From Paludisphaera borealis (GTDB taxonomy: Bacteria; Planctomycetota; Planctomycetia; Isosphaerales; Isosphaeraceae): a stretch of 64,000 nucleotides of DNA. The DNA is taken from positions 2,046,001 to 2,110,000 of the forward strand of contig NZ_CP019082.1 of assembly GCF_001956985.1 (NCBI RefSeq), read 5' to 3'. The translations under genes were made by a program, and so were the position numbers. The notes beneath the pieces are model-generated. The model worked only from the letters and a program-made list of their open reading frames with translations. It made no database searches and had not been told where the DNA came from. Shown piece by piece: positions 1-64,000 of this stretch. Each line of letters begins with the position of its first letter. Within the stretch, counting starts at the first letter, position 1.

Positions 1-521
1 GCGCGGGTGTCGTCCGGCTTCTCACTGCGGGGAAAGACGCCGAGCAGGAGGATCTTGGTCTCGGGAAGCCGCTTGCGAAGCTGCTTGACGATGGCCTTGT
101 TACCCGCGGCGATCTCGTCGGCCGAGCTGCCGCCGGCGTTGTTCGTGCCGATCATCATGACGATGACGCGTGGCTTGATGCCGTCGATCTCGCCGTTCTC
201 GACCCGCCAGAGGACGTGCTGCGTGCCGTCGCCGCCGATGCCGAAATTGGCCGCGTGGCGGGGCGTGTAATGCTTCTTCCAGGTCTCGTTGCCGCCCCAT
301 CCCTGCGTGATCGAGTCGCCCAGAAAGAGCAGGTCGATGCCCCCCTTCTTGGTCTGGGCCAGAAAATCCTTGTGCATGTTCGTCCACCACTCGTCCGTCC
401 TCGGCGCCGCCGCCAGCGTGGTCGGCGTCTGCGCGGGAACCTGAGAAGCCGACGTCAGTAGCAGAGCGGCGCCCAGCATGATGGGGACGAACCGCCGACC
501 GGCGATGACGGTGTTGAGCAT
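1..521 (-). CDS. Secreted SGNH/GDSL-family hydrolase, 3' end beyond window
   Basis: The minus-strand frame opens at an ATG at 521, with GAGGT just upstream, and is still open at base 1, so only about 173 N-terminal residues are visible. Residues 1-31 form a signal peptide ending near VPAQ. Block I is LLFLGDSITQGW with the expected nucleophile Ser70. Block II is FGIGGDGTQ (93-101) and block III is GTNN (125-128). The C-terminal block with the Asp/His pair lies off the window. The pattern resembles the platelet-activating-factor acetylhydrolase-like subgroup of SGNH esterases, so an exported esterase or carbohydrate deacetylase is likely. The substrate cannot be told. The nitroreductase gene starts about 680 bp upstream on the same strand and ends 100 bp before this start. 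Confidence 0.85.
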   Translation of the reverse strand, partial: MLNTVIAGRRFVPIMLGAALLLTSASQVPAQTPTTLAAAPRTDEWWTNMHKDFLAQTKKGGIDLLFLGDSITQGWGGNETWKKHYTPRHAANFGIGGDGTQHVLWRVENGEIDGIKPRVIVMMIGTNNAGGSSADEIAAGNKAIVKQLRKRLPETKILLLGVFPRSEKPDDTR

Positions 522-621
522 TGTGGAGTGACCTCGGGGGTGTTGTTGGTGGGGAGACTGCGGAGGCGTCGTGTTTCGAGCCCGGGGCCATCGTAATCGG
601 GCCCCGGTCGCGGTGCCAGCG

Positions 622-1203
622 TCAACCCGTCCAGGGCTGTCCGAAGTGCTCGGCGTAACAGACCTCGTCGAGGCCGAACCGGCCCGGAAACGGTTCGGCC
701 CCCGCGGCGTGGCCGAGCGCGATCAGGCAGCAGACCGTGTGGTCGTCGGGGACTCCGAAGTTCGTGCGCGCGGCTTCGTGGTCGAAATTGTCGATCAGCG
801 CCGAGGCGACCCCGAGCGACTCGGCGGCGCACATCAGGGCCGATGCGGCGAGCATCGCCGACCGCAGCGCCCAGAGCGACCGATCGGCCACGCGGCCGAG
901 CGTGGCGAGCGCCCGCCCCCGGATCTCGGCGGCCCGCGCCGGGGTGCAGGCGCCGAGTTCAAGTTGCCGGGCGAGCACGGCGTCAAGGTGCGTCCGGTCC
1001 GGTTGGTGAAAGCCGAGCACGATCACGACCACCGGCGCCTGTCCGACCTGGGGATGATTCCAGGCGCACGCCTGAAGCCGGCGACGGTTCGCCGCGTCGC
1101 GGACGACGAGGAACCGCCACGGTTGGAGGTTGAACGGCGATGGGGACAACGTCGCGAGGCGGAGAATCCGTGTTAGGATCTCGGGGTCGAGCGGGTCGCT
1201 CAT
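622..1203 (-). CDS. Nitroreductase-family FMN oxidoreductase
   Basis: This 193-residue cytoplasmic protein has the N-terminal signature SPSPFNLQPWRFLVV at about 20-34, the conserved Ser-x-x-Asn-x-Gln-Pro-Trp-x-Phe block that contacts FMN in nitroreductases. The C-terminal IALGHAAG segment matches the family's glycine turn near the flavin phosphate. Length is typical for the short single-domain members. These enzymes use NAD(P)H to reduce nitro compounds, quinones or related substrates; the true substrate is unknown. The ATG at 1203 gives the usual distance to the FMN motif. No pathway partner is adjacent. Confidence 0.88.
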   Translation of the reverse strand: MSDPLDPEILTRILRLATLSPSPFNLQPWRFLVVRDAANRRRLQACAWNHPQVGQAPVVVIVLGFHQPDRTHLDAVLARQLELGACTPARAAEIRGRALATLGRVADRSLWALRSAMLAASALMCAAESLGVASALIDNFDHEAARTNFGVPDDHTVCCLIALGHAAGAEPFPGRFGLDEVCYAEHFGQPWTG

Positions 1204-1467
1204 GATCGCGTCAAACTCCGACGTCCGAGGCCAAGGCCGCGAGGGCCGAAACGCCTTCGGCGCGTCGCCCGGGGCGACTGGCTACTGGCCGGCTCGATCC
1301 TCCTGTTATAGACTTGCAACCGTTGAATTTGGGAGACGTCGTCGCCGCTCGATCCGCCGTCGCCTCGCGCGTCGATTTCCGCAACGTCGGACCCGACCCG
1401 CGTTTCGGCGTCGCGATCGAGACGGGCGTTCGTCAGGATGCAGCCAGCAATGAGGAGAAGCGAGAAC

Positions 1468-2091
1468 ATGAAACCGTATCAATGGGCGCGCGTCGGTCTC
1501 TGGTCGTTGGTCGTGACGGGCCTGACCGCCTGCGGAGCGCAGGCCGAGGAATGGGTCTCGCTGTTCGACGGCAAGACGCTCAGCGGCTGGACGAAGGGGG
1601 GCGGCAACGACGGGAGCCACTGGGAGGTGAAGGACGGCTCGATCGTCGGCACCGGCTCGGCCTCGATGCTCTACAGCCCGAAGACGTACAAGAACTTCAA
1701 GTACCGCGCCGAGGTCAAGATCAACGACCACGGCAACTCGGGCCTCTACTTCCGCTGCCCGGCCCCCAACGGCAGCTTCTCCGAGGGCTACGAGGCCCAG
1801 ATCGACAGCACCCACAGCGACCCGATCCGCACCGGCTCGATCTACGGCTTCGTGCACGTCTACAAGCAGCTCGTCCCGGCCGACGAATGGTTCACCTACG
1901 AGCTGGAAGTCGTCGACAAGGACTGGCGGGGCATGGTCATTCCGCACATCACCGTCAAGATCAACGGCGAGATCCTGTTCGTGTACCTCGACCGCACCAA
2001 GGCCTGGAAAGAAGGCCACTTCGCCTTTCAGCAGCACGACCCCGGCAGCCGGGTGGAAATCCGCAAGATCGAGGTCGTCGAACTGCCCTGA
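1468..2091 (+). CDS. DUF1080 (3-keto-disaccharide hydrolase-like) lipoprotein
   Basis: This 207-residue exported protein begins at the ATG at 1468, chosen because GAGGAGAAG sits just upstream; an earlier in-frame ATG at 1438 has no such site. The N-terminus is a short signal peptide with a lipobox-like GLTAC, so it is probably a lipoprotein. The rest is a concanavalin-like beta domain starting WVSLFDGKTLSGW, followed by WEVKDGSIVG, the classic opening of DUF1080 proteins. Some DUF1080 members hydrolyse 3-keto-glycosides, and the family is greatly expanded in Planctomycetota. Catalytic activity for this copy is inference from the family. Confidence 0.88.
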   Translation: MKPYQWARVGLWSLVVTGLTACGAQAEEWVSLFDGKTLSGWTKGGGNDGSHWEVKDGSIVGTGSASMLYSPKTYKNFKYRAEVKINDHGNSGLYFRCPAPNGSFSEGYEAQIDSTHSDPIRTGSIYGFVHVYKQLVPADEWFTYELEVVDKDWRGMVIPHITVKINGEILFVYLDRTKAWKEGHFAFQQHDPGSRVEIRKIEVVELP

Positions 2092-2264
2092 TCCGGCCCG
2101 GTTGTGATACGATCGTCCCGCGACGCGGTCTCCACGGCGCGGGACGCCTCCTCTCTCCCGGCCCCAGCCTCGGCGGGCCGCGCACCTCTCCCCTCTCCGG
2201 ATGATATGCGCCGCGGTGCGCCGAGCCGCTTTCCCCCTTATTGAACTTCGAGTGAGAGAACACG

Positions 2265-3854
2265 ATGCCAAATCCGTGGGTTCGTAAATCCATCGCCGCG
2301 CTCAAGGCCGAAGCGGCCGCGAGCGAAGAGCACGGTCTGAGACGGACGTTGACCGGCGTCAACCTGATCATGCTGGGCATCGGCGCGGTCATTGGCGCGG
2401 GATTCTTCGGACTGACGGGCGAGGCGTCGGCGAAATACGCCGGGCCCGCGATCTCGATCTCGTTCATCCTCGGCGGAATCGTCTGTACGTTCGCGGGCCT
2501 CTGCTACGCCGAGATGGCGTCGACCGTACCGGTCGCGGGATCGGCCTACACTTACGCCTATGCGACGATGGGAGAGTTCATCGCCTGGCTGATCGGCTGG
2601 GACCTGATCCTCGAATACATGGTCGGCGCGACGACGGTGGCGATCAACTGGTCGGGCTACGTCGCAAGCTTCCTGCACGATCGAGGCCTCGACATCCCGC
2701 CTCGATTGCTCTCGTCGCCGGGCACGATCATGGTCCAGATCCCCGACGAGATCGCCAAGACTCAGCATCTCCGCCACGGCTGGTCGATGCTCGATTCCGT
2801 CAAGGACAACCTGACGGCCGCGAACATCGACTTCTCGGTCTTTCCGCAGGTGACGGCCCTCTTCAACGCTCCGGCCATGCTGATCGTCGCCCTCGTGTCG
2901 ATCTTGCTCGTCATCGGCGTTCAGGAGTCGGCCCGGGTCAACAACGTCATCGTCTTCGTCAAGGTTTCGATCCTCGTCCTCTTGATCGTCCTCGGCCTGC
3001 CGCTGGTCAACAGCGAGAACTGGGGAGGCTCGTTCTTCCGCCCCTCGGAAGGCCCCTGGACCGACTTCCGATACGGCTGGAGTGGAATCTGCCGGGCCGC
3101 CGGCATGGTCTTCTTCGCCTACATCGGGTTCGACGCCGTCTCCACGACCGCTCAGGAAGCCAAGAATCCTCAACGCGACCTGCCCATCGGGATCATCGGC
3201 TCCTTGATCATCTGCACGGCCCTCTATTTCTTCGGGTCGATCGTGCTGACCGGGGTGGTCAACTACAAGCAGCTCTTCGTACCCGATCCGGTCGCCGTCG
3301 CGACCGACGCCATGGGCATGCCCTGGCTCTCGTTCTACGTCAAGCTCGGGGCAATCGCCGGCCTCAGCTCGGTCATCCTCGTGATGCTCATGAGCCAGCC
3401 CCGGATCTTCTACGCGATGTCGAAGGACGGCCTCCTGCCGCCGATCGCCGCCAAGATCCACCCGAGGTTCCGGACTCCCTACATCACGACGATCATCACC
3501 GGCCTCATCGTGATGACGGCCGCCGCGATCGTGCCCTTGAACGTCGCCGGAGAGCTGACCTCGATCGGCACCCTCTTCGCCTTCGCCGTCGTCTCGGCCG
3601 GCGTGCTCTACCTGCGGATCACCCAGCCCGACGTCGAACGACCCTTCCGCGCCCCGTTCATCTGGTTCACGGCGCCGATGGGAGTGATCACGGCCGTCCT
3701 CCTGATGCTCCCGCTGCCGCTGGACACCTGGATCCGGCTCGTCGTCTGGATGGCGATCGGCCTCGTGATCTATTTCGTCTACGGCCGGCATCACAGCGTC
3801 CTGGGCAACAAGTACCCGCAAGGCTCGCTCGTCGGAGCGGACGCGGAAGGCTGA
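2265..3854 (+). CDS. Amino-acid permease, APC superfamily
   Basis: This 529-residue polytopic inner-membrane transporter has about 12-14 hydrophobic segments. TM1 carries [11 protein letters not shown] at 38-48, the glycine-rich unwound helix that binds the substrate amino group in APC transporters. [12 protein letters not shown] and the following helix match the cationic amino-acid transporter (CAT/YfnA) branch. It is therefore probably a proton-coupled amino-acid uptake system; specificity cannot be read. The gene stands alone and converges on gluconokinase, with a long palindrome between the two stops that may end transcription from both sides. Confidence 0.9.
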
Positions 3855-3882
3855 GGCAAAGCGGGGATTCCATCGTTCGAAA

Positions 3883-3960
3883 TACAAGCCCGAAGCGCCA
3901 GCGAGTGCATGGGTCCGGTCAGCCGACGGGAAATGCACTCGCTGGCGCTTCGGGTTTGTA
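3883..3960. repeat. Dispersed palindromic repeat, family P, copy A
   Basis: Left arm 3883-3910 and right arm 3933-3960 are reverse complements over 28 bp with one mismatch, around a 22-nt loop. The arm core is CGAAGCGCCAGCGAGTG. The same core recurs at 37968-38047 and 48076-48163. This copy fills most of the gap between two convergent genes, so it could act as a two-way transcription terminator. It has no coding sense of its own. Confidence 0.9.
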
Positions 3961-3979
3961 AATCGAGACCCGGCATGCG

Positions 3980-4465
3980 TCAGACGCCCAGCTTGCGGCG
4001 GATCTCCGACGCGATCTCTTGCGGGGTGCCGCTGACCTCGACGAGGATCGCATCGGCGGGGGGTTCGAGGATCGCGAACTGGCTCGACAGCAAGGTGGGG
4101 CTCATGAAATGCCCCGTCCTGGAAGCGAGCCGTTTCTGGATCAGCTCCGGCGGGCCCCAGAGTTCGACGTAATGGACGGCGGCCAGGTTGTGGCGGAGAT
4201 ACTCCTGGTAGCGGTGCTTGAGCGCCGAGCACGCCAGAACGAGGTTTTCGCCGCGCGCCACGGTCTCGTCGATCAGCCGGCCGAGAGCGGCGAGCCAGGG
4301 CGCGCGGTCGTCGTCGTTCAGCGGCACGCCCCGGCGCATCTTGTCGATGTTCGCCGCCGGGTGGTAATCGTCGCCGTCGCGGAACGTCCAGCCGAGATCC
4401 GCCGCCAGGACCCGGCCGACTGTCGTCTTGCCGGTCCCCGTCACCCCCATCAAGACGATGATCAT
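3980..4465 (-). CDS. gntK: Gluconokinase (GntK type)
   Basis: This 161-residue P-loop kinase has Walker A GVTGTGKTT at 7-15, followed by FRDGDDYHPAANIDKMRRG, the sugar-binding region diagnostic of GntK gluconokinases, and later CSALKHRYQEYLR and SRTGHFM. Length matches the family. It phosphorylates D-gluconate to 6-phosphogluconate, feeding the pentose phosphate or Entner-Doudoroff routes. Its ATG overlaps the cstA stop codon as ATGA, so it is translationally coupled and last in the minus-strand run. An SMP-30/gluconolactonase gene about 6.5 kb away could supply gluconate, but that link is only inferred. Confidence 0.93.
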   Translation of the reverse strand: MIIVLMGVTGTGKTTVGRVLAADLGWTFRDGDDYHPAANIDKMRRGVPLNDDDRAPWLAALGRLIDETVARGENLVLACSALKHRYQEYLRHNLAAVHYVELWGPPELIQKRLASRTGHFMSPTLLSSQFAILEPPADAILVEVSGTPQEIASEIRRKLGV

Positions 4466-6633
4466 ACGGTTTCGATCTCGTCATTCAGAAGGGTCGGCCG
4501 GGGAGCGAGCCATCGGGCCATGGCGGTTCCGACGATCACGGCGACGCAGACCAGCATCATGGCCGTCAGCCCGATGTTCAGCCAGCCCTTGACGACGTCG
4601 CCCGCCTGGACCATGCCCCAGAACTTCTTCGTGATCTCATAATAGGCCGCCGTGCCCGTCGTCGTGGCGACGAACAGCATCGGCAGGATCGTCACGGGCG
4701 CGTACCGGCCGCGGCCGGCGTTGAAGAGGGCCGTGGTCACGACGGCCAGGGCGATGATGGCCAGCAACTGGTTCGCCATGCCGAACATCGGCCAGATGGT
4801 TTCGACCGAGCCCGTGGCGATAAAATAGCCCCAGCCGAAGACGACGAGCCCCGTGGCGAGCATCGACGCCGGCAGCCAGTCGAGATCGCCCAGCGGCTTC
4901 CAGACCCGGCCGAGGATCTCTTGCACCAAAAACCGCGCGATCCGCGTGCCGGCGTCGATCGTCGTCAGAATGAACAACGCCTCAAACATGATCGCGAAGT
5001 GATACCAGTAGCCGATCATCCATCGCAGGCCGGGCATCGCATTCGAGAAGATCCGGGCCATGCCGATCGCCAGCGTGACCGCGCCGCCGGTCCGGCCGTG
5101 CAGCGATTCGCGGACCTCGCGCTCCATCACGACCAGCTCGCTCTCGGGCGCCGCCCCGGTCTCGGCGCCGGGCGCAAGCTCGTGGCCGCCGTCCATGTCG
5201 AACTCGCCGGCCTTCAAGAACTGGGCGAAGTCGGGGTTGCTGGCGAGGAAGTCGGGACGCCGGCCGAGGTCGATGTTGATGTCATAGTACATCGTATTCG
5301 GCAACGCCGCGGCGGCGATCAGCGCGACCACGCCGACCAAGCCCTCCATCAGCATCGCCCCGTAGCCGATCATCCGGACGTCCGACTCGCGGCCGATCAT
5401 CTTCGGCGTCGTGCCTGAAGAGACCAGGGCGTGGAAGCCGGAGATCGCCCCGCACATGATGCAGATGAACACGTAAGGAAAGATCGGCCCGTTGAACGCC
5501 GGACCGCCGCCCGAAGCGAAGAACGGACTGATCGGCGGGGCTTCGAGCTTCGGGTTGGCCACGATCACGCCCGCGACCAGCAGGAAGATGGTGCCGATCT
5601 TGAGGAAGGTCGACAGGTAGTCGCGCGGGCAGAGCAACAGCCAGACCGGTAGCACGGCCGCGATGAAGCCGTAGATCCCGAGCGCCGCCACGGTCCCGCC
5701 GCGCGTCAGCGAGAAGTATTGCTCGATTGGAGAATCCGGCACGAACGCGCCGAGCACGGTCACTCCCAGCACGAGCACCGCGCCGATCAGCGACGCCTCG
5801 ACCACCTTCCCCTTGCGGAACCGGTACATGTACCAGCCGACGAAGAGCGCGATCGGGATCGTCATGGCGATCGTGAAGGTCCCCCACGAGCTTCCCTTTA
5901 CCAGCCGGACCGACTTCGCCGGGAGCAAGTAGCCTTCGCCCTCGGGATTTCCCGTGAGCCGCGAGCCATTGGGCACCGCGAGCTGGAACGGTTCCCGGAA
6001 GTCCATCGAATGCTCGGAACCAGCCCCGAACTTGTAGGTCGAGCCCGGCGGGACGTTGTAGACGCGCGGTCCGCCCGTCGCCTGGTCGGCTTCGAGCGAC
6101 GCCCCTTGGGGGTAGACGAGGACCGTGCCGGCCTTCATGGCGACTTCCTCGCCGCCGAGCGCCTTGACGACGACGACGCCCAGGCCCGCGAGCGCGATGA
6201 TGATGATGTAGAGGATCGCCAGCGAGGCCGCGATCCCCGCTGGCCGGCCGATCTCGGTGCGGGCCAGGCTGGCGAGGCTTTGCCCCCGCCGCTGGGTCGA
6301 GATCGCCAGCACCATCATGTCTTGCACCGCGCCCGCCAGGCAGACGCCGACGACGATCCAGATCAGGCCCGGCAGGTAGCCGAACTGGATCGCCAGCACC
6401 GGACCGATGAGCGGCCCCGCGCCCGAGATCGCGGCGAAGTGATGGCCGAAGAGGACCCAGCGATTCGTCGGGTCGAAGTTCTGGCCGTCCTCGAACCGAT
6501 AGGCCGGCGTGACCCGCGCGTCGTCGAGCACCGCCACCCGCGCGGCGAGGAACGCACTGTAATAGCGGTACGCGATCGCCAGGATCGCCAGAACCCCGAT
6601 CATCACGGGCATCGCGTGCAGCGTCATCTTCAT
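4462..6633 (-). CDS. cstA: Carbon starvation protein CstA, peptide/pyruvate transporter family
   Basis: This 723-residue integral membrane protein begins with a hydrophobic helix, then shows NRWVLFGHHFAAISGAGP and a following GPVLAIQFGYLPG, hallmark CstA sequences. More than a dozen membrane segments follow. An insertion at about 175-250, roughly VYPQGASL to the SVRLVKGSS region, is polar and lies between membrane helices. CstA members import peptides or pyruvate on carbon starvation. It lies 15 bp downstream of the Sui1-like gene and overlaps gntK by four bases, which supports one transcript. No LytTR two-component regulator is present in the window. Confidence 0.93.
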   Translation of the reverse strand: MKMTLHAMPVMIGVLAILAIAYRYYSAFLAARVAVLDDARVTPAYRFEDGQNFDPTNRWVLFGHHFAAISGAGPLIGPVLAIQFGYLPGLIWIVVGVCLAGAVQDMMVLAISTQRRGQSLASLARTEIGRPAGIAASLAILYIIIIALAGLGVVVVKALGGEEVAMKAGTVLVYPQGASLEADQATGGPRVYNVPPGSTYKFGAGSEHSMDFREPFQLAVPNGSRLTGNPEGEGYLLPAKSVRLVKGSSWGTFTIAMTIPIALFVGWYMYRFRKGKVVEASLIGAVLVLGVTVLGAFVPDSPIEQYFSLTRGGTVAALGIYGFIAAVLPVWLLLCPRDYLSTFLKIGTIFLLVAGVIVANPKLEAPPISPFFASGGGPAFNGPIFPYVFICIMCGAISGFHALVSSGTTPKMIGRESDVRMIGYGAMLMEGLVGVVALIAAAALPNTMYYDINIDLGRRPDFLASNPDFAQFLKAGEFDMDGGHELAPGAETGAAPESELVVMEREVRESLHGRTGGAVTLAIGMARIFSNAMPGLRWMIGYWYHFAIMFEALFILTTIDAGTRIARFLVQEILGRVWKPLGDLDWLPASMLATGLVVFGWGYFIATGSVETIWPMFGMANQLLAIIALAVVTTALFNAGRGRYAPVTILPMLFVATTTGTAAYYEITKKFWGMVQAGDVVKGWLNIGLTAMMLVCVAVIVGTAMARWLAPRPTLLNDEIETV

Positions 6634-6648
6634 CGACCTCTCGGGAGG

Positions 6649-7002
6649 CTACCGGCGTTTCGTCTTGTAACCGATCTTCTGGAGCGCCCGTTCGGCGGCC
6701 TCGCGGTGATCGCCCTGGATCTCGATCCGGCCGTCCTTGAGCGTCCCTCCCGCCCCGCAGGAGGCCTTGAGCCGCGACGCCAGGTCGACCAGGTCGTTGC
6801 CGTCGGGGTCGAGGTCCGAGACGATCGTCACCAGCTTGCCCTTGGGACGCTTTTCGACGGCCAGCCGGGCGGTTTGCGTTTCGGGGGGAATCCGGACCGG
6901 CTCCTGGATCGCCGGCGGGCACGCGCAGGCCGACTCCAGCGCGCCGCAACGGTCGCAGACGGGGGGACGGTCCCACGGGGTTCCGGAGAACAGGCGGCTC
7001 AT
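6649..7002 (-). CDS. Sui1/eIF1-like translation factor (YciH type)
   Basis: This 117-residue protein starts at the ATG at 7002 (MSRLFSGTPWDRP). A Cys cluster, CDRCGALESACAC, lies at about 20-32, then KRPKGKLVTIVSDLD leads into the eIF1/Sui1 alpha-beta fold with CGAGGTLKDGRIEIQGDH. That last segment is the conserved Sui1 block. Bacterial YciH proteins influence start-codon fidelity of the small ribosomal subunit; this role is known for few members. The Cys pairs near the N-terminus could bind zinc. It is placed between a DinB-fold gene (11 bp upstream) and cstA (15 bp downstream). Confidence 0.9.
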   Translation of the reverse strand: MSRLFSGTPWDRPPVCDRCGALESACACPPAIQEPVRIPPETQTARLAVEKRPKGKLVTIVSDLDPDGNDLVDLASRLKASCGAGGTLKDGRIEIQGDHREAAERALQKIGYKTKRR

Positions 7003-7013
7003 CGTCGGCGCCC

Positions 7014-7517
7014 TCAGGCGATGGGATAAGAATAACGTGGTTGCAGCGAAGTTCCGAGGTTCGCCCGCTTCGTGTACAAATATCTTAGGTGATGGTCGAG
7101 GTGGTTGACGTAGACGACCAGCAGTTCGGCCAGAGTGATGCGCCCCTGCTCGGCGTGACGGCCGGCGCGGGCGAAATCGGCCTCGGAACAATTGCGGAGA
7201 ATGCGCTCGGTCCATCGCCGGTTGGCGGCGAAGATGGCCACCGAATCGGCGATCGGCGCCTCATGGGCGGCCAGGCGGTTGATCCAGGCCGTCTCATCGT
7301 AGGGGAGCAAGATCGGGTCGTGCTCGGCGATCACCCGCTTCATGCGGTCGCTGGCCACCATGTCGCTGTCGGCCAGGTGCGCGGCCAGCTCAGAGATGCT
7401 CCAGACGCCAGGGCCCGGCCGGGCCTGCGCATGCGCTTCGGCCAGGCCCTCGACGGCATAAGCCAGGACCGAAGGGCCCCGGGCGTAACGGTCGATCAGC
7501 GATTCGAGCGTGCTCAT
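7014..7517 (-). CDS. DinB/YfiT-fold putative metal-dependent protein
   Basis: This 167-residue protein carries GVWSISELAAHLADSDM near residues 37-53 and VVYVNHLDHHLRYL near 134-147. These give the three histidines (AHLADSD, and HLDHH) typical of the metal site in the DinB/YfiT four-helix-bundle superfamily. Such proteins include thiol-dependent S-transferases and many of unknown role. It overlaps the preceding unknown gene by four bases (ATGA), implying coupled translation. Specific function is unknown. Confidence 0.82.
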   Translation of the reverse strand: MSTLESLIDRYARGPSVLAYAVEGLAEAHAQARPGPGVWSISELAAHLADSDMVASDRMKRVIAEHDPILLPYDETAWINRLAAHEAPIADSVAIFAANRRWTERILRNCSEADFARAGRHAEQGRITLAELLVVYVNHLDHHLRYLYTKRANLGTSLQPRYSYPIA

Positions 7518-8041
7518 GATTTCCCGCCCCGGTTCGAGGCGTTCTCCGTTGCGTTGTCCGGCGGATCGCGCCGCCAGATCGAAAGCTGTGGCAGGTTGTA
7601 TTCGAGGAACCAGATTTCCTCTTCGACCCCGAGTTCGTGGGCGAACCGGTGAGCGACCAGGTGGTTGACGACCGCCACCGAGGCGGAGAGGAAGTCGGTC
7701 CGCGAGTCCGAGGGGTCGCCCGGGTTGTGGAAAATGAACCGGATCACGAGCACGCGCTCGTCGATCGGGCCGTTCCGCGACAGGTAGCGGCCGTCCATCT
7801 CGTAGATCGAGTACCCGCGCGACGCCTGGCAGAGGGTCTTGATCCAGGCGTCCTCGTCGAAATTCGGATCCTTGCGGCGGTCGGCGATCGAGGCGCGGAC
7901 GAACGGGATGGCCCGAATGGCCTGCTCGTCGAAGAGGCTTTCAAGAACCTCCTGGACCTTGCCGAAGTAGCCGAGCTTCTTGGGCAGGATGACCTCGTAC
8001 ATGCGAGCGGGCTTCGGCCCTTCGAGCTTGTAACTGGCCAT
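7514..8041 (-). CDS. Conserved protein of unknown function
   Basis: This 175-residue soluble protein starts at the ATG at 8041, with CGGAGACC upstream. It has no signal peptide or membrane helix. Visible features are a charged mixed alpha-beta sequence with MYEVILPKKLGYFGKVQEV near the start, a DEDAWIKTLCQASRGYSIYEMDG stretch in the middle, and FLEYNLPQLSIWRRD close to the C-terminus, which then becomes polar and low in complexity. I do not recognise the family. It is tightly coupled to the DinB-fold gene downstream and lies 21 bp after the HhH glycosylase. Confidence 0.8.
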   Translation of the reverse strand: MASYKLEGPKPARMYEVILPKKLGYFGKVQEVLESLFDEQAIRAIPFVRASIADRRKDPNFDEDAWIKTLCQASRGYSIYEMDGRYLSRNGPIDERVLVIRFIFHNPGDPSDSRTDFLSASVAVVNHLVAHRFAHELGVEEEIWFLEYNLPQLSIWRRDPPDNATENASNRGGKS

Positions 8042-8062
8042 GCGGGTCTCCGGGCCGTCGCG

Positions 8063-8761
8063 TCACTCATCATGAAGGGCGAGAGGGCCGTCCGGCGGCA
8101 GGACGGTCCGCAACGGGCACTTCTCACAAGCGGGCGAGGCCGGCCTACAGAACCGCTTGCCGACGTCGGTCAGAGCGTTGGAGAGCGCGGAAAGCGCGCT
8201 CGGATTCGCGTCGGCCGCGTCGATCAGGCGCTGGCTCACGTCGTCATAGTCGGCGGTCGCGTCGATCCAGCCGTGGCGGAACAAGATCCGGTAGACCGGA
8301 CGATCGACGGGGTACGTCGCCGCGCCGAAGACGTGCAGGGCGATCGCGTCGGCCGTCGCGCGGCCGATCCCGTTGATCGCGGCCAGCTCGTCGCGCCAGG
8401 CGGACGGGAATTCGAGGGGTTCGCCTGCCCCCCCCTCCAGGCTCTCTCGATGGCCTTCGTACCAGGAGGCGAGCCGCTGGAGCAGCCGGATGGTCTTGAT
8501 CGGTGGATCGAGCCGCGCCTCGCGCAGGAGGTCGACCACCTCGGCGGGGTCGGCCGTGGCGAGGAACGTGGAATCAGACAGGCCGGCGTCGTCGAGGGCC
8601 GCTTGCAGACGGAGGGCGGTCTTGGAGTCGCCGGTTCGCGAGGCGGCGAAACCGACGAGCGCCGGAAACGGGTCCGAGCGCGGAAACGACGCCGCGCGCC
8701 GGCCGGTTGGCGCGGCCAGCGCTCGGGCGATCGTCGGGTAGGCTTCGGTCAATGTCGGCAT
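8063..8761 (-). CDS. HhH-GPD endonuclease III-like protein with altered active site
   Basis: This 232-residue protein has a helix-hairpin-helix at INGIGRATADAI (130-140), the GPD-motif aspartate in YPVDRPVYRI (Asp153), and a C-terminal cysteine cluster. It belongs to the endonuclease III / base-excision DNA glycosylase superfamily. Two departures are visible. The position of the endonuclease III catalytic lysine (GxGRKTA) is Ala135. The C-x6-C-x2-C-x5-C iron-sulfur pattern has Cys205, Cys212 and Cys215, but Leu221 where the fourth Cys should be. It may be a monofunctional glycosylase or a non-catalytic DNA-binding relative. It is first in the minus-strand six-gene run. Confidence 0.82.
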   Translation of the reverse strand: MPTLTEAYPTIARALAAPTGRRAASFPRSDPFPALVGFAASRTGDSKTALRLQAALDDAGLSDSTFLATADPAEVVDLLREARLDPPIKTIRLLQRLASWYEGHRESLEGGAGEPLEFPSAWRDELAAINGIGRATADAIALHVFGAATYPVDRPVYRILFRHGWIDATADYDDVSQRLIDAADANPSALSALSNALTDVGKRFCRPASPACEKCPLRTVLPPDGPLALHDE

Positions 8762-8863
8762 CGCGGAGAGCTTCGCCTGGTTCGCAGATCATCGACGCCC
8801 GCGAAGATCGAAGCCGGGCGACGACCGACGATCGGGCCCGGGATCAGATCACATCGCGACGGC

Positions 8864-9151
8864 TCAGGAAGTCGCCGGCTGAGCCTTGGCCAGCGCGGCC
8901 TTGTAGGCGCGGGCGAGCTTGCTCTTGCGCCGAGCGGCCGTGTTCGGGTGCAAAACCCGACGCGCGCCGGCCTTGTCGATCTTGGCGACCGCGGCGCGGA
9001 ACTCGGTCTCGGCCTTCGGGAAGTCTTTCTCGGCCACCGTCTCAAGAGCCTTCCGCGAGGAGGTCTTGACGATCTTCTTGGTGATCCGGTTGTGCAGCCG
9101 CTTCTTGGCGCTCTGGCGCAGCCGCTTGGCGGCGGAGGAAGTAGTTGGCAT
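8864..9151 (-). CDS. rpsT: 30S ribosomal protein S20
   Basis: This 95-residue basic helical protein starts at MPTTSSAAKRLRQSAKKR (ATG at 9151). The sequence, with NRITKKIVKTSSRKAL and HPNTAARRKSKLARA, is standard bS20, which binds 16S rRNA in the small subunit. It is likely the first gene of its own transcript: the TPR gene upstream is separated by about 185 bp and the glycosylase downstream by 102 bp. Confidence 0.96.
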   Translation of the reverse strand: MPTTSSAAKRLRQSAKKRLHNRITKKIVKTSSRKALETVAEKDFPKAETEFRAAVAKIDKAGARRVLHPNTAARRKSKLARAYKAALAKAQPATS

Positions 9152-9335
9152 GGGTCCGTCGATCATCCCGCGTAGAGAACTATGGCTCGCCGACGTTCGA
9201 GGCACAATCCTCGAATTCGTCTTTCGTCGCTCCCGCAATTTCACTCGGTCCCCGCGAGGGGATCAAGCGAACTGGAGAGCGAGCACCCATTGGGTCGGTT
9301 CGCTCAAAGCGAAAACTGTACCACGAAACGAGATA

Positions 9336-10718
9336 TCAGTTCAAGTTGCGAAGTCGCTGGGCGACGTCGAGATACGTATAATCGTTGGCCGCGACCTCGT
9401 TATAGTGCTCTTCGGCCGCTTCCATATTACCCAAATTCTCGGCGACCCGCCCGAGCTGGTAATGTAAGGCGTTGAAATTCACGGTGTCGGCGGGGTCGAG
9501 CGCCTTCAGAGCTTCTTGATAGGTGCGCTCGGCGAGCTTGTGGCGGCCGTCGGCCTCGAAACTGAGGCCCGCCTGGTGAAGCGCCTGGACTTTGAGGTTC
9601 GGGCTGTTCTTGGCGATCTGGAATTCGCCGATCGCGTCGCCGTGCTTGCCGTCCTTCGCGAGGACGAGGCCGAGCTGATAGTGAAGGTTGGAATCCTCGG
9701 GGCTGAGCGCGACCCGACGGCGAAGCTCCTTGACCTCGTAATCCAGCAGCAGCTTGGAAAGCTGATCGAGCTTGCCCTTCGACGTGACGTCGTCGGGCTG
9801 GTCGGCCACGCGCTTGGCGAGGGCGTCGACCGCTCGCTTGAGCCGCGTCGTCTGGACCTCGGCGTACGCCTGCAAGAGCATCGGGTCCTTGGGGACGGCC
9901 TTGATCCCCTGCCCCAAGATCTTCTCGGCGGTCTCGAACTGGCTCCGCTTGCGGAAGATGTCGGCCAACTCAAGGTACGGCCAGACCTGCGTGGGGTCTT
10001 CCTTGATCGCCTTTTGCAGCCGCTCCTCGGGCGTCAGTTTCTCCTGCTTCATCGATTCGAGCTTGGACGCGATGTCCTCGGCGGTCGTGTCCGGCTTCTT
10101 CGTATCATCGAGCTGATCTTCGAGCTTCGCCCGCTTGATCGTGGCGCTCGCCGACAGTCCGTTGATCTTGCGGTTGGCGTCCTCGTCGTACGGGTCGATC
10201 TTCTTGACCTGCTCCCAGGAGGCGATCGCCTTTTGCCAGGCCTCGTTCAACTCGTGGACGTGCCCCGCGTGGCGGAAGAACTCGGCGTCCTTGGCTCCGA
10301 CCTCGCTCTGGACCGACTCCAGATACCACTGCGCCAGCGGAAAATAACTGAGCATCTCCGCCGACTCGGCGGCTTCGCGCGCCGTCGCGACGTCCCACGG
10401 GTTGTTCGTGAACGCCTCCTCGCAAACCTCCAGGCATTGCGCATAGTTGTTCTTGTTGCGGGCCGATCGAGCCCGCATCCGGATCGGCTGGTTCCTCGCA
10501 CCCGCCAGACGTCCCACTTTCGAGGGCTCGTTGTTGAACTTCCGCCTCTGGACGCCTCGCAGCGCTTGACGGAAAATCAAGCTGTCCGGCGCAAGCTTGC
10601 AAGCCTGCTTGTACATGTCAATCGCATAGTCCAGGTTGGACTTGAGCGCGGCTTCGTTGCCGTACTGAAAGAAAGTCCTGGCCTTCTGAACGTCCTGCGA
10701 ATCGGACTCCGGTGGCAT
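9336..10718 (-). CDS. TPR-repeat protein
   Basis: This 460-residue protein lacks a signal peptide and is built almost entirely from tetratricopeptide-like helix pairs. Clear repeats are ARTFFQYGNEAALKSNLDYA at the start, then units near WPYLELADIFRKRSQFETA, LHYQLGLVLAKDGKHGDA, ALHQAGLSFEADGRHKLA and LHYQLGRVAENLGNMEAAE. A charged linker (DDTKKPDTTAEDIA) separates the N- and C-terminal TPR blocks. It is probably a cytoplasmic scaffold; partners are unknown. It is divergent from the SMP-30 gene, with a 223-bp shared upstream region. Confidence 0.85.
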   Translation of the reverse strand: MPPESDSQDVQKARTFFQYGNEAALKSNLDYAIDMYKQACKLAPDSLIFRQALRGVQRRKFNNEPSKVGRLAGARNQPIRMRARSARNKNNYAQCLEVCEEAFTNNPWDVATAREAAESAEMLSYFPLAQWYLESVQSEVGAKDAEFFRHAGHVHELNEAWQKAIASWEQVKKIDPYDEDANRKINGLSASATIKRAKLEDQLDDTKKPDTTAEDIASKLESMKQEKLTPEERLQKAIKEDPTQVWPYLELADIFRKRSQFETAEKILGQGIKAVPKDPMLLQAYAEVQTTRLKRAVDALAKRVADQPDDVTSKGKLDQLSKLLLDYEVKELRRRVALSPEDSNLHYQLGLVLAKDGKHGDAIGEFQIAKNSPNLKVQALHQAGLSFEADGRHKLAERTYQEALKALDPADTVNFNALHYQLGRVAENLGNMEAAEEHYNEVAANDYTYLDVAQRLRNLN

Positions 10719-10941
10719 CGGGAGCGCTCCTCACCAAGCCTGCGGCGGCTGAGAAATCGAGTCTATGATTCTTTGGATTCTAATGAATGACCGCGCGCCT
10801 CACCACAGGCGAGTCGCGGAACGTCGGCCCATCGCCTCGTTTTCTCCAGGTCGCGACCGCTATACGGTTGCCGGCGCGTGGGGTGACCGTCCAAACTGTC
10901 GGAACGTCGAAACCCTGCTTCTTCGGGAGATCTGAACCGCG

Positions 10942-11862
10942 ATGACCACGATTCTGAGGGACGCCGGCCTGTCCGACCTGGTGGAAAGCGACCACCTGAC
11001 CTTGCTCGCCGACGGCTTCCAGTTCACCGAGGGGCCGCTCTGGCGGGCCGACGGCTCAATTTTGTTCCAGGACATCAAGGCCGAGACGACCTACCGTCTC
11101 CGCCCCGACCGCTCGGTGGAGGTCGTCCGAGCGAGCACCGGGGCGGCGAACGGCCAGACGTACCTCGCCGACGGCCGGATCGTCTTCTGCGAGCAGAACG
11201 GCCGGCGGGTGTCGTCGATGAACCCGGACGGCGGCGACGTCCGCAACGTCGTCGAGACGTGGTCGGGCCGGCGGCTCAACAGCCCCAACGACGTCGTCTG
11301 CCGGAGCGACGGCCAGGCCTACTTCACCGATCCCGCCTACGGCGTCGCGCCCGCCGACCAGGCGCTCGACTTCCAGGGCGTCTTCCGCTGGAACCCGTCC
11401 GAGCCGGCCGCCTCGGCCTTGCACCTGCTCGTCGGCGACTTCGAGAAGCCCAACGGCCTGGCGTTCTCGCCCGACGAGGCGACGCTTTACGTTTGCGATA
11501 CCGGCAAATACCACGTTCGGGCGTTTCAGGTGGCGGCCGACGGCGATCTCGTCGCCGGATCGGGGCGAATTTTCGCGACGCTCGACCCCGGCGTCCCCGG
11601 CGGCCCCGACGGGATCAAGGTCGACCGCGCGGGGCGGGTGTACGTCGCCGTGGCGCTCGGCGTCTGGGTGTTCGAGGCCGACGGCCGCCTGCTGGGAATT
11701 CTGGCGACCCCCAAGCGACCGTCGAACCTCGCCTGGTGCGACGCCGACGGCCGCGGTCTGGTGATCACGGCGGCCGACGCCGTCCACCACGTCCGGTTCC
11801 ATGAGCCGGGGGTCTTGCCTCGGTTTCTTCCACCGTCGGGCGGCATTCCGGCGCATTCATGA
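10942..11862 (+). CDS. SMP-30/gluconolactonase family beta-propeller
   Basis: This 306-residue six-bladed propeller has the full set of family metal ligands: Glu30 in FTEGPLW, Asn116 in NSPNDVV, Asn171 in KPNGLAFSPD and Asp223 in GGPDG. It opens the lactone ring of aldonolactones, most likely glucono-1,5-lactone to gluconate, with a divalent cation. There is no clear signal peptide, so it is probably cytoplasmic. The gluconokinase gene in the window would take the next step, though it is in a separate transcript. Confidence 0.92.
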   Translation: MTTILRDAGLSDLVESDHLTLLADGFQFTEGPLWRADGSILFQDIKAETTYRLRPDRSVEVVRASTGAANGQTYLADGRIVFCEQNGRRVSSMNPDGGDVRNVVETWSGRRLNSPNDVVCRSDGQAYFTDPAYGVAPADQALDFQGVFRWNPSEPAASALHLLVGDFEKPNGLAFSPDEATLYVCDTGKYHVRAFQVAADGDLVAGSGRIFATLDPGVPGGPDGIKVDRAGRVYVAVALGVWVFEADGRLLGILATPKRPSNLAWCDADGRGLVITAADAVHHVRFHEPGVLPRFLPPSGGIPAHS

Positions 11863-12044
11863 ATTGGATGATCTGTTCCGGTGCGAACGCTTCGTGTAGA
11901 ATCGCGTTACGTATTCCGCCGCGCTCGTAAACGAGGCCATCCCGAGCCGGCGATCGAGCGAGTTTCCGGGCCTTCCCGCGACTCGCAAGCCGCAATACGA
12001 CCAGCGCTCTGCATGGCCGGCGCTGGCCGCCCCAGGAGACCCGC

Positions 12045-12263
12045 GTGGCCAAAGAAGAACCGATACGAACCGAGGGACGCATCGTCGAAGCGCTCCCCAA
12101 TACCCAGTTCATGGTCGAACTCGAAAACGGCCATAAAATCCTGGCGCACATCGCCGGCAAGATGCGGAAGAACTTCATCCGCATCGTCCCGGGCGACCGC
12201 GTGACCGTCGAGATCACTCCGTACGACCTCACCAAGGGCCGGATCGTCTACCGCGAACGTTGA
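12045..12263 (+). CDS. infA: Translation initiation factor IF-1
   Basis: This 72-residue single OB-fold protein begins [18 protein letters not shown] and contains [17 protein letters not shown], the conserved IF-1 core. The start is a GTG at 12045, six bases after AGGAG at 12034-12038. IF-1 binds the A site of the 30S subunit during initiation. It is monocistronic here and ends 22 bp from the end of the convergent RNase HII-like gene. Confidence 0.97.
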
Positions 12264-12285
12264 CGTTCGCCGGTTCGCTCCGCGC

Positions 12286-13329
12286 CTACCTCTCGCGCCA
12301 CCACAGTCGCGGTTCGATGCCCAGAGCCAAGGCCGACGGCTCGACGGCCCGCCGAAATCGGGCCGCATCGACCGGATAGCCGGCGGTCGGCCTGAGCCCC
12401 GGAACGTGCCTCGCCCAGAAGGCGTTGAACACGTCCATCCACTCCTCCCGCAGCGTCTTGCTCACGATCGACGCCAGCGCGACGAACCCGTCGCGGGCGT
12501 CGGCCCGGGGCGTGAGCCGAAGGTGCATCGTCCGATCCGAAGTCCGGACCGTGTATTCGCTCAACTCGGGCCCCTCAACGCCTCGGTCGATCCAGGCGTC
12601 GGGAAAGACCCCGAGCAACGGCTCCAGGTAATAATGCCGGCCGCCGTGCTTGTCGCCGCAAACGTGCATCGGCCGGCCGTCGGCGCTCAGCTCCCACGCC
12701 CATCGCAGCAGCCGGGCGAACGCCTCGAAGTGGACGCCGGCCTTGGAATCGAACCGGCCCAGCCCTTCGTTGAACCGCTGGGGCCCGACGGCCGCCGTAC
12801 GCACCGCCGCGATCCGCCACGTCCCGCAAGGAGGCGCGAGCGGCTTGCACGCGAGCCGCGAGCGAGTAGCCTCGATCAACGAGCCCATCCGACACTCAAC
12901 GTCAGAGGTCGCCCCCGACGTCAGCCAGCGATCGAGTTCGGCGGCGTCCGACTCGTCGCCGCAGAGGGCCTCGATCAAGCCCGAAGCGGTCGACGGCAGC
13001 GGCAGACCGACGGCGTCGAGAACGGCCAGGCAACCCGCGATCAGTTGGTCACGTCCCTTACCCCCTTTGAGAATCGCCTTCGAATCGTCGACCCAGAGGC
13101 GGTCGCCCGCCCCGCGTCCACCGGCCCGCGCGACCGTGGCGCGCAGGTCGTCCCAGAACCGCTCCGGGGGGGCGAGGTCCGTCGGGCCGAGCGAATCACC
13201 GTCGGCCTCGGCAACGACCGCCGACATCACCAGCGGGCCCAGGTTCGGCCCGTAACCCGCCTCGTCGATCCCCAACCAGCGCACAGCGTCTCGCTCCCAA
13301 GCCTTGGCGTCGTTTCGGAACGTCCCCAT
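12286..13329 (-). CDS. RNase HII-like protein, extended form
   Basis: This 347-residue protein carries the RNase HII landmarks in order: GIDEAGYGPNLGP (Asp22-Glu23), DSKAIL at 82-87 (DSK block), Asp226 in HVCGDKHGG, ASIVSKTLREEWM at 286-298 (A-S-I-x-x-K block) and GYPVDAARF near 318. The usual RD pair after the lysine reads RE, with Glu295 in place of the fourth acidic residue. The protein is well over the roughly 200 residues of ordinary RNase HII, with a large insertion at about 100-215. It could cleave RNA in RNA/DNA hybrids, but altered specificity is plausible. The start could instead be the GTG at 13284. Confidence 0.75.
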   Translation of the reverse strand: MGTFRNDAKAWERDAVRWLGIDEAGYGPNLGPLVMSAVVAEADGDSLGPTDLAPPERFWDDLRATVARAGGRGAGDRLWVDDSKAILKGGKGRDQLIAGCLAVLDAVGLPLPSTASGLIEALCGDESDAAELDRWLTSGATSDVECRMGSLIEATRSRLACKPLAPPCGTWRIAAVRTAAVGPQRFNEGLGRFDSKAGVHFEAFARLLRWAWELSADGRPMHVCGDKHGGRHYYLEPLLGVFPDAWIDRGVEGPELSEYTVRTSDRTMHLRLTPRADARDGFVALASIVSKTLREEWMDVFNAFWARHVPGLRPTAGYPVDAARFRRAVEPSALALGIEPRLWWRER

Positions 13330-13640
13330 CCTATCGCGCCCCCGTCAGACGCGAGGAAAAGCCTCCCAGACCTCGCCCCGATCTTTGACATCGGCCGCCC
13401 CCTGACCTATCGAAACCTTAGGGACGATCTCGCACTCTCGGTCTGCTGCAATCCATAGATAGCAAACCGCTGGTCGATCGACCGCCTATCGAGGCGCGTT
13501 CATGGGGGCTGCCGTCTTCCGCGGATCAGAAATCGAGATTGTTCCCAACACGATCCGGTGCGACTCGAATTCCGCTTCGAAACGATCGGGTGGCGACCTC
13601 GATGGTCGGACGTGGCGCTCCTGTCCCGCGCACGGTCCGC

Positions 13641-14309
13641 ATGGCCCAGACCTGGAGGGAGATCGTGGCGAAGCTTAAAGAGTTTTTCAGGTCTCCGACC
13701 CCGCTCTCCATGTGGAAGTCGGCGGCGGTGTTGCTCCTGGCGTCAGCGCTGTCGATCTCGGTGATCTTCCCGGCGCTCGTCACGCGCGAACCCGTCGGGG
13801 AGGTCGATTTGCGGCCTCCCGGGGATACTCGGTTCGTCGGCATCGAACTGGTCGATCTCTGGCTGCCCTCGGGTTTCGACGCGCTGGCTGACGAGCTGTC
13901 GGGGAGCCTGGACTGTCGGAGCTTCGAAGATTTTCGGAAGTTCCTGACCGATCGCAAGCTGGGGCGGATCTGGTATGCGGCGATCATGAGGTGGAAGTTC
14001 GCCGACGGCCGCCACGAAGACGTGACGTACATCCGCAGGCCCTTCGACGATCCCACCCATTACCTGGAATTCCAAGATCTTCTGATCTCGGGCACGGTCG
14101 ATCCAGGTCACGGGATCTTCGCCGAACTTCGGCCTCGCGCAATCCACATGGTCGCCGACGACCAGGCGAGTCGGCCCGCGATCGAGGTCATCTTCGACAC
14201 CCTCGACACCGGACGCCGCCCCGACCAGCGTAGTTTTCCCTGGAATGGCGGCCGAGGAATGAGCGTACCGCCTCGTCGATCCAGCCGGTCCCGCCCTCCA
14301 GGTCCTTGA
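13641..14309 (+). CDS. Hypothetical protein with one N-terminal membrane segment
   Basis: From the ATG at 13641 the product is 222 residues; an ATG at 13602 is also possible and neither has a strong ribosome site. A membrane helix (WKSAAVLLLASALSISVIF) follows a short basic amphipathic start, so most of the protein would lie outside the membrane. The outer part is mixed alpha-beta with a region running from FVGIELVDLWLPSGF to FADGRHEDVTYIRRPF. The last 30 residues are unusually basic and Pro-rich. I do not recognise a family. Confidence 0.55.
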   Translation: MAQTWREIVAKLKEFFRSPTPLSMWKSAAVLLLASALSISVIFPALVTREPVGEVDLRPPGDTRFVGIELVDLWLPSGFDALADELSGSLDCRSFEDFRKFLTDRKLGRIWYAAIMRWKFADGRHEDVTYIRRPFDDPTHYLEFQDLLISGTVDPGHGIFAELRPRAIHMVADDQASRPAIEVIFDTLDTGRRPDQRSFPWNGGRGMSVPPRRSSRSRPPGP

Positions 14310-14355
14310 TGTGATCCAGGCGGGCGGCCGGCGGAACGTCATGAGTCAGGCCGGG

Positions 14356-15225
14356 TCAGGCCGCGTTGGCGTCGGGGCCTTCGGTCCGGGCTGGCGCGTC
14401 GTCGGCGTCGAGGTCGGTATCGGCCCAGATGGCGGCGGGGGCGCGGCCCATGACTTCGGCGGCGAGCGAGGCGTAATCTTCAGCGCCTCGGCTGGTCGGG
14501 GCGTACTGGAAAATCGACTGGCCGAAGCTCGGGCATTCCGCGAGGCGGATGTTGCGCCGGATTCGGGTCTTGAACAGCTTGGCGTCGGACCAGGGGGTGA
14601 CCGTCTTGCGACGACCCGCGAAGAAGCCCTGAAGGTCTTCAACGACCTCACCGCCGAGGCGGGTGCCGGCGTCGTAGAGGCAGAGGACGATGCCGCCGAC
14701 CTTGAGGTCGCGATTGACGCGCTTCGAGACCAGGTTCACCGTCTCCAGCAGCTTCGACAGACCGTGAAGCGCCAGGAAGTGGGCCTGAAGCGGGATCAAA
14801 ACCTCGCTCGCCGCGCACAGGGCGTTGAGGGTGAGCACGCTCAACGACGGCGGGCAGTCCATCAGGACGTAGTCGAACTCTTCGGTGTCGGCTTCGAGCT
14901 GGTCGCGGAGGATCACCTCGCGGCCGACGGTCCCCAGCAGCTCCATCTCGGCGCCGGCCAGGTCGATATGGCTGCCGATGATCGAGAGGTTCGGCGCCAC
15001 CTGCCGGCGCACCTCGTGGACGGCCTTCCCCTCGGTGAGGATCTCGTACAGCGAAGGCCCCGAGCGACCGGGAAGGAGTCCCAGGTGGAGGGTCGCGTGC
15101 GCCTGGGGATCGAGGTCGATCACCAGCACCTTGTGGCCTTCAAGCGCCAGGGCGGCGGCGAGGTTCACCGTCGACGTCGTCTTGCCGACCCCGCCCTTCT
15201 GGTTGAGCACCGCGATCCGCCGCAT
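14356..15225 (-). CDS. parA: ParA/Soj-family ATPase
   Basis: This 289-residue protein begins [20 protein letters not shown], giving the deviant Walker A box KGGVGKTT near residues 9-16, and later has [17 protein letters not shown]. It is the Soj/ParA type of chromosome or plasmid partition ATPase. Two close ATGs exist (15231 and 15225); GGAGGA lies almost against the first and at normal distance from the second, so 15225 is preferred. No parB neighbour is visible on either side, so it may be an orphan that positions some other cargo. The last 25 residues are acidic and Ala-rich. Confidence 0.88.
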
Positions 15226-15370
15226 GATCATTTCCTCCGTGAACTTGTGCGCGCCGGCCCGGCCTTCCGGGACCCCATCGTCGAACCGCTGCCGGCGACT
15301 CATTCGCCGATTTCGCGGAATCCGCGCTCTGTCGATCGGGACGGGATCTTAATCCGGTTCCCGTCCTGCG

Positions 15371-15916
15371 CTAAGGGGAATCGCGGTCGTCACGCGGGTT
15401 CGGCCGGAAAAGGGAGCCGTCGGGAGTGACCCAGTCTTCGCGATCTGGGTCTTCGGTCGCGAACAGCAGTCGGGTCGCGTCCCCGCATAGGCACGCCAGG
15501 GCGAGGCTCACGAGGCAGTGCCCCGCTGTCCGGAAAGCGTCGCGATGTTGCAGATCCCTTCGCTTTTGGTCCATTTCCTCAGACTTGTCGAATGATCGGA
15601 TGGACTCTGGCGCCGAACCGACGCGCGAGCGAACGGCGTCGATCCAACCAGTCTCTGGCAGATCGGGGCCGAGGGACGTCCCCAACGAAATCGCGAGCCA
15701 CGCCCAGCCCACGACCACGAAGCCGATCCAGAACGCCGACCGTCTCCAGAACAGGAACGATACGATGCTGACGACCACCATCACCATGATCGTCGCCGTC
15801 GTAAGTTCGCCCGCGGAGCAGGTCCACGTTTCTCGTTCGATCAGCGAAAGCATCACCATAACCGCCAACGCGCGACAGAGAGCCCACTTCCACGGAGACG
15901 TTCGTTCCTCGGCCAT
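15371..15916 (-). CDS. Hypothetical membrane protein
   Basis: This 181-residue protein has three hydrophobic segments: ALCRALAVMVMLSLI near the start, TATIMVMVVVSIVSFLF, and WIGFVVVGWAWLAISLG. A fourth weaker segment (FRTAGHCLVSLALACLCG) lies near the C-terminus. Codon use is less GC3-biased than in neighbouring housekeeping genes. I do not recognise a family. It starts 146 bp downstream of the ParA start's upstream gap and is not clearly in an operon. Confidence 0.6.
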   Translation of the reverse strand: MAEERTSPWKWALCRALAVMVMLSLIERETWTCSAGELTTATIMVMVVVSIVSFLFWRRSAFWIGFVVVGWAWLAISLGTSLGPDLPETGWIDAVRSRVGSAPESIRSFDKSEEMDQKRRDLQHRDAFRTAGHCLVSLALACLCGDATRLLFATEDPDREDWVTPDGSLFRPNPRDDRDSP

Positions 15917-16072
15917 CTGCGCCCCCCTTCATCCGGCCGGAAGTTGCGATCGATTCGTTCAGTATGTCCCATCCTGTCGTAAACTATCATCGGGGATCAG
16001 ACGAATCCCATCGGTTTCTTTCCCAATCCGGCGGTCGGTGGCAGGGTGGGCGGACATCGAAAAACGGCCGAT

Positions 16073-16126
16073 CGAAGCCAATTTCCGAGTTCGTTCCCAG
16101 CAAGAATTCGGCGCGAACGAACCCAA
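16073..16126. repeat. Short dispersed repeat, copy i
   Basis: This stretch opens CGAAGCCAATTTCC and ends GGCGCGAACGAACCCAA. The same two ends recur at 16284-16339 around a different middle. The motif GATTTGGGTTCG, which is close to the reverse complement of the end, also occurs in the two long repeats at 27572 and 38159. It lies in the 430-bp gap between the membrane protein and cytidine deaminase. Confidence 0.75.
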
Positions 16127-16283
16127 CGTCGGACGTCCGCATGGGGAAGGATCACCCCGTGGCGTGGGTGCTGCCCACCGTCCGAAACCTTTGCAAGAGC
16201 CATGGTTAGCGACGGCGAGTGGTGCCGGACCTACCAGGTGCGACGTGTCCTGCGACTTGACGTGGGGCATGAAAACGGTCAAA

Positions 16284-16339
16284 CGAAGCCAATTTCCCAG
16301 GTCGTCCCTTCGGCCATGATTCGGCGCGAACGAACCCAA
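16284..16339. repeat. Short dispersed repeat, copy ii
   Basis: This second copy opens CGAAGCCAATTTCC and ends GGCGCGAACGAACCCAA, as in 16073-16126, with a diverged centre. Between the two copies are shorter palindromes such as GTGGGTGCTGCCCAC near 16165. Open frames through these repeats give Arg/Pro/Ser-rich peptides and are not treated as genes. Confidence 0.75.
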
Positions 16340-16346
16340 ATTCGGG

Positions 16347-16757
16347 TCAGTCCAGGGACCGAGGTCCGAAGGCGGCGGGGAGGAGTTGGTCGAGGGTCGT
16401 GGCGATCTGGTCAGGGCCGTCGCAGACGCAGAGGACGGCGCAGCGGGGGCCGAATTCGTGGAGGACCTGGCGGCAGGCGCCGCAGGGGGCGGTGGGAGCG
16501 GGCGACGGGGTATAGATGAGAATCGCCCGGACGGCGATCGGGCGGGGGGCGGTGGCGACCATCTGGAAGAGGGCATTACGCTCGGCGCAGATGGTCAAAC
16601 CGTAAGAAGCGTTCTCGACGTTGCAACCGGCGTGAACCGTCCCTTGCTCGGTCAGGACGGCCGCGCCGACGCGGAAGTGGCTGTAAGGGACGTAGGCTCG
16701 GGCCGCGGCGAGCGTCGCGGCCTCGAGCAGTTGGGTTCGTTCGGCGTCGGAGAGCAA
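16347..16757 (-). CDS. cdd: Cytidine deaminase
   Basis: This 136-residue protein is a standard homotetrameric cytidine deaminase. Zinc and catalytic residues are visible as CAERNA (Cys57, Glu59) and PCGACRQVL (Cys92, Cys95). The N-terminal YVPYSHFRVGAA and GCNVENASYGL blocks bind the nucleoside. It converts cytidine and deoxycytidine to uridine forms for pyrimidine salvage. It ends 25 bp from the sulfite reductase gene, upstream of it in reading direction order, so the two may share a transcript. Confidence 0.95.
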   Translation of the reverse strand: MLSDAERTQLLEAATLAAARAYVPYSHFRVGAAVLTEQGTVHAGCNVENASYGLTICAERNALFQMVATAPRPIAVRAILIYTPSPAPTAPCGACRQVLHEFGPRCAVLCVCDGPDQIATTLDQLLPAAFGPRSLD

Positions 16758-16781
16758 ATGGCCCCTCCTTCCCAGACCGGC

Positions 16782-18572
16782 TCAGGCGGTCGCGGCTTCG
16801 GCCTCGGCGGTCGCGGGGACGCCCCCCAGTTCGGCGACGCCGACGCGGTCGCAGAAGTCGCCGAAGGTCTCGTCGCCGATCCGGTCGGCCACGAACCGGG
16901 CGAAGACGGGGCTCAGCTCGGCGACGATCTGATCGTGCGGGACGTAATCCTTGAACTCGACGTTGAGCCGGTCGCCGATGGCCCGGCCCCCCAGGAGGAT
17001 CGTGTAGGTGCCGGGGCCCGGAACGCCGTCGGGGCCGAGCTTGGCCGACCGGCCGACCAGGCCGATGTCCGAGTTGTAAGGCCGGGCGCAGCCGTTGGGG
17101 CAGCCGGTCATCCGAACGGTCAGTCGCTCGCCTTCAAGTCCCTGACGGGCCAGTTCGGCCTCAAGCTGGTCGATGACCGAGGGGAGCGCCCGCTCGGCGT
17201 CGGTCACGGCCAGGCCGCAGGTCGGCAAGGCCGGGCAGGCCATCGACCAGCGGCGGGCGTTGGAGATCTTCTCGACGCTGGCGATCCCATACTCTTCCAG
17301 CCACGAGTTGACCTCATCGCGCCAGGCGGGCTCGAGATCGGCCAGAATGAGCTTCTGCTGGCAGGTCAGACGCACGGGAGTCTTGTACTTCTCGACGAAC
17401 GCCCGGAGGCCGCTGAACAGCCGCAACGAACCTTCATCCTTGATCCGGCCGTTCTCGACTGGGATGCCGAGAAACAGTTTGCCGTCCCCCTGCTCGCTCC
17501 AACCCATATGGTCGTCGACGTCGGTGACGGTCACCGGCAGCGGGTCGTCGAGCCGACGTCCGATGTACTCCTCGACCTTGGCCCGGAAGGCTTCAATCCC
17601 CCAATCGGAGATCACGTACTTGAGCCGGGCGCGTTTTCGGTCGGACCGGTTGCCGAAGTCGCGGAAGACCCGGATGACCGCCTCGCCAATCTGCCGGATC
17701 TGGTCGCGGGGCACGTAGCAGAGCGGCACCGCCAGGAACGGGAACGTCTTGTCGGCGCTCGGGGTCGTCCCCATGCCGCCGCCAACCAAAACGTTGTAGC
17801 CGACGATCCGGCCGTCCTCGACGATCGCCAGATAGCCGAGGTCGTTCGCATGGATATCCGTGCAGTTGTCGTCCGGGAATGCGAAGGCCGTCTTGAACTT
17901 ACGGGGGAGGTAGGTCTTGCCGAGAATCGGCTCGACGGGGTCGTCGCCGGGCTGCGACAGCAGCGGCGGACCGGCGTCCGGCAGGCTCGCGTACTTCTCG
18001 CCGTCGAGCCAGATGTCGCAATAGGCGGTGCTTCGCGGGGCGGCGTGCGCGGCCCAGACGCGGGCGTCTTCGATCATCTCTTCGTGGACCCGGTCCTTGA
18101 TCGGCGCGGAACAGGCCAGGACGTTGCGCTCGACGTCGCCGCAGGCGGCCAGGGTCGAGAGCAACTGCTCGTTGATGTGCCGGATCGTGACCGCCAGGTC
18201 GCGTTTGAGGACGCCGTGAAGCTGAAGCTCCTGGCGCGTGGTGATCCGCAGCGTGCTGTTGCCGACCTCCCGAGCCAGTTCGTCGCAGGCGAGGTACTGA
18301 TCGGCGGTCAGCCGACCGCCGACGATCCGCACGCGGACCATCAACGAGTAGGCCTTCTCCTGCTTCTCGCGCTTGAGCTTCAATCGTACGTCGCGGTCGT
18401 CCTGCTGGTACGTCCCGCTGAACTTCAAGACCGCCGCCGCCTCTTCGGAGAAATGCGTCAGATCGTTGCCGAGATCCTCCGCCACCCATTGCCTGAGGTA
18501 ACCACTGGCCTCTTTGATCGCCTCGGCCTTGCTCGGCTTCGGAGTGTTCGACGCCCCATTCGACTCTGTCAT
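16782..18572 (-). CDS. cysI: Assimilatory sulfite reductase hemoprotein (siroheme, 4Fe-4S)
   Basis: This 596-residue protein has the twofold sulfite/nitrite reductase layout. The siroheme/4Fe-4S ligands are Cys446 and Cys452 in CPALPTC, and Cys491 and Cys495 in CPNGC. LRITTRQELQLHGV near residue 110 is the conserved siroheme-binding block of the first half. The reaction is six-electron reduction of sulfite to sulfide for cysteine synthesis. No flavoprotein subunit (CysJ) is adjacent, so the electron donor may be ferredoxin or a distant CysJ; a nitrite reductase role is less likely but not excluded. An Rrf2-type half-site lies upstream. Confidence 0.9.
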   Translation of the reverse strand: MTESNGASNTPKPSKAEAIKEASGYLRQWVAEDLGNDLTHFSEEAAAVLKFSGTYQQDDRDVRLKLKREKQEKAYSLMVRVRIVGGRLTADQYLACDELAREVGNSTLRITTRQELQLHGVLKRDLAVTIRHINEQLLSTLAACGDVERNVLACSAPIKDRVHEEMIEDARVWAAHAAPRSTAYCDIWLDGEKYASLPDAGPPLLSQPGDDPVEPILGKTYLPRKFKTAFAFPDDNCTDIHANDLGYLAIVEDGRIVGYNVLVGGGMGTTPSADKTFPFLAVPLCYVPRDQIRQIGEAVIRVFRDFGNRSDRKRARLKYVISDWGIEAFRAKVEEYIGRRLDDPLPVTVTDVDDHMGWSEQGDGKLFLGIPVENGRIKDEGSLRLFSGLRAFVEKYKTPVRLTCQQKLILADLEPAWRDEVNSWLEEYGIASVEKISNARRWSMACPALPTCGLAVTDAERALPSVIDQLEAELARQGLEGERLTVRMTGCPNGCARPYNSDIGLVGRSAKLGPDGVPGPGTYTILLGGRAIGDRLNVEFKDYVPHDQIVAELSPVFARFVADRIGDETFGDFCDRVGVAELGGVPATAEAEAATA

Positions 18573-18679
18573 GATCGTTCCTCGAGACGCTCGTCGGGCG
18601 AGTCGTCAACGGTCGGATTCAGGAGCCTGATCCTGAACCCAACCCGATGGACAATGGAATGTTTACTATCCTTGCAAAC

Positions 18680-18691
18680 TTAGTCGGGTAT
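18680..18691. promoter_or_regulatory. Possible Rrf2/IscR-type half-site upstream of sulfite reductase
   Basis: Read on the minus strand this is ATACCCGACTAA, close to the half-site ATACYYGACT known for IscR-like Rrf2 regulators, including those that sense sulfur or iron-sulfur status. It lies about 110 bp before the sulfite reductase start. No matching second half is seen at the usual spacing, so this is tentative. Confidence 0.3.
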
Positions 18692-18788
18692 TCGATTTTA
18701 GCGCGCGGAGGACGACAAAATCAAGGAGAGAAGGGAGTGGTTGGGGCGTAGAGGGACTGGTCTCGTTGCCTTGGGGCACCGAGGACGG

Positions 18789-19907
18789 TCACTTGGGCGG
18801 TTCGGGAGTCGCCGAAGGCGTGGGGATTTCGAGCGGCTGTTCGAGCACCGAGCCCTCTTTCTTGGCGGCTTCCGCACGCTTCTGCATGGCCTGCATGTTG
18901 ATGGCGTTGTCGAGGGTCTTGGTGATCATCTCGGTGTTGTCCTCGACGTTGGCATTGGCCGGAGCCTGGAAGGCGAACTCTTCCGGCCGGATCGTCGGGT
19001 TGAGCTGCACGTTGGAGTAGATCAGAAGGATTTCGCTGGGGTCGGGGCGTTCAACCGAAGCCTTGCTCCCCTGGATGCGGCCGTCGGGGCCCACGGTACG
19101 CGTATCGATGAGCACGGTGGGGACCTTGCCGAGGAGTTCGAGCTTGTAAGGCCAGCCGTCTTCCTTACCGATGTAGAGATTCGCCTGGCTGGGGACGTAG
19201 GCGGGGAGCCAGCCCATGGGCCGAACCGGCTGCTGGTCGGGGCCGATCAGGCCCTCGCGGTTGCGCCAGGTTCCGCGAAGAATGTAGACGGGCTTGCCTT
19301 CCCAGTCGCCCTCTTCCTTCTGATCGAACTTGATCGATTTACGAAGCCCGAGGAGCAGCGTTTCGGGACCCGCGAAGCCCAGCCCGCCAAGGACTTGATC
19401 GCGCATCGCGGGGTCGATGTCGGGCGAGTTGAGTCGCTCGAAGATCGGCTTGACGCTCAACCGGCGGTACGCCTGCGACTCGAGGATCTGCTGGTAATCC
19501 CAGAGGACTTCGCCATCGCAGACCTGGAGCATCGTCCCGGTCGAGCCCGGCAGTCCGCTGATGCTCATCTTGAGGTAGACCTTCGACGCCGGCGCCTTGA
19601 GGTAGCGGCCCTTGATCTCGAACTTCTGGCCCAGCATCTTGACGTTTTGCTGGAGGTCCGCCGAAACGGACTTGACGGCCGCAATTTTTTTGATCGCGGC
19701 GTCGATCAACCGTTCGGCCTCGGTCGGCGGCTCGGCCGGGGCCTCGGCGGCCGTTCCCGGGCTCGCCGCAGGCGCTTGGCCCGCAGGAGGTTGCGCCGAC
19801 GGAGCCGGAGCCTGAGCCACGGCCCGGTACGGGCTGCCGACGATCATCCATGAGACGGCGAAGGCCGATGCCAGCACCGGAAGATAGGCGGTCCGATTAT
19901 TGCGCAT
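18789..19907 (-). CDS. Exported LolA-like planctomycete protein (TIGR03009 type)
   Basis: This 372-residue protein has an N-terminal signal (ASAFAVSWMIVGSPYRAVAQA), then a Pro/Ala-rich linker to about residue 60. The main domain begins AERLIDAAIKKIAAVKSVSADLQQ and shows the outer-membrane-lipoprotein-carrier pattern of a long curved sheet, with FEIKGRYLKAPASKVYLKM. I match it from memory to the planctomycete family TIGR03009; that label is not verified here. The product is likely periplasmic. Its function is unknown. It is divergent from the 20246 gene. Confidence 0.72.
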   Translation of the reverse strand: MRNNRTAYLPVLASAFAVSWMIVGSPYRAVAQAPAPSAQPPAGQAPAASPGTAAEAPAEPPTEAERLIDAAIKKIAAVKSVSADLQQNVKMLGQKFEIKGRYLKAPASKVYLKMSISGLPGSTGTMLQVCDGEVLWDYQQILESQAYRRLSVKPIFERLNSPDIDPAMRDQVLGGLGFAGPETLLLGLRKSIKFDQKEEGDWEGKPVYILRGTWRNREGLIGPDQQPVRPMGWLPAYVPSQANLYIGKEDGWPYKLELLGKVPTVLIDTRTVGPDGRIQGSKASVERPDPSEILLIYSNVQLNPTIRPEEFAFQAPANANVEDNTEMITKTLDNAINMQAMQKRAEAAKKEGSVLEQPLEIPTPSATPEPPK

Positions 19908-20245
19908 GGTTGGGATGTAGGCAATTTCTCAAGGGTCTGGGAAAGAATGCCCGATCATAATCGCTAGGCGTCAGGAGACGCAAGTCCGGCAGACGGTCCG
20001 GAAGGGGTTCGATCTCGAAATCGATCCCCTGCCGGGGAGGGTTTCGGACGATCAGAGGCCCGGCTCGACCGACGCGACGCGTCGGCGAGGAAGCGACGTA
20101 CTCAAACGATGAATGGGCCTCGACTCGACCGTGGCCGAGTCGGTCGCAGTGGATGTCAGGACGACAAGCATTCTCCCCGATCGGCAGAACGGAAACGTTC
20201 GGCCTAGAACCGGCCGGCCTGGATCGCGGGAGTTGGAGGATTTCC
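19908..20245. other. Divergent intergenic region, 338 bp
   Basis: This gap must hold promoters for two divergent exported-protein genes. A small perfect hairpin, GCGTCAGGAGACGC, lies near 19967. No convincing -35/-10 pair, riboswitch or small gene is seen. The GGAGGA at 20235-20240 is the ribosome site of the plus-strand gene. Confidence 0.6.
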
Positions 20246-21256
20246 ATGCATACGATCGGAATGCTGCTGCTGGCGGCAGCGACCGCCGGCGACGGATTCG
20301 GGTACGATAAACCGGGCGTCGGCCTCAAAAAATGGCTGCGACCCCATGTGGTCTCAACGTCCCACACGCCCCCCCCGGGCGGCCCCCAGTTCACGGCGGC
20401 CACCATGGGCGGAGGCCCCGGCGGCGCGGGCGGCGCCGCGGCGGGCCGGCGGTTCGTCAATACGCGGAGTCAAATCTATTTCCTCGACCCCGACAAGATG
20501 AACATCAGTTGGCAGACCGGCTCCGGCCCCAGCGGGGAACGGACCTACGGCAGTCAGCTCGTCGTTCCGTCTCGCTACAACTTCAACCAGGGATACATTT
20601 ACCGACTCAAGTTGTCGGCCATCCCCGGTCGCCCGAACATCGCCTTGTACCCCACGATCGAGGTCGCCCCGACCACCCCCGCCACCGACGCCTACCTGGC
20701 GCATAACGCGATCCCGGTCCAATTCACGGCCGAGGATTTCGACCAGGTCGTCGACGGCGGAAACTTCGTGACCAAGGTGATTTATCTGCCCGATCCGAAG
20801 TACCAGGAAGTGGCCGTCTCCGGCGTCGAGACCCTCGTGTCGACCCGGCTTGAGCCGGGCGTCGATCCGATCCTCGAAGCCGACAAGCGAGGCACCATCC
20901 TCCTGATCCTCCGGCTCGGCGCCATCGACCTGGAGATGCCCTCCGGCGCGATCGGCGGCGTCCCCATCGGGCCGGTCATCGGCAGCCCGGTCAACGGTCC
21001 CGTCGACGGCGGGGTCATCGGATCGCCCGTCTCGGCGCCCGCCGGATCGGCGATCGTCGTCCCGCCCGTGACCGAACTGCCGCCGGGCGACCTGCCCCCC
21101 GGCGTGACGGCTCCTGCGGCCGCCGAAGCGGTTCCGGTCGACACGGCGCCCGCTCCGGCCGCGGCTCCCAAGCCCGAAGCCGCCGCGACGCCGGTCCCCC
21201 CGGCCCCCAAGCCCGCCGCGCCGGCCGTGCCGACTCCCGAAGAACCCAAGTTCTGA
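20246..21256 (+). CDS. Exported protein of unknown function, paralogue of the next gene
   Basis: The product has 336 residues from the ATG at 20246, chosen for GGAGGA at 20235-20240. It starts with a short hydrophobic signal ([18 protein letters not shown]). A beta-rich domain follows, with [29 protein letters not shown], and [16 protein letters not shown] leading to [10 protein letters not shown]. The last 90 residues are Gly-, Pro- and Ala-rich and end in Lys-Pro repeats. The central block is shared with the 21448 gene (YPIRVVFTDRDLWDAVDNG, VTKVIYLEDP), so the two are paralogues. They probably sit on the cell surface; no known family was recognised. Confidence 0.78.
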
Positions 21257-21297
21257 CGATGCGGCCGACCTGACGGTCAAGCCGTCTGGAAACCAGC

Positions 21298-21342
21298 AAA
21301 ACCCCGGCGGGAGCGTACGACCGACGCCTTCCGCCGGGGTTT
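21298..21342 (+). terminator. Likely intrinsic terminator after the 20246 gene
   Basis: A stem pairs AAACCCCGGCGG near 21299-21310 with CCGCCGGGGTTT at 21331-21342, near-perfect over about 13 bp. It lies 42 bp past the stop codon. The run of T after the stem is short, so read-through to the paralogous gene is possible. Confidence 0.6.
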
Positions 21343-21447
21343 CCGACCATCCCCGTCGAATCGATCGTCCACGCGGTCCGGCCGCCGGTGACGCCGGTCC
21401 TGGACGAGGCACGCCTCCTATTCTCAAGTGAGCAAGGGTCAAGGTCG

Positions 21448-23292
21448 ATGAGCCGACACGCAAAACCACTCGACCACCGGTGGATCCGAGGTGGGATCGA
21501 CGCGATCGTCCTGGGCCTGGCGGTCGTCGCCCAAGCCAACGCCCAGCAGGCCGCCCCGGCCGACTCGCCCACCGCTCCGACGACTCCGATCGCCCCGGCG
21601 CCGGCCGCCGGCGCTCGACCGGTCGCGCCCGAGTTGACGCCCGGGCGGCCCATCGAAACCGCGACGCCCGTCGCGACGGCGGCCCCGCTCGTCGTCCCCG
21701 AAGGCCACGGCCTGCCCGTCGGCGGCCCGGCCCTCGACCCGAGTACGCAGATCGTCCGTTTTCAAGGACCGACGGGACTGTCGGTCGAGGTCCTCGCGCC
21801 GCAGGCCCTGCCGGCGAGCGTCGGCGACGGCGGCGGGATCATGACCGTCGGCCTCCAGCGCGGGGTCGGCTATCGGCTCCGGCTGGCGAACATCACCGAA
21901 CGCCCCGGCGCGGAGCTGTTCCCGGTGATCGAGGTCGTCGGCCACCTGCATCGGCCGGCGGAGATCGACCCCGGCAAATACCCGATCCGAGTCGTCTTCA
22001 CCGATCGGGACCTCTGGGACGCCGTCGACAACGGCCGTCTGGTCACAAAGGTGATCTACCTGGAAGACCCCGACCAGGCCCTTCCCCTGAAGATGAAGAA
22101 GGACGAGATCCCGACGGTCTCGATCAGCCCCACCGAAGACCCGGTCAAGGTCGCCGCGGCCCTCGGCCGGGTGGTCGCGATCGTGCGGATCGGCGGCCGA
22201 CGACCGACGATCGACGAGATCCAGGCGGGCGCGACGGGCGACGTCGGCCTCGACGTGCTGGCCTCCGCGCCGGCCGGCGGGCGCTGCCCGTTCATCAACG
22301 GCGACGGCGGTAATTGCTCGATGCCTTGCGGACCGGCCTGCCCCCCGTTGCAGCCCCCCGCCCGGCCCTGGCTTCCCCGCGACGAGTATCTGTGCGACGG
22401 CGGCGATCGCGGCGCCCGGGCCGGGACGGACTCGTACGGCAACCTCCACGGCGTCGAACCTCGCGACGCGGTGGTCAGCTTCGACGTCGGCCTCGACCGC
22501 TATCCCGATCCCAAGGTGCTGCCCACGAACCGAGTCTGCATCTACGCGCCGCGGTTCGCCGAGGTCCGGGTCACGAACGGGACCAGCGAGGCTGTCGAGA
22601 TCCACGGCCTCAACCTCAACGAGCTGACCGTAAAGGCCAGCCAGGCCGAGAAGCTCGACCGCATCAAGAAGTTCACCTTGAACCAGTCGCCCGAGCTGGC
22701 GCGAGAGCGCAGCCGCGCCCAGGGGACGAGGGGCAAGGTCTTCGCCGGCGAGGGCTCGGACGTCCAGGGCGCGATGGGCTACGGCAACGTCCAGCAGCCC
22801 AGCACGGGCTCGCAACAGCAATCGGCCGAGACCGCCCGTGTCCGCGCCAAGCCGGCTCTCATGAAGGAGAAGGTCCACCTGGTCGGGATCAAGACGGCCG
22901 AATCGACGGTGGTCAGCGCCCTGACCCAGGGCGCGGGGCAGACGGTCATGTCGTGGCAGCCCAACGAGATGACGGGGGTCGAGACGCCTCCGAACCGTCC
23001 CGGCCTCGCCGTCGTCAAACGCGTCAGCGCCAACGAGGCCGAGCCCGGCGACTCGGTCACTTATGTGATCACCTACCGGAACATGGGCAACACGCCGATC
23101 CGCTCCGTCAGCATCGTCGACAGCCTGTTGCCCCGCCTTGAATACGTCGCCGGCTCGGCCAAGGGTCCGAAAGGCGCCGCCTTCACCGCCGACGAGAACC
23201 GCGCCGGCGCGATGGAGCTGAAATGGACCCTCCCCGGCGCCATCCCCCCCGGCGGCTCAGGCTACGTATCGTTCCAGGCCGTCGTGAGGTGA
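21448..23292 (+). CDS. Exported paralogue with C-terminal DUF11 repeat domain
   Basis: The product has 614 residues from the ATG at 21448. A signal peptide (IDAIVLGLAVVAQANA) precedes a Pro/Ala/Thr linker. Residues about 110-240 form the domain shared with the 20246 protein, including FPVIEVVGHLHRPAEID and VTKVIYLEDP. A Cys-rich segment follows (RCPFINGDGGNCSMPCGPACP), then a region with polar repeats. The C-terminus, from PGLAVVKRVSANEAEPGDSV to SFQAVVR, is a DUF11 domain (SVTYVITYRNMGNTPI, VSIVDSLLPRLEYV), typical of planctomycete surface proteins. It may anchor in or decorate the cell envelope. Confidence 0.82.
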   Translation: MSRHAKPLDHRWIRGGIDAIVLGLAVVAQANAQQAAPADSPTAPTTPIAPAPAAGARPVAPELTPGRPIETATPVATAAPLVVPEGHGLPVGGPALDPSTQIVRFQGPTGLSVEVLAPQALPASVGDGGGIMTVGLQRGVGYRLRLANITERPGAELFPVIEVVGHLHRPAEIDPGKYPIRVVFTDRDLWDAVDNGRLVTKVIYLEDPDQALPLKMKKDEIPTVSISPTEDPVKVAAALGRVVAIVRIGGRRPTIDEIQAGATGDVGLDVLASAPAGGRCPFINGDGGNCSMPCGPACPPLQPPARPWLPRDEYLCDGGDRGARAGTDSYGNLHGVEPRDAVVSFDVGLDRYPDPKVLPTNRVCIYAPRFAEVRVTNGTSEAVEIHGLNLNELTVKASQAEKLDRIKKFTLNQSPELARERSRAQGTRGKVFAGEGSDVQGAMGYGNVQQPSTGSQQQSAETARVRAKPALMKEKVHLVGIKTAESTVVSALTQGAGQTVMSWQPNEMTGVETPPNRPGLAVVKRVSANEAEPGDSVTYVITYRNMGNTPIRSVSIVDSLLPRLEYVAGSAKGPKGAAFTADENRAGAMELKWTLPGAIPPGGSGYVSFQAVVR

Positions 23293-23308
23293 GCTAATCG
23301 GACGCGAA

Positions 23309-23339
23309 CGAGGGGCCGTCGTACGCCGGCGGCCCCTCG
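23309..23339. terminator. Hairpin terminator between convergent genes
   Basis: CGAGGGGCCG (23309-23318) pairs perfectly with CGGCCCCTCG (23330-23339), followed by TAAAAT. It lies 16 bp past the plus-strand stop and 51 bp before the end of the minus-strand DUF1501 gene, so it may serve both. Confidence 0.6.
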
Positions 23340-23390
23340 CTAAAATCAACCAACTGTTCCTGGGATGAGCACCTTCGTCGAGCGAGTCGC

Positions 23391-24779
23391 TCAGACGTCG
23401 ACCGCCGAATAGAGTGGGTCGATGACGTCGCCCGAGCAGAGTTGGAGGGGGCGGCCGAGGCGGTCGCGAAGTTCGGTGGCGGGGTCGACGCCGAGGGCTT
23501 TGTAGACGGTGGCGGCGAGGTCGGGGGGGCCGAAGGTTTTGGTGACGGCGTAGGCCCCGATCTTGTCGGATCGGCCGATCATCTGGCCGCCGACCACGCC
23601 GGCGCCGGCGAAGACGGCCGGGAAAACGGCGGGCCAGTGGTCGCGGCCCGGCACCGCGCCGGGGGTCAGTTCATGAACCCGGGGTGTCCGCCCGAACTCG
23701 CCGAGCATCACCACGAGCGTCTCGTCGAGCAGGCCCCGGAGCTTGAGGTCGTCGAGCAAGGCCGAGACCGCCCGGTCGAGGGCGGGGAGCAGCTCGTCCT
23801 TGAGCCTCGGGAAGTTGGAGACGTGGGTGTCCCACGTCTGGACGATCCCCATCGTCGCCTGGATGACCGGGACGCCGATCTCCACCAGCCGCCGCGCAAT
23901 GAGCAGCGACCGGCCGAAGACGTGCTTTCCGTAGCGGTCGGCGAGGCGTGGGTCTTCGCGGTCGAGGTCGAGCGCGGTGCCGACCTTGCCGTTGCAAAGC
24001 ATCGCCAGGGCGGCGTCCTGCTGGTCGAGGAACGGGTCGTTCGGCCCCGAGACCGACGTCTGGCCCAGAAGATGCCGGCGAAGATGGAGGCGCTGGGAGT
24101 CGAGGCCTTCGGGGAGCGTCAGGCTGTCGTCGCGGACTTCCGGACGGTTCGGGTCGAGCCGGAGCTGCCAGGGGTCGTTGCGCGGTCCGAGGAATCCACC
24201 GTCCTGCCCCGGCCACGTCAGCGGGCCTTCGACCAGGCGAAGCGGCAAGGAGACTCCGTTGGGCACGCCGTCGTTCCGCGAGCGCAGGTGGTTGAGGACC
24301 GCCCCGTAGCATGGGAAGTCGTCGCGCGAGGCCACGCGGTCAAGGTCGCTGGCGCCTCGCGGATTCGACGGATGGCCGGTCAAGACCCGGTGGACCGCCA
24401 CCAGGTGATTGCCTTCGGGATGCGACATCGACCGCACGACGGCCAACTGGTCGGCCCGGGCCGCGAGCCTTGGCAGGTGCTCGCAGAAATGGACGCCCGG
24501 CACGGCGGTCTGGATCGGCTTGAACTCGCCCCGGATCGTATCGGGCGCCTCGGGCTTCATGTCGAACGAATCGTGCTGCCCGAGCCCGCCGCTGAGCAGG
24601 ATCACGATCACCGACTTCGCCTTGCCCGTCGTCCCGGTCCCAGCCAGGCCCGCCGCTCCGGCCCGCGCCGCCAGCAAGCCCGGCAGGCTCATCCCCAGCA
24701 AGCCCGAGTAGCCCACCTGGACGAACCCGCGCCGCGTCATCCGCGAGCCGACCGATTCCTGAATTCCGCGCAAGTTCAT
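23391..24779 (-). CDS. DUF1501 protein, Tat-exported
   Basis: The product has 462 residues from the ATG at 24779, which has GGAG upstream. The N-terminus holds a twin-arginine leader, MTRRGFVQVGYSGLLGMSLPG (Arg16-Arg17). DUF1501 is a sulfatase/alkaline-phosphatase-fold family, and here SVIVILLSGGLGQHDSFD, WDTHVSNFPRLKDELLP and GEFGRTPRVHELTPG match its conserved blocks. In Planctomycetota such genes often pair with a DUF1549/DUF1553 gene; none is adjacent. The enzyme activity is unknown. A second DUF1501 gene lies 1.1 kb away in the other orientation. Confidence 0.9.
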   Translation of the reverse strand: MNLRGIQESVGSRMTRRGFVQVGYSGLLGMSLPGLLAARAGAAGLAGTGTTGKAKSVIVILLSGGLGQHDSFDMKPEAPDTIRGEFKPIQTAVPGVHFCEHLPRLAARADQLAVVRSMSHPEGNHLVAVHRVLTGHPSNPRGASDLDRVASRDDFPCYGAVLNHLRSRNDGVPNGVSLPLRLVEGPLTWPGQDGGFLGPRNDPWQLRLDPNRPEVRDDSLTLPEGLDSQRLHLRRHLLGQTSVSGPNDPFLDQQDAALAMLCNGKVGTALDLDREDPRLADRYGKHVFGRSLLIARRLVEIGVPVIQATMGIVQTWDTHVSNFPRLKDELLPALDRAVSALLDDLKLRGLLDETLVVMLGEFGRTPRVHELTPGAVPGRDHWPAVFPAVFAGAGVVGGQMIGRSDKIGAYAVTKTFGPPDLAATVYKALGVDPATELRDRLGRPLQLCSGDVIDPLYSAVDV

Positions 24780-24942
24780 GATCGCAGACTCCAAACCGTG
24801 AATCCCGTCGACCCGGCTAGCCAATCGAGAATCCCCGTCCACTTCAGAAAGTTTAACATTTGCTGGCGAAAATGCCAAGCCAGGAGGGAGGGATCATGGC
24901 GCGGTGGAGCCTGGCGACATCATCCTTATTACGGGCGAGAAC

Positions 24943-25541
24943 CTACGGCCGTTTGGCGAGTAGGTCGGCGACGTCGATTCGACCGAGCGACTGGCCATCG
25001 AGAACCAGGTCGATCGTCTGGTCTTCGGCGAGAATCGTAGCGGGAGGGTAAGCGCCGCCGACGGGAAGCGCATGGGCTTCGACCTGTCGGGCGACGAGGT
25101 TGACGATCCAGTAGGCGGGGACTCCGGCCCGAGCGTAGAGGTCGCGCTTCTCGCCGCGATCCCTCGCGAGGCTGCTGTCGGCGATCTCGACGATCAGGCC
25201 GACGTCCGCCGGGGCCGGGTGGCGATCGGTGTAGTCGTCGATGTCGCCGCGAACGATGGAGAGGTCGGGCTCGGGCTCGCTACGCGAACCGCGCACTCGA
25301 CGCGCAAATGCCAGCCGACGCCCAGCATCCGCTCGATCGCGTGACGGCATCGTGACGAACTCGCGTCGTGTCGTGGTCCCTTCGGCATCTTCCAGACGAT
25401 GACCCCGTTCAAGAGCTCGATCGGCTGGTCTTCGGCGATTTCACCCTGTTCGACGAGCCGGTCGTAGAGCGTGACGGGGATTCGAAAGACTTCCCCAGGT
25501 GGCGGTAAGGCCAAGACTTCCGGCTGACTCATCGTGGACAT
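24943..25541 (-). pseudogene. Uma2 (DUF820) nuclease-fold gene broken by a frameshift
   Basis: Two overlapping minus-strand frames together make one Uma2 protein. The first, from the ATG at 25541, gives VTLYDRLVEQGEIAEDQPIELLNGVIVWKMPKGPRHD up to ECAVRVA. The second carries SEPEPDLSIVRGDI, VGLIVEIADSSLARDRGEK and AGVPAYWIVNLV, ending at 24943. The join falls near 25285 and needs one inserted base (or two lost) to restore the frame. Uma2 proteins have the PD-(D/E)XK nuclease fold, with the EPEPD and VEIADSS segments holding acidic residues. A sequencing error is an alternative to true decay. Confidence 0.78.
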
Positions 25542-25843
25542 CGGCGCGACTCCCGGGTTCAACCTGATCCAGTATTCGCCAAGCGGCCCCGCAAAGCAAC
25601 CAACGCCCAGGATCGCCGAACCGAGGAGCAGACTCTACTCGTCCCAGACCGGCCAAGGCAGAATGAGAGCCTGATCGTTCGCGTCTGAAATTGCAGCGGC
25701 AAGGCCGAAAAGAACGACGGCTTCCGTTCGATCCAACGCACGGTCGTTGAACAGTTCTCAAACATAGAGTATCGTAAGTGTCGATAGAAGATCGGTCGAC
25801 ACGAAGGCGTCGAGCAAGGGTTCCTCAACTGGCGAGGCTGCCG

Positions 25844-27343
25844 ATGATCCGGGTGCTGGGCGGACGGAAACAGTTGTGCGACGGCCTCACGAGGCGCGAC
25901 CTCTTGCAAGTCGGCTCGCTCGGGATGCTGGGCGCGGCGCTCGGCGGTTCGGGCGGCGTTCTGGCGCGCGAGGCGGGTTCGACGTCGTCGTTGCCCGGGT
26001 TCGGTCAGGCGAAGTCGTGCATCATGCTCTTCATGTACGGGTCGCCCAGTCAGATCGAGACGTTCGATCCCAAACCCGACGCCCCGGTGGCGATTCGCGG
26101 CGAGTTCGGGCACATCCCGTCGAGCGTCCCCGGCCTGGACGTCTGCGAGCGGTTGCCGCACCTGGCGCAGGTGATGGACAAGGTGACGGTGCTCCGGTCG
26201 GTCTCGCACCTGTACCCCGTCCACGGCGTCGCCTACGCCACGACGGGCAACCCGGTCATCCCGCTGGCGATGGAGCTGAACCCCCGCGACCCCGCCCACT
26301 GGCCTTACATCGGTTCGGTCGTCGATTACGTCGACGGCCAGCGCGCAGGCTCCAGCGGCGGGCCGCCGGCCGTGCCGCGGAACATGGCGCTGCCGTTCGC
26401 GTTCAGCAGCCAGCGGATCGGCGAAGTGGCGCGAGCCGGCCCGTACGGCGGGTTCCTCGGCCAAGCCTACGACCCGATCTACACCGAGTTCGTCGGCAAG
26501 GGAACCACAAAAGCGAGCAAGACGCTGGCAAAGCTCACCTGGGACGACTTCGAGCTTTATCGCGGCGTTACCCCCGAGAGCCGGTTCCAGCTCGGCGCAT
26601 CGGGAGGCCCGGGGGCGACGGTGACCGTCGACCAGCTCGACCGTCGCCGCAGCCTGCTTCAGCAGCTTGAAGAAGCGCATCGCAAGATCGACTCGTCCGG
26701 CGGGCCGGGCGTCGACCGCAACCGGGCGATGGCCTATCAACTGCTGCAATCGGCGAAGTTCCGCCAGGCGTTCGACCTCGACCTGGAAACGTTCGACACG
26801 CGAGCCCTCTACGGCATGACGCTGTTCGGCCAGGCGACGTTGACCGCCCGGCGGCTCGTCGAAGTCGGCGGCCGATTCGTGACGGTCTTCTGGGACGAGT
26901 ACGGGCTCGCCGGAACCGGCTGGGACACCCACTGGGACCACTTCCCCCGGATGAAGGATGAGCTGCTCCCCGGACTCGATCGGACGCTCTCGGGCCTGCT
27001 CCTGGACCTCGACCGTCGCGGGACGCTCGACGAGACGCTCGTCGTCCTGTTGAGCGAGCACGGCCGGACGCCGCAGATCGGCAACGTGCAGGGCGGCGGC
27101 CGCGATCACTGGTCGCGGTGCTATTCGGTGGTGATGGCCGGCGGCGGCGTGGGCCGCGGCCGGGTGGTCGGCAAGTCCGACAAGATCGGCAGCGACCCTC
27201 TGGAGCGCCGGGTCTCGCCCAAGGACATCCTGGCGACGATCTACCACCTGCTGGGCATCGACCCGGCGACGATGATCGCCGACCGCCTGGGACGCCCGAT
27301 CCCCCTGGTGCACGCCGACGTCATCCCCGAAGTCCTCGCCTGA
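25844..27343 (+). CDS. DUF1501 protein, Tat-exported
   Basis: The product has 499 residues from the ATG at 25844; earlier in-frame starts give a charged, unlikely N-terminus. The leader is twin-arginine (LTRRDLLQVGSLGMLGAALGG). Conserved blocks include SCIMLFMYGSPSQIETFDPKP, WDTHWDHFPRMKDELLPG, LSEHGRTPQIG and GGGRDHWSRCYSVVMAG, and the C-terminal LGIDPATMIADRLGRPI matches the 23391 protein. The family fold is sulfatase-like, but the role is unknown. The gene ends at a long non-coding repeat region. Confidence 0.9.
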   Translation: MIRVLGGRKQLCDGLTRRDLLQVGSLGMLGAALGGSGGVLAREAGSTSSLPGFGQAKSCIMLFMYGSPSQIETFDPKPDAPVAIRGEFGHIPSSVPGLDVCERLPHLAQVMDKVTVLRSVSHLYPVHGVAYATTGNPVIPLAMELNPRDPAHWPYIGSVVDYVDGQRAGSSGGPPAVPRNMALPFAFSSQRIGEVARAGPYGGFLGQAYDPIYTEFVGKGTTKASKTLAKLTWDDFELYRGVTPESRFQLGASGGPGATVTVDQLDRRRSLLQQLEEAHRKIDSSGGPGVDRNRAMAYQLLQSAKFRQAFDLDLETFDTRALYGMTLFGQATLTARRLVEVGGRFVTVFWDEYGLAGTGWDTHWDHFPRMKDELLPGLDRTLSGLLLDLDRRGTLDETLVVLLSEHGRTPQIGNVQGGGRDHWSRCYSVVMAGGGVGRGRVVGKSDKIGSDPLERRVSPKDILATIYHLLGIDPATMIADRLGRPIPLVHADVIPEVLA

Positions 27344-27473
27344 CCGCATTATGCTGAAGCGTCTGCCGAGAGCCTGCCCCGATACAAACCATCATGACGC
27401 CGTGGGGACACACGGCCTCATGAAAATGGGGATCGCGGTCGGCCAGGTCCGAATGGAAGCCCGCGGCGCGATC

Positions 27474-28158
27474 CAGAGCCCATTTTCATCCGGTCGGGCA
27501 CCCCAAACTGGGGCATGACGATTCGTTCGCGCCGAGACCGCCCCCTCCCGGCTCACCGGCGGATTTGGGTTCGTTTGATGGCCGAAAGGCCTAACTCCTA
27601 GCCCCTAAGCTCTGCTATAGACAAGACTTATGGATGGTTCCGAGATTGGCTTCGATCGCGCGAAAACCAACCAATTTCGGTTCATTCCCGCCCCCTCCAT
27701 CACCTTCCCTCGCTCCGCCCCCCACGGACCAGCCATCGAACCAGCCCCGGTCGATTGGCTCCGTTCGCGCGGCTTTTCCAAGCTTCCTCCGGCTCTTTCA
27801 CCTATGGCGATTAGCTTTGTTCGCGCGATGATCGAAGCCGACGGCGTCGATCGCCGGTTCACGTTCCATGACCACCCGACAGCCGTATTGCGAAAGAGCC
27901 GGACGACTCGCAGAGTCCTCCATCTTGAACATACGATCGACCGACGGGCTTGATCGACGAGTCCTCTCGCCCGACCGGAACCTGGCCGCGACGAAGTGCG
28001 ATTGAAACGATCCGGCGGCAGGAAGGGATTGCGCGGATGGAATAAAGGGGACGGCACAACCCGAGAACTCGTCTGACTCTCGGCTCGATGGTCGCCCTTG
28101 CCGGCGTCGCCCAAACCGCCTAAAGATCCCCGCGGTATAGGAATGACCCCGTTCCTGG
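27474..28158. repeat. Long dispersed element, copy 1 (about 0.7 kb)
   Basis: This region aligns along its length with 38071-38738. Shared landmarks in the same order are CAGAGCCCAT, CCCCAAACTGGGGCATGACG, GGATTTGGGTTCGTTTGA, CACCTATGGCGATTAGC, a GACTCGCAGAGTC hairpin, and a terminal stretch ending GTTCC near 28155. Similarity is highest from 27800 to 27950. No long open frame is shared with intact coding sense, so the element looks non-coding. It fills most of the 1.1-kb gap between a DUF1501 and a DUF1559 gene. Confidence 0.9.
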
Positions 28159-28434
28159 TTTTGCGAAATCTGCGGATGTCTTCCTCCCTGTCGTCCTCGA
28201 CTTTGGAATCCTCCAGCCGTCGCATCAGCCTGAATCACACTAACTCTATCAATAAAGTAGGTATTCGGCTTGACGTGAGCACTCGACCCTGAAGAGAATG
28301 GCGGCCGCATGGAGAGGAATCTCCCGCCTCCCCGCCTAGATACGGCCGACTCGTCGACGAGCGGCATGTCGAGTCGATCGCCGGGTTTCGCCGACCGCAC
28401 CAGCCGGAGGCACCCGGACCTGATGGAGTCTTTC

Positions 28435-29589
28435 ATGCTGATACTGCATCGCGACGGCCGGTCGAGGCCGGCCCACGCACAGCTCCGCCGCCGCCCCGGG
28501 TTCACGCTGATCGAGCTACTGGTCGTGATCGCCATCATCGCGGTTCTGATCGCACTCTTGCTGCCGGCCGTGCAGGCGGCGCGCGAAGCCGCGCGTCGGA
28601 TCCACTGCGTAAACAACCTGAAGCAGCTTGGGCTCGCCCTGCACAATTATCACTCCACGATCGGCTCGTTTCCCATCGCCCAGTCCTGGGCGAAGACCAC
28701 GCCGGGGGCCAATTACGGGGGCAACCCGTGGAGCGCACATTCGCAAGTACTGAGCCACCTGGAGCAGTCTACGGTCTACAACGCGATCAACTTCAGCTTC
28801 GCTCCGGCTCAAGCACTGAACCAGGCGTACTACACCAATTCAACGATTCTCTACTTGCGACTGAACTCGTTCATTTGCCCCTCGGACGGCATCTCTCCCA
28901 CGACCCTGGACGACATAAGAATGGACTTCAACTGCAACTACTCAGGTAGCACGGGGACGACCGTCGAGGCGATTGGGGCCGTGCAACAGACTGTGTCGAT
29001 CCAAGACTCGACGGGCATCTTCGGCTTTGACAACCCGATCAAGCACGGCTCCCGCGTCTACAGCGTGGCGAGCGTGACCGACGGCACGTCCAACACCATC
29101 GCTTACTCCGAGCATCTGGTTGGAGGAGTCGGGCCGAGGGTCACCGACACGCGCCGCGCGAGCTGGGGAAGAGTGCCTGAGGTCGCCGGCGTGGTCTCCC
29201 TCGACCCCACCGCCTTGTACCCGCAAGTCGTCCAGGCCCTCGCGGCTTGCGGCGCGTACGCCCGGGCCAATGCAGCCACGACCGATACGTCCGTGGGATC
29301 CAGTTTCAGCGGTGCCACCTGGATGGCAGGCTACCTGGGCACGACGCTCTTCAACACGATCACGCCGCCCAACAGTCCGCAATACGCCTTCAACTCGTGC
29401 CAGGCGGACCCCCTGTTTACGTGGGGGCTCTCGGGGTTCGTGAACTCGACCAGCAACCATTCAGGGGGCTCCAACTTCACCTTCGCCGATGGCAGTGTTC
29501 GCTTCATCAAGAGTAGCATCGACCTTCGGACCTACTGGGCGCTTGGCACCAGGGCCGGCGGCGAAGTGATCAGTTCCGACGCCTATTGA
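28435..29589 (+). CDS. DUF1559 protein with prepilin-type N-terminus
   Basis: The product has 384 residues from the ATG at 28435, six bases after GGAG. The start [18 protein letters not shown] is a type III (prepilin) signal, with cleavage before Phe, then [20 protein letters not shown]. The DUF1559 (SBP_bac_10) body follows, with [14 protein letters not shown], and the C-terminal [12 protein letters not shown] with the H-x9-DG pattern. The family is a planctomycete hallmark, with dozens of copies per genome, and is thought to form pseudopilin-like surface structures. Specific role unknown. Confidence 0.93.
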
Positions 29590-29718
29590 GAAACAATCCC
29601 AAGCATGGAAGCTGGATGAAACGAAAACTCGCCGACGCCCCGGGTGTCGGCGGGTTCACTCAGCCGTCGCCCCTTACTTCGCACGCGAAACCTGACGAAG
29701 TCACCATAAGGAAGAACG

Positions 29719-31185
29719 ATGCAATTGCCCGCCTGGCCGGCACCACTCCCTGGACGTTCGACTTGCCTCGCCGCTTTCCTGACCTTCCTTGTCGGCGCGG
29801 CCTCTCCGGACGCCGCGCCGGGTGAGGAGGCGAGCCCCCCCAACCTGGTTCTGATCTTCTGCGACGACCTGGGCTACGGCGATCTTGGGAGTTACGGCGC
29901 GCGGGGATACGAGACGCCGAATCTTGACGGGATGGCTCGCGAGGGCGTCCGGTTCACCGATTTCTACGCGACGAGCCCCGTCTGCTCGGCCTCGCGGGCG
30001 TCGCTGCTGACCGGCTGCTACCATGAGCGGGTCGGCATTCAAGGCGCACTGGGGCCTCGCAGCGGGACCGGGCTGAGCCACGCCGAGACCACGCTGGCCG
30101 AGCTGCTCAAGCAACGGGGTTATGCGACCGGGATGGCGGGCAAATGGCACCTGGGCTCGCATCCCTCGCAGCGCCCGACCCGGCACGGGTTCGACGAGTT
30201 CCTCGGCCTCCCGTATTCGGCCGACATGTGGCCCCGACACCCGGAGGCGCCGAAAGCGTACCCACCGCTCCCTCTGATCGACGGCGATCGGAATGCGATC
30301 GCGGACGTCACCCCGGAGGATCAAAGCCGCTTCACGGAGCGCTTCACCGAGAGGGCCGTCTCGTTCATCCGTCGCCATCGCGACCGCCCGTTCTTCTTCT
30401 ACCTCGCGCCGAACATGCCGCACGTACCGCTGTTCGCCGGAGAGAAGTTCCGCGGCAAGACCGAGCGGGGGCTCTATGGAGACGTGATCGCGGAGATCGA
30501 CTGGTCGGTGGGTCAGATCCTGCGGACCCTGAAAGAAACCGGGCTCGACGACCGAACCCTGGTCGTCTTCACGTCCGACAACGGCCCGTGGCTGAGCTAC
30601 GGCGATCACGGGGGCTCGGCCGGCCCGCTCCGCGAGGGGAAAGGGACGTGCTACGAAGGGGGCGTCCGCGAACCGATGATCGCCCGATGGCCAGGACGGA
30701 TTCCGCCGGGGCTGGTCTGCCGCGAGCCAGCCTCGACGATCGACGTTCTCCCCACGATCGCCGCACTCGCCGGCGCCCGACTCCCCGACCGCCCCATCGA
30801 CGGCAAGGACATCCGCCCTCTCCTCTTCGGCGAGCCCGGGGCCCGCAGCCCGCACGACGCGCTTTTCTTCCAGTACCTCAACGGCCAGCTCCAGGCGATG
30901 CGGTCGGGGCGGTGGAAACTTCTCTTCCCGCACACGGCGAGGACCATGATCGGCCAGGCCGCCGGCAAGGGGGGCGTCCCAGGCAAGTACGCGCAGCTCG
31001 CCGTGGGCCTGGAACTCTACGACCTGGAATCCGACATCGGGGAGACGACGAACCTGGCGGAACGGAAGCCCGAGGTCGTTCGCCAGTTGGAGGAGAAGGC
31101 CGAGCGCTTCCGAGAGGAACTCGGCGACAGCCTGCAAAAGCGCACCGGCAAGGCCGTCCGCCCGCCGGACCGCGTATCGGACTAG
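29719..31185 (+). CDS. Sulfatase (arylsulfatase family), exported
   Basis: The product has 488 residues with an N-terminal signal (STCLAAFLTFLVGAASPD). Metal-binding DDLGYGDLGSYG starts at residue 49. The formylglycine motif is CSASR (Cys89 to Arg93); the usual third-position Pro is Ala, a known variant. GKWHLG near 140 and TSDNGPW near 288 are other active-site blocks. It hydrolyses sulfate esters, probably of sulfated polysaccharides, in the periplasm or outside. An anaerobic- or aerobic-type sulfatase-maturing enzyme is needed and is not in the window. Confidence 0.93.
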   Translation: MQLPAWPAPLPGRSTCLAAFLTFLVGAASPDAAPGEEASPPNLVLIFCDDLGYGDLGSYGARGYETPNLDGMAREGVRFTDFYATSPVCSASRASLLTGCYHERVGIQGALGPRSGTGLSHAETTLAELLKQRGYATGMAGKWHLGSHPSQRPTRHGFDEFLGLPYSADMWPRHPEAPKAYPPLPLIDGDRNAIADVTPEDQSRFTERFTERAVSFIRRHRDRPFFFYLAPNMPHVPLFAGEKFRGKTERGLYGDVIAEIDWSVGQILRTLKETGLDDRTLVVFTSDNGPWLSYGDHGGSAGPLREGKGTCYEGGVREPMIARWPGRIPPGLVCREPASTIDVLPTIAALAGARLPDRPIDGKDIRPLLFGEPGARSPHDALFFQYLNGQLQAMRSGRWKLLFPHTARTMIGQAAGKGGVPGKYAQLAVGLELYDLESDIGETTNLAERKPEVVRQLEEKAERFREELGDSLQKRTGKAVRPPDRVSD

Positions 31186-31312
31186 GATGCGGCGATCCCG
31201 TCTCCCGCCCCGAAAGCCCCGAGAAAAAAAACAGGCCAAGTCCCTAGAAGAGCGTGGGTTACGACGTCGCTGGACGAGCGTTTTGCGCACACCGAAGCAT
31301 GCTTGGATCGTA

Positions 31313-31341
31313 TTGACACCCGTCTGAACTTCGCTTAATTT
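31313..31341 (+). promoter_or_regulatory. Sigma70-type promoter upstream of the PEP-CTERM gene
   Basis: TTGACA at 31313-31318 is separated by 17 bp from TAATTT at 31336-31341. The gene's ATG lies 75 bp downstream. The -35 box is perfect and the -10 has four or more matches, unusual in this GC-rich window. Confidence 0.6.
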
Positions 31342-31415
31342 TCAAAGCTCGCACGGGCCGACCTCGGCTTGGACGCCGAGGCCTGAGACGAATGAAGCAC
31401 AGGGAGGGGACCATC

Positions 31416-32252
31416 ATGCTCACGCGATCGATACAAAAAACTCGCGGAATTCGTCTCGGACGGACCTTCGTTTTAGTCGCGCGACAGGCATTGGCCGTCG
31501 GGGTCTGCGCCTTGGCTGCGGGGCAGTCGTGGGCGTCGCCTTACATCGCGACGGATCTCGGCCGCGTTTCTGATATGCAGCAAAAAGGGCAGAGCTTCGA
31601 CAACACGAAGACAGGCGTCTCCTACGCCTTCCCCGTGACGGTGAGACAATTGGCCGGTGCGGAGGGGAACAACCTGCCGACCTATTCGGCGCACATCAGC
31701 CAGCCTCTCACTCCCATCGGGGACGGCACCGCTCATACAAAAACCGTCACGATGCATCCGCTGTTGATCAACAACTCCGGGACGGTCATCGGCACCCTCG
31801 ATACGGTCGTCGATCGCTTCGGCAATTCGGTCTCCACCAATATCGGGTATGCCGTCAGGTCGCCTGACGGCACCTATTCGCCGTTCGTGACGATGGCCAC
31901 CGCGCCCAACGGCGCATACGTCCACCTATTCTTGAGCCAGGCGAATCAGATTCTCGCCCTCGGCCAAAAGACGTGGTTGGTGGACCTGAACAAGGGCACG
32001 ACGACGTCGCTCGATCAACTGGTTCCACAACAGATCTTGCAGAACTATCCGTACAATCAGTACGTCCAGGGCATTGACGATCGGGGCGACATCGTTATTT
32101 ATGCCGACAACCAATATACCGGGTCGGAAGCCTTCATGCTCACGCCGCCGGGTCTGGACCCGCCCGCGGTGCCTGAGCCGTCGACGCTGCTGATCTTCGC
32201 CGCAGCCGGCGTGCTGGTCGTCCGCACCGCCCGCCGTCGAAAGCTCGCCTAG
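31416..32252 (+). CDS. PEP-CTERM-anchored exported protein
   Basis: The product has 278 residues from the ATG at 31416, six bases after GGGAGGGG. A signal peptide ending near GQSWAS is followed by a repetitive beta-rich body. The C-terminus VPEPSTLLIFAAAGVLVV plus a basic RTARRR tail is a PEP-CTERM sorting signal, cut by an exosortase during export. No exosortase is present here. Repeats such as NNSGTVIGTL and DDRGDIVIY resemble the HAF-type extracellular repeat. Substrate or partner unknown. Confidence 0.87.
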   Translation: MLTRSIQKTRGIRLGRTFVLVARQALAVGVCALAAGQSWASPYIATDLGRVSDMQQKGQSFDNTKTGVSYAFPVTVRQLAGAEGNNLPTYSAHISQPLTPIGDGTAHTKTVTMHPLLINNSGTVIGTLDTVVDRFGNSVSTNIGYAVRSPDGTYSPFVTMATAPNGAYVHLFLSQANQILALGQKTWLVDLNKGTTTSLDQLVPQQILQNYPYNQYVQGIDDRGDIVIYADNQYTGSEAFMLTPPGLDPPAVPEPSTLLIFAAAGVLVVRTARRRKLA

Positions 32253-32379
32253 AATTTCATCCGGTCGGGAGCCTCGGAATTTCGAGGGTGCATCGGCGGA
32301 GGGTGGAAGTGGCACGCGAACTTGCGGTTGTCGTCCTGAAAACGACCGGTCCAATGGGACGCCCACCCGACGTCCCGCT

Positions 32380-32414
32380 CTGGACATCCGACCGCGTCAG
32401 TCGCCGACGGGGAT
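32380..32414. pseudogene. Relic of the 3' end of a gene like the one at 41055
   Basis: Thirty-five bases here match 41038-41072 with one mismatch. In the intact minus-strand gene at 41055 the matching bases code the last residues (IPVGD) and stop codon. Upstream sequence does not match, so this is a small relic or recombination scar. A REP-type repeat lies next to both copies. Confidence 0.65.
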
Positions 32415-32419
32415 GGAAA

Positions 32420-32605
32420 AATCAAAGGGGTCAGGAGCCGAAATTCCATAAAGAAGGGATCGACTGAGTCAGTCCCGACCCAGTCAATCTACCTCAATAG
32501 CTCCTGACCCCTTTGATTCCCTACCTCAATAGCTCCTGACCCCTTCGATTCCTTGTGACCCCTTTGATTCCTTGACCCCTTTGATTCCTTGACCCCTTTG
32601 ATTCC
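32420..32605. repeat. REP-like inverted and tandem repeat cluster
   Basis: A 19-bp arm at 32420-32438 (core CAAAGGGGTCAGGAGC) is repeated in perfect inverse at 32500-32518. It is followed by tandem units: two 32-bp units at 32489-32520 and 32521-32552 with one difference, then TGACCCCTTTGATTCC units ending at 32571, 32588 and 32605. The array replaces the 3' end of the DUF1569 gene. Similar cores recur at 33011-33092 and near 41023. Confidence 0.85.
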
Positions 32606-32984
32606 TTAACACCGGGTGCGAGGCGAACGGGCCGTCGTCGGTCGTGAAGCGTTTGATCGCGTCGCGCAGGGCCTCGGCCTGTTCGGTCGGGTCGCAAGAA
32701 TCGGGCGGTACGAGGATCGCCAGCGGCGGGTGCGCATTCTCCGGAAAGCGGCCGGCGCGGAAGAACATCCGGCGCAGGGCGCGCGAGCGGTCGCGTCCTT
32801 CGACGGGCTCGGCATCTCGATCGGCCTCCATCGAGAGCCGGACGCCCACCGCCAGGTGATAAAGGATCTGCCCCAGGGTCCAACGGCCGACGGCCTCATG
32901 ACCGGCCAGAAGTCGGTCGACGTCGGTCATCACGCCGTCGAGGCCGTCGAGGCCGTCGAAGCTGAGCGTCCGTCGCTCGGTCAT
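32526..32984 (-). CDS. DUF1569 protein with 3' end replaced by repeats
   Basis: The frame starts at the ATG at 32984 after GGAGGAG and gives 152 residues. TLSFDGLDGLDGVMTDVDRLL, then GRWTLGQILYHLAVGVRLSM matches the DUF1569 (DinB-like) start. The sequence reaches GPFASHPVL and then turns into RNQRGQGIKGVKESKG, which is the translated tandem repeat. The family's C-terminal metal-binding helices are lost. It is probably a truncated, possibly inactive gene. Confidence 0.72.
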   Translation of the reverse strand: MTERRTLSFDGLDGLDGVMTDVDRLLAGHEAVGRWTLGQILYHLAVGVRLSMEADRDAEPVEGRDRSRALRRMFFRAGRFPENAHPPLAILVPPDSCDPTEQAEALRDAIKRFTTDDGPFASHPVLRNQRGQGIKGVKESKGSQGIEGVRSY

Positions 32985-33010
32985 CTCGTCTCCTCCACAT
33001 GAAGAGGGTA

Positions 33011-33092
33011 TCAACTGGGTCAGTCCCGACCCAGTCAAGCTACCTCAATCGCTCCCGGGCCCCTTGATTCTGTTTTAACCCCTTTGATTCTC
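33011..33092. repeat. Second REP-like cluster flanking the DUF1569 gene
   Basis: CTGGGTC (33015-33021) pairs with GACCCAG (33028-33034) and is followed by ACCTCAATCGCTCC and two degenerate copies of CCCCTTTGATTC. This is the same motif order as in 32461-32520. The DUF1569 remnant thus lies between two clusters. Confidence 0.75.
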
Positions 33093-33175
33093 CTCATGCC
33101 ATTCAAGAATGACCCTTTTCCGGCTCCCCCCCCGATTGCGGTGGGCTTCTGGTACGCGATGAGAGTGGACTCCTG

Positions 33176-35041
33176 TTACGTGGCTTGTTCCCCATATGTA
33201 TCAGAGTTTGTATTGAAGAGTTGAGGATCGAGCCGATTCAACAGCCGCCGGATCTTGGGGATTTGTTCGAGCGCGGCCGCCTCTCCGATCGCGGCGAGCT
33301 CCTTCGCCCTCATGAACTCCGCGGAGTCGACGCCCGTCACGTCCGGTTCGATGACCACGTCCGCCGGCTGAACACCGAAGGCGTTCAGGCTGTGGTTCTG
33401 AACCAACAGGCTGCGCAAGATCGTCGGCCCGATGCCCGGCTTGTTCCTGGCCAGAATGGCTTGGCCAGGTTTGATGTCGCAGAAACGAGTCTCCAGCTTC
33501 GCCGTCACGCTGATGGCGATGACGAAGTTGCAGCCCATCGAAACCAGCACATCCGCCGGGATATTGTTGACCAGCCCGCCGTCGATCAGCGCCTGGCCGT
33601 CGCGGACGATCGGCACGGAGAGGACGGGCAGGTTGATGCTCTCGAGGATCGCATGGACGGCGTCGCCGCGTTCGCGAACGACCGAGTTGCCGCTCACCAG
33701 GTCGACCGTGACGGAGAGACAGGGGACGGCAAGTTGCTCGAGTCTCCAGTCGTGCAGGTACTTGCGAAGCATCGGGTCGAATTTCCCGCGACGATACTTG
33801 TGAATCAGGTACCAGTAGTTGCCTTGCGGCAAGCGGCGGAAAATCCATGAGGGGCGAAGGTCCGTGGCGAACTGATTTGCGTTGTAATCGGGATCCAGGC
33901 CGGCGGCGTACATGATGCCGGTCATGGCTCCGGCGCTGGTGCCGGCGATCATGTCGACGACGATGCCGCTGCGCTCCAGGGCCTTGAGCACGCCGAGATG
34001 CGACATGCCTCGGGCGGCCCCCCCGCCGAGGGCTACGCCCACACGCACGCCCCGGAGGTCGTGTACCAGCCGCTCCAGCCCGTTGGCCAGCGACCGACCC
34101 ATCGGCGGTTTTGGCGGCGTTTCCTTGATTTTGAAATCGCGGGAGACAAGCTCGGGAAGGTTCGGAACTGCGGAGACCACGGAACTGTCGCCCCTGATCA
34201 GCCAGGCGACACTGATCTTGTCGCGCCAGCCCCGGGCAGACACTTCCATCGCCTGCAGGCGGCGGATTGCGCTGTCGGCCTCATCTGCCGGGATGAAAAA
34301 GACGGCGCGGTCGACGAGATTCATGAGCTGCGCCGCCCGTTCCGGCGTCAGGAAGGTGTGGACGTCGAAGATGATTCGATTGGCGTCCTGCCAACGAGCG
34401 ACCTGCTCCCGGATTTCCTCCGAGGTCAAATCTCGGCCGTCCTCTCGGAGTGCCCGAAACCGCACATTCGGCGAATCCATCCGCTGGTCCGAATCGCTCA
34501 ACACCGCGAGTTGCTCACCGACGTCGCTCAGTCGCCGGATGAGCCGTTCTGCCGTCTGACGCGTGGTGGGCGAATCGTGAATCAGCGCCAGCATCATCAC
34601 CGAGCGCTTGGGGGCGTCGCCCAAGAAGAGCTTTCGCAAGCTCCCCGCGTAGGTCTTCAGCCACAGACGGCGCAGGTCCGGCCTGGCGAGCGTCAGTTCC
34701 ATCGCCTCTTCGTAGTCCAGCCTGAGGACCGTCGTGGGCTCCAGCGCGACGACGCGGATCGGCACGGATTCGCCGAGCGCGCCGACCATCAGCCCGAATT
34801 GCTCGCCGCGCTCGATCATGCGGAACAGCGACTCAGTACCGTTTGAGCTGACTCGAACCGCCTTGAGCCTCCCTCGCAGGACGAAGCCCACCGTGGTGAG
34901 CACGACGTCCGCCTCGTGGACGACGCTGCCGGCTGCATACTGCGCGACCCGGCCGAGCCGAGCGACTTCGTCGAGGGTCTCATCGGATGCCCCCTTGAAG
35001 TACTCGTGCACTTTCAGGAGCGGAATGATCTCATCGTTCAT
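33176..35041 (-). CDS. cNMP-binding / patatin-like phospholipase (NTE family)
   Basis: The product has 621 residues from the ATG at 35041. Residues about 8-110 form a cyclic-nucleotide-binding-type barrel (VLRGRLKAVRVSSNGTESLFR). The middle part (about 145-310) resembles the degenerate Rossmann-like region of bacterial NTE proteins. The patatin domain has GVALGGGAARGMSHLGVL (oxyanion loop), GTSAGAM with nucleophile Ser369, and DGGLVNN with Asp487, so the Ser-Asp dyad is intact. It probably hydrolyses membrane lipids or lysolipids under regulation by its sensor domain. Its start lies inside the end of the DUF4105 gene (11-bp overlap). Confidence 0.9.
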   Translation of the reverse strand: MNDEIIPLLKVHEYFKGASDETLDEVARLGRVAQYAAGSVVHEADVVLTTVGFVLRGRLKAVRVSSNGTESLFRMIERGEQFGLMVGALGESVPIRVVALEPTTVLRLDYEEAMELTLARPDLRRLWLKTYAGSLRKLFLGDAPKRSVMMLALIHDSPTTRQTAERLIRRLSDVGEQLAVLSDSDQRMDSPNVRFRALREDGRDLTSEEIREQVARWQDANRIIFDVHTFLTPERAAQLMNLVDRAVFFIPADEADSAIRRLQAMEVSARGWRDKISVAWLIRGDSSVVSAVPNLPELVSRDFKIKETPPKPPMGRSLANGLERLVHDLRGVRVGVALGGGAARGMSHLGVLKALERSGIVVDMIAGTSAGAMTGIMYAAGLDPDYNANQFATDLRPSWIFRRLPQGNYWYLIHKYRRGKFDPMLRKYLHDWRLEQLAVPCLSVTVDLVSGNSVVRERGDAVHAILESINLPVLSVPIVRDGQALIDGGLVNNIPADVLVSMGCNFVIAISVTAKLETRFCDIKPGQAILARNKPGIGPTILRSLLVQNHSLNAFGVQPADVVIEPDVTGVDSAEFMRAKELAAIGEAAALEQIPKIRRLLNRLDPQLFNTNSDTYGEQAT

Positions 35042-36023
35042 GACGCCGCCTTTCGAGTTCGCGACGGATGTGATCGCCGAAGCCCGACGCCGGGGCTGTG
35101 TCCGCAATGTCGTTCAGGCAAGCGAGTCGGCGGAGTTCCTTGAAGGGTAGAGTCCGGTCCAATCGACCGTCGTTGTAGAGAGCCCGATCCAAACGGGCGT
35201 TCGCAATGACGCGCCAGTCCCAGCGGACCCGTGTGCTGGGAAGCTTGTAAAAAGAAGTTGTACAATTCGTGAACAGGACGTGATACCAGCGAGGACTCTC
35301 GTATAATTGATTGATCGTATTCACGTAATCGAGAAACACTTCTGTTAGTTCCTCGACGGTGGAATTGAGGTGGTAGAGGTACGCCAATTGACCTTGGCTG
35401 TATTTCGTGCGTCGTAGAATGGCGTCGCGTTCGTCCGCGGCGACGAAGATCAGTTCCTGCTGTCGATACAGGCTGCGAACGACCGAGTATTTTTGCCCCT
35501 TCGGGAGACGCGCCTCGATCGACATGCAGATGCGGCCATCGGGTCCGAAGTCGAAGATGAGGGCAGGGTGGCCCAAGAACCCATTTCCCCAGTCGAAGAA
35601 AATGACGTCCACGCCCTTGATGCTCGACAGATGATACACGCGGGCTTCGTACCGCGGCGTGAAATCGTCCAGCGGATGATCTTCAAGGTTGCGGACGTTC
35701 TCGATCGTCACCGCATCGTCGGCTCTCACAGCCCGCGGCAGTACGGCGGCGTTTGGGTCCCACTCGCGATCGTTGGTCGGTTCCAGTCGGAACCACCAAA
35801 GGAGGAATAGGAACTCCGCCCCGAGCAAGGCAACGATCGGCTGCCAGAGCGGCCTCCAGGCCGCGAACACCGCAATCACGCCAACGGCCCAAGCCAGCGC
35901 GACCCAACGGGCCCACCTGGCTCCGCCGCACATGTCGTAGTAAATCGCGCCGACCATCCAAACCGCAACCAGGGCGCTCGCCAGCAGCGATGCTCCCGTG
36001 ATGAATTCCAGTATGAGGCCCAT
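35031..36023 (-). CDS. DUF4105 (Lnb-type) membrane protein
   Basis: The product has 330 residues from the ATG at 36023. Three hydrophobic helices open the protein (LILEFITGASLLASALVAVW, WVALAWAVGVIAVFAAW and IVALLGAEFLFLLWWF). The outer domain then shows GNGFLGHPALIFDFGPDG and TNCTTSFYK, the DUF4105 / Lnb N-terminal pattern with a conserved Cys. This fold relates to papain-like or NlpC-like enzymes that act on peptidoglycan or lipids; activity here is inferred. It shares a transcript with the patatin gene downstream. Confidence 0.78.
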   Translation of the reverse strand: MGLILEFITGASLLASALVAVWMVGAIYYDMCGGARWARWVALAWAVGVIAVFAAWRPLWQPIVALLGAEFLFLLWWFRLEPTNDREWDPNAAVLPRAVRADDAVTIENVRNLEDHPLDDFTPRYEARVYHLSSIKGVDVIFFDWGNGFLGHPALIFDFGPDGRICMSIEARLPKGQKYSVVRSLYRQQELIFVAADERDAILRRTKYSQGQLAYLYHLNSTVEELTEVFLDYVNTINQLYESPRWYHVLFTNCTTSFYKLPSTRVRWDWRVIANARLDRALYNDGRLDRTLPFKELRRLACLNDIADTAPASGFGDHIRRELERRRHER

Positions 36024-36354
36024 GAACGTTTTCTCTTCTGAGCGGCGCAGCCCATTGCGAGAGCGGGTTGATGCACCTGCTAGAGCCGGTTCAAGACCGG
36101 CGTTCACTCAGTTTACCAGAACAGGGAAAAGAAACAGAAAAGAGAACAGAAAAGGAAGAGAAACCGGGCCAGAAAGGCGACCGGTTGGTGTAATCCTACC
36201 CAGAAGAAGCACGCGGACCTGAGCGGAGGCCGGCAGGTACGATGTTGCGTGTCGATCGCCGAAGAGAAAACGTGGCCTGCCCTGCCAATAGTGTTCGGCA
36301 CGAGATTTGAGATGTCGTTAGAAGTTAGTGTGGTTTGAGTTTGGGCTGGGCACG
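36024..36354. other. Intergenic region with hairpin and purine-rich tract
   Basis: Upstream of the DUF4105 gene. A perfect 6-bp hairpin (GCCGGT / ACCGGC) lies at 36085-36101. A tract of almost only A and G runs from 36119 to about 36167. No gene is seen. The promoter of the DUF4105/patatin pair must lie here but was not pinned down. Confidence 0.5.
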
Positions 36355-36441
36355 TAGGGGCGTCCCTTGTGGGTGCCCGATCGGCGTCGGCGACTGCGGC
36401 GATCCCCGGCAATTCGGGCGCCCACAAGAGACGCCCCTACA
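36355..36441. repeat. Palindromic MITE-like hairpin, family M
   Basis: Left arm 36355-36381 and right arm 36415-36441 are reverse complements over 27 bp with two mismatches. The ends read GTAGGGGCGTC and GACGCCCCTAC. The 33-bp loop has no coding sense. It is a single copy in this window. Confidence 0.85.
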
Positions 36442-36618
36442 GGCATGCGGTCTTCCATCCCCCCCGGCTAAGCGCAACTCAAAGGTGAACCGCTCTAACC
36501 GATTTGTAGCCGACCCTGTGAGGCCAGTCTCATGCGGATGTGGAGTGAAGCGTCTACCAGATCGCCGGTGACCACGTCGTCGACTTCGACGTCATGCTGG
36601 TGTTCGACGGGTCGGGCG

Positions 36619-37875
36619 TCACGGCTTCGGCGACTTATCACCGGGCTTCTGCTTCTCCTGCTTCTCGTGTTTCTCCGCCCACGCCTTCCCTTCGGGCGAG
36701 GCGACGAACTCCGCGAATTCTCCGACTTCCGACAGGTCGCCGATTTCTTCGTCGAACACCGACTCCAGGGTTTCGAGTATTTCCGCAACCTCCCCGAACC
36801 GCTTCTGCTCCATGGCCGCGCCAAGCAGGCCGTCGTAAGCCGGCTTCAGGTCCGGCTCCTCGACGATCGCCGCGCGGTACGCCGCCAGGGCGTCGTCGGG
36901 CCGCTTCAGGAGCGTCAGAATGTTCCCTCGCAGCACCTTGAGGTACGCGTCCTCGCCCAGCGCCTTCTCCAGCTTCCCGATGTACTCCAACGACTTCTCC
37001 GGCTGCTTCATCAAGAGGCAGCCGTCTACCATCTGGAAGTCGCTGGCCGGGTCGCCAGGAAAGCGTCGGGCGAAGTCCTGGATCGCCTCCAGATATTTCG
37101 CGTCGTCGCCGGTCTTCTGGGCCGCGGCGCACCGGAGCACCTGGAAGATTTTCTCGTTTTTCAGCTCCTCGGGGAGGGCGTCGTAGATCGTCAGCGCCTC
37201 TTGCGCCCGTCCCTCACGATTGGCGGCGGACATACGCTTCACATCGCCGATGTGCTTGAAAAGATCGTGATCCTTGCTCAACAGGCGGTCGACGATGCCG
37301 CGGTTGATCTGGGCGATGCCCGCCAGGTACATACGACGGGCCCCCTGCGAGGCCAGCTCACCGGTCGACAGCGAGTAGTAGTCCACAGCCCGGATTCGGC
37401 CGTCCGGCCTGCGGTCGAGCATGAACAGGAGGTACGAGACGATCCCCTCCGGCTGGATCAATCGGAACAGAAACGCCGGCCGGCCCCGCCACTCAAGCGC
37501 CTTGGTGACGCGCACACTGGCACCAGCCTGGACGGTCGGTCGGAGTTCGACGAGCAGGGCGGGGCCGTCGCGCTCCTGGGTCTTCCGCGCCCCGTTGAGG
37601 AACCCCTCCCGGAACGGGGGCGGTGCCTTGACGCCCGAGGAGGCGGCCTCCAGCATGGCTTCGGTGTCCATCGCCTGCTCGACCGCCTTGGAGTCGAGCC
37701 GCACGATCGCGTCGGCCATCCTCTTGCCGAACTCCAGCGCCTCCGCCTTGGATATCGGCCGGCTCTCAGCAACGGTCTCCGGCGGCTTGTCCTGCGCATA
37801 CCCCGTCGCGCCGGAGCCCACGATCCCGATCGCCGCCGCGATGCCCCACGCCGCCGCGCGCCCTGTCCTGCTCAT
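36619..37875 (-). CDS. Exported TPR-type protein
   Basis: The product has 418 residues from the ATG at 37875, with GAGGAGG upstream. A signal peptide ending near TGYAQ is followed by a non-repeat alpha-beta domain to about residue 190, then TPR-like helix pairs (ANREGRAQEALTIYDALP, KTGDDAKYLEAIQDFARRFPG, KRPDDALAAYRAAIVEEPD, MEQKRFGEVAEILETLE). The tail is Lys/Glu-rich. It probably acts in the periplasm as a scaffold. Function unknown; the 3' end abuts a small gene fragment. Confidence 0.75.
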   Translation of the reverse strand: MSRTGRAAAWGIAAAIGIVGSGATGYAQDKPPETVAESRPISKAEALEFGKRMADAIVRLDSKAVEQAMDTEAMLEAASSGVKAPPPFREGFLNGARKTQERDGPALLVELRPTVQAGASVRVTKALEWRGRPAFLFRLIQPEGIVSYLLFMLDRRPDGRIRAVDYYSLSTGELASQGARRMYLAGIAQINRGIVDRLLSKDHDLFKHIGDVKRMSAANREGRAQEALTIYDALPEELKNEKIFQVLRCAAAQKTGDDAKYLEAIQDFARRFPGDPASDFQMVDGCLLMKQPEKSLEYIGKLEKALGEDAYLKVLRGNILTLLKRPDDALAAYRAAIVEEPDLKPAYDGLLGAAMEQKRFGEVAEILETLESVFDEEIGDLSEVGEFAEFVASPEGKAWAEKHEKQEKQKPGDKSPKP

Positions 37876-37967
37876 CGCCCTCGCCTCCTCAGCCACCGGC
37901 CATCCCCATCTCTCGGCTTGCTCTGAAAATAGCTCGTGGGACCGACTGCGTGACGATCGAGGAGCGG

Positions 37968-38047
37968 AATACCAGCCCGACGCGCCAGCGAGGGGATCGC
38001 CTCGGCGATTCGATAACACTCCCTCGCTGGCGCGTCGGGCTGGTATT
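37968..38047. repeat. Dispersed palindromic repeat, family P, copy B
   Basis: Arms 37968-37994 and 38021-38047 are perfect reverse complements over 27 bp around a 26-nt loop. The core is CGACGCGCCAGCGAGGG, a variant of the copy A core. It lies just upstream of long element copy 2. Confidence 0.9.
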
Positions 38048-38070
38048 GGGAGGCCGCTCTCGACACGGCC

Positions 38071-38738
38071 CAGAGCCCATTTCCATGAGGTCGGTCACCC
38101 CAAACTGGGGCATGACGATTCGTTCGCGCCGAAACCACCCCCTCCCGGCTCACCGGCGGATTTGGGTTCGTTTGACGGCAGAAAGGCCGAACTCCCAGCC
38201 CCTAAGCTCTGCAATAGAAAAGATTTATGGCTGGCTCTAAGATTGGCTTTGATCGCGCGAAAACCACCCGATCTCGGTTCGTTCCCGCCCCCAACCTCGA
38301 CTTCCCTCGCTCCGCCTCCCACGGACCAGCCCCGGACGATTGGCTCTGTTCGCGCGCTTTTCCAAGCTTCCTCCGGCTCTTTCACCTATGGCGATTAGCT
38401 TTGTTCGCGCGATGATCGAAGCCGTCGGCGTCAATCGTCGGTTCACCTTCCATGACCACCCGACAGCCGTATTGCGAAAGATTAGGACGACTCGCAGAGT
38501 CCTCCATCTTGAACATACGACCGATCGACGGGCTTGATCGATGATTCCTCTCGCCCGCACCGAAATTGGACGCGACGAAGTGCGATCGAAACGATTCCGC
38601 GACAGGAAAGGATTGCACGGATAACGACGAGGGCGAAGCGAGTCGGGATCTAAACTGTTCCTCGGCTGAATGACTGCCTTCGACGACTGTGCCCAAAACG
38701 CCTAGACTTCCCTGTGGTTTAGGAATGCCCCCGTTCCT
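38071..38738. repeat. Long dispersed element, copy 2 (about 0.7 kb)
   Basis: Aligns with 27474-28158 in the same orientation, with shared landmarks listed there; the GACTCGCAGAGTC hairpin here is near 38490. Differences include small insertions and deletions and many substitutions. Long open frames across it are not conserved in both copies. It fills part of the 1.4-kb gap before the degenerate patatin gene. Confidence 0.9.
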
Positions 38739-39266
38739 TCCGGAGTGGGCGTCCCATGGGTGAGAGTCTTGATGGGGCGAGGGTCGAACGCAAGGAAAAA
38801 CTGAACTGACAACGTGATTCCCGACACCGGGTTTTCCCCTCGTGAGGACCTTCCCGCCGACAGTCGCCACGAGACTCCCCACCGGGTGTGGCTACGCGCT
38901 GGCCGCCTGTCGCCGTTTGCTTATGGGAATGGCTCTCGATATCATAAGGTTTGGAGCGGGTGCACGTGACCCCGGTATGGCTTCGCCCACCGCCGACCCT
39001 TGACCGCCGGTGCCCTCGTTGTCGGGCTGTGCGTTGCGGCCCGGTGAAGTTCTGGCCAGGGACACCCGGAACACCGCCTGTCATCTCGTGGCTTTGCGAT
39101 GGGGCAGTGGTCCTGGCGCTAATCCTGGTCCCGAATTTCGTGGGCCACTTGTTGATCGTCTGTTAGTCACGACCGCTTGAGGTATCTGTCGAACCAGCGC
39201 TGAAGCTGACACGACCCGCAGTGTAGGTTCCAGGGGGTTTGTAACCAGCTGATTCGGGTCGGGCAG
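38739..39266. other. Intergenic region without a recognised gene
   Basis: A TTG-initiated frame at 38951-39166 would give 71 residues with CPRC and a hydrophobic end, but the start is weak and no ribosome site is seen. Nothing else is supported. Base composition is mixed, less GC-rich than the core genes. Confidence 0.5.
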
Positions 39267-40772
39267 GTGTTCGGCTGCGGAGCGGATCAGCCTCAGCAGC
39301 CTGAGGGGAATGAAGTGGTACAGCCAGGGGCAACTATCGGGCGGAAGCGTGTTCCACTCTTCGTCTGGGCCGTCGCGCTCGCCCTGGGTCTGAATGCACC
39401 GGCCCGGGCCGCGGCCTTCTGGAGGCCGAACGACGACGTCGTTATTCCTGAAGGGGCCGAGCCGAAGCCCTTTCGCAAGGTGCTCATTCTTTCAGGAGGC
39501 GAGCTTCGCTTCTCAGCGGGCCTTGCGATGATGGCCACACTTCATCAGAGGGGATGGGTTCCCGATGTGACCATCTACACCTGCGGATTCTCCAAGATCC
39601 CGGGCGCGTATTTAAACTCACTCACCCAAGTCCAGCCCGGTCAACCCGATCCGACGAAATGGTATGAGGCCGCTCTGTCGGACGAGTACTTCCGAATCAT
39701 GCAAAGAGTCAAAGTCAACAAGGATTTCTATTCTAGAGTCGTGGATAAAGACGGAAACACCGCTTCGAGCCTGCTTTACGAGCAAATGACTTCCCGGATC
39801 GCGGGAATGCAATTGAAGAAAGGGCTCAACAAGGCAAGCAAGCTCCCCTTTCTTTCTTCCCTACTCAGCACTAACCCAAGCCCTTTTAAGATGACCCCGG
39901 TGGCCGTCTATCCCGCCCTGTATCGAGAGAACAAAGACACCCTCCTTGATGTCCCTTTCGATCTCAGTCCCGCCGGAATGAATATTCCCTTTTCAGCAAA
40001 CAAGATGCGCGCCATTTTTGTGGCGACAAAGATCCTCTACCCACGTGAGTTGCAAGGTAAGCCTCGACCCGAGAATTCTCAGCCCCTCTATCAGGAGGTG
40101 ATTTTCACCGATCGGCTGACGGCGGACGAAATCGCACGAGTGAAATACGGAAAGTCGCCGATCGCAAAGATGTTCCCGAAGGCCCCGATCCATACAGATG
40201 TAGAAGTCCGTAGTGACTACCGGGTCTGGGATGTGGCCCGAGCCGCATTGGCAGATATGTACCTTACCGCGCCCATGTGGCTAGAAGACCCCACGGGCCG
40301 TCATCCCAAAGAACTTTTTATCACAGGTGCGCTGAACATTTCGCCCATCGAATTAGCGCTTTCGCTGGGCGACGAGGTGATGGCCATTCGAATGAAGGAG
40401 TTGCGAGCGTCAAACCCCGCCGAGAAAATAGAATCGTACGTTTATGAAAATACATTCGGCTTTACCAACGACGAGAGAAGACTAGAGATCAAAAACCGTT
40501 TCGGCGACAAGGTGATCTGGATCGATCTGGAAGGAATCCAGGAAATGGAGAAAAGAAACGGTTTTTCCCCACTGCGCGTCGGAGACGGGCCGAAAATGCA
40601 TTTAGAGGATAACATCCCCAGTGATCCCGCCGAGTTCAAGAGGCGGAGCAAAGCCCAGTGGGAATGGGGTGTGGAGCAGATCAATCGGGTTGATCTTCGA
40701 AGGAAAGGCGGCCAAAAGAAAGACACAGAAGTCTCATCCTCGGCGCCGGGCAGCCGCGACTCTTGCAGATGA
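39267..40772 (+). CDS. Patatin-fold protein with degenerate catalytic motifs
   Basis: The product has up to 501 residues from a GTG at 39267 (start uncertain; an inner GTG near 39312 is possible). A signal peptide (VPLFVWAVALALGLNAPARA) is present. The patatin-type order of motifs is kept, but KVLILSGGELRFSAG (residues 71-85) replaces the glycine-rich oxyanion loop. The nucleophile elbow reads CGFSKIPGA (106-114) rather than GxSxG. The dyad aspartate region reads ITGALN (about 352-357) rather than DGG. The gene looks visibly AT-richer than its neighbours, suggesting transfer. It is probably exported and not a working lipase. Confidence 0.7.
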   Translation: MFGCGADQPQQPEGNEVVQPGATIGRKRVPLFVWAVALALGLNAPARAAAFWRPNDDVVIPEGAEPKPFRKVLILSGGELRFSAGLAMMATLHQRGWVPDVTIYTCGFSKIPGAYLNSLTQVQPGQPDPTKWYEAALSDEYFRIMQRVKVNKDFYSRVVDKDGNTASSLLYEQMTSRIAGMQLKKGLNKASKLPFLSSLLSTNPSPFKMTPVAVYPALYRENKDTLLDVPFDLSPAGMNIPFSANKMRAIFVATKILYPRELQGKPRPENSQPLYQEVIFTDRLTADEIARVKYGKSPIAKMFPKAPIHTDVEVRSDYRVWDVARAALADMYLTAPMWLEDPTGRHPKELFITGALNISPIELALSLGDEVMAIRMKELRASNPAEKIESYVYENTFGFTNDERRLEIKNRFGDKVIWIDLEGIQEMEKRNGFSPLRVGDGPKMHLEDNIPSDPAEFKRRSKAQWEWGVEQINRVDLRRKGGQKKDTEVSSSAPGSRDSCR

Positions 40773-41054
40773 CGCTTCCCTGGTTGTGCCGATTGGCCGG
40801 TTCGCCTTCATCGCTGCAACGCCCTTTCCACGTAGTCGAGGTAATCGCCGCCCACGCCCCGAAACTCGCCGCCCACGCCCCGAAACTCGCGGTCCGGGTG
40901 CTGGACTTCCCCACTTCTGGTGGAGTCCGTAACACTCTCTAGGAGATCTGGCAAACACGAATCGCCCGGTTTCGCGGGCCCTGGCGGAATTCAAGAATGA
41001 CCACTCTCATCATTCTGACCCCTTTCGCCGTTCCACGCTGGACGTCCGACCGCG
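40773..41054. other. Intergenic region with 21-bp tandem duplication and gene remnant
   Basis: Two identical 21-bp units lie at 40846-40866 and 40867-40887. Read on the minus strand, a short frame gives EFRGVGGEFRGVGGDYLDYV and ends in VERALQR, which looks like the C-terminal remnant of an unrecognised gene. A GACCCCTTT REP-like core lies near 41023. Confidence 0.5.
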
Positions 41055-42314
41055 TCAGTCGCCGACGGGGATCGTCAGCAGCGGGCCGCCGGTGTGGGTC
41101 TCGGATTCTTCGATCGAGACCAGGATTTCGAGGATCGCCATGATCGCCCGGCTGTTGACGTCGTTGCTCGGGATGTAGAACCAATAGCCGCGATAGAAGA
41201 CGGCCATCTCGGCGTCGCGCGGGCGGTGCTTCTGGGAGCGGACGAAGAAGTTGCCGGCCGTGATCTGGGTCCAGTTGTACGGTCGGCCGTCGGGGCCGGG
41301 CGTGCTGGGGGCGACGTTTTCGGCGACGTGCTCCTCGGGCACGCACACGCCCTTCGACAGGAAAACCATCATCTGGAGGATCGACCGCAGGTTGAGGTAG
41401 ATCGTCTCCCCGGTCTCGATCGCGTCCGGCGTCTCATCGAGCGCGTTCTGCGAGAACTCCGACTTCAAGCGATACCGTGAGAGGCCGGGACGAAGATGGA
41501 AGATCCGGCAGAGTTCGTGCATGTCAGGCGAGTCGACGTATGGGCGGTGGACCCGGAGGACGAGCGACTTCTCGCGCTTCAGAAGGGCCATCCGCCCCTC
41601 GCCACGCTGCCGGAAGACGTAGCCTTCCTTGGCCGCGTTGAGCAAGTCGTCCCCGCCCAGGCCCTTCTCGGCGATCGGATCGGAGGAGGCGTCGGCGTCC
41701 TCCTCGTAACCGACCTGAATCTCGGTCGCCGACCGCTCGCGGAGGCTCGCCATCAGCCGTACGCCACGGAGGAACTCGGCGTTGTAGTCGGGCGCCTTGG
41801 GAGTCATCGCGGTCGCCTGCGGCGCATTGCCGACGTCGTTGACGTCGTTGAGCGTCAGCAGCATCATCTGCTCAAGGTTGGCGCCGGCGTTGACGACGCT
41901 GAACAGCTCGGCCGACAACGGCGTCAACAGCGCCTTGGCGACTTCCTTCCCTTCGCGAGGCCGGTAGCTGAGCGTGGGGCTGTCGCGGGCCCCAAGCTCG
42001 CCGAACCCGAGGTTGGCGTTGCCCGGATACTGGTTGCCGAACCCTCCCAGGAAATGCGCGTTGCCACTGATCTCGAACTGGCTGGTGATGCTCGGCAAAT
42101 CGATGAAGACGGGCGAATCTGCGTACCGCAAGCGGACGATGTTCATCAAGAGCTGTTCGTCGTTCGTGACCCGGACCGACTCGTTGTACTTCATCCGCGT
42201 CGTCCGCAGGGCCTTGGGCCCGAGACACCCGGGCCCGACCATGATAGCGGCAAGGACGGCCCACGCCCCGAGAATCAGCCGCCGTCGAGGCTTGTTTCGA
42301 CTTGGGACCGCCAT
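41055..42314 (-). CDS. Planctomycete lipoprotein of unknown function
   Basis: The product has 419 residues. The N-terminus is a signal peptide with lipobox MVGPGC, giving a lipid-modified Cys. The mature part starts KALRTTRMKYNESVRVTNDEQLLMNIVRLRYADSP, a pattern I have seen in planctomycete and related outer-membrane-type proteins, but I cannot name the family. The ending (GGPLLTIPVGD) recurs as a relic at 32380. It is divergent from the amidohydrolase gene and stands alone. Confidence 0.75.
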   Translation of the reverse strand: MAVPSRNKPRRRLILGAWAVLAAIMVGPGCLGPKALRTTRMKYNESVRVTNDEQLLMNIVRLRYADSPVFIDLPSITSQFEISGNAHFLGGFGNQYPGNANLGFGELGARDSPTLSYRPREGKEVAKALLTPLSAELFSVVNAGANLEQMMLLTLNDVNDVGNAPQATAMTPKAPDYNAEFLRGVRLMASLRERSATEIQVGYEEDADASSDPIAEKGLGGDDLLNAAKEGYVFRQRGEGRMALLKREKSLVLRVHRPYVDSPDMHELCRIFHLRPGLSRYRLKSEFSQNALDETPDAIETGETIYLNLRSILQMMVFLSKGVCVPEEHVAENVAPSTPGPDGRPYNWTQITAGNFFVRSQKHRPRDAEMAVFYRGYWFYIPSNDVNSRAIMAILEILVSIEESETHTGGPLLTIPVGD

Positions 42315-42496
42315 GGGCCTTCACCACTCCCGGACGTGCTGAGAAAAAAATCCGCGACCGGTGCCGGACGTCCGGGAGACACGCCTCTTCTCTATCGTCG
42401 TCCGATGCGTAAAACTTGACCCGACCCGCACAATCGGCCCGACGCGCGAAACCCGCGCCGTCGACTCCGTCACCCTCTTGCCTGGGACTCGCCCCC

Positions 42497-43360
42497 GTGA
42501 TCGCAGAACCGTACATCGACGCCCACTCGCACATCTGGACGCCCGACGTCGGCCACTATCCGCTGGCGGCCGGATTCCAGCCCGCCGACATGCAGCCGCC
42601 GTCGTTCACCGCGCAAGAGCTGCTGGCAGTCTGCCGGCCGGCCGGCGTCGGCCGTGTCAACCTGATCCAGATGAGCTATTACCAGTTCGACAACCGCTAC
42701 ATGCTCGACATGATCAAGCTGCACCCCGACCGGTTCGTGGGGACGGCGATCATCGACCCGTTCGGCGTCGACCCGGCCAGCGCGATGAAGGAACTGCTGC
42801 CGAAGGGCGTGCGCGCGTTCCGGATTCAACCGTCCTACAGCAAGCAGCCTCCGGCGAGCTGGCTGGCACCGACCGGCTACGAAGCCATGTTCGCGACCGC
42901 CGCCCAGACCGGCCAGTGCCTGAGCTGTCTGATCGACCCCGACGGCTTCGCGGAAGTCGATCGGATGTGCCGCAAATATCCGGAAACCAAGGTGATCATC
43001 GACCATCTCGGACGGATCGGAGTCGACGGAACCGTCCGTGACGCCGACGTCCGGGCGCTCTGCGACCTCGCCGCCCACCCCCGGGTCTCCGTGAAGGTCG
43101 GCGCTTTTTACGCCCTCGGCAAGAAGTCTCCCCCTTACACCGACCTCGCCCCGTTGATCCGCCGCGTCGTTCAGGCGTTCGGCACGCGGCGTTGCATGTG
43201 GGAAAGCGACTGCCCATTCCAGGTCGTGAGTCAGCGCTACGAGGACAGCCTCGCGCTGGTCCGCGACCACCTTGATTTCCTCAGCCCCGACGATCGTGAG
43301 TGGATGCTGTTCCGCGCCGCCGAGCAAATTCTCTTTCCCCCCTCTACGGCGAAGTCGTGA
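42497..43360 (+). CDS. Amidohydrolase 2-family TIM-barrel hydrolase
   Basis: The product has 287 residues from the GTG at 42497; the ATG at 42416 would add a Pro/Ser-rich leader. The start PYIDAHSHIWTPD gives the metal-ligand DxHxH-type motif of amidohydrolase 2. VIIDHLGRIG and WESDCPFQVV give later barrel motifs, with an Asp near the C-terminus (SD). Members include 2-pyrone-4,6-dicarboxylate hydrolase and fuconolactonase-like enzymes; substrate unknown. It is cytoplasmic. Confidence 0.85.
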   Translation: MIAEPYIDAHSHIWTPDVGHYPLAAGFQPADMQPPSFTAQELLAVCRPAGVGRVNLIQMSYYQFDNRYMLDMIKLHPDRFVGTAIIDPFGVDPASAMKELLPKGVRAFRIQPSYSKQPPASWLAPTGYEAMFATAAQTGQCLSCLIDPDGFAEVDRMCRKYPETKVIIDHLGRIGVDGTVRDADVRALCDLAAHPRVSVKVGAFYALGKKSPPYTDLAPLIRRVVQAFGTRRCMWESDCPFQVVSQRYEDSLALVRDHLDFLSPDDREWMLFRAAEQILFPPSTAKS

Positions 43361-43524
43361 TGGAGTATGCTGGTTTCAAAGGGGTCGAAGGTGGGGACGT
43401 AACGCCAGACGGGCGCTCGGCTTGACCGTTTCGCGGTCCAAACACTAAGATTCATGAGAATTTACGATCCGAAGGGTGGAGTCCGTCTCGCGGCATTCGC
43501 GAGCCACGGCGCGAGGTGAGCAGG

Positions 43525-44550
43525 ATGAAGAACGACCCGTCGAAATCCCCGTCCCCGATCAGCCCGGCACCCGCTCGGCATCAGTTCGAGCACCTCACGC
43601 CGACGGTGATCCATGATCCCGAAGCGGACATGATGCTGCTCGCGAAGTGGGCCCACCGCGCGATGCTGAATCCCACCCGCTTCTGGAGCGTGGTCGGCGG
43701 CGGAGTCGCGGCCATCCTCGGCCTGGTGGTCCTCGGCAGCGTGCTCTCGTCGAAGTCGGGGAGCGCGGCCGACGTCTGGACCCGCCTCGACGCCGCCAAG
43801 AACGCCGACGATCAGGTCAAGATCGCCAAGGAACACCCCGGCACCCCGGCCGCCTCCTGGGCCCTCCTCCAGGCCGCGTCGCGGCTTTACAAGACGGGAA
43901 TCGACGACCTCCCCAAGGATCACGACGCCGCGCTCCAGAGCCTCAAGAAGGCCATCGACCTGTTCGACGAAGCCGGCAAGGGCGTGGCCAAGGATTCGCC
44001 CGTGGCCCTCACCGCCGCCCTCGGCAAGGCCCGCTCGCTCGAAGCCCGCAACGAGCTTCCCAAGGCCATCGATCAGTACAAGCTCGTCGCCGACTCCTGG
44101 CCCAACAGCCCCGAGGCCGCCGAGGCCAAGGAACTCGCCGCCGCCCTCCAGAAGCCCGACGCGGCGGCCTTCTACAAAGAGCTCTACTCGTTCACGCCCT
44201 CCAAGGTCACGCTTCCCCCCATGGGAACCGAATCGTTCGATCTGCCTTCGGGAATCGGCGGCTTCCCCGGAAGCGCGGACGGCCTGCTCGGACCGGCGAC
44301 CGGCATCCCGTCGATCCCGATCCTGCCCCCGCCGCCTCCGTCGCCCATAACCAAGGACGCCGACCCCGCCAAGACGGACGCCGCCAAACCCGAGCCCGCG
44401 CCCGCCAAGGCCCCCGAAACCAAGCCCGCGCCCGCCCCGGCGGAAACCAAACCGGCTCCGGTGCCGACTCCTGCTCCGGCAGAAGCCAAGCCCGCCCCGG
44501 CTCCGACTCCCGCGCCTGCTCCGGCGGAAGCCAAGAAGCCCGGAAACTGA
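43525..44550 (+). CDS. Single-pass TPR-like membrane protein with Pro/Ala tail
   Basis: The product has 341 residues from the ATG at 43525, about eight bases after GAGG; a GTG at 43516 is an alternative. A membrane helix lies at about 53-75 (FWSVVGGGVAAILGLVVLGSV). The extracytoplasmic part has a TPR-like region (DDQVKIAKEHPGTPAASWAL and LPKAIDQYKLVADSWPNSPE), similar in plan to YfgM/BamD-type modules. The last 70 residues are Pro/Ala/Lys repeats (PAPTPAPAPAEAKKP). Partner unknown. The pseudouridine synthase follows 62 bp later. Confidence 0.75.
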   Translation: MKNDPSKSPSPISPAPARHQFEHLTPTVIHDPEADMMLLAKWAHRAMLNPTRFWSVVGGGVAAILGLVVLGSVLSSKSGSAADVWTRLDAAKNADDQVKIAKEHPGTPAASWALLQAASRLYKTGIDDLPKDHDAALQSLKKAIDLFDEAGKGVAKDSPVALTAALGKARSLEARNELPKAIDQYKLVADSWPNSPEAAEAKELAAALQKPDAAAFYKELYSFTPSKVTLPPMGTESFDLPSGIGGFPGSADGLLGPATGIPSIPILPPPPPSPITKDADPAKTDAAKPEPAPAKAPETKPAPAPAETKPAPVPTPAPAEAKPAPAPTPAPAPAEAKKPGN

Positions 44551-44612
44551 CGACCTTGTTCGGCGACTCGCCGTTTGCCTCGCTCCTTACTCGCTTTCGA
44601 CCGGCTTGATCC

Positions 44613-45638
44613 ATGCGGGAGTCGCCTCTCTCCGAAACGCCCCAGGAATTCGACGTCAAGCCGCGCACCGACGGTAAGCGGATTGACGCCTACCTGGCGA
44701 GCCGGTTCACCGATTACTCGCGGAACGTGATCCAGCGGATCATCGAGGCCGAGGCCGTCGTGGTGAACGGCCGGCCGATCAAGGCGTCGTACAAGATCCG
44801 AACCGGCGACCAGATCCGCGTCTGGCTCCCCGAGCTTCCCGACCCGACGCCCGTCGCCGAAGAGATCCCGATCGAGGTCGTCTACGAGGACGAAGACCTC
44901 ACGATCGTCAACAAGCCGGCCGACATGGTCACGCATCCCTCGCGGGGCAACTGGCGGGGCACCCTCGTCAACGCGGTCCAGTTCCATTTCGACCAGCTCT
45001 CGACCGTCGCGGGGGAAGACCGACCCGGCATCGTCCACCGCCTCGACCGCGACACCACCGGACTGTTGATCGTCGTCAAGAACGACCTCGCCCACCGCCG
45101 CGTCGCCCTTCAGTTCGAGCACCGGACGATCCACAAGGAATACCTGGCGATCGTCTACGGCGCGCCCGGGCGCGACAGCGACTACGTCGAGCAGCCCATC
45201 GGCTTCCACCCCACCGTGCGCGAGCGGATGGCCGTCCGCACCGTCGAGGACGGCGGCCGAGAATCCGCCACGTTCTACGAGGTCGTCGAGCGGTTTCGCG
45301 GCTACGCCCTGGTGCGGTGCAAGCCGAGGACCGGCCGGACCCACCAGATCCGGGTCCACATGGCCCACATCGGCCATCCGCTCGTCGCCGACAAGCCGTA
45401 CTCGGGCCGCGACAAGCTCACCCTGGCCGACCTCGAAGTCCCCGGGGCCAAGACCGACGACCCCGACGCCCTCCTGATCGAACGCCAGGCCCTCCACGCC
45501 CACGCCCTCCGGTTCATCCATCCCACGACCGAAGCGGTCGTCGAACTCTCCGCCCCCCTCCCCCCCGACATGGCCCGGACCCTCGAAGCGCTCCGGCTCC
45601 ATCGAGCACCAACGCCGGCCCCCAGGCGATCGCGCTGA
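44613..45638 (+). CDS. rluD: RluA-family 23S rRNA pseudouridine synthase
   Basis: The product has 341 residues. An N-terminal S4 domain (GKRIDAYLASRFTDYSR, with VVVNGRPIKASYKIRTGD) precedes the catalytic domain. The motif HRLDRDTTGLLI carries catalytic Asp145. GRTHQIRVHMAHIGHPLV is the second conserved block. RluD modifies helix 69 of 23S rRNA; RluA-type specificity is not excluded, so the symbol is likely but not certain. It is cytoplasmic and stands apart from the convergent antitoxin gene. Confidence 0.9.
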   Translation: MRESPLSETPQEFDVKPRTDGKRIDAYLASRFTDYSRNVIQRIIEAEAVVVNGRPIKASYKIRTGDQIRVWLPELPDPTPVAEEIPIEVVYEDEDLTIVNKPADMVTHPSRGNWRGTLVNAVQFHFDQLSTVAGEDRPGIVHRLDRDTTGLLIVVKNDLAHRRVALQFEHRTIHKEYLAIVYGAPGRDSDYVEQPIGFHPTVRERMAVRTVEDGGRESATFYEVVERFRGYALVRCKPRTGRTHQIRVHMAHIGHPLVADKPYSGRDKLTLADLEVPGAKTDDPDALLIERQALHAHALRFIHPTTEAVVELSAPLPPDMARTLEALRLHRAPTPAPRRSR

Positions 45639-45664
45639 GGCTGCGGAATCGCCCTCAATAAGCC

Positions 45665-45994
45665 CTATGCGGGTCGAGAGGCGTCCTTCATGGGAAGAAA
45701 TCGAATTTCGACCCGGTGATCGAGCGCCCGTGCGATGCGACGAAGCATCGCGAGGGAGTGCCCGTCGTAATCCGCGTCTTCGAGCCGGCTGATGACCGAG
45801 GCCGTCGTACCGACGGCCTTGGCGAGTTCACTCTGAGTGAGCCCGGCGTTTGTCCGAAGATCGTAGATTTGCCGCCCTATCTCGGCGTTTGCGAGCTCTT
45901 TTTCAAAAGCCGCCGCACGCTTCTTATCGCTCCCTACGAACGTCGCATAGGCGTGCTCGAGAGCCGCGGACGCGAATCGACTTTTTCGACCCAT
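45665..45994 (-). CDS. XRE-family antitoxin-like HTH protein
   Basis: The product has 109 residues from the ATG at 45994, after GAGGT. The C-terminal half is a standard Cro/C1 HTH (GLTQSELAKAVGTTASVISRLEDAD). The N-terminal segment (HAYATFVGSDKKRAAAFEKE) resembles HigA-type antitoxins that bind a RelE/HigB-like toxin. Upstream is a remnant of such a toxin gene (46005-46175), so this is probably an orphan antitoxin. Autoregulation would be typical. Confidence 0.82.
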   Translation of the reverse strand: MGRKSRFASAALEHAYATFVGSDKKRAAAFEKELANAEIGRQIYDLRTNAGLTQSELAKAVGTTASVISRLEDADYDGHSLAMLRRIARALDHRVEIRFLPMKDASRPA

Positions 45995-46004
45995 CGCTCT
46001 TACC

Positions 46005-46175
46005 TCACGCGTTTGGTTGAAACCGGTGCTTCCGTGGGTCGACTTCAAACCGTTTCTTTCGCTCGACCGCCTCATCAATCTCGCCCGCCGGAACGGCCTT
46101 CGCCTTGGTCAACCCGTGCGACACGACCGCCGCGCTGGACGCCGTCGTGCATCGGGGTGCGTTTCCCCTGTCGAT
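46005..46175 (-). pseudogene. Remnant of a HigB/RelE-like (Gp49) toxin
   Basis: A frame from 46175 to a TGA at 46005 gives a peptide with AAVVSHGLTKAKAVPAGEID and FEVDPRKHRFQPNA. This matches the C-terminal half of phage-derived Gp49/HigB toxins (AVVxHGLTKxxxVPxxEI), and RGNA near the start is also characteristic. Between RGNA and AAVVSHGLTK the middle core is missing, and no start codon lies in frame. The stop is 11 bp before the antitoxin ATG, the normal toxin-antitoxin order. Confidence 0.72.
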
Positions 46176-46247
46176 TCATAGCAAATTTGCGAAAAATAAA
46201 CCACGGGGCTCATGTGGATCAATCGGTGGACGCTCTTCGCATCTTTT

Positions 46248-46322
46248 GTAGGGTGGGCATCATCCACCTCTCCAACCCGTAACCACGTAACGGTTTCGGA
46301 TGGTGGGCGATGCCCACCCTAC
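46248..46322. repeat. Palindromic repeat GTAGGGTGGGCATC-type
   Basis: The ends are GTAGGGTGGGCATC at 46248 and GATGCCCACCCTAC ending at 46322, perfect reverse complements over 14 bp, with weaker pairing inward. This is a common dispersed hairpin in many bacteria. It lies between the toxin remnant and the polymerase gene. Confidence 0.85.
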
Positions 46323-46423
46323 GAGGAATCGGCTCCCTCGGCACCACGACCCCGACATGAGCCAACCACGGAATGGTGGGATGGACCAACGGGCGCCCAC
46401 GAACAACGTCCAACTTTCGAAAA

Positions 46424-46523
46424 GATTCACCACGGAGGACGCGGAGGACACAGAGGGTGAAAGAGAGAACTTTTCATCTGAATCGTTTTCGCTCCGTGTC
46501 CTCCGCGTCCTCCGTGGTGAATC
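46424..46523. repeat. Palindromic repeat with GGAGGACGCGGAGGAC core
   Basis: Arms 46424-46455 and 46492-46523 are reverse complements over 32 bp with one mismatch, around a 36-bp loop. The arm contains two copies of GGAGGAC in tandem. It is another dispersed palindrome with no coding sense. Confidence 0.88.
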
Positions 46524-46800
46524 GTCACGACGTCCCACTACAGTGACAGAGTTGGAAGCTGCTCCTGGACGGCCTCCATGAATCCGTATTGAAGTGAGCG
46601 ACGACGGCACCGCCCGCAATCACTCGATCTTTTGAGCATTTCTTGATAAAGCTCGCGGCCGTCCTCGCTTCGCAAAAAACCAGGGGGCCGGAATCGACCA
46701 GCTCGGCGTGCTATTCCATTCCATATGCACCGTCCGCGAGAATCGCGGCGTAAGCCAGGGTTTTCTTGCACAAGAACCCGCTTTCAACTTGACCTGTCCA

Positions 46801-46814
46801 ATAGTTCATACTAT
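46801..46814. promoter_or_regulatory. Possible LexA-type operator before the Y-family polymerase
   Basis: ATAGT-TCAT-ACTAT is a perfect 5-bp inverted repeat at 46801-46814, ending 10 bp before the preferred ATG at 46825. Its right half overlaps a TACTAT -10-like box, a typical position for an SOS repressor site. The planctomycete LexA consensus is not known to me with certainty. Confidence 0.4.
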
Positions 46815-46824
46815 GTTTTTGTCC

Positions 46825-48066
46825 ATGGATACCAGGGAGCGGACGACGGCGGTGGGTCATCTCGACGCCGACTGCTTTTACGTGTCGGCGGAGCGGGTGC
46901 GGGACGCGTTCTTGGTGGACAAGCCGGTGGGGGTGCTGGGGAACCAGGGCGCCTGCGTGATCGCCAAGAGCTACGAAATGAAGGCGGCGGGGGTGAAGAC
47001 GGCGGACCCGATCTGGGAGGCGCTCGTCAAATGTCCCGATGGGATCTACGTCAAACGCGATTTCCGATGGTACGAGGTCTTGAGCCGGTTGATGCGCGAC
47101 CTGGTTCACGAGCTGTCGCCGCGGGTGGAGTATTACTCGATCGACGAGTTCTTCTTCCAGGCCGAGGTGCGTGGCGGGCGGACGTTTCAGGACCTGGCCG
47201 AAGCGATGCGCGACCGGATCTGGGAGCGGATCGGCGTGCCGGTGACGGTGGGGATCGCGCGGACGCGGACCCTGGCCAAGCTGATCTCCGACGCCGCCAA
47301 GCCGCATGGGGCCCTGGCGGTGATCGACGAGGACGAGGTGGAGCAGTTTCTGGCCGTCCAGCCGGTGACCGAGATCACCGGCGTCGCCGGCCGGCGGGCG
47401 GCCCGACTGGCCCCCTGGGGGATCGCCACCTGCCTCGACCTGGCCCGCGCCGACCGCCGGCTGGTGCGGAAGCTTTTAACGGCCGCCGGCGAGACCCTCT
47501 GGTGGGAGCTGAACGGCGAGCCGGTGCAGGCGATCCACTCGCGTCGCCCGGCGCACAAGGCGCTCTCACGGGGCGGCAGCTTCGGCGAGTCGACGGCCGA
47601 TCCGATGGTCCTCTACGCCTGGCTGGTCCGCAACCTCGAACGGCTGATCGAAGAGCTGCGGTTCCACGACGTGGCCGCCGGCCGGCTGACGGTCATGGTC
47701 CAGTACAAGACCGGGCACACCGGCGCCGGCGGCAAGTCGCTGGTGGTCCCCAGCGACCGGTTCGACGTCCTGCTGGAGACGGCCCGGCCTTGCCTGCGGC
47801 AGGCGTGGATGCGCGGCGTCCAGGCGACGCATATGCACCTGATCGCCGAGAACCTGGCCCCGCGCGGCCAGTGCGCGCTGGCCCTCTTCGACCCGCCTTC
47901 CCAGCGCATCCAGGCCGAGGCCGTCGCCCGCGTCAAGGAGCAGATCAACGACCGCCACGGCCGGTTCACCCTCCGCAGCGCCGCCACGCTGTACCTGCCG
48001 TCGATCTACCGCGACACGGCCAACGCCTACGACATCTGCGATATTCGCGGGAAAATCTGTTTCTAG
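46825..48066 (+). CDS. Y-family DNA polymerase (UmuC/DinB type)
   Basis: The product has 413 residues from the ATG at 46825; an ATG at 46813 is also possible. HLDADCFYVSAERVRD at 12-27 carries catalytic Asp14 and likely steric-gate Tyr19. YYSIDEFFFQ has Asp107 and Glu108. VGIARTRTLAKLISDAAKPHG matches the UmuC palm and the HhH-like VAGRRAARLAPWGI follows. It is an error-prone translesion polymerase. There is almost no leader before the ATG, so translation may be leaderless. The neighbour at 48247 may be part of the same damage response. Confidence 0.92.
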   Translation: MDTRERTTAVGHLDADCFYVSAERVRDAFLVDKPVGVLGNQGACVIAKSYEMKAAGVKTADPIWEALVKCPDGIYVKRDFRWYEVLSRLMRDLVHELSPRVEYYSIDEFFFQAEVRGGRTFQDLAEAMRDRIWERIGVPVTVGIARTRTLAKLISDAAKPHGALAVIDEDEVEQFLAVQPVTEITGVAGRRAARLAPWGIATCLDLARADRRLVRKLLTAAGETLWWELNGEPVQAIHSRRPAHKALSRGGSFGESTADPMVLYAWLVRNLERLIEELRFHDVAAGRLTVMVQYKTGHTGAGGKSLVVPSDRFDVLLETARPCLRQAWMRGVQATHMHLIAENLAPRGQCALALFDPPSQRIQAEAVARVKEQINDRHGRFTLRSAATLYLPSIYRDTANAYDICDIRGKICF

Positions 48067-48075
48067 CGCGTGGGT

Positions 48076-48163
48076 CGGAATACCAGCCCGAAGCGCCAGC
48101 GAGTGAATTTCCGGTCGGCCATTCGAATCGATTCACTCGCTGACGCTTCGAGCCGGTATTCCG
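48076..48163. repeat. Dispersed palindromic repeat, family P, copy C
   Basis: Arms 48076-48108 and 48131-48163 are reverse complements over 33 bp with three mismatches, around a 22-nt loop. The core CGAAGCGCCAGCGAGTG is identical to copy A. It lies between the polymerase and the SRAP-like gene. Confidence 0.9.
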
Positions 48164-48246
48164 AGAGGAGAGGCATGCTCGCGTCAGTCTGTTTTGATGT
48201 CCCTATATGCGTTCAAACGCGACCTCTTGCCCCCCTCTGTAACATC

Positions 48247-48714
48247 GTGTGCGTCGGAATTGCGCTGGCATGGAGCGAGCTGCCCACGGACCTGATCAGG
48301 CGGCACAACCTGGAGCGTCGCGTCCACGATCGTGGGGGCGAGCGCGAGGTTCGTTTTCTGTACCGCGACCGCCAGCCCCGGCTGCCGATCTGGCGCGACG
48401 GCCGGCTCCAGATCGTGCGGTGGGGCAACGGCCGCGACCAAAGCCGGCTCCTGCCGCCGACCGGCTGGACCTGGCAGGCGACCGTCGAGGACGGCTACTG
48501 GCGGAACCTCGACGCGGTCCTCGTCGACATCCCCGCCGCGCTCGGCTTCGAACGCGGGGTCTGGTTCCGCATCCGCCAGGGAATCCGCGGCGTCCTGGTC
48601 CCCGACGAGCACGGCGTCGCCGTCGCCTACATGATCTGCGAGCCGTCGAGCCACTACTACCAGATCATGACGCGGTCGTCGCGGATGCCGATCCTGATCG
48701 AGGAGCGGATCTGA
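48247..48714 (+). CDS. Small protein, possibly divergent SRAP/HMCES-like
   Basis: From a GTG at 48247 the product is 155 residues and begins MCVGIALAWSELP, placing Cys at position 2 as in SRAP (YedK/HMCES) proteins. Later, IPAALGFERGVWFR aligns loosely with the SRAP PADGFYEW block, and IMTRSSRMPILI with the HDRMPVIL block, though the His is replaced. The protein is shorter than the usual 200-plus residues. Longer starts exist upstream but run through the palindromic repeat. SRAP proteins shield abasic sites in single-stranded DNA; the Y-polymerase neighbour fits. This is inference, not a firm call. Confidence 0.5.
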   Translation: MCVGIALAWSELPTDLIRRHNLERRVHDRGGEREVRFLYRDRQPRLPIWRDGRLQIVRWGNGRDQSRLLPPTGWTWQATVEDGYWRNLDAVLVDIPAALGFERGVWFRIRQGIRGVLVPDEHGVAVAYMICEPSSHYYQIMTRSSRMPILIEERI

Positions 48715-48778
48715 TAGGATGTCGTCGAGCGGATTCGAACTGAAGCGAGGAACGCGATCCATCGGGAGCGAGCGAGGC

Positions 48779-49483
48779 ATGTCGAAACCCGGATCGAGCC
48801 AGGATTCCCAACGAACCGACCAGGCCGCCGACCCCTCGGCCCAAGCTTCGGCGACGCCCGTCGTCGTCGCCGGACGCGCCACGAGAGACGCGCCGATCGG
48901 CGTGGCGGTGTCGACCTCTCCGGGCCAGTCGGGCGTCGTCACGGCGCGGAAGGCCGGCGAGCTGCGTGACATGGGCCTCCAGGTCGACCCGCGCAAGGTC
49001 GGCGTCCAGGGCGCGCTCCAGCATCTGGCCAAGGCGGTGAACATCGCCTTTCAGACCGACTACGGCGAGAACTACCTGGAGTCGGTCTACCAGGCGGCGG
49101 TCTTCAAGCGCGGCGAGGTCCAGATCATCCACCGCGAGTATTTCGGCTTCGGCGACACCTGGTTCGGCCAGTTCGGCCGACTGATCCGGTCGATGGAATT
49201 GACCCTCGAAGGCCCCGACCCGGTCTCCCCCGAAGGCCGCGAGCGCATCATCGAGAAAGGCCCTTCCTCGATCCGGGGCATCTTCAACCTGCTCGGCCGC
49301 AAGCTCGACCTCGTGACCGAATACGAGGACCGCGTCCCCGCCTACGTCGAGCAGATGTTCGACCGCCTCGAAGCCTCGGGCATCATCGTCGGCTGGAACC
49401 GCGACGACTGGGACGTCTGGACCACCCAGATCGGCCTCGACATCCGCATCGCCCCCAAGGAGGGGGTCGACTTCGGAGGTTAG
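48779..49483 (+). CDS. Hypothetical protein
   Basis: The product has 234 residues from the ATG at 48779, with GAGCGAGG before it. The first 60 residues are polar and low in complexity. A globular domain follows, with VQGALQHLAKAVNIAFQTDYGENYLESVYQ, IIHREYFGFGDTWFGQFGRL, and IRGIFNLLGRKLDLVTEYEDR. There is no signal peptide or membrane helix. The pattern suggests a ligand-binding fold, but I do not recognise the family. It begins 64 bp after the SRAP-like gene and may share its transcript. Confidence 0.7.
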   Translation: MSKPGSSQDSQRTDQAADPSAQASATPVVVAGRATRDAPIGVAVSTSPGQSGVVTARKAGELRDMGLQVDPRKVGVQGALQHLAKAVNIAFQTDYGENYLESVYQAAVFKRGEVQIIHREYFGFGDTWFGQFGRLIRSMELTLEGPDPVSPEGRERIIEKGPSSIRGIFNLLGRKLDLVTEYEDRVPAYVEQMFDRLEASGIIVGWNRDDWDVWTTQIGLDIRIAPKEGVDFGG

Positions 49484-49514
49484 CACAAGCTGGTCACCGC
49501 CTTCCGGGAGCCGC

Positions 49515-50630
49515 TTATTGATCCGCGAGCGCCTTGATGCGTTCCTTGGCGGTCTTGGCGGCGGGGGCGTCGGGGAAGGACTTGACGAGTTCGCGGTAAT
49601 TCTTGAGCGCGGCGGCGGGCTTGCCGGCTTTTTCGAGGTTCTGCGCGATCTTGAGCAGGCCCGCGGCCCGGTCGGCGGACTTGGCGGCGGGTTTGGGCTT
49701 GGGCGCGGGGGCGTCGTCGTCGGGCTCGGCCTTGTCCATCGACTTCGATTTCGCCTTCTCCTTCTCGGGTTTCGACGAGGGTTCTTCGACGTCGCCCGCG
49801 AAGGCGTCGTCGGCGCCTCGAACGCGCGAGGGGCCGGCGGCGGGCTTGGCCGGCATGCCCTTGGCGGCGGCTTCGCTGGCCAGGCTGGCCTTCTTGATGT
49901 ACTTGTCGGGGGTTTCGAGGAACTCGTCGCGGCATCCGGTGCAGCAGATCGGGAACTCGCGTCCCTGAAAAGAGACCGTCAGGGTCGCCGCTCCGCCGGT
50001 GACGACGCACTTGCGGCGCTCGACGGCTTGCGCGCCGGCGGCGAACGTCTCCCCTTCCTTCGTGAGCCCGACCTCGATCGCGGGCGCGTACTGGACGCGG
50101 CCCGCCGGCTTGCGGTCGGCGATGAGCGTGTAGCGAATGAAGTTGCTGTTGGCGCGCAGCGTCAGGCGCTCGGCCGGATCGCCCGACTTGACGCCGGTTC
50201 GTTCGAGGGTCAACAGCTTGCGGGAGGCGTCGAGGCCTCCTTCGTAAACGATCGTCGCGCCGGCGGGCGCGACGGCCTCGGCCTTGAGCTGGTAGCGGTC
50301 TTTCGAGGCGTCGAAGGTGAGCGTGGCGGCCTTGAGGAGCTTCGACCCCTGGAACGTCACGGACATCGCGATCGGCTTGCCGCCGGAGAAGGTCCAGGCC
50401 CAGGCGTGCGTCTCGGGCCAACCTCGAAACCGCTGGGAAGGGTCCTCGCGCGACACCCCCTGCCCCTTCCAGCTCCCGACCAGGTACTCGAAGGGGGCGA
50501 ACGGCGGCGGGATCTCGCGGCCGGCGGCCCCGTCGCCCCGGACGGTCGCGATCCCGAACAGGACCGCGCCGGCGACGGCGACGACGAAAGCCGAGGCGAT
50601 GGGAACCGGCGGCCGGAGGCGACGTCTCAT
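49515..50630 (-). CDS. Exported protein with YHS-like metal-binding segment
   Basis: The product has 371 residues from the ATG at 50630, seven bases after GAGGA. A signal anchor (IASAFVVAVAGAVLFGIATV) opens it. Residues about 40-200 form a lipocalin-like beta domain (FEYLVGSWKGQGVSREDPS). A YHS-type segment follows, with Cys208 and the CCTGC cluster (Cys229, 230, 233) then FLETPDKYI; such modules bind heavy metals. The C-terminus has a Lys/Ala-rich linker and a TPR-like pair. It begins 13 bp after the redoxin fusion gene, so metal handling for that protein is a reasonable guess. Confidence 0.75.
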   Translation of the reverse strand: MRRRLRPPVPIASAFVVAVAGAVLFGIATVRGDGAAGREIPPPFAPFEYLVGSWKGQGVSREDPSQRFRGWPETHAWAWTFSGGKPIAMSVTFQGSKLLKAATLTFDASKDRYQLKAEAVAPAGATIVYEGGLDASRKLLTLERTGVKSGDPAERLTLRANSNFIRYTLIADRKPAGRVQYAPAIEVGLTKEGETFAAGAQAVERRKCVVTGGAATLTVSFQGREFPICCTGCRDEFLETPDKYIKKASLASEAAAKGMPAKPAAGPSRVRGADDAFAGDVEEPSSKPEKEKAKSKSMDKAEPDDDAPAPKPKPAAKSADRAAGLLKIAQNLEKAGKPAAALKNYRELVKSFPDAPAAKTAKERIKALADQ

Positions 50631-50643
50631 CATCAAATCCTCA

Positions 50644-52650
50644 TCACGGCTTGGCCTGTCGCGGGGCGGCCGCACGCGGACCGCGCCCCGACAGGGCCTG
50701 AAGTACCTGCCTGCCGACGCTCGGCTGGCGACCGGGAGCGCGGCTGACCGCCGTCCCCACCGGAACGTCGACGTCGATGTACCCGATCATCATTTCCTCG
50801 AACGTCTGCTCGCCCCAGCGGACCAGCTTGTTCGGGTCGGGGTTGTTGAGGTTGTTCGACGTGTTGTCGAAGTGGGCCAGGCAGTCGATGCGCGTCCCCT
50901 TCGGCAGCACCAACGGCTCGGCGAGCGTGTAGTAGCTCTGCCAGCCGAAGTCATAGGCCGGCACCGAGAGCGCGACCTCGGGCGCCTGGCCGGGTCGCGT
51001 GATCGTGTAGCGGAAGTCCTTGCCGCGAAGGTGCATATGCGGCATGAAGCTGAGCAGCCGCAGGTCTTGCGAGAGCGTCGTCGAGGAGGCGACCGCCAAG
51101 TCGTCTTTGTTCGGGGGAATCATGAAGTCGCTCTCGAAGACCGCCATCGTGAACGCCTCGCGGACGGGCGGCTTCTTGGCGAAGATCAGGCCCAGTTTGG
51201 AACGATCCTGGCGCACCTCGCCGATCGGCGTGTAGTGCAGCTCAAAAATCAGGTCCGAGCCGGCCGGAATCCGCTTGGCCGTCCCCTCGGGGAAGACCGA
51301 CGGCATGTCGCCGGGGGCGTAGCCGCAAAAGTGCCGCCCGCCCAGCCCCTCGGCTCGCTCCTTCTGATGCGTGTCGAGGTAGACGACGATGTGGTGGACG
51401 ACCGAGCGGTCGCCCGGCACGGCCTCGGCGGCCTGAACCCACCTGTCCTCTTTGAAATTCGTGGGGACGCGGAACCGGACGTACGCGACCACGCCCTGCT
51501 TGGGGACCGTGTAGGTCTCGGGGATCTCGAGGACCAGGTCGGGCGTGCCGATGCTCCAGCCTTGAGGATACGTCCGCGCGGCGGGGATGTCCTTGGGCTC
51601 GCCGAGCGGGGCGCCCTGATCGATCCAGGCCAGCAGCGTCGCCCGCTCCTTGGCGGTCAGGCTGCGATCGTTGGCGAAATGACCGTAGTTCGGGTCGGCG
51701 TGCCAGGGAGGCATGCGGCGGTTGTCGACCACCTCGCGGATCATCGCCGAATGCTTCCGCGCGTCGTCGTACGACAGCAACGAGAACGGCGCGACCTGGC
51801 CGGGGCGGTGACACGACTCGCAACGGTTCTGGATGATCGCGGCGGCGGCCGACGAATAGGTCACCTGGCCGATATCGGCCGCCTTGATCGCGTCGGCGTC
51901 GTGGGCCGCGGCGATCGCCGGCGCGGGAGGCCGCACGCGAGGGGGCGAAGTCTTCGCGACCGCCTGAGCCTTGACCCTCTCGATCAGGCAGCCCACGGCG
52001 GCCGTCGCCTTGACCTTCACGGGTTGCTTGGCGGCGAGAGAGTCGAGGGCGTCGCGAAGATAATGATGCTCGGCCGCCGGCTTGCGCGCGCCGACGCCGT
52101 ACTGGTCGTCGATCGCCCCTCGGTAGCAAATTCGGGCCATGCCGTCGAGAACCAGGACCTCGGGCGTCCGCTCGATCAGGGCGGCGTCGGCGATCAGGTT
52201 GTCGCGGTCCTTGAGGACCGGGAAATCGAGCTGGAATTTCCGCGCGTGGGCGGCGATCTCGGCGTCGGTCTCGTGGGCGTTGGAGTTCACGCCCAGGACG
52301 ACGAATCCCTTGGCCCGGTAGTCGCGGCTGATCTCGGCGAGCCGGGGCATGTAGACGTCGCCCACCGGGCAGGTCGTCCCCATGAAGACCAGGACCATGC
52401 CGGTTTTCCCAGCGTAACCGTAGAGCATGTAAGGCCTTCCGGTGACCGCGTCGGTCAACGTGAAGTTCGCCAGCCGCTGGCCGACCGATCGATCGACCGG
52501 CAATGCGTCGGCGGTCGTGGCCGACGACGGCGGTTGCGGCACCGACGGCTTGGGCGGGTCGTCGGCCGCCGCGCGGACGCCGGCCGCGAGGGCGGCCAGG
52601 ACCATCAGGGAGGAACCGATCCGATTTCGCAACAGGTCCGGCTGCAACAT
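50644..52650 (-). CDS. Redoxin / cytochrome c / copper monooxygenase-like fusion
   Basis: The product has 668 residues from the ATG at 52650, after GAGG. A signal peptide is followed by a thioredoxin-fold redoxin (MVLVFMGTTCPVGD, single Cys94, residues about 55-200). A c-type heme motif is CESCH (277-281). The C-terminal half is a copper type II monooxygenase-like domain with HHIVVYLDTH (His419-420), LHYTP (His472) and MPHMHLRGKDF (His538, His540). This layout is common in planctomycete genomes. It probably acts in the periplasm on an unknown substrate. It is followed closely by the YHS gene. Confidence 0.86.
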   Translation of the reverse strand: MLQPDLLRNRIGSSLMVLAALAAGVRAAADDPPKPSVPQPPSSATTADALPVDRSVGQRLANFTLTDAVTGRPYMLYGYAGKTGMVLVFMGTTCPVGDVYMPRLAEISRDYRAKGFVVLGVNSNAHETDAEIAAHARKFQLDFPVLKDRDNLIADAALIERTPEVLVLDGMARICYRGAIDDQYGVGARKPAAEHHYLRDALDSLAAKQPVKVKATAAVGCLIERVKAQAVAKTSPPRVRPPAPAIAAAHDADAIKAADIGQVTYSSAAAAIIQNRCESCHRPGQVAPFSLLSYDDARKHSAMIREVVDNRRMPPWHADPNYGHFANDRSLTAKERATLLAWIDQGAPLGEPKDIPAARTYPQGWSIGTPDLVLEIPETYTVPKQGVVAYVRFRVPTNFKEDRWVQAAEAVPGDRSVVHHIVVYLDTHQKERAEGLGGRHFCGYAPGDMPSVFPEGTAKRIPAGSDLIFELHYTPIGEVRQDRSKLGLIFAKKPPVREAFTMAVFESDFMIPPNKDDLAVASSTTLSQDLRLLSFMPHMHLRGKDFRYTITRPGQAPEVALSVPAYDFGWQSYYTLAEPLVLPKGTRIDCLAHFDNTSNNLNNPDPNKLVRWGEQTFEEMMIGYIDVDVPVGTAVSRAPGRQPSVGRQVLQALSGRGPRAAAPRQAKP

Positions 52651-52818
52651 GAATGCCTCACGAAACGGCTCGAAGCGACCATGGCTGGTACGTCGATAGA
52701 ATTCAGAGTATCGAGAAACGCCCTTGTGCGGAATTGGTATTCCATTACATAAAGGCTCCGTGCACTCGATCGGACGGATCCGAGAAGAGTCGCGCGCAAG
52801 TCTCACGGGCAGGACCGG

Positions 52819-54543
52819 ATGGAACCGGAACGCGATCCAGCGAAACCCGCCGCCACGATCGACGGTCGCATAATGCGCCCGGTCCCCGCGCGGCTGCGCC
52901 GATTCCTCGTCGAAAATCAGGTCGAGAGCCGGCCTCACGCCGCGACGGAGCCTCTCTGGCTGAACCGCGGCGTGTGGTTGTTCGTCGCGCTCGGCCTGAT
53001 CTTGCGGACCATTCGATACGCACAGAATCTACCTCTGTGGTCCGACGAATGTTTCCTGGCTGTGAATTTCCTACAACGCGGATTCCGGGAGTTGCTCGAA
53101 CCGCTCGACAACGGGCAGATCGCGCCCTTGTTGTTCCTCTGGGCCGAGCGGGCGGCGGTCGTCGCGCTGGGGTTCTCGGAATGGTCGCTGCGGCTCGGCC
53201 CGATCGCCTGCGGCCTCGCGTCGATGCTGCTGTTCGAGCGGCTGGCGAGGGCGACGCTCCGGCGGCTTCCGCTGCTGCTGGCGGTCGGCGTGTTCGCAGT
53301 CAGCGTCCATCCGATCCGACACGCGGCCGAAGCCAAGCCCTACGCCTCCGACCTCTTGACCGCCCTGCTCTTGCTCGGGCCGGCCGTCGCCTGGCTGAAC
53401 GATCCGAGCCGTTCGCGGCGGCTCTGGCTCCTGGCCGCCCTGACGCCCTTCTGCCTGGCGCTGTCGAACCCGGCGGTCTTCGTGCTCGGCGCGATCATCG
53501 CCGTCCTGGCGATGCCGGTCTGGAAATCGGGACGTTGGAGCGATCGGCTCGCCCTGGCGAGTTGCCTGGCGAGCTTCGTCGGCCTGTCGGTGGTACTGCA
53601 TCTGGGCTTCGGCCGGACGCAGAGCGCCGGGGCGATCGCGGGGTTGCAAAACTACTGGTCGTCGGGCTTTCCGCCGCTCGGAACACCCTGGAAGCTCCCC
53701 GGCTGGCTGCTCGCCGCCTGCACTGGAAGTATGTTCGCGTACCCCGGCGGGGGCGCCCACGGATTGAGCACGGTCACGTTCCTGGCCTTCGTCGCGGGAG
53801 CGGCCGTCTTGACACGACAAGGCAAGGGCCGGCTCGTCGTCTGCTTGATCGCCCCGTTCGGTCTGACGCTGCTGGCGTCGGTTTTCCATCGCTATCCGTT
53901 CGGGACCGAGGCGCGGTTGATGCAGTTCGCCGCGCCGGCCGTTTGCCTCCTGAGTGGAGCCGGAGCGGGCGCCGCGATCGAGTGGATTCGATCGGCCGGG
54001 CGACGCCGCCGCGTGCTTGGAGCCGTACTGACCGGGCTGGTCGCCTGCGGGATCGCGCCTCAGGTGGTCAGCTCGATGATTCCGTACCGGATGTTGCACG
54101 ACCAGGAAGCGCGGGAGTTTGCCCGGCGGTTCTGGGCCGAGCAAGGCCGCGACGCCGAGTTGGCGTGCGCGCATCTCGATTTCGGCCTCGATTCGCCCGG
54201 CTGGCAAGGTCGCCAGGCCTGGTATCTCTGCAACCAGGCGATCTATTCGCCCCAGCGTCGAGCGCACGGCGGGCCGAGGCTCGACCGCGTGTCGACGGAT
54301 CACCCGCTCCGCTGCGTCGTGTTCGAGCAAGACCCCGACGGCGCCCCGGTCCGCGCCTGGCTGGCACGGATGCGGACCGAATACGACCTGCGATCGCAAT
54401 CGATGCGGGAACCCCTCGTGACGCTCGGCGACCCGGCGAGACAAGCGCCCGAGCGCTGGCGAATCTACGAATTCATCCCCCGATCGAAGCCGACGGGCGA
54501 GGAGAACCACGTTCCGATGGAGACGTCGAACAATGAGCGCTGA
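52819..54543 (+). CDS. GT-C-type membrane glycosyltransferase-like protein, first of pair
   Basis: The product has 574 residues with about 10 hydrophobic segments after a short cytoplasmic start. The first outer loop has LPLWSDECFL (Asp76-Glu77), the acidic pair of polyprenyl-phosphate-dependent GT-C enzymes such as ArnT and PMT. RHAAEAKPYASDLL is the second conserved loop seen in such proteins. The C-terminal outer domain contains EFARRFWAEQGRDAELAC. It would add sugars from lipid carriers on the outer side of the membrane. It overlaps the paralogous next gene by 11 bp. Confidence 0.82.
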   Translation: MEPERDPAKPAATIDGRIMRPVPARLRRFLVENQVESRPHAATEPLWLNRGVWLFVALGLILRTIRYAQNLPLWSDECFLAVNFLQRGFRELLEPLDNGQIAPLLFLWAERAAVVALGFSEWSLRLGPIACGLASMLLFERLARATLRRLPLLLAVGVFAVSVHPIRHAAEAKPYASDLLTALLLLGPAVAWLNDPSRSRRLWLLAALTPFCLALSNPAVFVLGAIIAVLAMPVWKSGRWSDRLALASCLASFVGLSVVLHLGFGRTQSAGAIAGLQNYWSSGFPPLGTPWKLPGWLLAACTGSMFAYPGGGAHGLSTVTFLAFVAGAAVLTRQGKGRLVVCLIAPFGLTLLASVFHRYPFGTEARLMQFAAPAVCLLSGAGAGAAIEWIRSAGRRRRVLGAVLTGLVACGIAPQVVSSMIPYRMLHDQEAREFARRFWAEQGRDAELACAHLDFGLDSPGWQGRQAWYLCNQAIYSPQRRAHGGPRLDRVSTDHPLRCVVFEQDPDGAPVRAWLARMRTEYDLRSQSMREPLVTLGDPARQAPERWRIYEFIPRSKPTGEENHVPMETSNNER

Positions 54544-56209
54544 AGCTCTGAGACTGGCGGCCGTTCGCCCCCTGACGCCGCTGCGGGTCGATCGCGGTCC
54601 GGCGACCGACGAGAGTTGGTTCGCCCGCGCGAGCTGGTGGCTCGTGGCGTTGGGAATCCTGGCCCGGCTGGTCCGCTATCTGGTCGACTATCCCATCTGG
54701 CACGACGAGGCGTTCGTCGCGGCGAGCCTCTGGAACCGAAGTTTCGGCGAGCTGGCCCAGCCACTGGAATACGGGCAAGTCGCGCCCTGGCTGTTCCTCG
54801 TCGTCGAGCGGATCGTCGTGCTCTGCCTGGGATACTCCGAGCTGACGCTCCGGCTGTTTCCCACGGTTTGCAGCATCCTCAGCGTGGTCGTGTTCCGCCA
54901 TCTGGCGTCTCGACTGCTGCGCGGCTGGGCGTTGGTCCTGGCGACGGCGGTCTTCGCCTGCGCGTTTTACCCGATCCGCCACGGCAACGAGATCAAGCCG
55001 TACTCCGCGGACCTGCTGGCGGCCGTTTCGTTGCTGACCCTGGCGGTCGAGTATCTCCGCAAACCGGATTCAAGCCGGTGGTTGTGGATCGCGTCGGCCG
55101 CCTTGCCCGTACTCTTGGGCCTGTCGTACCCGGCCGTCTTCGTGGCCGGGGCGATCTGCCTGGCGTTGGCCCCGGCGGTCGTGTCGCGCAGCTCGACGCC
55201 AGTGCGGTTGGGGTTCGTGGCCTACGGTCTGATGCTGGTCGGGTCGTTCCTGGCGATCTACCTGGCGGCGACCGTCGTCCAGCAGCGGGAGATGGGGACG
55301 TTCTATCGTCTGGGATACTGGAAGGACTCGTTTCCTCCCCTTGATCAACCGTGGTGGATACCGGTCTGGCTGCTCGATATGCACAGCGGCAACATGATGG
55401 CCTACCCGGTCGGCGAGCGGAAAGGCGGAAGCGTCGCGACGCTCGCTTGCGCGCTCGTGGGGTGCCTGGCCCTCTGGCGACGCGATCGCCGCACCGTATT
55501 GGCCTTTCTGACGTTGCCGTTCGGCCTCGGCCTGGTCGCCGCGTTCCTCGGCCGGTATCCGTACGGCGGCGAGGCGCGGATCATGCAGTACCTCGCCCCG
55601 TCGATCTGCCTCCTGGCCGGTCTGGGAATGGCGGCGCTGTTCGCCCGGCTCTCCCGCCCGGCCCTGGCCTGGTCGGCGCCTCGATTTCTGGTCGCGGCGA
55701 TGGCACTGCTGGCCGTCGGCCTGGCGGTCCGCGACCTCGCCAAACCGTATCGAGTGGCCGCGGACCTCCGCGCCCGCGAGTTCGCCCGTCGGTTCTGGGT
55801 CGAACAGAGTGAAGGGGCCGACCTCGCCTGCCTCAAGTCGGACCTGGGCGTCGAGTTCGATCCCCACACCTGGCGCGCGGGAATGTCGGCCGTCTACCTG
55901 TTTTACCAGCGTCTGTATTCGCCCCGGCACCGCTCGGGCACCCCATTCCAGCTCGACCGCGACTCGTACACCGAGGCCCACCCGTTGAGGCTGGTCGTCT
56001 ACAACGATCTCGACGACAAGTCGCCTCCCATGAGTGCGTGGCTGTCCGAAATGGATCGCGATTACCGGTTGCGGCGGTCGGAGACGTTCGTCGTCGACCC
56101 CGGCAAGTCGGGGGAGTCTTGGCTCCGCGATGTTTACGGCGTTTTCGAGTTCGTGGCGCGGGAGCCGGCCCGTACGGCGACGGTCGGCGAGCCGTCGGCC
56201 CGGTACTGA
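54533..56209 (+). CDS. GT-C-type membrane glycosyltransferase-like protein, second of pair
   Basis: The product has 558 residues and the same layout as its neighbour: IWHDEAFVAASLWNRSF (Asp58-Glu59), RHGNEIKPYSADLL, and EFARRFWVEQSEGADLAC in the outer domain. The two are tandem paralogues, diverged enough to suggest different acceptors. The start at 54533 overlaps the previous stop, so the two are co-translated. The membrane topology is predicted to be about 10-11 helices. Confidence 0.82.
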   Translation: MSAEALRLAAVRPLTPLRVDRGPATDESWFARASWWLVALGILARLVRYLVDYPIWHDEAFVAASLWNRSFGELAQPLEYGQVAPWLFLVVERIVVLCLGYSELTLRLFPTVCSILSVVVFRHLASRLLRGWALVLATAVFACAFYPIRHGNEIKPYSADLLAAVSLLTLAVEYLRKPDSSRWLWIASAALPVLLGLSYPAVFVAGAICLALAPAVVSRSSTPVRLGFVAYGLMLVGSFLAIYLAATVVQQREMGTFYRLGYWKDSFPPLDQPWWIPVWLLDMHSGNMMAYPVGERKGGSVATLACALVGCLALWRRDRRTVLAFLTLPFGLGLVAAFLGRYPYGGEARIMQYLAPSICLLAGLGMAALFARLSRPALAWSAPRFLVAAMALLAVGLAVRDLAKPYRVAADLRAREFARRFWVEQSEGADLACLKSDLGVEFDPHTWRAGMSAVYLFYQRLYSPRHRSGTPFQLDRDSYTEAHPLRLVVYNDLDDKSPPMSAWLSEMDRDYRLRRSETFVVDPGKSGESWLRDVYGVFEFVAREPARTATVGEPSARY

Positions 56210-56347
56210 ATGTGTCCAAAACACTCTGGCCAACCGGGATCGGCAAAGATAAGCTAACTAGTGAAGTGAGCGTGAAGACGTGCCTTCGGGCATGCCTTCG
56301 CGACTCGAGGCCGACGATCAAAAAAATTCGACGTGACGGGGTTCGCC

Positions 56348-56692
56348 ATGCGTTTGGAGGCAGTGATCCTGCCCGAGCTGGGGACCGGTCCGGACATGCC
56401 GATCGTCGTCAGCCACTGGTACGCCGGACGGGGAGAAATCGTCTGGGAAGGGGATCGGCTGGTCGAAGTACTCGCCGGCCCCCTGACCTTCGATGTTTCC
56501 GCGCCGGCGACGGGACGCCTCGTCGAGATTCGTGGTCGGGAAGACGACCTGGTTGAACCAGGGTCGGTGCTCGGCTACGTCGCTCCGGACGACGAGCGGG
56601 ACGGTGGCGACGACGACGCGACGGAACGGAACGGGGGCAACGGCGAGCGCGGCCCGGGCGAATCGCCACGTCGGTCAGGTCGCCCCCGGTAA
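56348..56692 (+). CDS. Lone lipoyl/biotinyl-like domain lacking the acceptor lysine
   Basis: The product has 114 residues from the ATG at 56348. The barrel-sandwich pattern is clear (RLEAVILPELGTG, ... GEIVWEGDRLVEV, FDVSAPATGRLVEI, ... EPGSVLGYV). At the position of the modified lysine (E-T-D-K in E2 proteins) the residue is Pro45 in LAGPLTF. The C-terminus is Asp/Glu/Asn/Arg-rich and disordered. It cannot carry lipoate or biotin in the usual way. The stop overlaps the next gene's ATG (TAATG), so it is coupled to the Nudix hydrolase. Confidence 0.72.
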   Translation: MRLEAVILPELGTGPDMPIVVSHWYAGRGEIVWEGDRLVEVLAGPLTFDVSAPATGRLVEIRGREDDLVEPGSVLGYVAPDDERDGGDDDATERNGGNGERGPGESPRRSGRPR

Positions 56693-57192
56693 TGACCACG
56701 TTTCACGAGCGATCCGCTGGCGTCATCCCCTATCACCGCGAGGAAGACCAGGGTTTCATTTACCTGGTCTTGCACTCCGCGACGGTGCGGAACCCCCGCG
56801 CCAAGTGGGAATTCCCCAAGGGGGGCGTCGAGCAAGGCGAGAGCACCCGGCAGACCGCCGGCCGCGAGTTTCAAGAAGAAACCGGCCTGTCGAACTGGAC
56901 CATCCTCGACGGCTTCGAACGCAGCCTCTCATACACCTACATCCGCAGGGGCCGCAAAGTCGTCAAAACCGTCACATATTACCTCGTTGAAGTCGGCGGT
57001 CCGATCGAGCCGACGCGGTCCGAGGAGCACGTCGAAGACCCTCACGGCCACTGGTTCCACTGGGGGACCTTCGAGGAGATCAATCGGCTGCTCTACCACA
57101 CCAAGATCCGCCAGGTGTTCGCCGAGGCCCAGGCGTGGCTTCTGGACGTCCCGCCGCCGCCCGAGGCCGAGCCGGACCCGGAGCCTTCTTGA
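56692..57192 (+). CDS. Nudix hydrolase
   Basis: The product has 166 residues with a full Nudix box from Gly44 to Leu66, ending REFQEETGL. Such enzymes cleave nucleoside diphosphates linked to another moiety. The AKWEFPKGG lead-in and YYLVEVGGPIEPT match the MutT/Ap4A-type subgroup, but the substrate is not known. The last 15 residues are Pro/Glu repeats. It starts at the stop of the lipoyl-like gene and precedes tmk by 85 bp. Confidence 0.9.
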   Translation: MTTFHERSAGVIPYHREEDQGFIYLVLHSATVRNPRAKWEFPKGGVEQGESTRQTAGREFQEETGLSNWTILDGFERSLSYTYIRRGRKVVKTVTYYLVEVGGPIEPTRSEEHVEDPHGHWFHWGTFEEINRLLYHTKIRQVFAEAQAWLLDVPPPPEAEPDPEPS

Positions 57193-57277
57193 TCGAGTAG
57201 GTCGAAGCGCCGGTTCACCCGCCGCTCCCTTTTCTCGCGGGCGCGAGATATCATCTTGAGGAGAGGGGGGAACCAAC

Positions 57278-57985
57278 GTGACAGAGTACAAATTGCCGAG
57301 CTATTTATCCTGGGAGCGGCCGCATCCGGGCTTCTTCCTGGCGTTCGAAGGGCCCGACGGCGGCGGCAAGTCGACTCAGGCGGCCCGACTCGCGGACTGG
57401 CTCAGGGAAGACGACGAGTTCGACGTCGTCACCTGCCGCGATCCGGGCAGTACGCCTCTCGGCAACCGGCTCCGTGAGCTGCTCCTGGAACGGAGCGAGC
57501 TTCATCCGACCTTGAGGGCCGAGATGCTCCTCTTCATGGCGAGCCGCGCCCAGCTCGTCGAGGATGTCATCCGCCCGGCGCTCGCGGCGGGCCGAGTCGT
57601 GATCTGCGACCGTTTTCTGCTGTCGAACATCGTCTACCAGGGAGTCGCCGGGGGCCTGCCGATCGACGAGATCGCGCGCGTCGGCCAGGTGGCGACCGGC
57701 GGACTGCTGCCGGATCTCACGCTCGTCCTGAACGTCTCCCGAGACACCGCCAAGAGCCGCATCGGCGCGGCGCGTGACCGGCTGGAGGATCGCCCCGAGA
57801 GCTATCACGCCCAGGTGAACAAGGGCTTCTCGAACGCCCTTGATCTGATGATTGTCGGCCCCGAGGGATGCCCTTACTATCCATCCCCGATGACGACGAT
57901 CGACGCGAGCAAGGACGCCGACGACGTCGCTCGCCAGATTCGAAAGGCGGTGGCGAATGCCCTGCGTCTCGGTTCGCGGCCATGA
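57278..57985 (+). CDS. tmk: Thymidylate kinase
   Basis: The product has 235 residues from a GTG at 57278, after a GAGGAGAGGGGG site. The P-loop is FEGPDGGGKST (24-34); DPGSTPLGN (59-67) is the DR-like motif region; RVVICDRFLLSNI carries the conserved CDR. It phosphorylates dTMP to dTDP in thymidine nucleotide synthesis. It overlaps holB by 29 bp, a common arrangement. The N-terminal 16 residues extend the usual start. Confidence 0.94.
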   Translation: MTEYKLPSYLSWERPHPGFFLAFEGPDGGGKSTQAARLADWLREDDEFDVVTCRDPGSTPLGNRLRELLLERSELHPTLRAEMLLFMASRAQLVEDVIRPALAAGRVVICDRFLLSNIVYQGVAGGLPIDEIARVGQVATGGLLPDLTLVLNVSRDTAKSRIGAARDRLEDRPESYHAQVNKGFSNALDLMIVGPEGCPYYPSPMTTIDASKDADDVARQIRKAVANALRLGSRP

Positions 57986-58994
57986 CCGCGCGCTCGCTTC
58001 ACTCCGTTCCAGCGCCCAGTCGGGACGGCTCCCGCACGCGTTCCTGTTCGTCGGTCCCGAGGGGATCGGCAAGCGGACGTTCGCGCTGACGCTCGCGCAG
58101 TCGCTGCTTTGCGAGCGAAACGCCGAGGGGCTGCTTGAACCGTGCGGAGAATGCCCGGGATGCGTCCAAGTCGAGGCCGGATCGCATCCCGACCTGATCG
58201 TCACGGGTCGCCCCGACGACAAGCAGGAGCTGCCGATCCGGGTGATCCGCGACCTCTGCGCGGAGTTCGGCCTCAAGCCGGCGCGCGGAGTCCGCAAGGT
58301 GGCGGTCGTCGACGACGTCGACACGATGAACGACGAGGCGGCCAACGCCTTCTTGAAGACGCTGGAAGAGCCGCCGCCGGGGGCCGTGCTGATCCTCATC
58401 GGCACGTCGGCCGAGCAGCAGCTTGAGACGATCGTCTCGCGATGCCAGGTGGTCCGGTTCGATCCTCTGCCCGTCGACGAGCTGGCCGGGCTGTTGCTGG
58501 AAAAGGGGATCGCCGCCGACGCGGACGACGCCGCCAAGCTCGCCGCGCTGGCCGAGGGGAGCGTCAGTCGGGCGATCGGCCTGGCCGACCCGGACCTCGA
58601 CCGCTACCGCCGCGACCTGATCGACGGCCTGGCCGGCGAGCGCGGGTTCGACCCCGCCGAGCAGGTCCAGCAGCTTCTCGCCTTCTCGAAGAAGGCCGGC
58701 AAGGAGACCGGCGCCCAGCGCCGACGCGCCAGCCTGATGGTCGGCGAGCTGGCCCGGCTGTTCCGGGGGGTCTTGTGGCAGACCGCCGGCCTCGAACCGC
58801 CGTCGGCCGACCCCGCCGACCGCCGCGCCATCGCCGTTCTCGCCCAACGGCTCGAACCCGAAGACGTCTTCATCCTCGCCGACCGCGCGCTCGAAGCCGA
58901 TTTCCACCTCGCGCGCAACCTGTACATGCCGCTGGTCCTGGAATCGCTGTTCCACGACGTGGCGAAGGTCGTCAACCCGAAGGCGCGCGCCTGA
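57957..58994 (+). CDS. holB: DNA polymerase III subunit delta prime
   Basis: The product has 345 residues. AAA+ features are the P-loop-like GPEGIGKRT (33-41) and FLKTLEEPPPGAVLILIGT with the SRC arginine motif (VSRCQVVRF). A zinc module has the Cys triplet in EPCGECPGC. It is a clamp-loader subunit of the replicase, acting at the DNA. The start overlaps the tmk end. Confidence 0.92.
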   Translation: MPCVSVRGHDRALASLRSSAQSGRLPHAFLFVGPEGIGKRTFALTLAQSLLCERNAEGLLEPCGECPGCVQVEAGSHPDLIVTGRPDDKQELPIRVIRDLCAEFGLKPARGVRKVAVVDDVDTMNDEAANAFLKTLEEPPPGAVLILIGTSAEQQLETIVSRCQVVRFDPLPVDELAGLLLEKGIAADADDAAKLAALAEGSVSRAIGLADPDLDRYRRDLIDGLAGERGFDPAEQVQQLLAFSKKAGKETGAQRRRASLMVGELARLFRGVLWQTAGLEPPSADPADRRAIAVLAQRLEPEDVFILADRALEADFHLARNLYMPLVLESLFHDVAKVVNPKARA

Positions 58995-59114
58995 CAGTCG
59001 ATCGCGTCTCCCCGTGATCATGGTTCGGGATCGGCCGAGGGCCTAGAATAGGAGTAGAGGACGACGCGCTGACCGCGCCTCCTCGGATCAAGGCCCCCAG
59101 CAAGGAGACCTGAC

Positions 59115-60809
59115 ATGCCCCACGCGGCTTCTCCGAGTCCGACGCCGGATCAATCGCCGACGCTCGGCCAGTACCTGATCGACCGTTTGACGGAACTCGG
59201 CGTGGACCACGTCTTCGGGATACCGGGCGACTACGTGCTCAGCCTGTACAAGATGCTGGAGCAAAGCCCGATCAAGCTGGTGGGTACGACGCGCGAGGAC
59301 AGCGCGGGGTTCGCCGCCGACGCTTATGCGCGGGTTCATGGGCTGGGGTGCGTATGCGTCACCTACAGCGTCGGGGGCCTGTCGGCCTGCAACAGCATCG
59401 CCGGGGCCTACGCCGAGAAGTCGCCGGTCATCGTCATCAGCGGCTCGCCGGGGATGGGCGAACGCGTTCATCACCCGATGCTCCATCATCAAGTGAAAGA
59501 CTACGACACCCAGTACAAGGTCTACCGCCAGCTCACCGCCGCGTCGGCCGTGCTCGACCGCCCCGAGACCGCATTCAGCGAGATCGACAGGGTTCTCGAC
59601 GTCGTGGTCCGGAACAAGCGACCGGTCTACCTGGAAATCCCCCGCGACCAGATCCACGTCCGCCGCATCGGACCGCGACGGCCCCCCAAGCCCGAGCCCC
59701 CGAGCGATCCCCACGCGCTCCGCGAGGCGCTCGACGAGGCGACGGAACGGCTCACAAAGGCCAAGCGGCCGGCGATCCTGGCCGACGTCGAGATTCATCG
59801 TTTCCGCCTGTTGAAAGAGCTGTTGGAGTTGGCTGAATCGACGGGAATGCCGATCGCCTCGACGATCCTCGGCAAGAGCGTGTTGTCCGAGGCCCACCCG
59901 CTGTTCGCCGGGGTCTACGAGGGCGGAATGGGGCGTCCTGAGGTGACCGAACTGGTCGAGACGGCCGACTGCCTGCTGATGCTCGGCTGCTTCCTCACGG
60001 ACATCAACCTGGGGATCTTCACCGCCAAGCTCGACCCGTCGCGATGCATCGACGCAACCAGCGAGCACCTCCGCATCGGCCACCACCATTACCGCGACGT
60101 CCGGCTCGACGACTTCATCCGAGGCCTGATCGCGCGGAACCTGAAGGTCCAGCGCACGCCGGTCCCCAAGCGGTCGAACCCATTCGCCGAGATCGATATG
60201 GGGTCGGGAGACTCGCCGACGACCTCGCCGAGGCTGTTCTCTCGCCTCAACCGATTTCTGGCCGATCACAAGGAGACGACGGTCATCGCCGACATCGGCG
60301 ACTCGCTGTTCGGGGCGATGGATCTCGAAATGCACCGGCACACCGAGTTCCTCAGCCCAGCGTACTACACGTCGATGGGCTTCAGCGTCCCCGCGGCGGT
60401 CGGCGCCGGGCTGGCCAACCCGAGCGCCCGGGTCCTCGTGATCGTCGGCGACGGCGCGTTTCAGATGACCGGAATGGAGCTGTCGACGATCGCGCGGCAC
60501 GGCCTCAACCCGATCGTGATCGTTCTCAACAACCACGGCTACACCACCGAGCGGCTGCTCCTCGAAGGCGACTTCAACGACGTCCACGGCTGGGCGTTCC
60601 ACCGCATCCCCGACGTGCTGGGGACCGGCCTGGGGATCGAGATCCGCACGATGGGCGAACTCGAAACGGGACTCGCCCGGGCGCTGGGAAATACCGGCAG
60701 CTTCACCATCCTCAACGTCCATCTCGATCCTCTCGACCACAGCCCGGCGCTCGACCGGCTGGCCGGCAAGCTGGCGGCGATCGTCGACAAGCGCGCCGAC
60801 GCGTCCTGA
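59115..60809 (+). CDS. Thiamine-diphosphate decarboxylase, pyruvate/indolepyruvate type
   Basis: The product has 564 residues with the three-domain ThDP-enzyme layout. The catalytic Glu is Glu61 in GTTREDSAGFAADAYAR. The paired-His segment is VHHPMLHHQVKDYD. The ThDP/Mg site runs from Gly445-Asp446 (GDGAFQMTG) to Asn472 (LNNHG). It matches pyruvate and indolepyruvate decarboxylases more than acetolactate synthases. The reaction would be non-oxidative decarboxylation of a 2-oxo acid to an aldehyde. It stands alone and ends at a strong terminator. Confidence 0.9.
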   Translation: MPHAASPSPTPDQSPTLGQYLIDRLTELGVDHVFGIPGDYVLSLYKMLEQSPIKLVGTTREDSAGFAADAYARVHGLGCVCVTYSVGGLSACNSIAGAYAEKSPVIVISGSPGMGERVHHPMLHHQVKDYDTQYKVYRQLTAASAVLDRPETAFSEIDRVLDVVVRNKRPVYLEIPRDQIHVRRIGPRRPPKPEPPSDPHALREALDEATERLTKAKRPAILADVEIHRFRLLKELLELAESTGMPIASTILGKSVLSEAHPLFAGVYEGGMGRPEVTELVETADCLLMLGCFLTDINLGIFTAKLDPSRCIDATSEHLRIGHHHYRDVRLDDFIRGLIARNLKVQRTPVPKRSNPFAEIDMGSGDSPTTSPRLFSRLNRFLADHKETTVIADIGDSLFGAMDLEMHRHTEFLSPAYYTSMGFSVPAAVGAGLANPSARVLVIVGDGAFQMTGMELSTIARHGLNPIVIVLNNHGYTTERLLLEGDFNDVHGWAFHRIPDVLGTGLGIEIRTMGELETGLARALGNTGSFTILNVHLDPLDHSPALDRLAGKLAAIVDKRADAS

Positions 60810-60837
60810 ATACGAGCGCACGGCCCGGAAACGCGAA

Positions 60838-60877
60838 ACGGACCGGCCGACGCCTTGTGGCGCGTCGGCCGGTCCGT
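60838..60877. terminator. Strong bidirectional hairpin terminator
   Basis: ACGGACCGGCCGACGC (60838-60853) pairs perfectly with GCGTCGGCCGGTCCGT (60862-60877) over 16 bp around an 8-nt loop. A short T run (GGTTTT) follows at 60881-60886. It lies between the convergent decarboxylase and FG-GAP genes. Confidence 0.82.
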
Positions 60878-60903
60878 ATTGGTTTTCCCGCTTCGGGCGA
60901 CGA

Positions 60904-63561
60904 TCAGCCCGGCAGCTTGTTGCCGGCGCTCGTGAACCTCTGCACCTTGCGGGTGGTCGGCACGATGATCCCCGAGTGAACCCACGTATAGGTGTTGCCG
61001 TTGTGGAACTTGCCGCGGTTGTAGACGCTCCGGCCGAGGGTCCAGACGCCGGTGCCGGTGTCGTTCTTCCGGCTGGCGTTCTGCCTGCGGCCCGCCACCT
61101 TCTGGCCGTGGAAGGCCTGGATTCGCTGGCGGAAGCCGGCCGGCGGCAGGTACTGACTGAGCGCGACGCTCATCGGGAGCGGCGCGTAGTTGTACTGCGA
61201 CATCGCTGAGATCGTCGGTACGAACGAGCCGCCGAACTGGCTCAGATAGCTCACGGGGGTGAACAATCCGGGCGGGAGCGGCGTGGAGACGGCGCCCACG
61301 GTGGAACCGCCGCCGCTGCCTCCGCCGCCGCTGCCGCCGTTGATCGCCGCCGTGCCCTGGAAGGTTTGCACTCCCTCGGGCGAGCCGGCCAGCGTCTTGC
61401 CGCTGACGACCAGAGTCGAATTGCCCGAGGGCAGCTTCAACGCCGATCGAGGCGAGATCGTAATGATCGCCTGGTTCGCGTTGTTCGGGTCCGCCGTGAC
61501 GGTGGCGTTGGCGAACAACACCCCGTTGACTGTGATGGTCGTCGGGTCGATGTCGGTCGACGCGACGAACGGCTGGCCGGTGGGGGTCGTGGAGTTCGTC
61601 ACGTAGATCTTCATCGCGTCGGGCGTCGTCGGATTGACCGCGAACGGCGACGTCGTCGACGAGTCGATCTGGGTGATCGTGGTCTGGATCACGTTGGTCG
61701 CTGGAGGGATGCCCAGAGTGATCATCGCCCCCTGGACGATGAACCCGCCCCCGGCCGCCGTCGCACTGCTGGTGATGGTGTAGCTAGGCGCCCCGATGAT
61801 GAAGTCGCCGACGAGGTCGCTGTCAGCCGTGTGGATCTGGCCCGACGTCACCAGCCGACCCGAAACCGACGAGCCGAACGCGGTGGCGCCGAACCCGGGC
61901 GTGGTCGCGGTGAACTGCACCCCGGCCAGGGTCGCGGGATTCTCCGCGTCCGAGAGCTGGAACGAGCCGGTGTAGGTGCCCCCGTGCCCGGGGAGCAGGT
62001 ACGCCGAGTTGTTGCCAGGCGCCCCGATCAACACCTCGTTGGTCTGTCCGGAGTTGATCGGCGCGACAAAGCCCAGGGCCGAGCCCGCCATGTCGCCGAG
62101 GTTGCCGATCAGCGACAACGAGCTGACCGCGGCGGGGATCGTATTGAGCGTGAAGATCCCGTTGATGAGATTGTTCGCGCCGCCGTAGAGAATCGTGACG
62201 CGGCCCTGGTTCGCGGTCGTACTGGAGCCGCCGTAGTTCGGCGAGCCGATCATGATGTCGGCGACGCCGTCGCTGTTGAAGTCGCCCGCGCTGTAGACCG
62301 CGGCGCCGGCGCGTTCGCTGCCGGCCCCGCCGCCGCCGCTGATCGCGGCGCCGGGCACCGTCGCCGGGGACGAGCCGGCCGGCTGGCCGACGCGAGCGAG
62401 GGAGATGAAATTGTAGTTGAAGTTGTTGGTGACGAGGCCGCCCAGATTGCCGCCGTACACCAGGTAGGCGGTACCGTTCCCGCCGGCCGCCGCCGGGGCG
62501 CCGATCAGGAGGTCGCCAAGCCCGTCGCCGTTGACGTCGCCGGCGCCGGAGACCGCGAAGCCGGCCTGGTTGCCCGCCGCGGCGCCGGCCAGCACCAGAC
62601 CCGCGGTGCCGCCGGCCTGGCCGAACAGCGAAACATCGATGGGCGTGGTGTTCGTGCTCGTCGGAATGCCGTTGGCCGACACGACGTAGACGGCGCCGCT
62701 GTTGGCGGTCCCGCCGGTGCCGACCGTGGCGTTCGTCGCCCCCATGGCGATGTCGTTGGAGCCGTCGTTCAGGAAGTTGCCGATCCCCGCCACCGAGGCC
62801 CCCAGCCGCGAGCCGAGCACGGACGTCGCGTAGGTCACGATGCTGATGCCGGCCGTGGCCGTCGGGTTGTCAAGGTCGATCGTCTGCCCGGACAGGCCGA
62901 GAAGATTCGTCGAGCCGTAGACGAGATAGACCCGGCCCGAGCCGATGCTCGTCGCGTCGCCGGCGGCGTCGAGGGCGTTCGGGGCGCCGATCAGGAACGC
63001 CTGCGTGCCGTTGATCACCCCCGCGTTGGCCACCGAGAAGCCGAGTTGCGAGCTTCCGCTCTTGCTCGCGATGAAGGTGATCCCCGTGAAGTTGTAGGCG
63101 CCGGTCGAGCTGCCGGAGATCGGATTGACCTGGCCGGTCGTGCCCAGAGTGTTTAACGCGCCGACCCGTCCGTTGGGGGCGACGTTGGTGACCAGGGGCA
63201 CGGTCGTGTTCAGCCAGTCGAGCGTCGACGTCGTGGTGGCGGTCGACTGCTGCTGGGAGCCGAAGACGAGCGAGACCGACGGGGTGGTGCCGTTCGGCGA
63301 GCCGATCAGGAAGCTGTCGTAACCAGTGCCGTTGATATCGCCGAGCTCGGCGACGCTGGCGCCGGCGTTCTGGCTGGTCGTCGAGCCGACCATGTTGATG
63401 CCGACGTTGCCGGTGGCGATGTTGGGCAACGCCGGGGGCGTCGTGGATCCCAGGTCGAACGCCATCAAGATCTTGGCTTCCAGGTTTTCGCCACGAGGCC
63501 GAAACGCCACTTTCTTCCGCACCGCCTTCGACGGCCGCGGACCGCGCTTGCCAAACAGCAT
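60904..63561 (-). CDS. FG-GAP repeat beta-propeller protein, exported
   Basis: The product has 885 residues from the ATG at 63561, with GGAGGGAG before it. No classical signal peptide is seen; the start has KAVRKKVAFRPRGENLEAKILMA, similar to the long planctomycete N-termini with an LExxxLL-type motif. The body holds about seven FG-GAP units (e.g. GDINGTGYDSFLIGSP, GDVNGDGLGDLLIGAP, GDFNSDGVADIMIGSP), enough for a seven-bladed integrin-like propeller, with Asp-rich calcium loops. A Thr/Asn/Gly-rich region and an Ig-like part follow, then a short basic C-terminus. Likely surface-associated. Confidence 0.85.
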   Translation of the reverse strand: MLFGKRGPRPSKAVRKKVAFRPRGENLEAKILMAFDLGSTTPPALPNIATGNVGINMVGSTTSQNAGASVAELGDINGTGYDSFLIGSPNGTTPSVSLVFGSQQQSTATTTSTLDWLNTTVPLVTNVAPNGRVGALNTLGTTGQVNPISGSSTGAYNFTGITFIASKSGSSQLGFSVANAGVINGTQAFLIGAPNALDAAGDATSIGSGRVYLVYGSTNLLGLSGQTIDLDNPTATAGISIVTYATSVLGSRLGASVAGIGNFLNDGSNDIAMGATNATVGTGGTANSGAVYVVSANGIPTSTNTTPIDVSLFGQAGGTAGLVLAGAAAGNQAGFAVSGAGDVNGDGLGDLLIGAPAAAGGNGTAYLVYGGNLGGLVTNNFNYNFISLARVGQPAGSSPATVPGAAISGGGGAGSERAGAAVYSAGDFNSDGVADIMIGSPNYGGSSTTANQGRVTILYGGANNLINGIFTLNTIPAAVSSLSLIGNLGDMAGSALGFVAPINSGQTNEVLIGAPGNNSAYLLPGHGGTYTGSFQLSDAENPATLAGVQFTATTPGFGATAFGSSVSGRLVTSGQIHTADSDLVGDFIIGAPSYTITSSATAAGGGFIVQGAMITLGIPPATNVIQTTITQIDSSTTSPFAVNPTTPDAMKIYVTNSTTPTGQPFVASTDIDPTTITVNGVLFANATVTADPNNANQAIITISPRSALKLPSGNSTLVVSGKTLAGSPEGVQTFQGTAAINGGSGGGGSGGGSTVGAVSTPLPPGLFTPVSYLSQFGGSFVPTISAMSQYNYAPLPMSVALSQYLPPAGFRQRIQAFHGQKVAGRRQNASRKNDTGTGVWTLGRSVYNRGKFHNGNTYTWVHSGIIVPTTRKVQRFTSAGNKLPG

Positions 63562-63845
63562 GGGAGACTCCCTCCTCCAGGCTCCTATCCGCGTTCCGCC
63601 ACGAGTCAATTCGCTACGGCGCCTCGCGGCGGGCGACCCTCGTTAGACGCGTTCGACCCCGAAAAGCTCCAGCTCTCGAAGCCGAACGGCCTCGGCGCGA
63701 TCTCGCCGCCAAGGGTTCCCTTTTACCTCAGCAGTTTCGACCTGCTCGCGGCCGCAACTCCATTGAAACCGTCCGGCTTACAACCCGCACTCATCCGGAC
63801 TCCCGTTCTTTCGATTCAACTCGAACAATCCGTAAATCCGATAGT

Positions 63846-64000
63846 TCAGGTGAATCGATCGGCTTCCCGTCCGGTCGACGCTCCGTCGGGCCTCGTCACG
63901 ACGCGATGCACCTTGTCTCCCACCACTCCCAAGTCGAAGGCCCGAGGGAACGCCACGACGGGCGCCCCCGTACGACGCGAGGCGCGGTCCACCCCTCCTG
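63846..64000 (-). CDS. Possible 3' end of a minus-strand gene
   Basis: One frame ends at a TGA at 63846-63848 and is open to the window edge, giving GAPVVAFPRAFDLGVV, DKVHRVVTRPDG and a closing READRFT. The composition is protein-like, but with only about 50 residues no family can be named. It may be spurious. The gap between 63562 and 63845 is otherwise empty apart from the FG-GAP gene's upstream region. Confidence 0.35.
   Translation of the reverse strand, partial: GGVDRASRRTGAPVVAFPRAFDLGVVGDKVHRVVTRPDGASTGREADRFT

What the first reader, a model, noticed from the sequence alone, without database searches (positions are those of the whole stretch)
39267..40772. Patatin-fold secreted protein without a working active site
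The motif order is patatin-like, but the oxyanion loop, GxSxG elbow and DGG aspartate are all changed. The gene looks AT-richer than neighbours and has an uncertain start, suggesting transfer and a non-enzymatic role.
Basis: partly seen in the sequence, partly recalled or inferred. Interest (0 to 1): 0.55.

Follow-up and report, generated by a model that had tools for sequence, protein, structure and literature searches.

The report
Secreted patatin relative, altered active site
A rare, apparently exported protein of planctomycete bacteria descends from the patatin lipid-cutting enzymes but has swapped their catalytic serine for a lone cysteine and lost the partner aspartate, while the old active-site region stays strongly conserved, so it probably does something new with lipids rather than being a decayed gene.

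Summary
The gene is under purifying selection, AT-richer than other window ORFs (GC 54% against 66%) and has a likely signal peptide. It matches no Pfam model; a distant relative on a Moraxella plasmid (24% identity, E 1e-10), itself a patatin by Pfam, links it to that superfamily. In six alignments the catalytic Ser lies over Cys90 and the DGG Asp over Ile336 or Thr337, so the Ser-Asp dyad is gone. But "no working active site" is not shown: the former active-site blocks are among the best-conserved parts (88 of 97 positions invariant; 0 of 430 shifts as good) and Cys90 is the only cysteine shared by the trio. The gene occurs in 3 of 45 genomes of the order, at three different sites; transfer is plausible, unproven. 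AlphaFold failed (three similar sequences), so the fold rests on sequence alone. Best reading: an exported, divergent patatin-superfamily protein with a cysteine-centred site; cysteine acyl chemistry and non-catalytic lipid binding are about equally likely. New variant of a known kind, moderate interest.

The parts
39315..40772 (+). Coding sequence of the secreted patatin relative, 485 aa plus stop, GTG start
   Evidence: Orthologues L001:8049-9452 and L002:8049-9452 start with ATG here; dN/dS about 0.19-0.25
39132..39314 (+). Leader shared with both orthologues (about 68-73% identity over 180 nt), with the ribosome-site-like GAGGGG; function unknown
   Evidence: Pairwise identity; no Rfam match
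39315..39416 (+). Likely Sec signal peptide, residues 1-34 (basic stretch, hydrophobic core, AxA-like end before Phe-Trp)
   Evidence: Alignment, hydropathy; no dedicated predictor
39492..39512 (+). Glycine (oxyanion) loop SGGELRF, residues 60-66
   Evidence: Alignments
39582..39584 (+). Cys90, in the column of the patatin nucleophile Ser
   Evidence: Six of six alignments; the only Cys shared by the three planctomycete proteins
40191..40193 (+). His293, the only His invariant in the four aligned relatives; candidate partner of Cys90 (inference)
40254..40256 (+). Asp314 of the invariant DMY; other candidate acid/base (inference)
40320..40325 (+). Ile336-Thr337, at the place of the catalytic Asp of DGG
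   Evidence: Ile336 in three, Thr337 in three of six alignments
40713..40769 (+). C-terminal extension of 19 residues absent from both orthologues, which stop earlier
27350..41050 (.). Stretch of about 13.7 kb around the gene that is absent at this site in three of five congeners
   Evidence: G028, G030, G031

Best explanation
An exported, divergent member of the patatin superfamily. Shown: it is homologous to patatins through a Moraxella intermediate, the Ser-Asp dyad is absent, Cys90 occupies the nucleophile position, and the old active-site blocks are under strong constraint. Inferred: after export the lone Cys at the elbow forms or holds an acyl thioester with an envelope lipid, acyltransferase-like or as a slow hydrolase, with another residue (His293 is the best candidate) in place of the lost Asp. 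I put patatin homology at about 0.93, absence of the classical dyad at 0.95 and cysteine-based chemistry at about 0.45; the confidence given is for the last.
For: Bridge to Pfam Patatin through WP_100271231.1. Cys in the Ser column in six of six alignments, in both branches. 88 of 97 positions in the three active-site blocks invariant, 0 of 430 circular shifts as good. Only one Cys shared by the exported trio. One His invariant in all four. Purifying selection. The Moraxella gene overlaps methyltransferase and SDR genes and lies near phosphatidate cytidylyltransferase and PAP2 phosphatase genes. A patatin-domain protein (PNPLA1) is a known transacylase (passages of PMC9332298).
Against: No catalysis shown; no acid at the Asp position. 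The trio has five extra residues right after Cys-Gly, and Glu63 in place of the third loop glycine, which may deform the site. The first block alone (54-71) is matched by 18 of 430 shifts, and residues 415-435, outside the classical site, are equally conserved. One Cys and one His invariant among four sequences, three of them alike, is thin evidence. Both fold predictions failed.
Confidence: 0.45

Rival explanations
1. Pseudoenzyme: a patatin fold kept as an exported lipid- or protein-binding module with no catalysis.
For: Both catalytic residues are changed, the glycine loop too, and the elbow carries a five-residue insert; conservation of the pocket would also fit binding.
Against: A Cys at exactly the nucleophile position, kept across 24% identity and as the only shared Cys of an exported protein, is not what free decay would give.
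Confidence: 0.42
2. The nucleophile moved to Ser93 (GFS), so it is still a serine enzyme.
For: CGFSK holds a G-x-S; Ser93 is invariant in the trio.
Against: Moraxella has no Ser there, all six alignments place Cys90 in the Ser column, and no acid replaces the Asp of DGG.
Confidence: 0.08
3. Not a patatin relative at all; the motif order is coincidence.
For: No direct Pfam or PDB sequence hit; direct scores against ordinary patatins are at chance; the fold prediction failed.
Against: The Moraxella bridge covers 84% of the query with the motif blocks in order. hhalign of the trio against 19 patatin domains scored 26.1, 20 column shuffles at most 20.4, the reversed control 14.9.
Confidence: 0.05

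Closest known systems
Moraxella osloensis WP_100271231.1, 'patatin-like phospholipase family protein' (plasmid pNP7-2)
   Same: 24% identity over 84% of the query; Cys in the Ser column, no acid in the Asp column; shared KPF, SGGxLRF, RAxxxDMY, GxLNxxPIELA and TFGF stretches
   Different: No signal peptide, no insert after Cys-Gly, keeps the third loop glycine, lies in a tight gene cluster
Ordinary patatin-like phospholipases (PF01734; Pat17, PlpD)
   Same: Order of glycine loop, elbow and DGG block
   Different: They use a Ser-Asp dyad (passages of PMC4172759, PMC11116518); here Cys and Ile/Thr. All 22 ordinary patatins aligned keep Ser and Asp
PNPLA1 (patatin-domain transacylase) and PHA synthase PhaC (Cys in a lipase-like box; recalled, not tested), as functional analogies
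   Same: PNPLA1 shows that a patatin domain can transfer acyl groups (passages of PMC9332298); PhaC, recalled, uses Cys where lipases use Ser
   Different: PNPLA1 keeps Ser-Asp; PhaC is not a patatin. No homology to either was tested

Membership tests
Patatin (PF01734) as an enzyme family | Match to the family profile | tested here: not met
   0 Pfam families at E <= 10 for the window protein and at E <= 1 for both orthologues; the Moraxella relative passes the cut-off (37.7 against 27.7 bits)
Patatin (PF01734) as an enzyme family | Nucleophile Ser in GxSxG | tested here: not met
   Cys90 in the Ser column in six of six alignments
Patatin (PF01734) as an enzyme family | Catalytic Asp of DGG/DGA | tested here: not met
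   Ile336 or Thr337 in six of six alignments; Met in Moraxella
Patatin (PF01734) as an enzyme family | Glycine-rich oxyanion loop GGGxRG | tested here: inconclusive
   SGGELRF: two Gly and the Arg kept, third Gly to Glu, last Gly to Phe
Patatin superfamily (common descent) | Sequence homology to patatins, directly or through an intermediate | tested here: met
   Window-Moraxella E 1e-10, Moraxella-Pfam Patatin 37.7 bits, shuffle controls
Patatin superfamily (common descent) | Patatin fold in a structure | tested here: inconclusive
   pLDDT 38 and 35; Foldseek with no hit at E <= 0.001, though 13 of the 50 listed hits are CapE, CapV, ExoU, VipD or cPLA2-type structures, which I know as patatin-like

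The most novel reading that the evidence does not exclude
A natural patatin-fold enzyme clade whose Ser-Asp dyad has been rebuilt around a cysteine (Cys90, perhaps with His293), found in planctomycetes and a gammaproteobacterium, exported in the planctomycetes, and doing acyl-thioester transfer on envelope lipids.
Probability: 0.3. Interest if true: 0.62.

Novelty: new variant of a known kind. Interest (0 to 1): 0.42.

Why it matters
If the cysteine is active, this would be a natural Ser-to-Cys swap with loss of the catalytic acid in the patatin fold, a test case of how a lipid hydrolase changes its chemistry. If not, it is a well-defined exported pseudo-patatin under selection. Either way it gives a seed (three orthologues and a Moraxella bridge) for a family that the Pfam patatin model does not detect.

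Tried and rejected
AlphaFold on A1 and on the trimmed A3 failed, because only three similar sequences could be used. Foldseek on the better of the two models gave nothing significant. NCBIfam and PADLOC: 0 families. PDB by sequence: 0 hits for the window protein; for the Moraxella protein only weak ones (7 at E <= 1, best 0.19; VipD 0.2, PlpD 0.42). Viral contigs: no relative with the window protein, the Moraxella protein or alignment A2. Phages: none with the window protein at E <= 1; with the Moraxella protein six matches at E 0.9 or worse, taken for noise. Wider planctomycete searches: at E <= 0.001 only the own genome of 392; profiles A1 (E <= 1, 20 of 392) and A2 (E <= 0.1, 11 of 392) added only short weak matches, best E 0.0168 and 0.0066, taken for noise. 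A recent transfer was not established. A known RNA in the leader: no Rfam hit.

Literature: no paper of the library held 'patatin' with 'catalytic cysteine' and 'nucleophile', with 'serine' and 'replaced by cysteine', or with 'GXCXG'. I saw listings only, apart from passages of three papers. This does not prove that nothing is in print.

Full report
Observation. The ORF at 39267-40772 (+) is present. Two orthologues, in Planctomycetales MAGs L001 and L002 (matching genomes G018 and G020), are 78% and 77% identical over the protein. In both an ATG stands where the window has GTG 39315, with a GAGGGG-type ribosome site just upstream, so the protein most likely starts there: 485 aa in the window, 468 aa in the orthologues. 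The window copy runs 19 residues beyond the orthologues' stop. Coding is supported by dN 0.10-0.13 against dS 0.51-0.54 in the three pairs.

Composition. GC is 0.544 and GC3 0.633, against a mean GC of 0.661 (sd 0.034) and a mean GC3 of 0.789 for 35 ORFs picked mechanically in the window, itself included; its GC3 is the lowest, though some of these ORFs are probably wrong frames. The orthologues are also poorer in GC than their flanks (0.599 against 0.659; 0.547 against 0.695).

What it is. There is no Pfam, NCBIfam, PADLOC or PDB sequence match. tblastn against 72,556 plasmid records gave one hit, a 373-aa protein of Moraxella osloensis pNP7-2 (E 1e-10, 23.6% identity, 84% of the query); orthologue L001 gave the same single hit at E 2e-11. 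That protein matches Pfam Patatin over nearly the whole profile (37.7 bits, cut-off 27.7). The bridge is needed: the window protein scores 182 against it (500 shuffles: mean 35.8, sd 5.5, maximum 76) but is at chance against three ordinary patatins (z 0.8-2.1), whereas the Moraxella protein has z 11.5, 11.8 and 4.5 against the same three. Profile comparison of the trio with 19 patatin domains was weak (score 26.1; 20 shuffles at most 20.4).

Active site. In Pat17 the dyad is Ser77-Asp215, with Gly37 and Gly38 in the oxyanion hole (passages of PMC4172759). In six MAFFT alignments (three methods, 8 or 26 sequences) Cys90 always takes the Ser column; Ile336 (three times) or Thr337 (three times) takes the Asp column; Moraxella has Cys51 and Met252 there. 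All 22 ordinary patatins in the larger set keep Ser and Asp. The glycine loop reads SGGELRF in the trio and SGGGLRF in Moraxella. The trio has five extra residues after Cys-Gly.

Is the site still used? Within the trio, 88 of 97 positions in the glycine-loop, elbow and DGG blocks are invariant against 72% of the mature protein, and none of 430 circular shifts does as well; singly, the blocks are matched by 18, 3 and 1 of 430 shifts. I chose the blocks by homology to patatin. Another stretch, residues 415-435, is equally conserved and unexplained. Cys90 is the only Cys in both orthologues; the window copy has one more, in its private tail. Across the four sequences one His (293) is invariant. 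This is why I do not accept 'no working active site', but nothing here shows catalysis.

Export. All three planctomycete proteins begin with a stretch holding basic residues, a hydrophobic core and an AxA-like end before Phe-Trp (hydropathy); no dedicated predictor was available. Moraxella lacks this.

Distribution and mobility. The gene is in 3 of 45 genomes of the order, own included, and in 0 of 5 congeners; in the phylum sample it is in 1 of 392, the own genome (Moraxella query likewise). In three of five congeners (G028, G030, G031) the homologue of the window gene ending near 27.3 kb lies 0.7-1.1 kb from the homologue of 41058-42314, so the 13.7 kb between them in the window are absent there; G029 and G032 do not show this arrangement. 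In G018 the gene lies between a Y-family polymerase gene (Pfam IMS) and a small gene that are direct neighbours in 6 of the 8 genomes examined (G000, G020, G028, G029, G030, G031); G032 has another arrangement. In G020 the held flanks match nothing else in the window. The DNA shared by L001 and L002 is the gene plus about 175 nt of leader; the window and L001 share about 470 nt of leader. Against recent transfer: dS of the gene (0.51-0.54) is only somewhat below that of GuaA and the polymerase for the same pairs (0.62-0.77), the two genomes of one genus are closest, and in both G000 and G018 the gene lies within about 6 kb of the same polymerase gene.

Mechanism. The Moraxella gene overlaps a Methyltransf_20 gene and an SDR gene and lies near phosphatidate cytidylyltransferase and PAP2 genes, so a role in phospholipid metabolism is likely for that branch. 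A patatin-domain protein can transfer acyl groups (PNPLA1, passages of PMC9332298). I therefore put cysteine-based acyl chemistry on envelope lipids slightly ahead of non-catalytic lipid binding (0.45 against 0.42). The step from Cys at the elbow to acyl chemistry, the role of His293 and the substrate are inference.

Limits. Both structure predictions failed (pLDDT 37.8 and 35.2). Foldseek on the first gave no hit at E <= 0.001 among 133 matches; 13 of the 50 listed are proteins I know as patatin-like, which is suggestive at most. Genomes outside Planctomycetota were searched only by one scan of genome contigs with patterns suited to close relatives (2 loci from 25 candidate stretches), so how common the Moraxella-like branch is remains unknown.

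Noticed in passing
window 33179-35107 (-): An ordinary patatin (PF01734, 90.3 bits, with a cyclic-nucleotide-binding domain, GTSAG and DGG intact) lies about 4 kb upstream of the finding.
   Followed up: partly
window 35034-36107 (-): Next to it, a protein with an Lnb N-terminal periplasmic domain (PF13387, 81.5 bits).
   Followed up: no
window 27350-41050: About 13.7 kb absent at this site in three of five congeners, so probably a strain-specific or relocated segment; no tRNA gene in the window.
   Followed up: partly
L026 5042-7871: Moraxella plasmid cluster of a Methyltransf_20 gene, the patatin relative and an SDR gene, each overlapping the next by 4 bases, beside phosphatidate cytidylyltransferase and PAP2 genes. 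It recalls the E. coli ynb genes (from memory, not tested).
   Followed up: partly
window 40557-40619 (residues 415-435): A stretch (GFSPLRVGDGPKMHLEDNIP) fully conserved in the trio except at one position, outside the classical patatin motifs.
   Followed up: no
window 40848-40889: Two tandem copies of a 21-base unit shortly after the stop codon, seen by eye.
   Followed up: no
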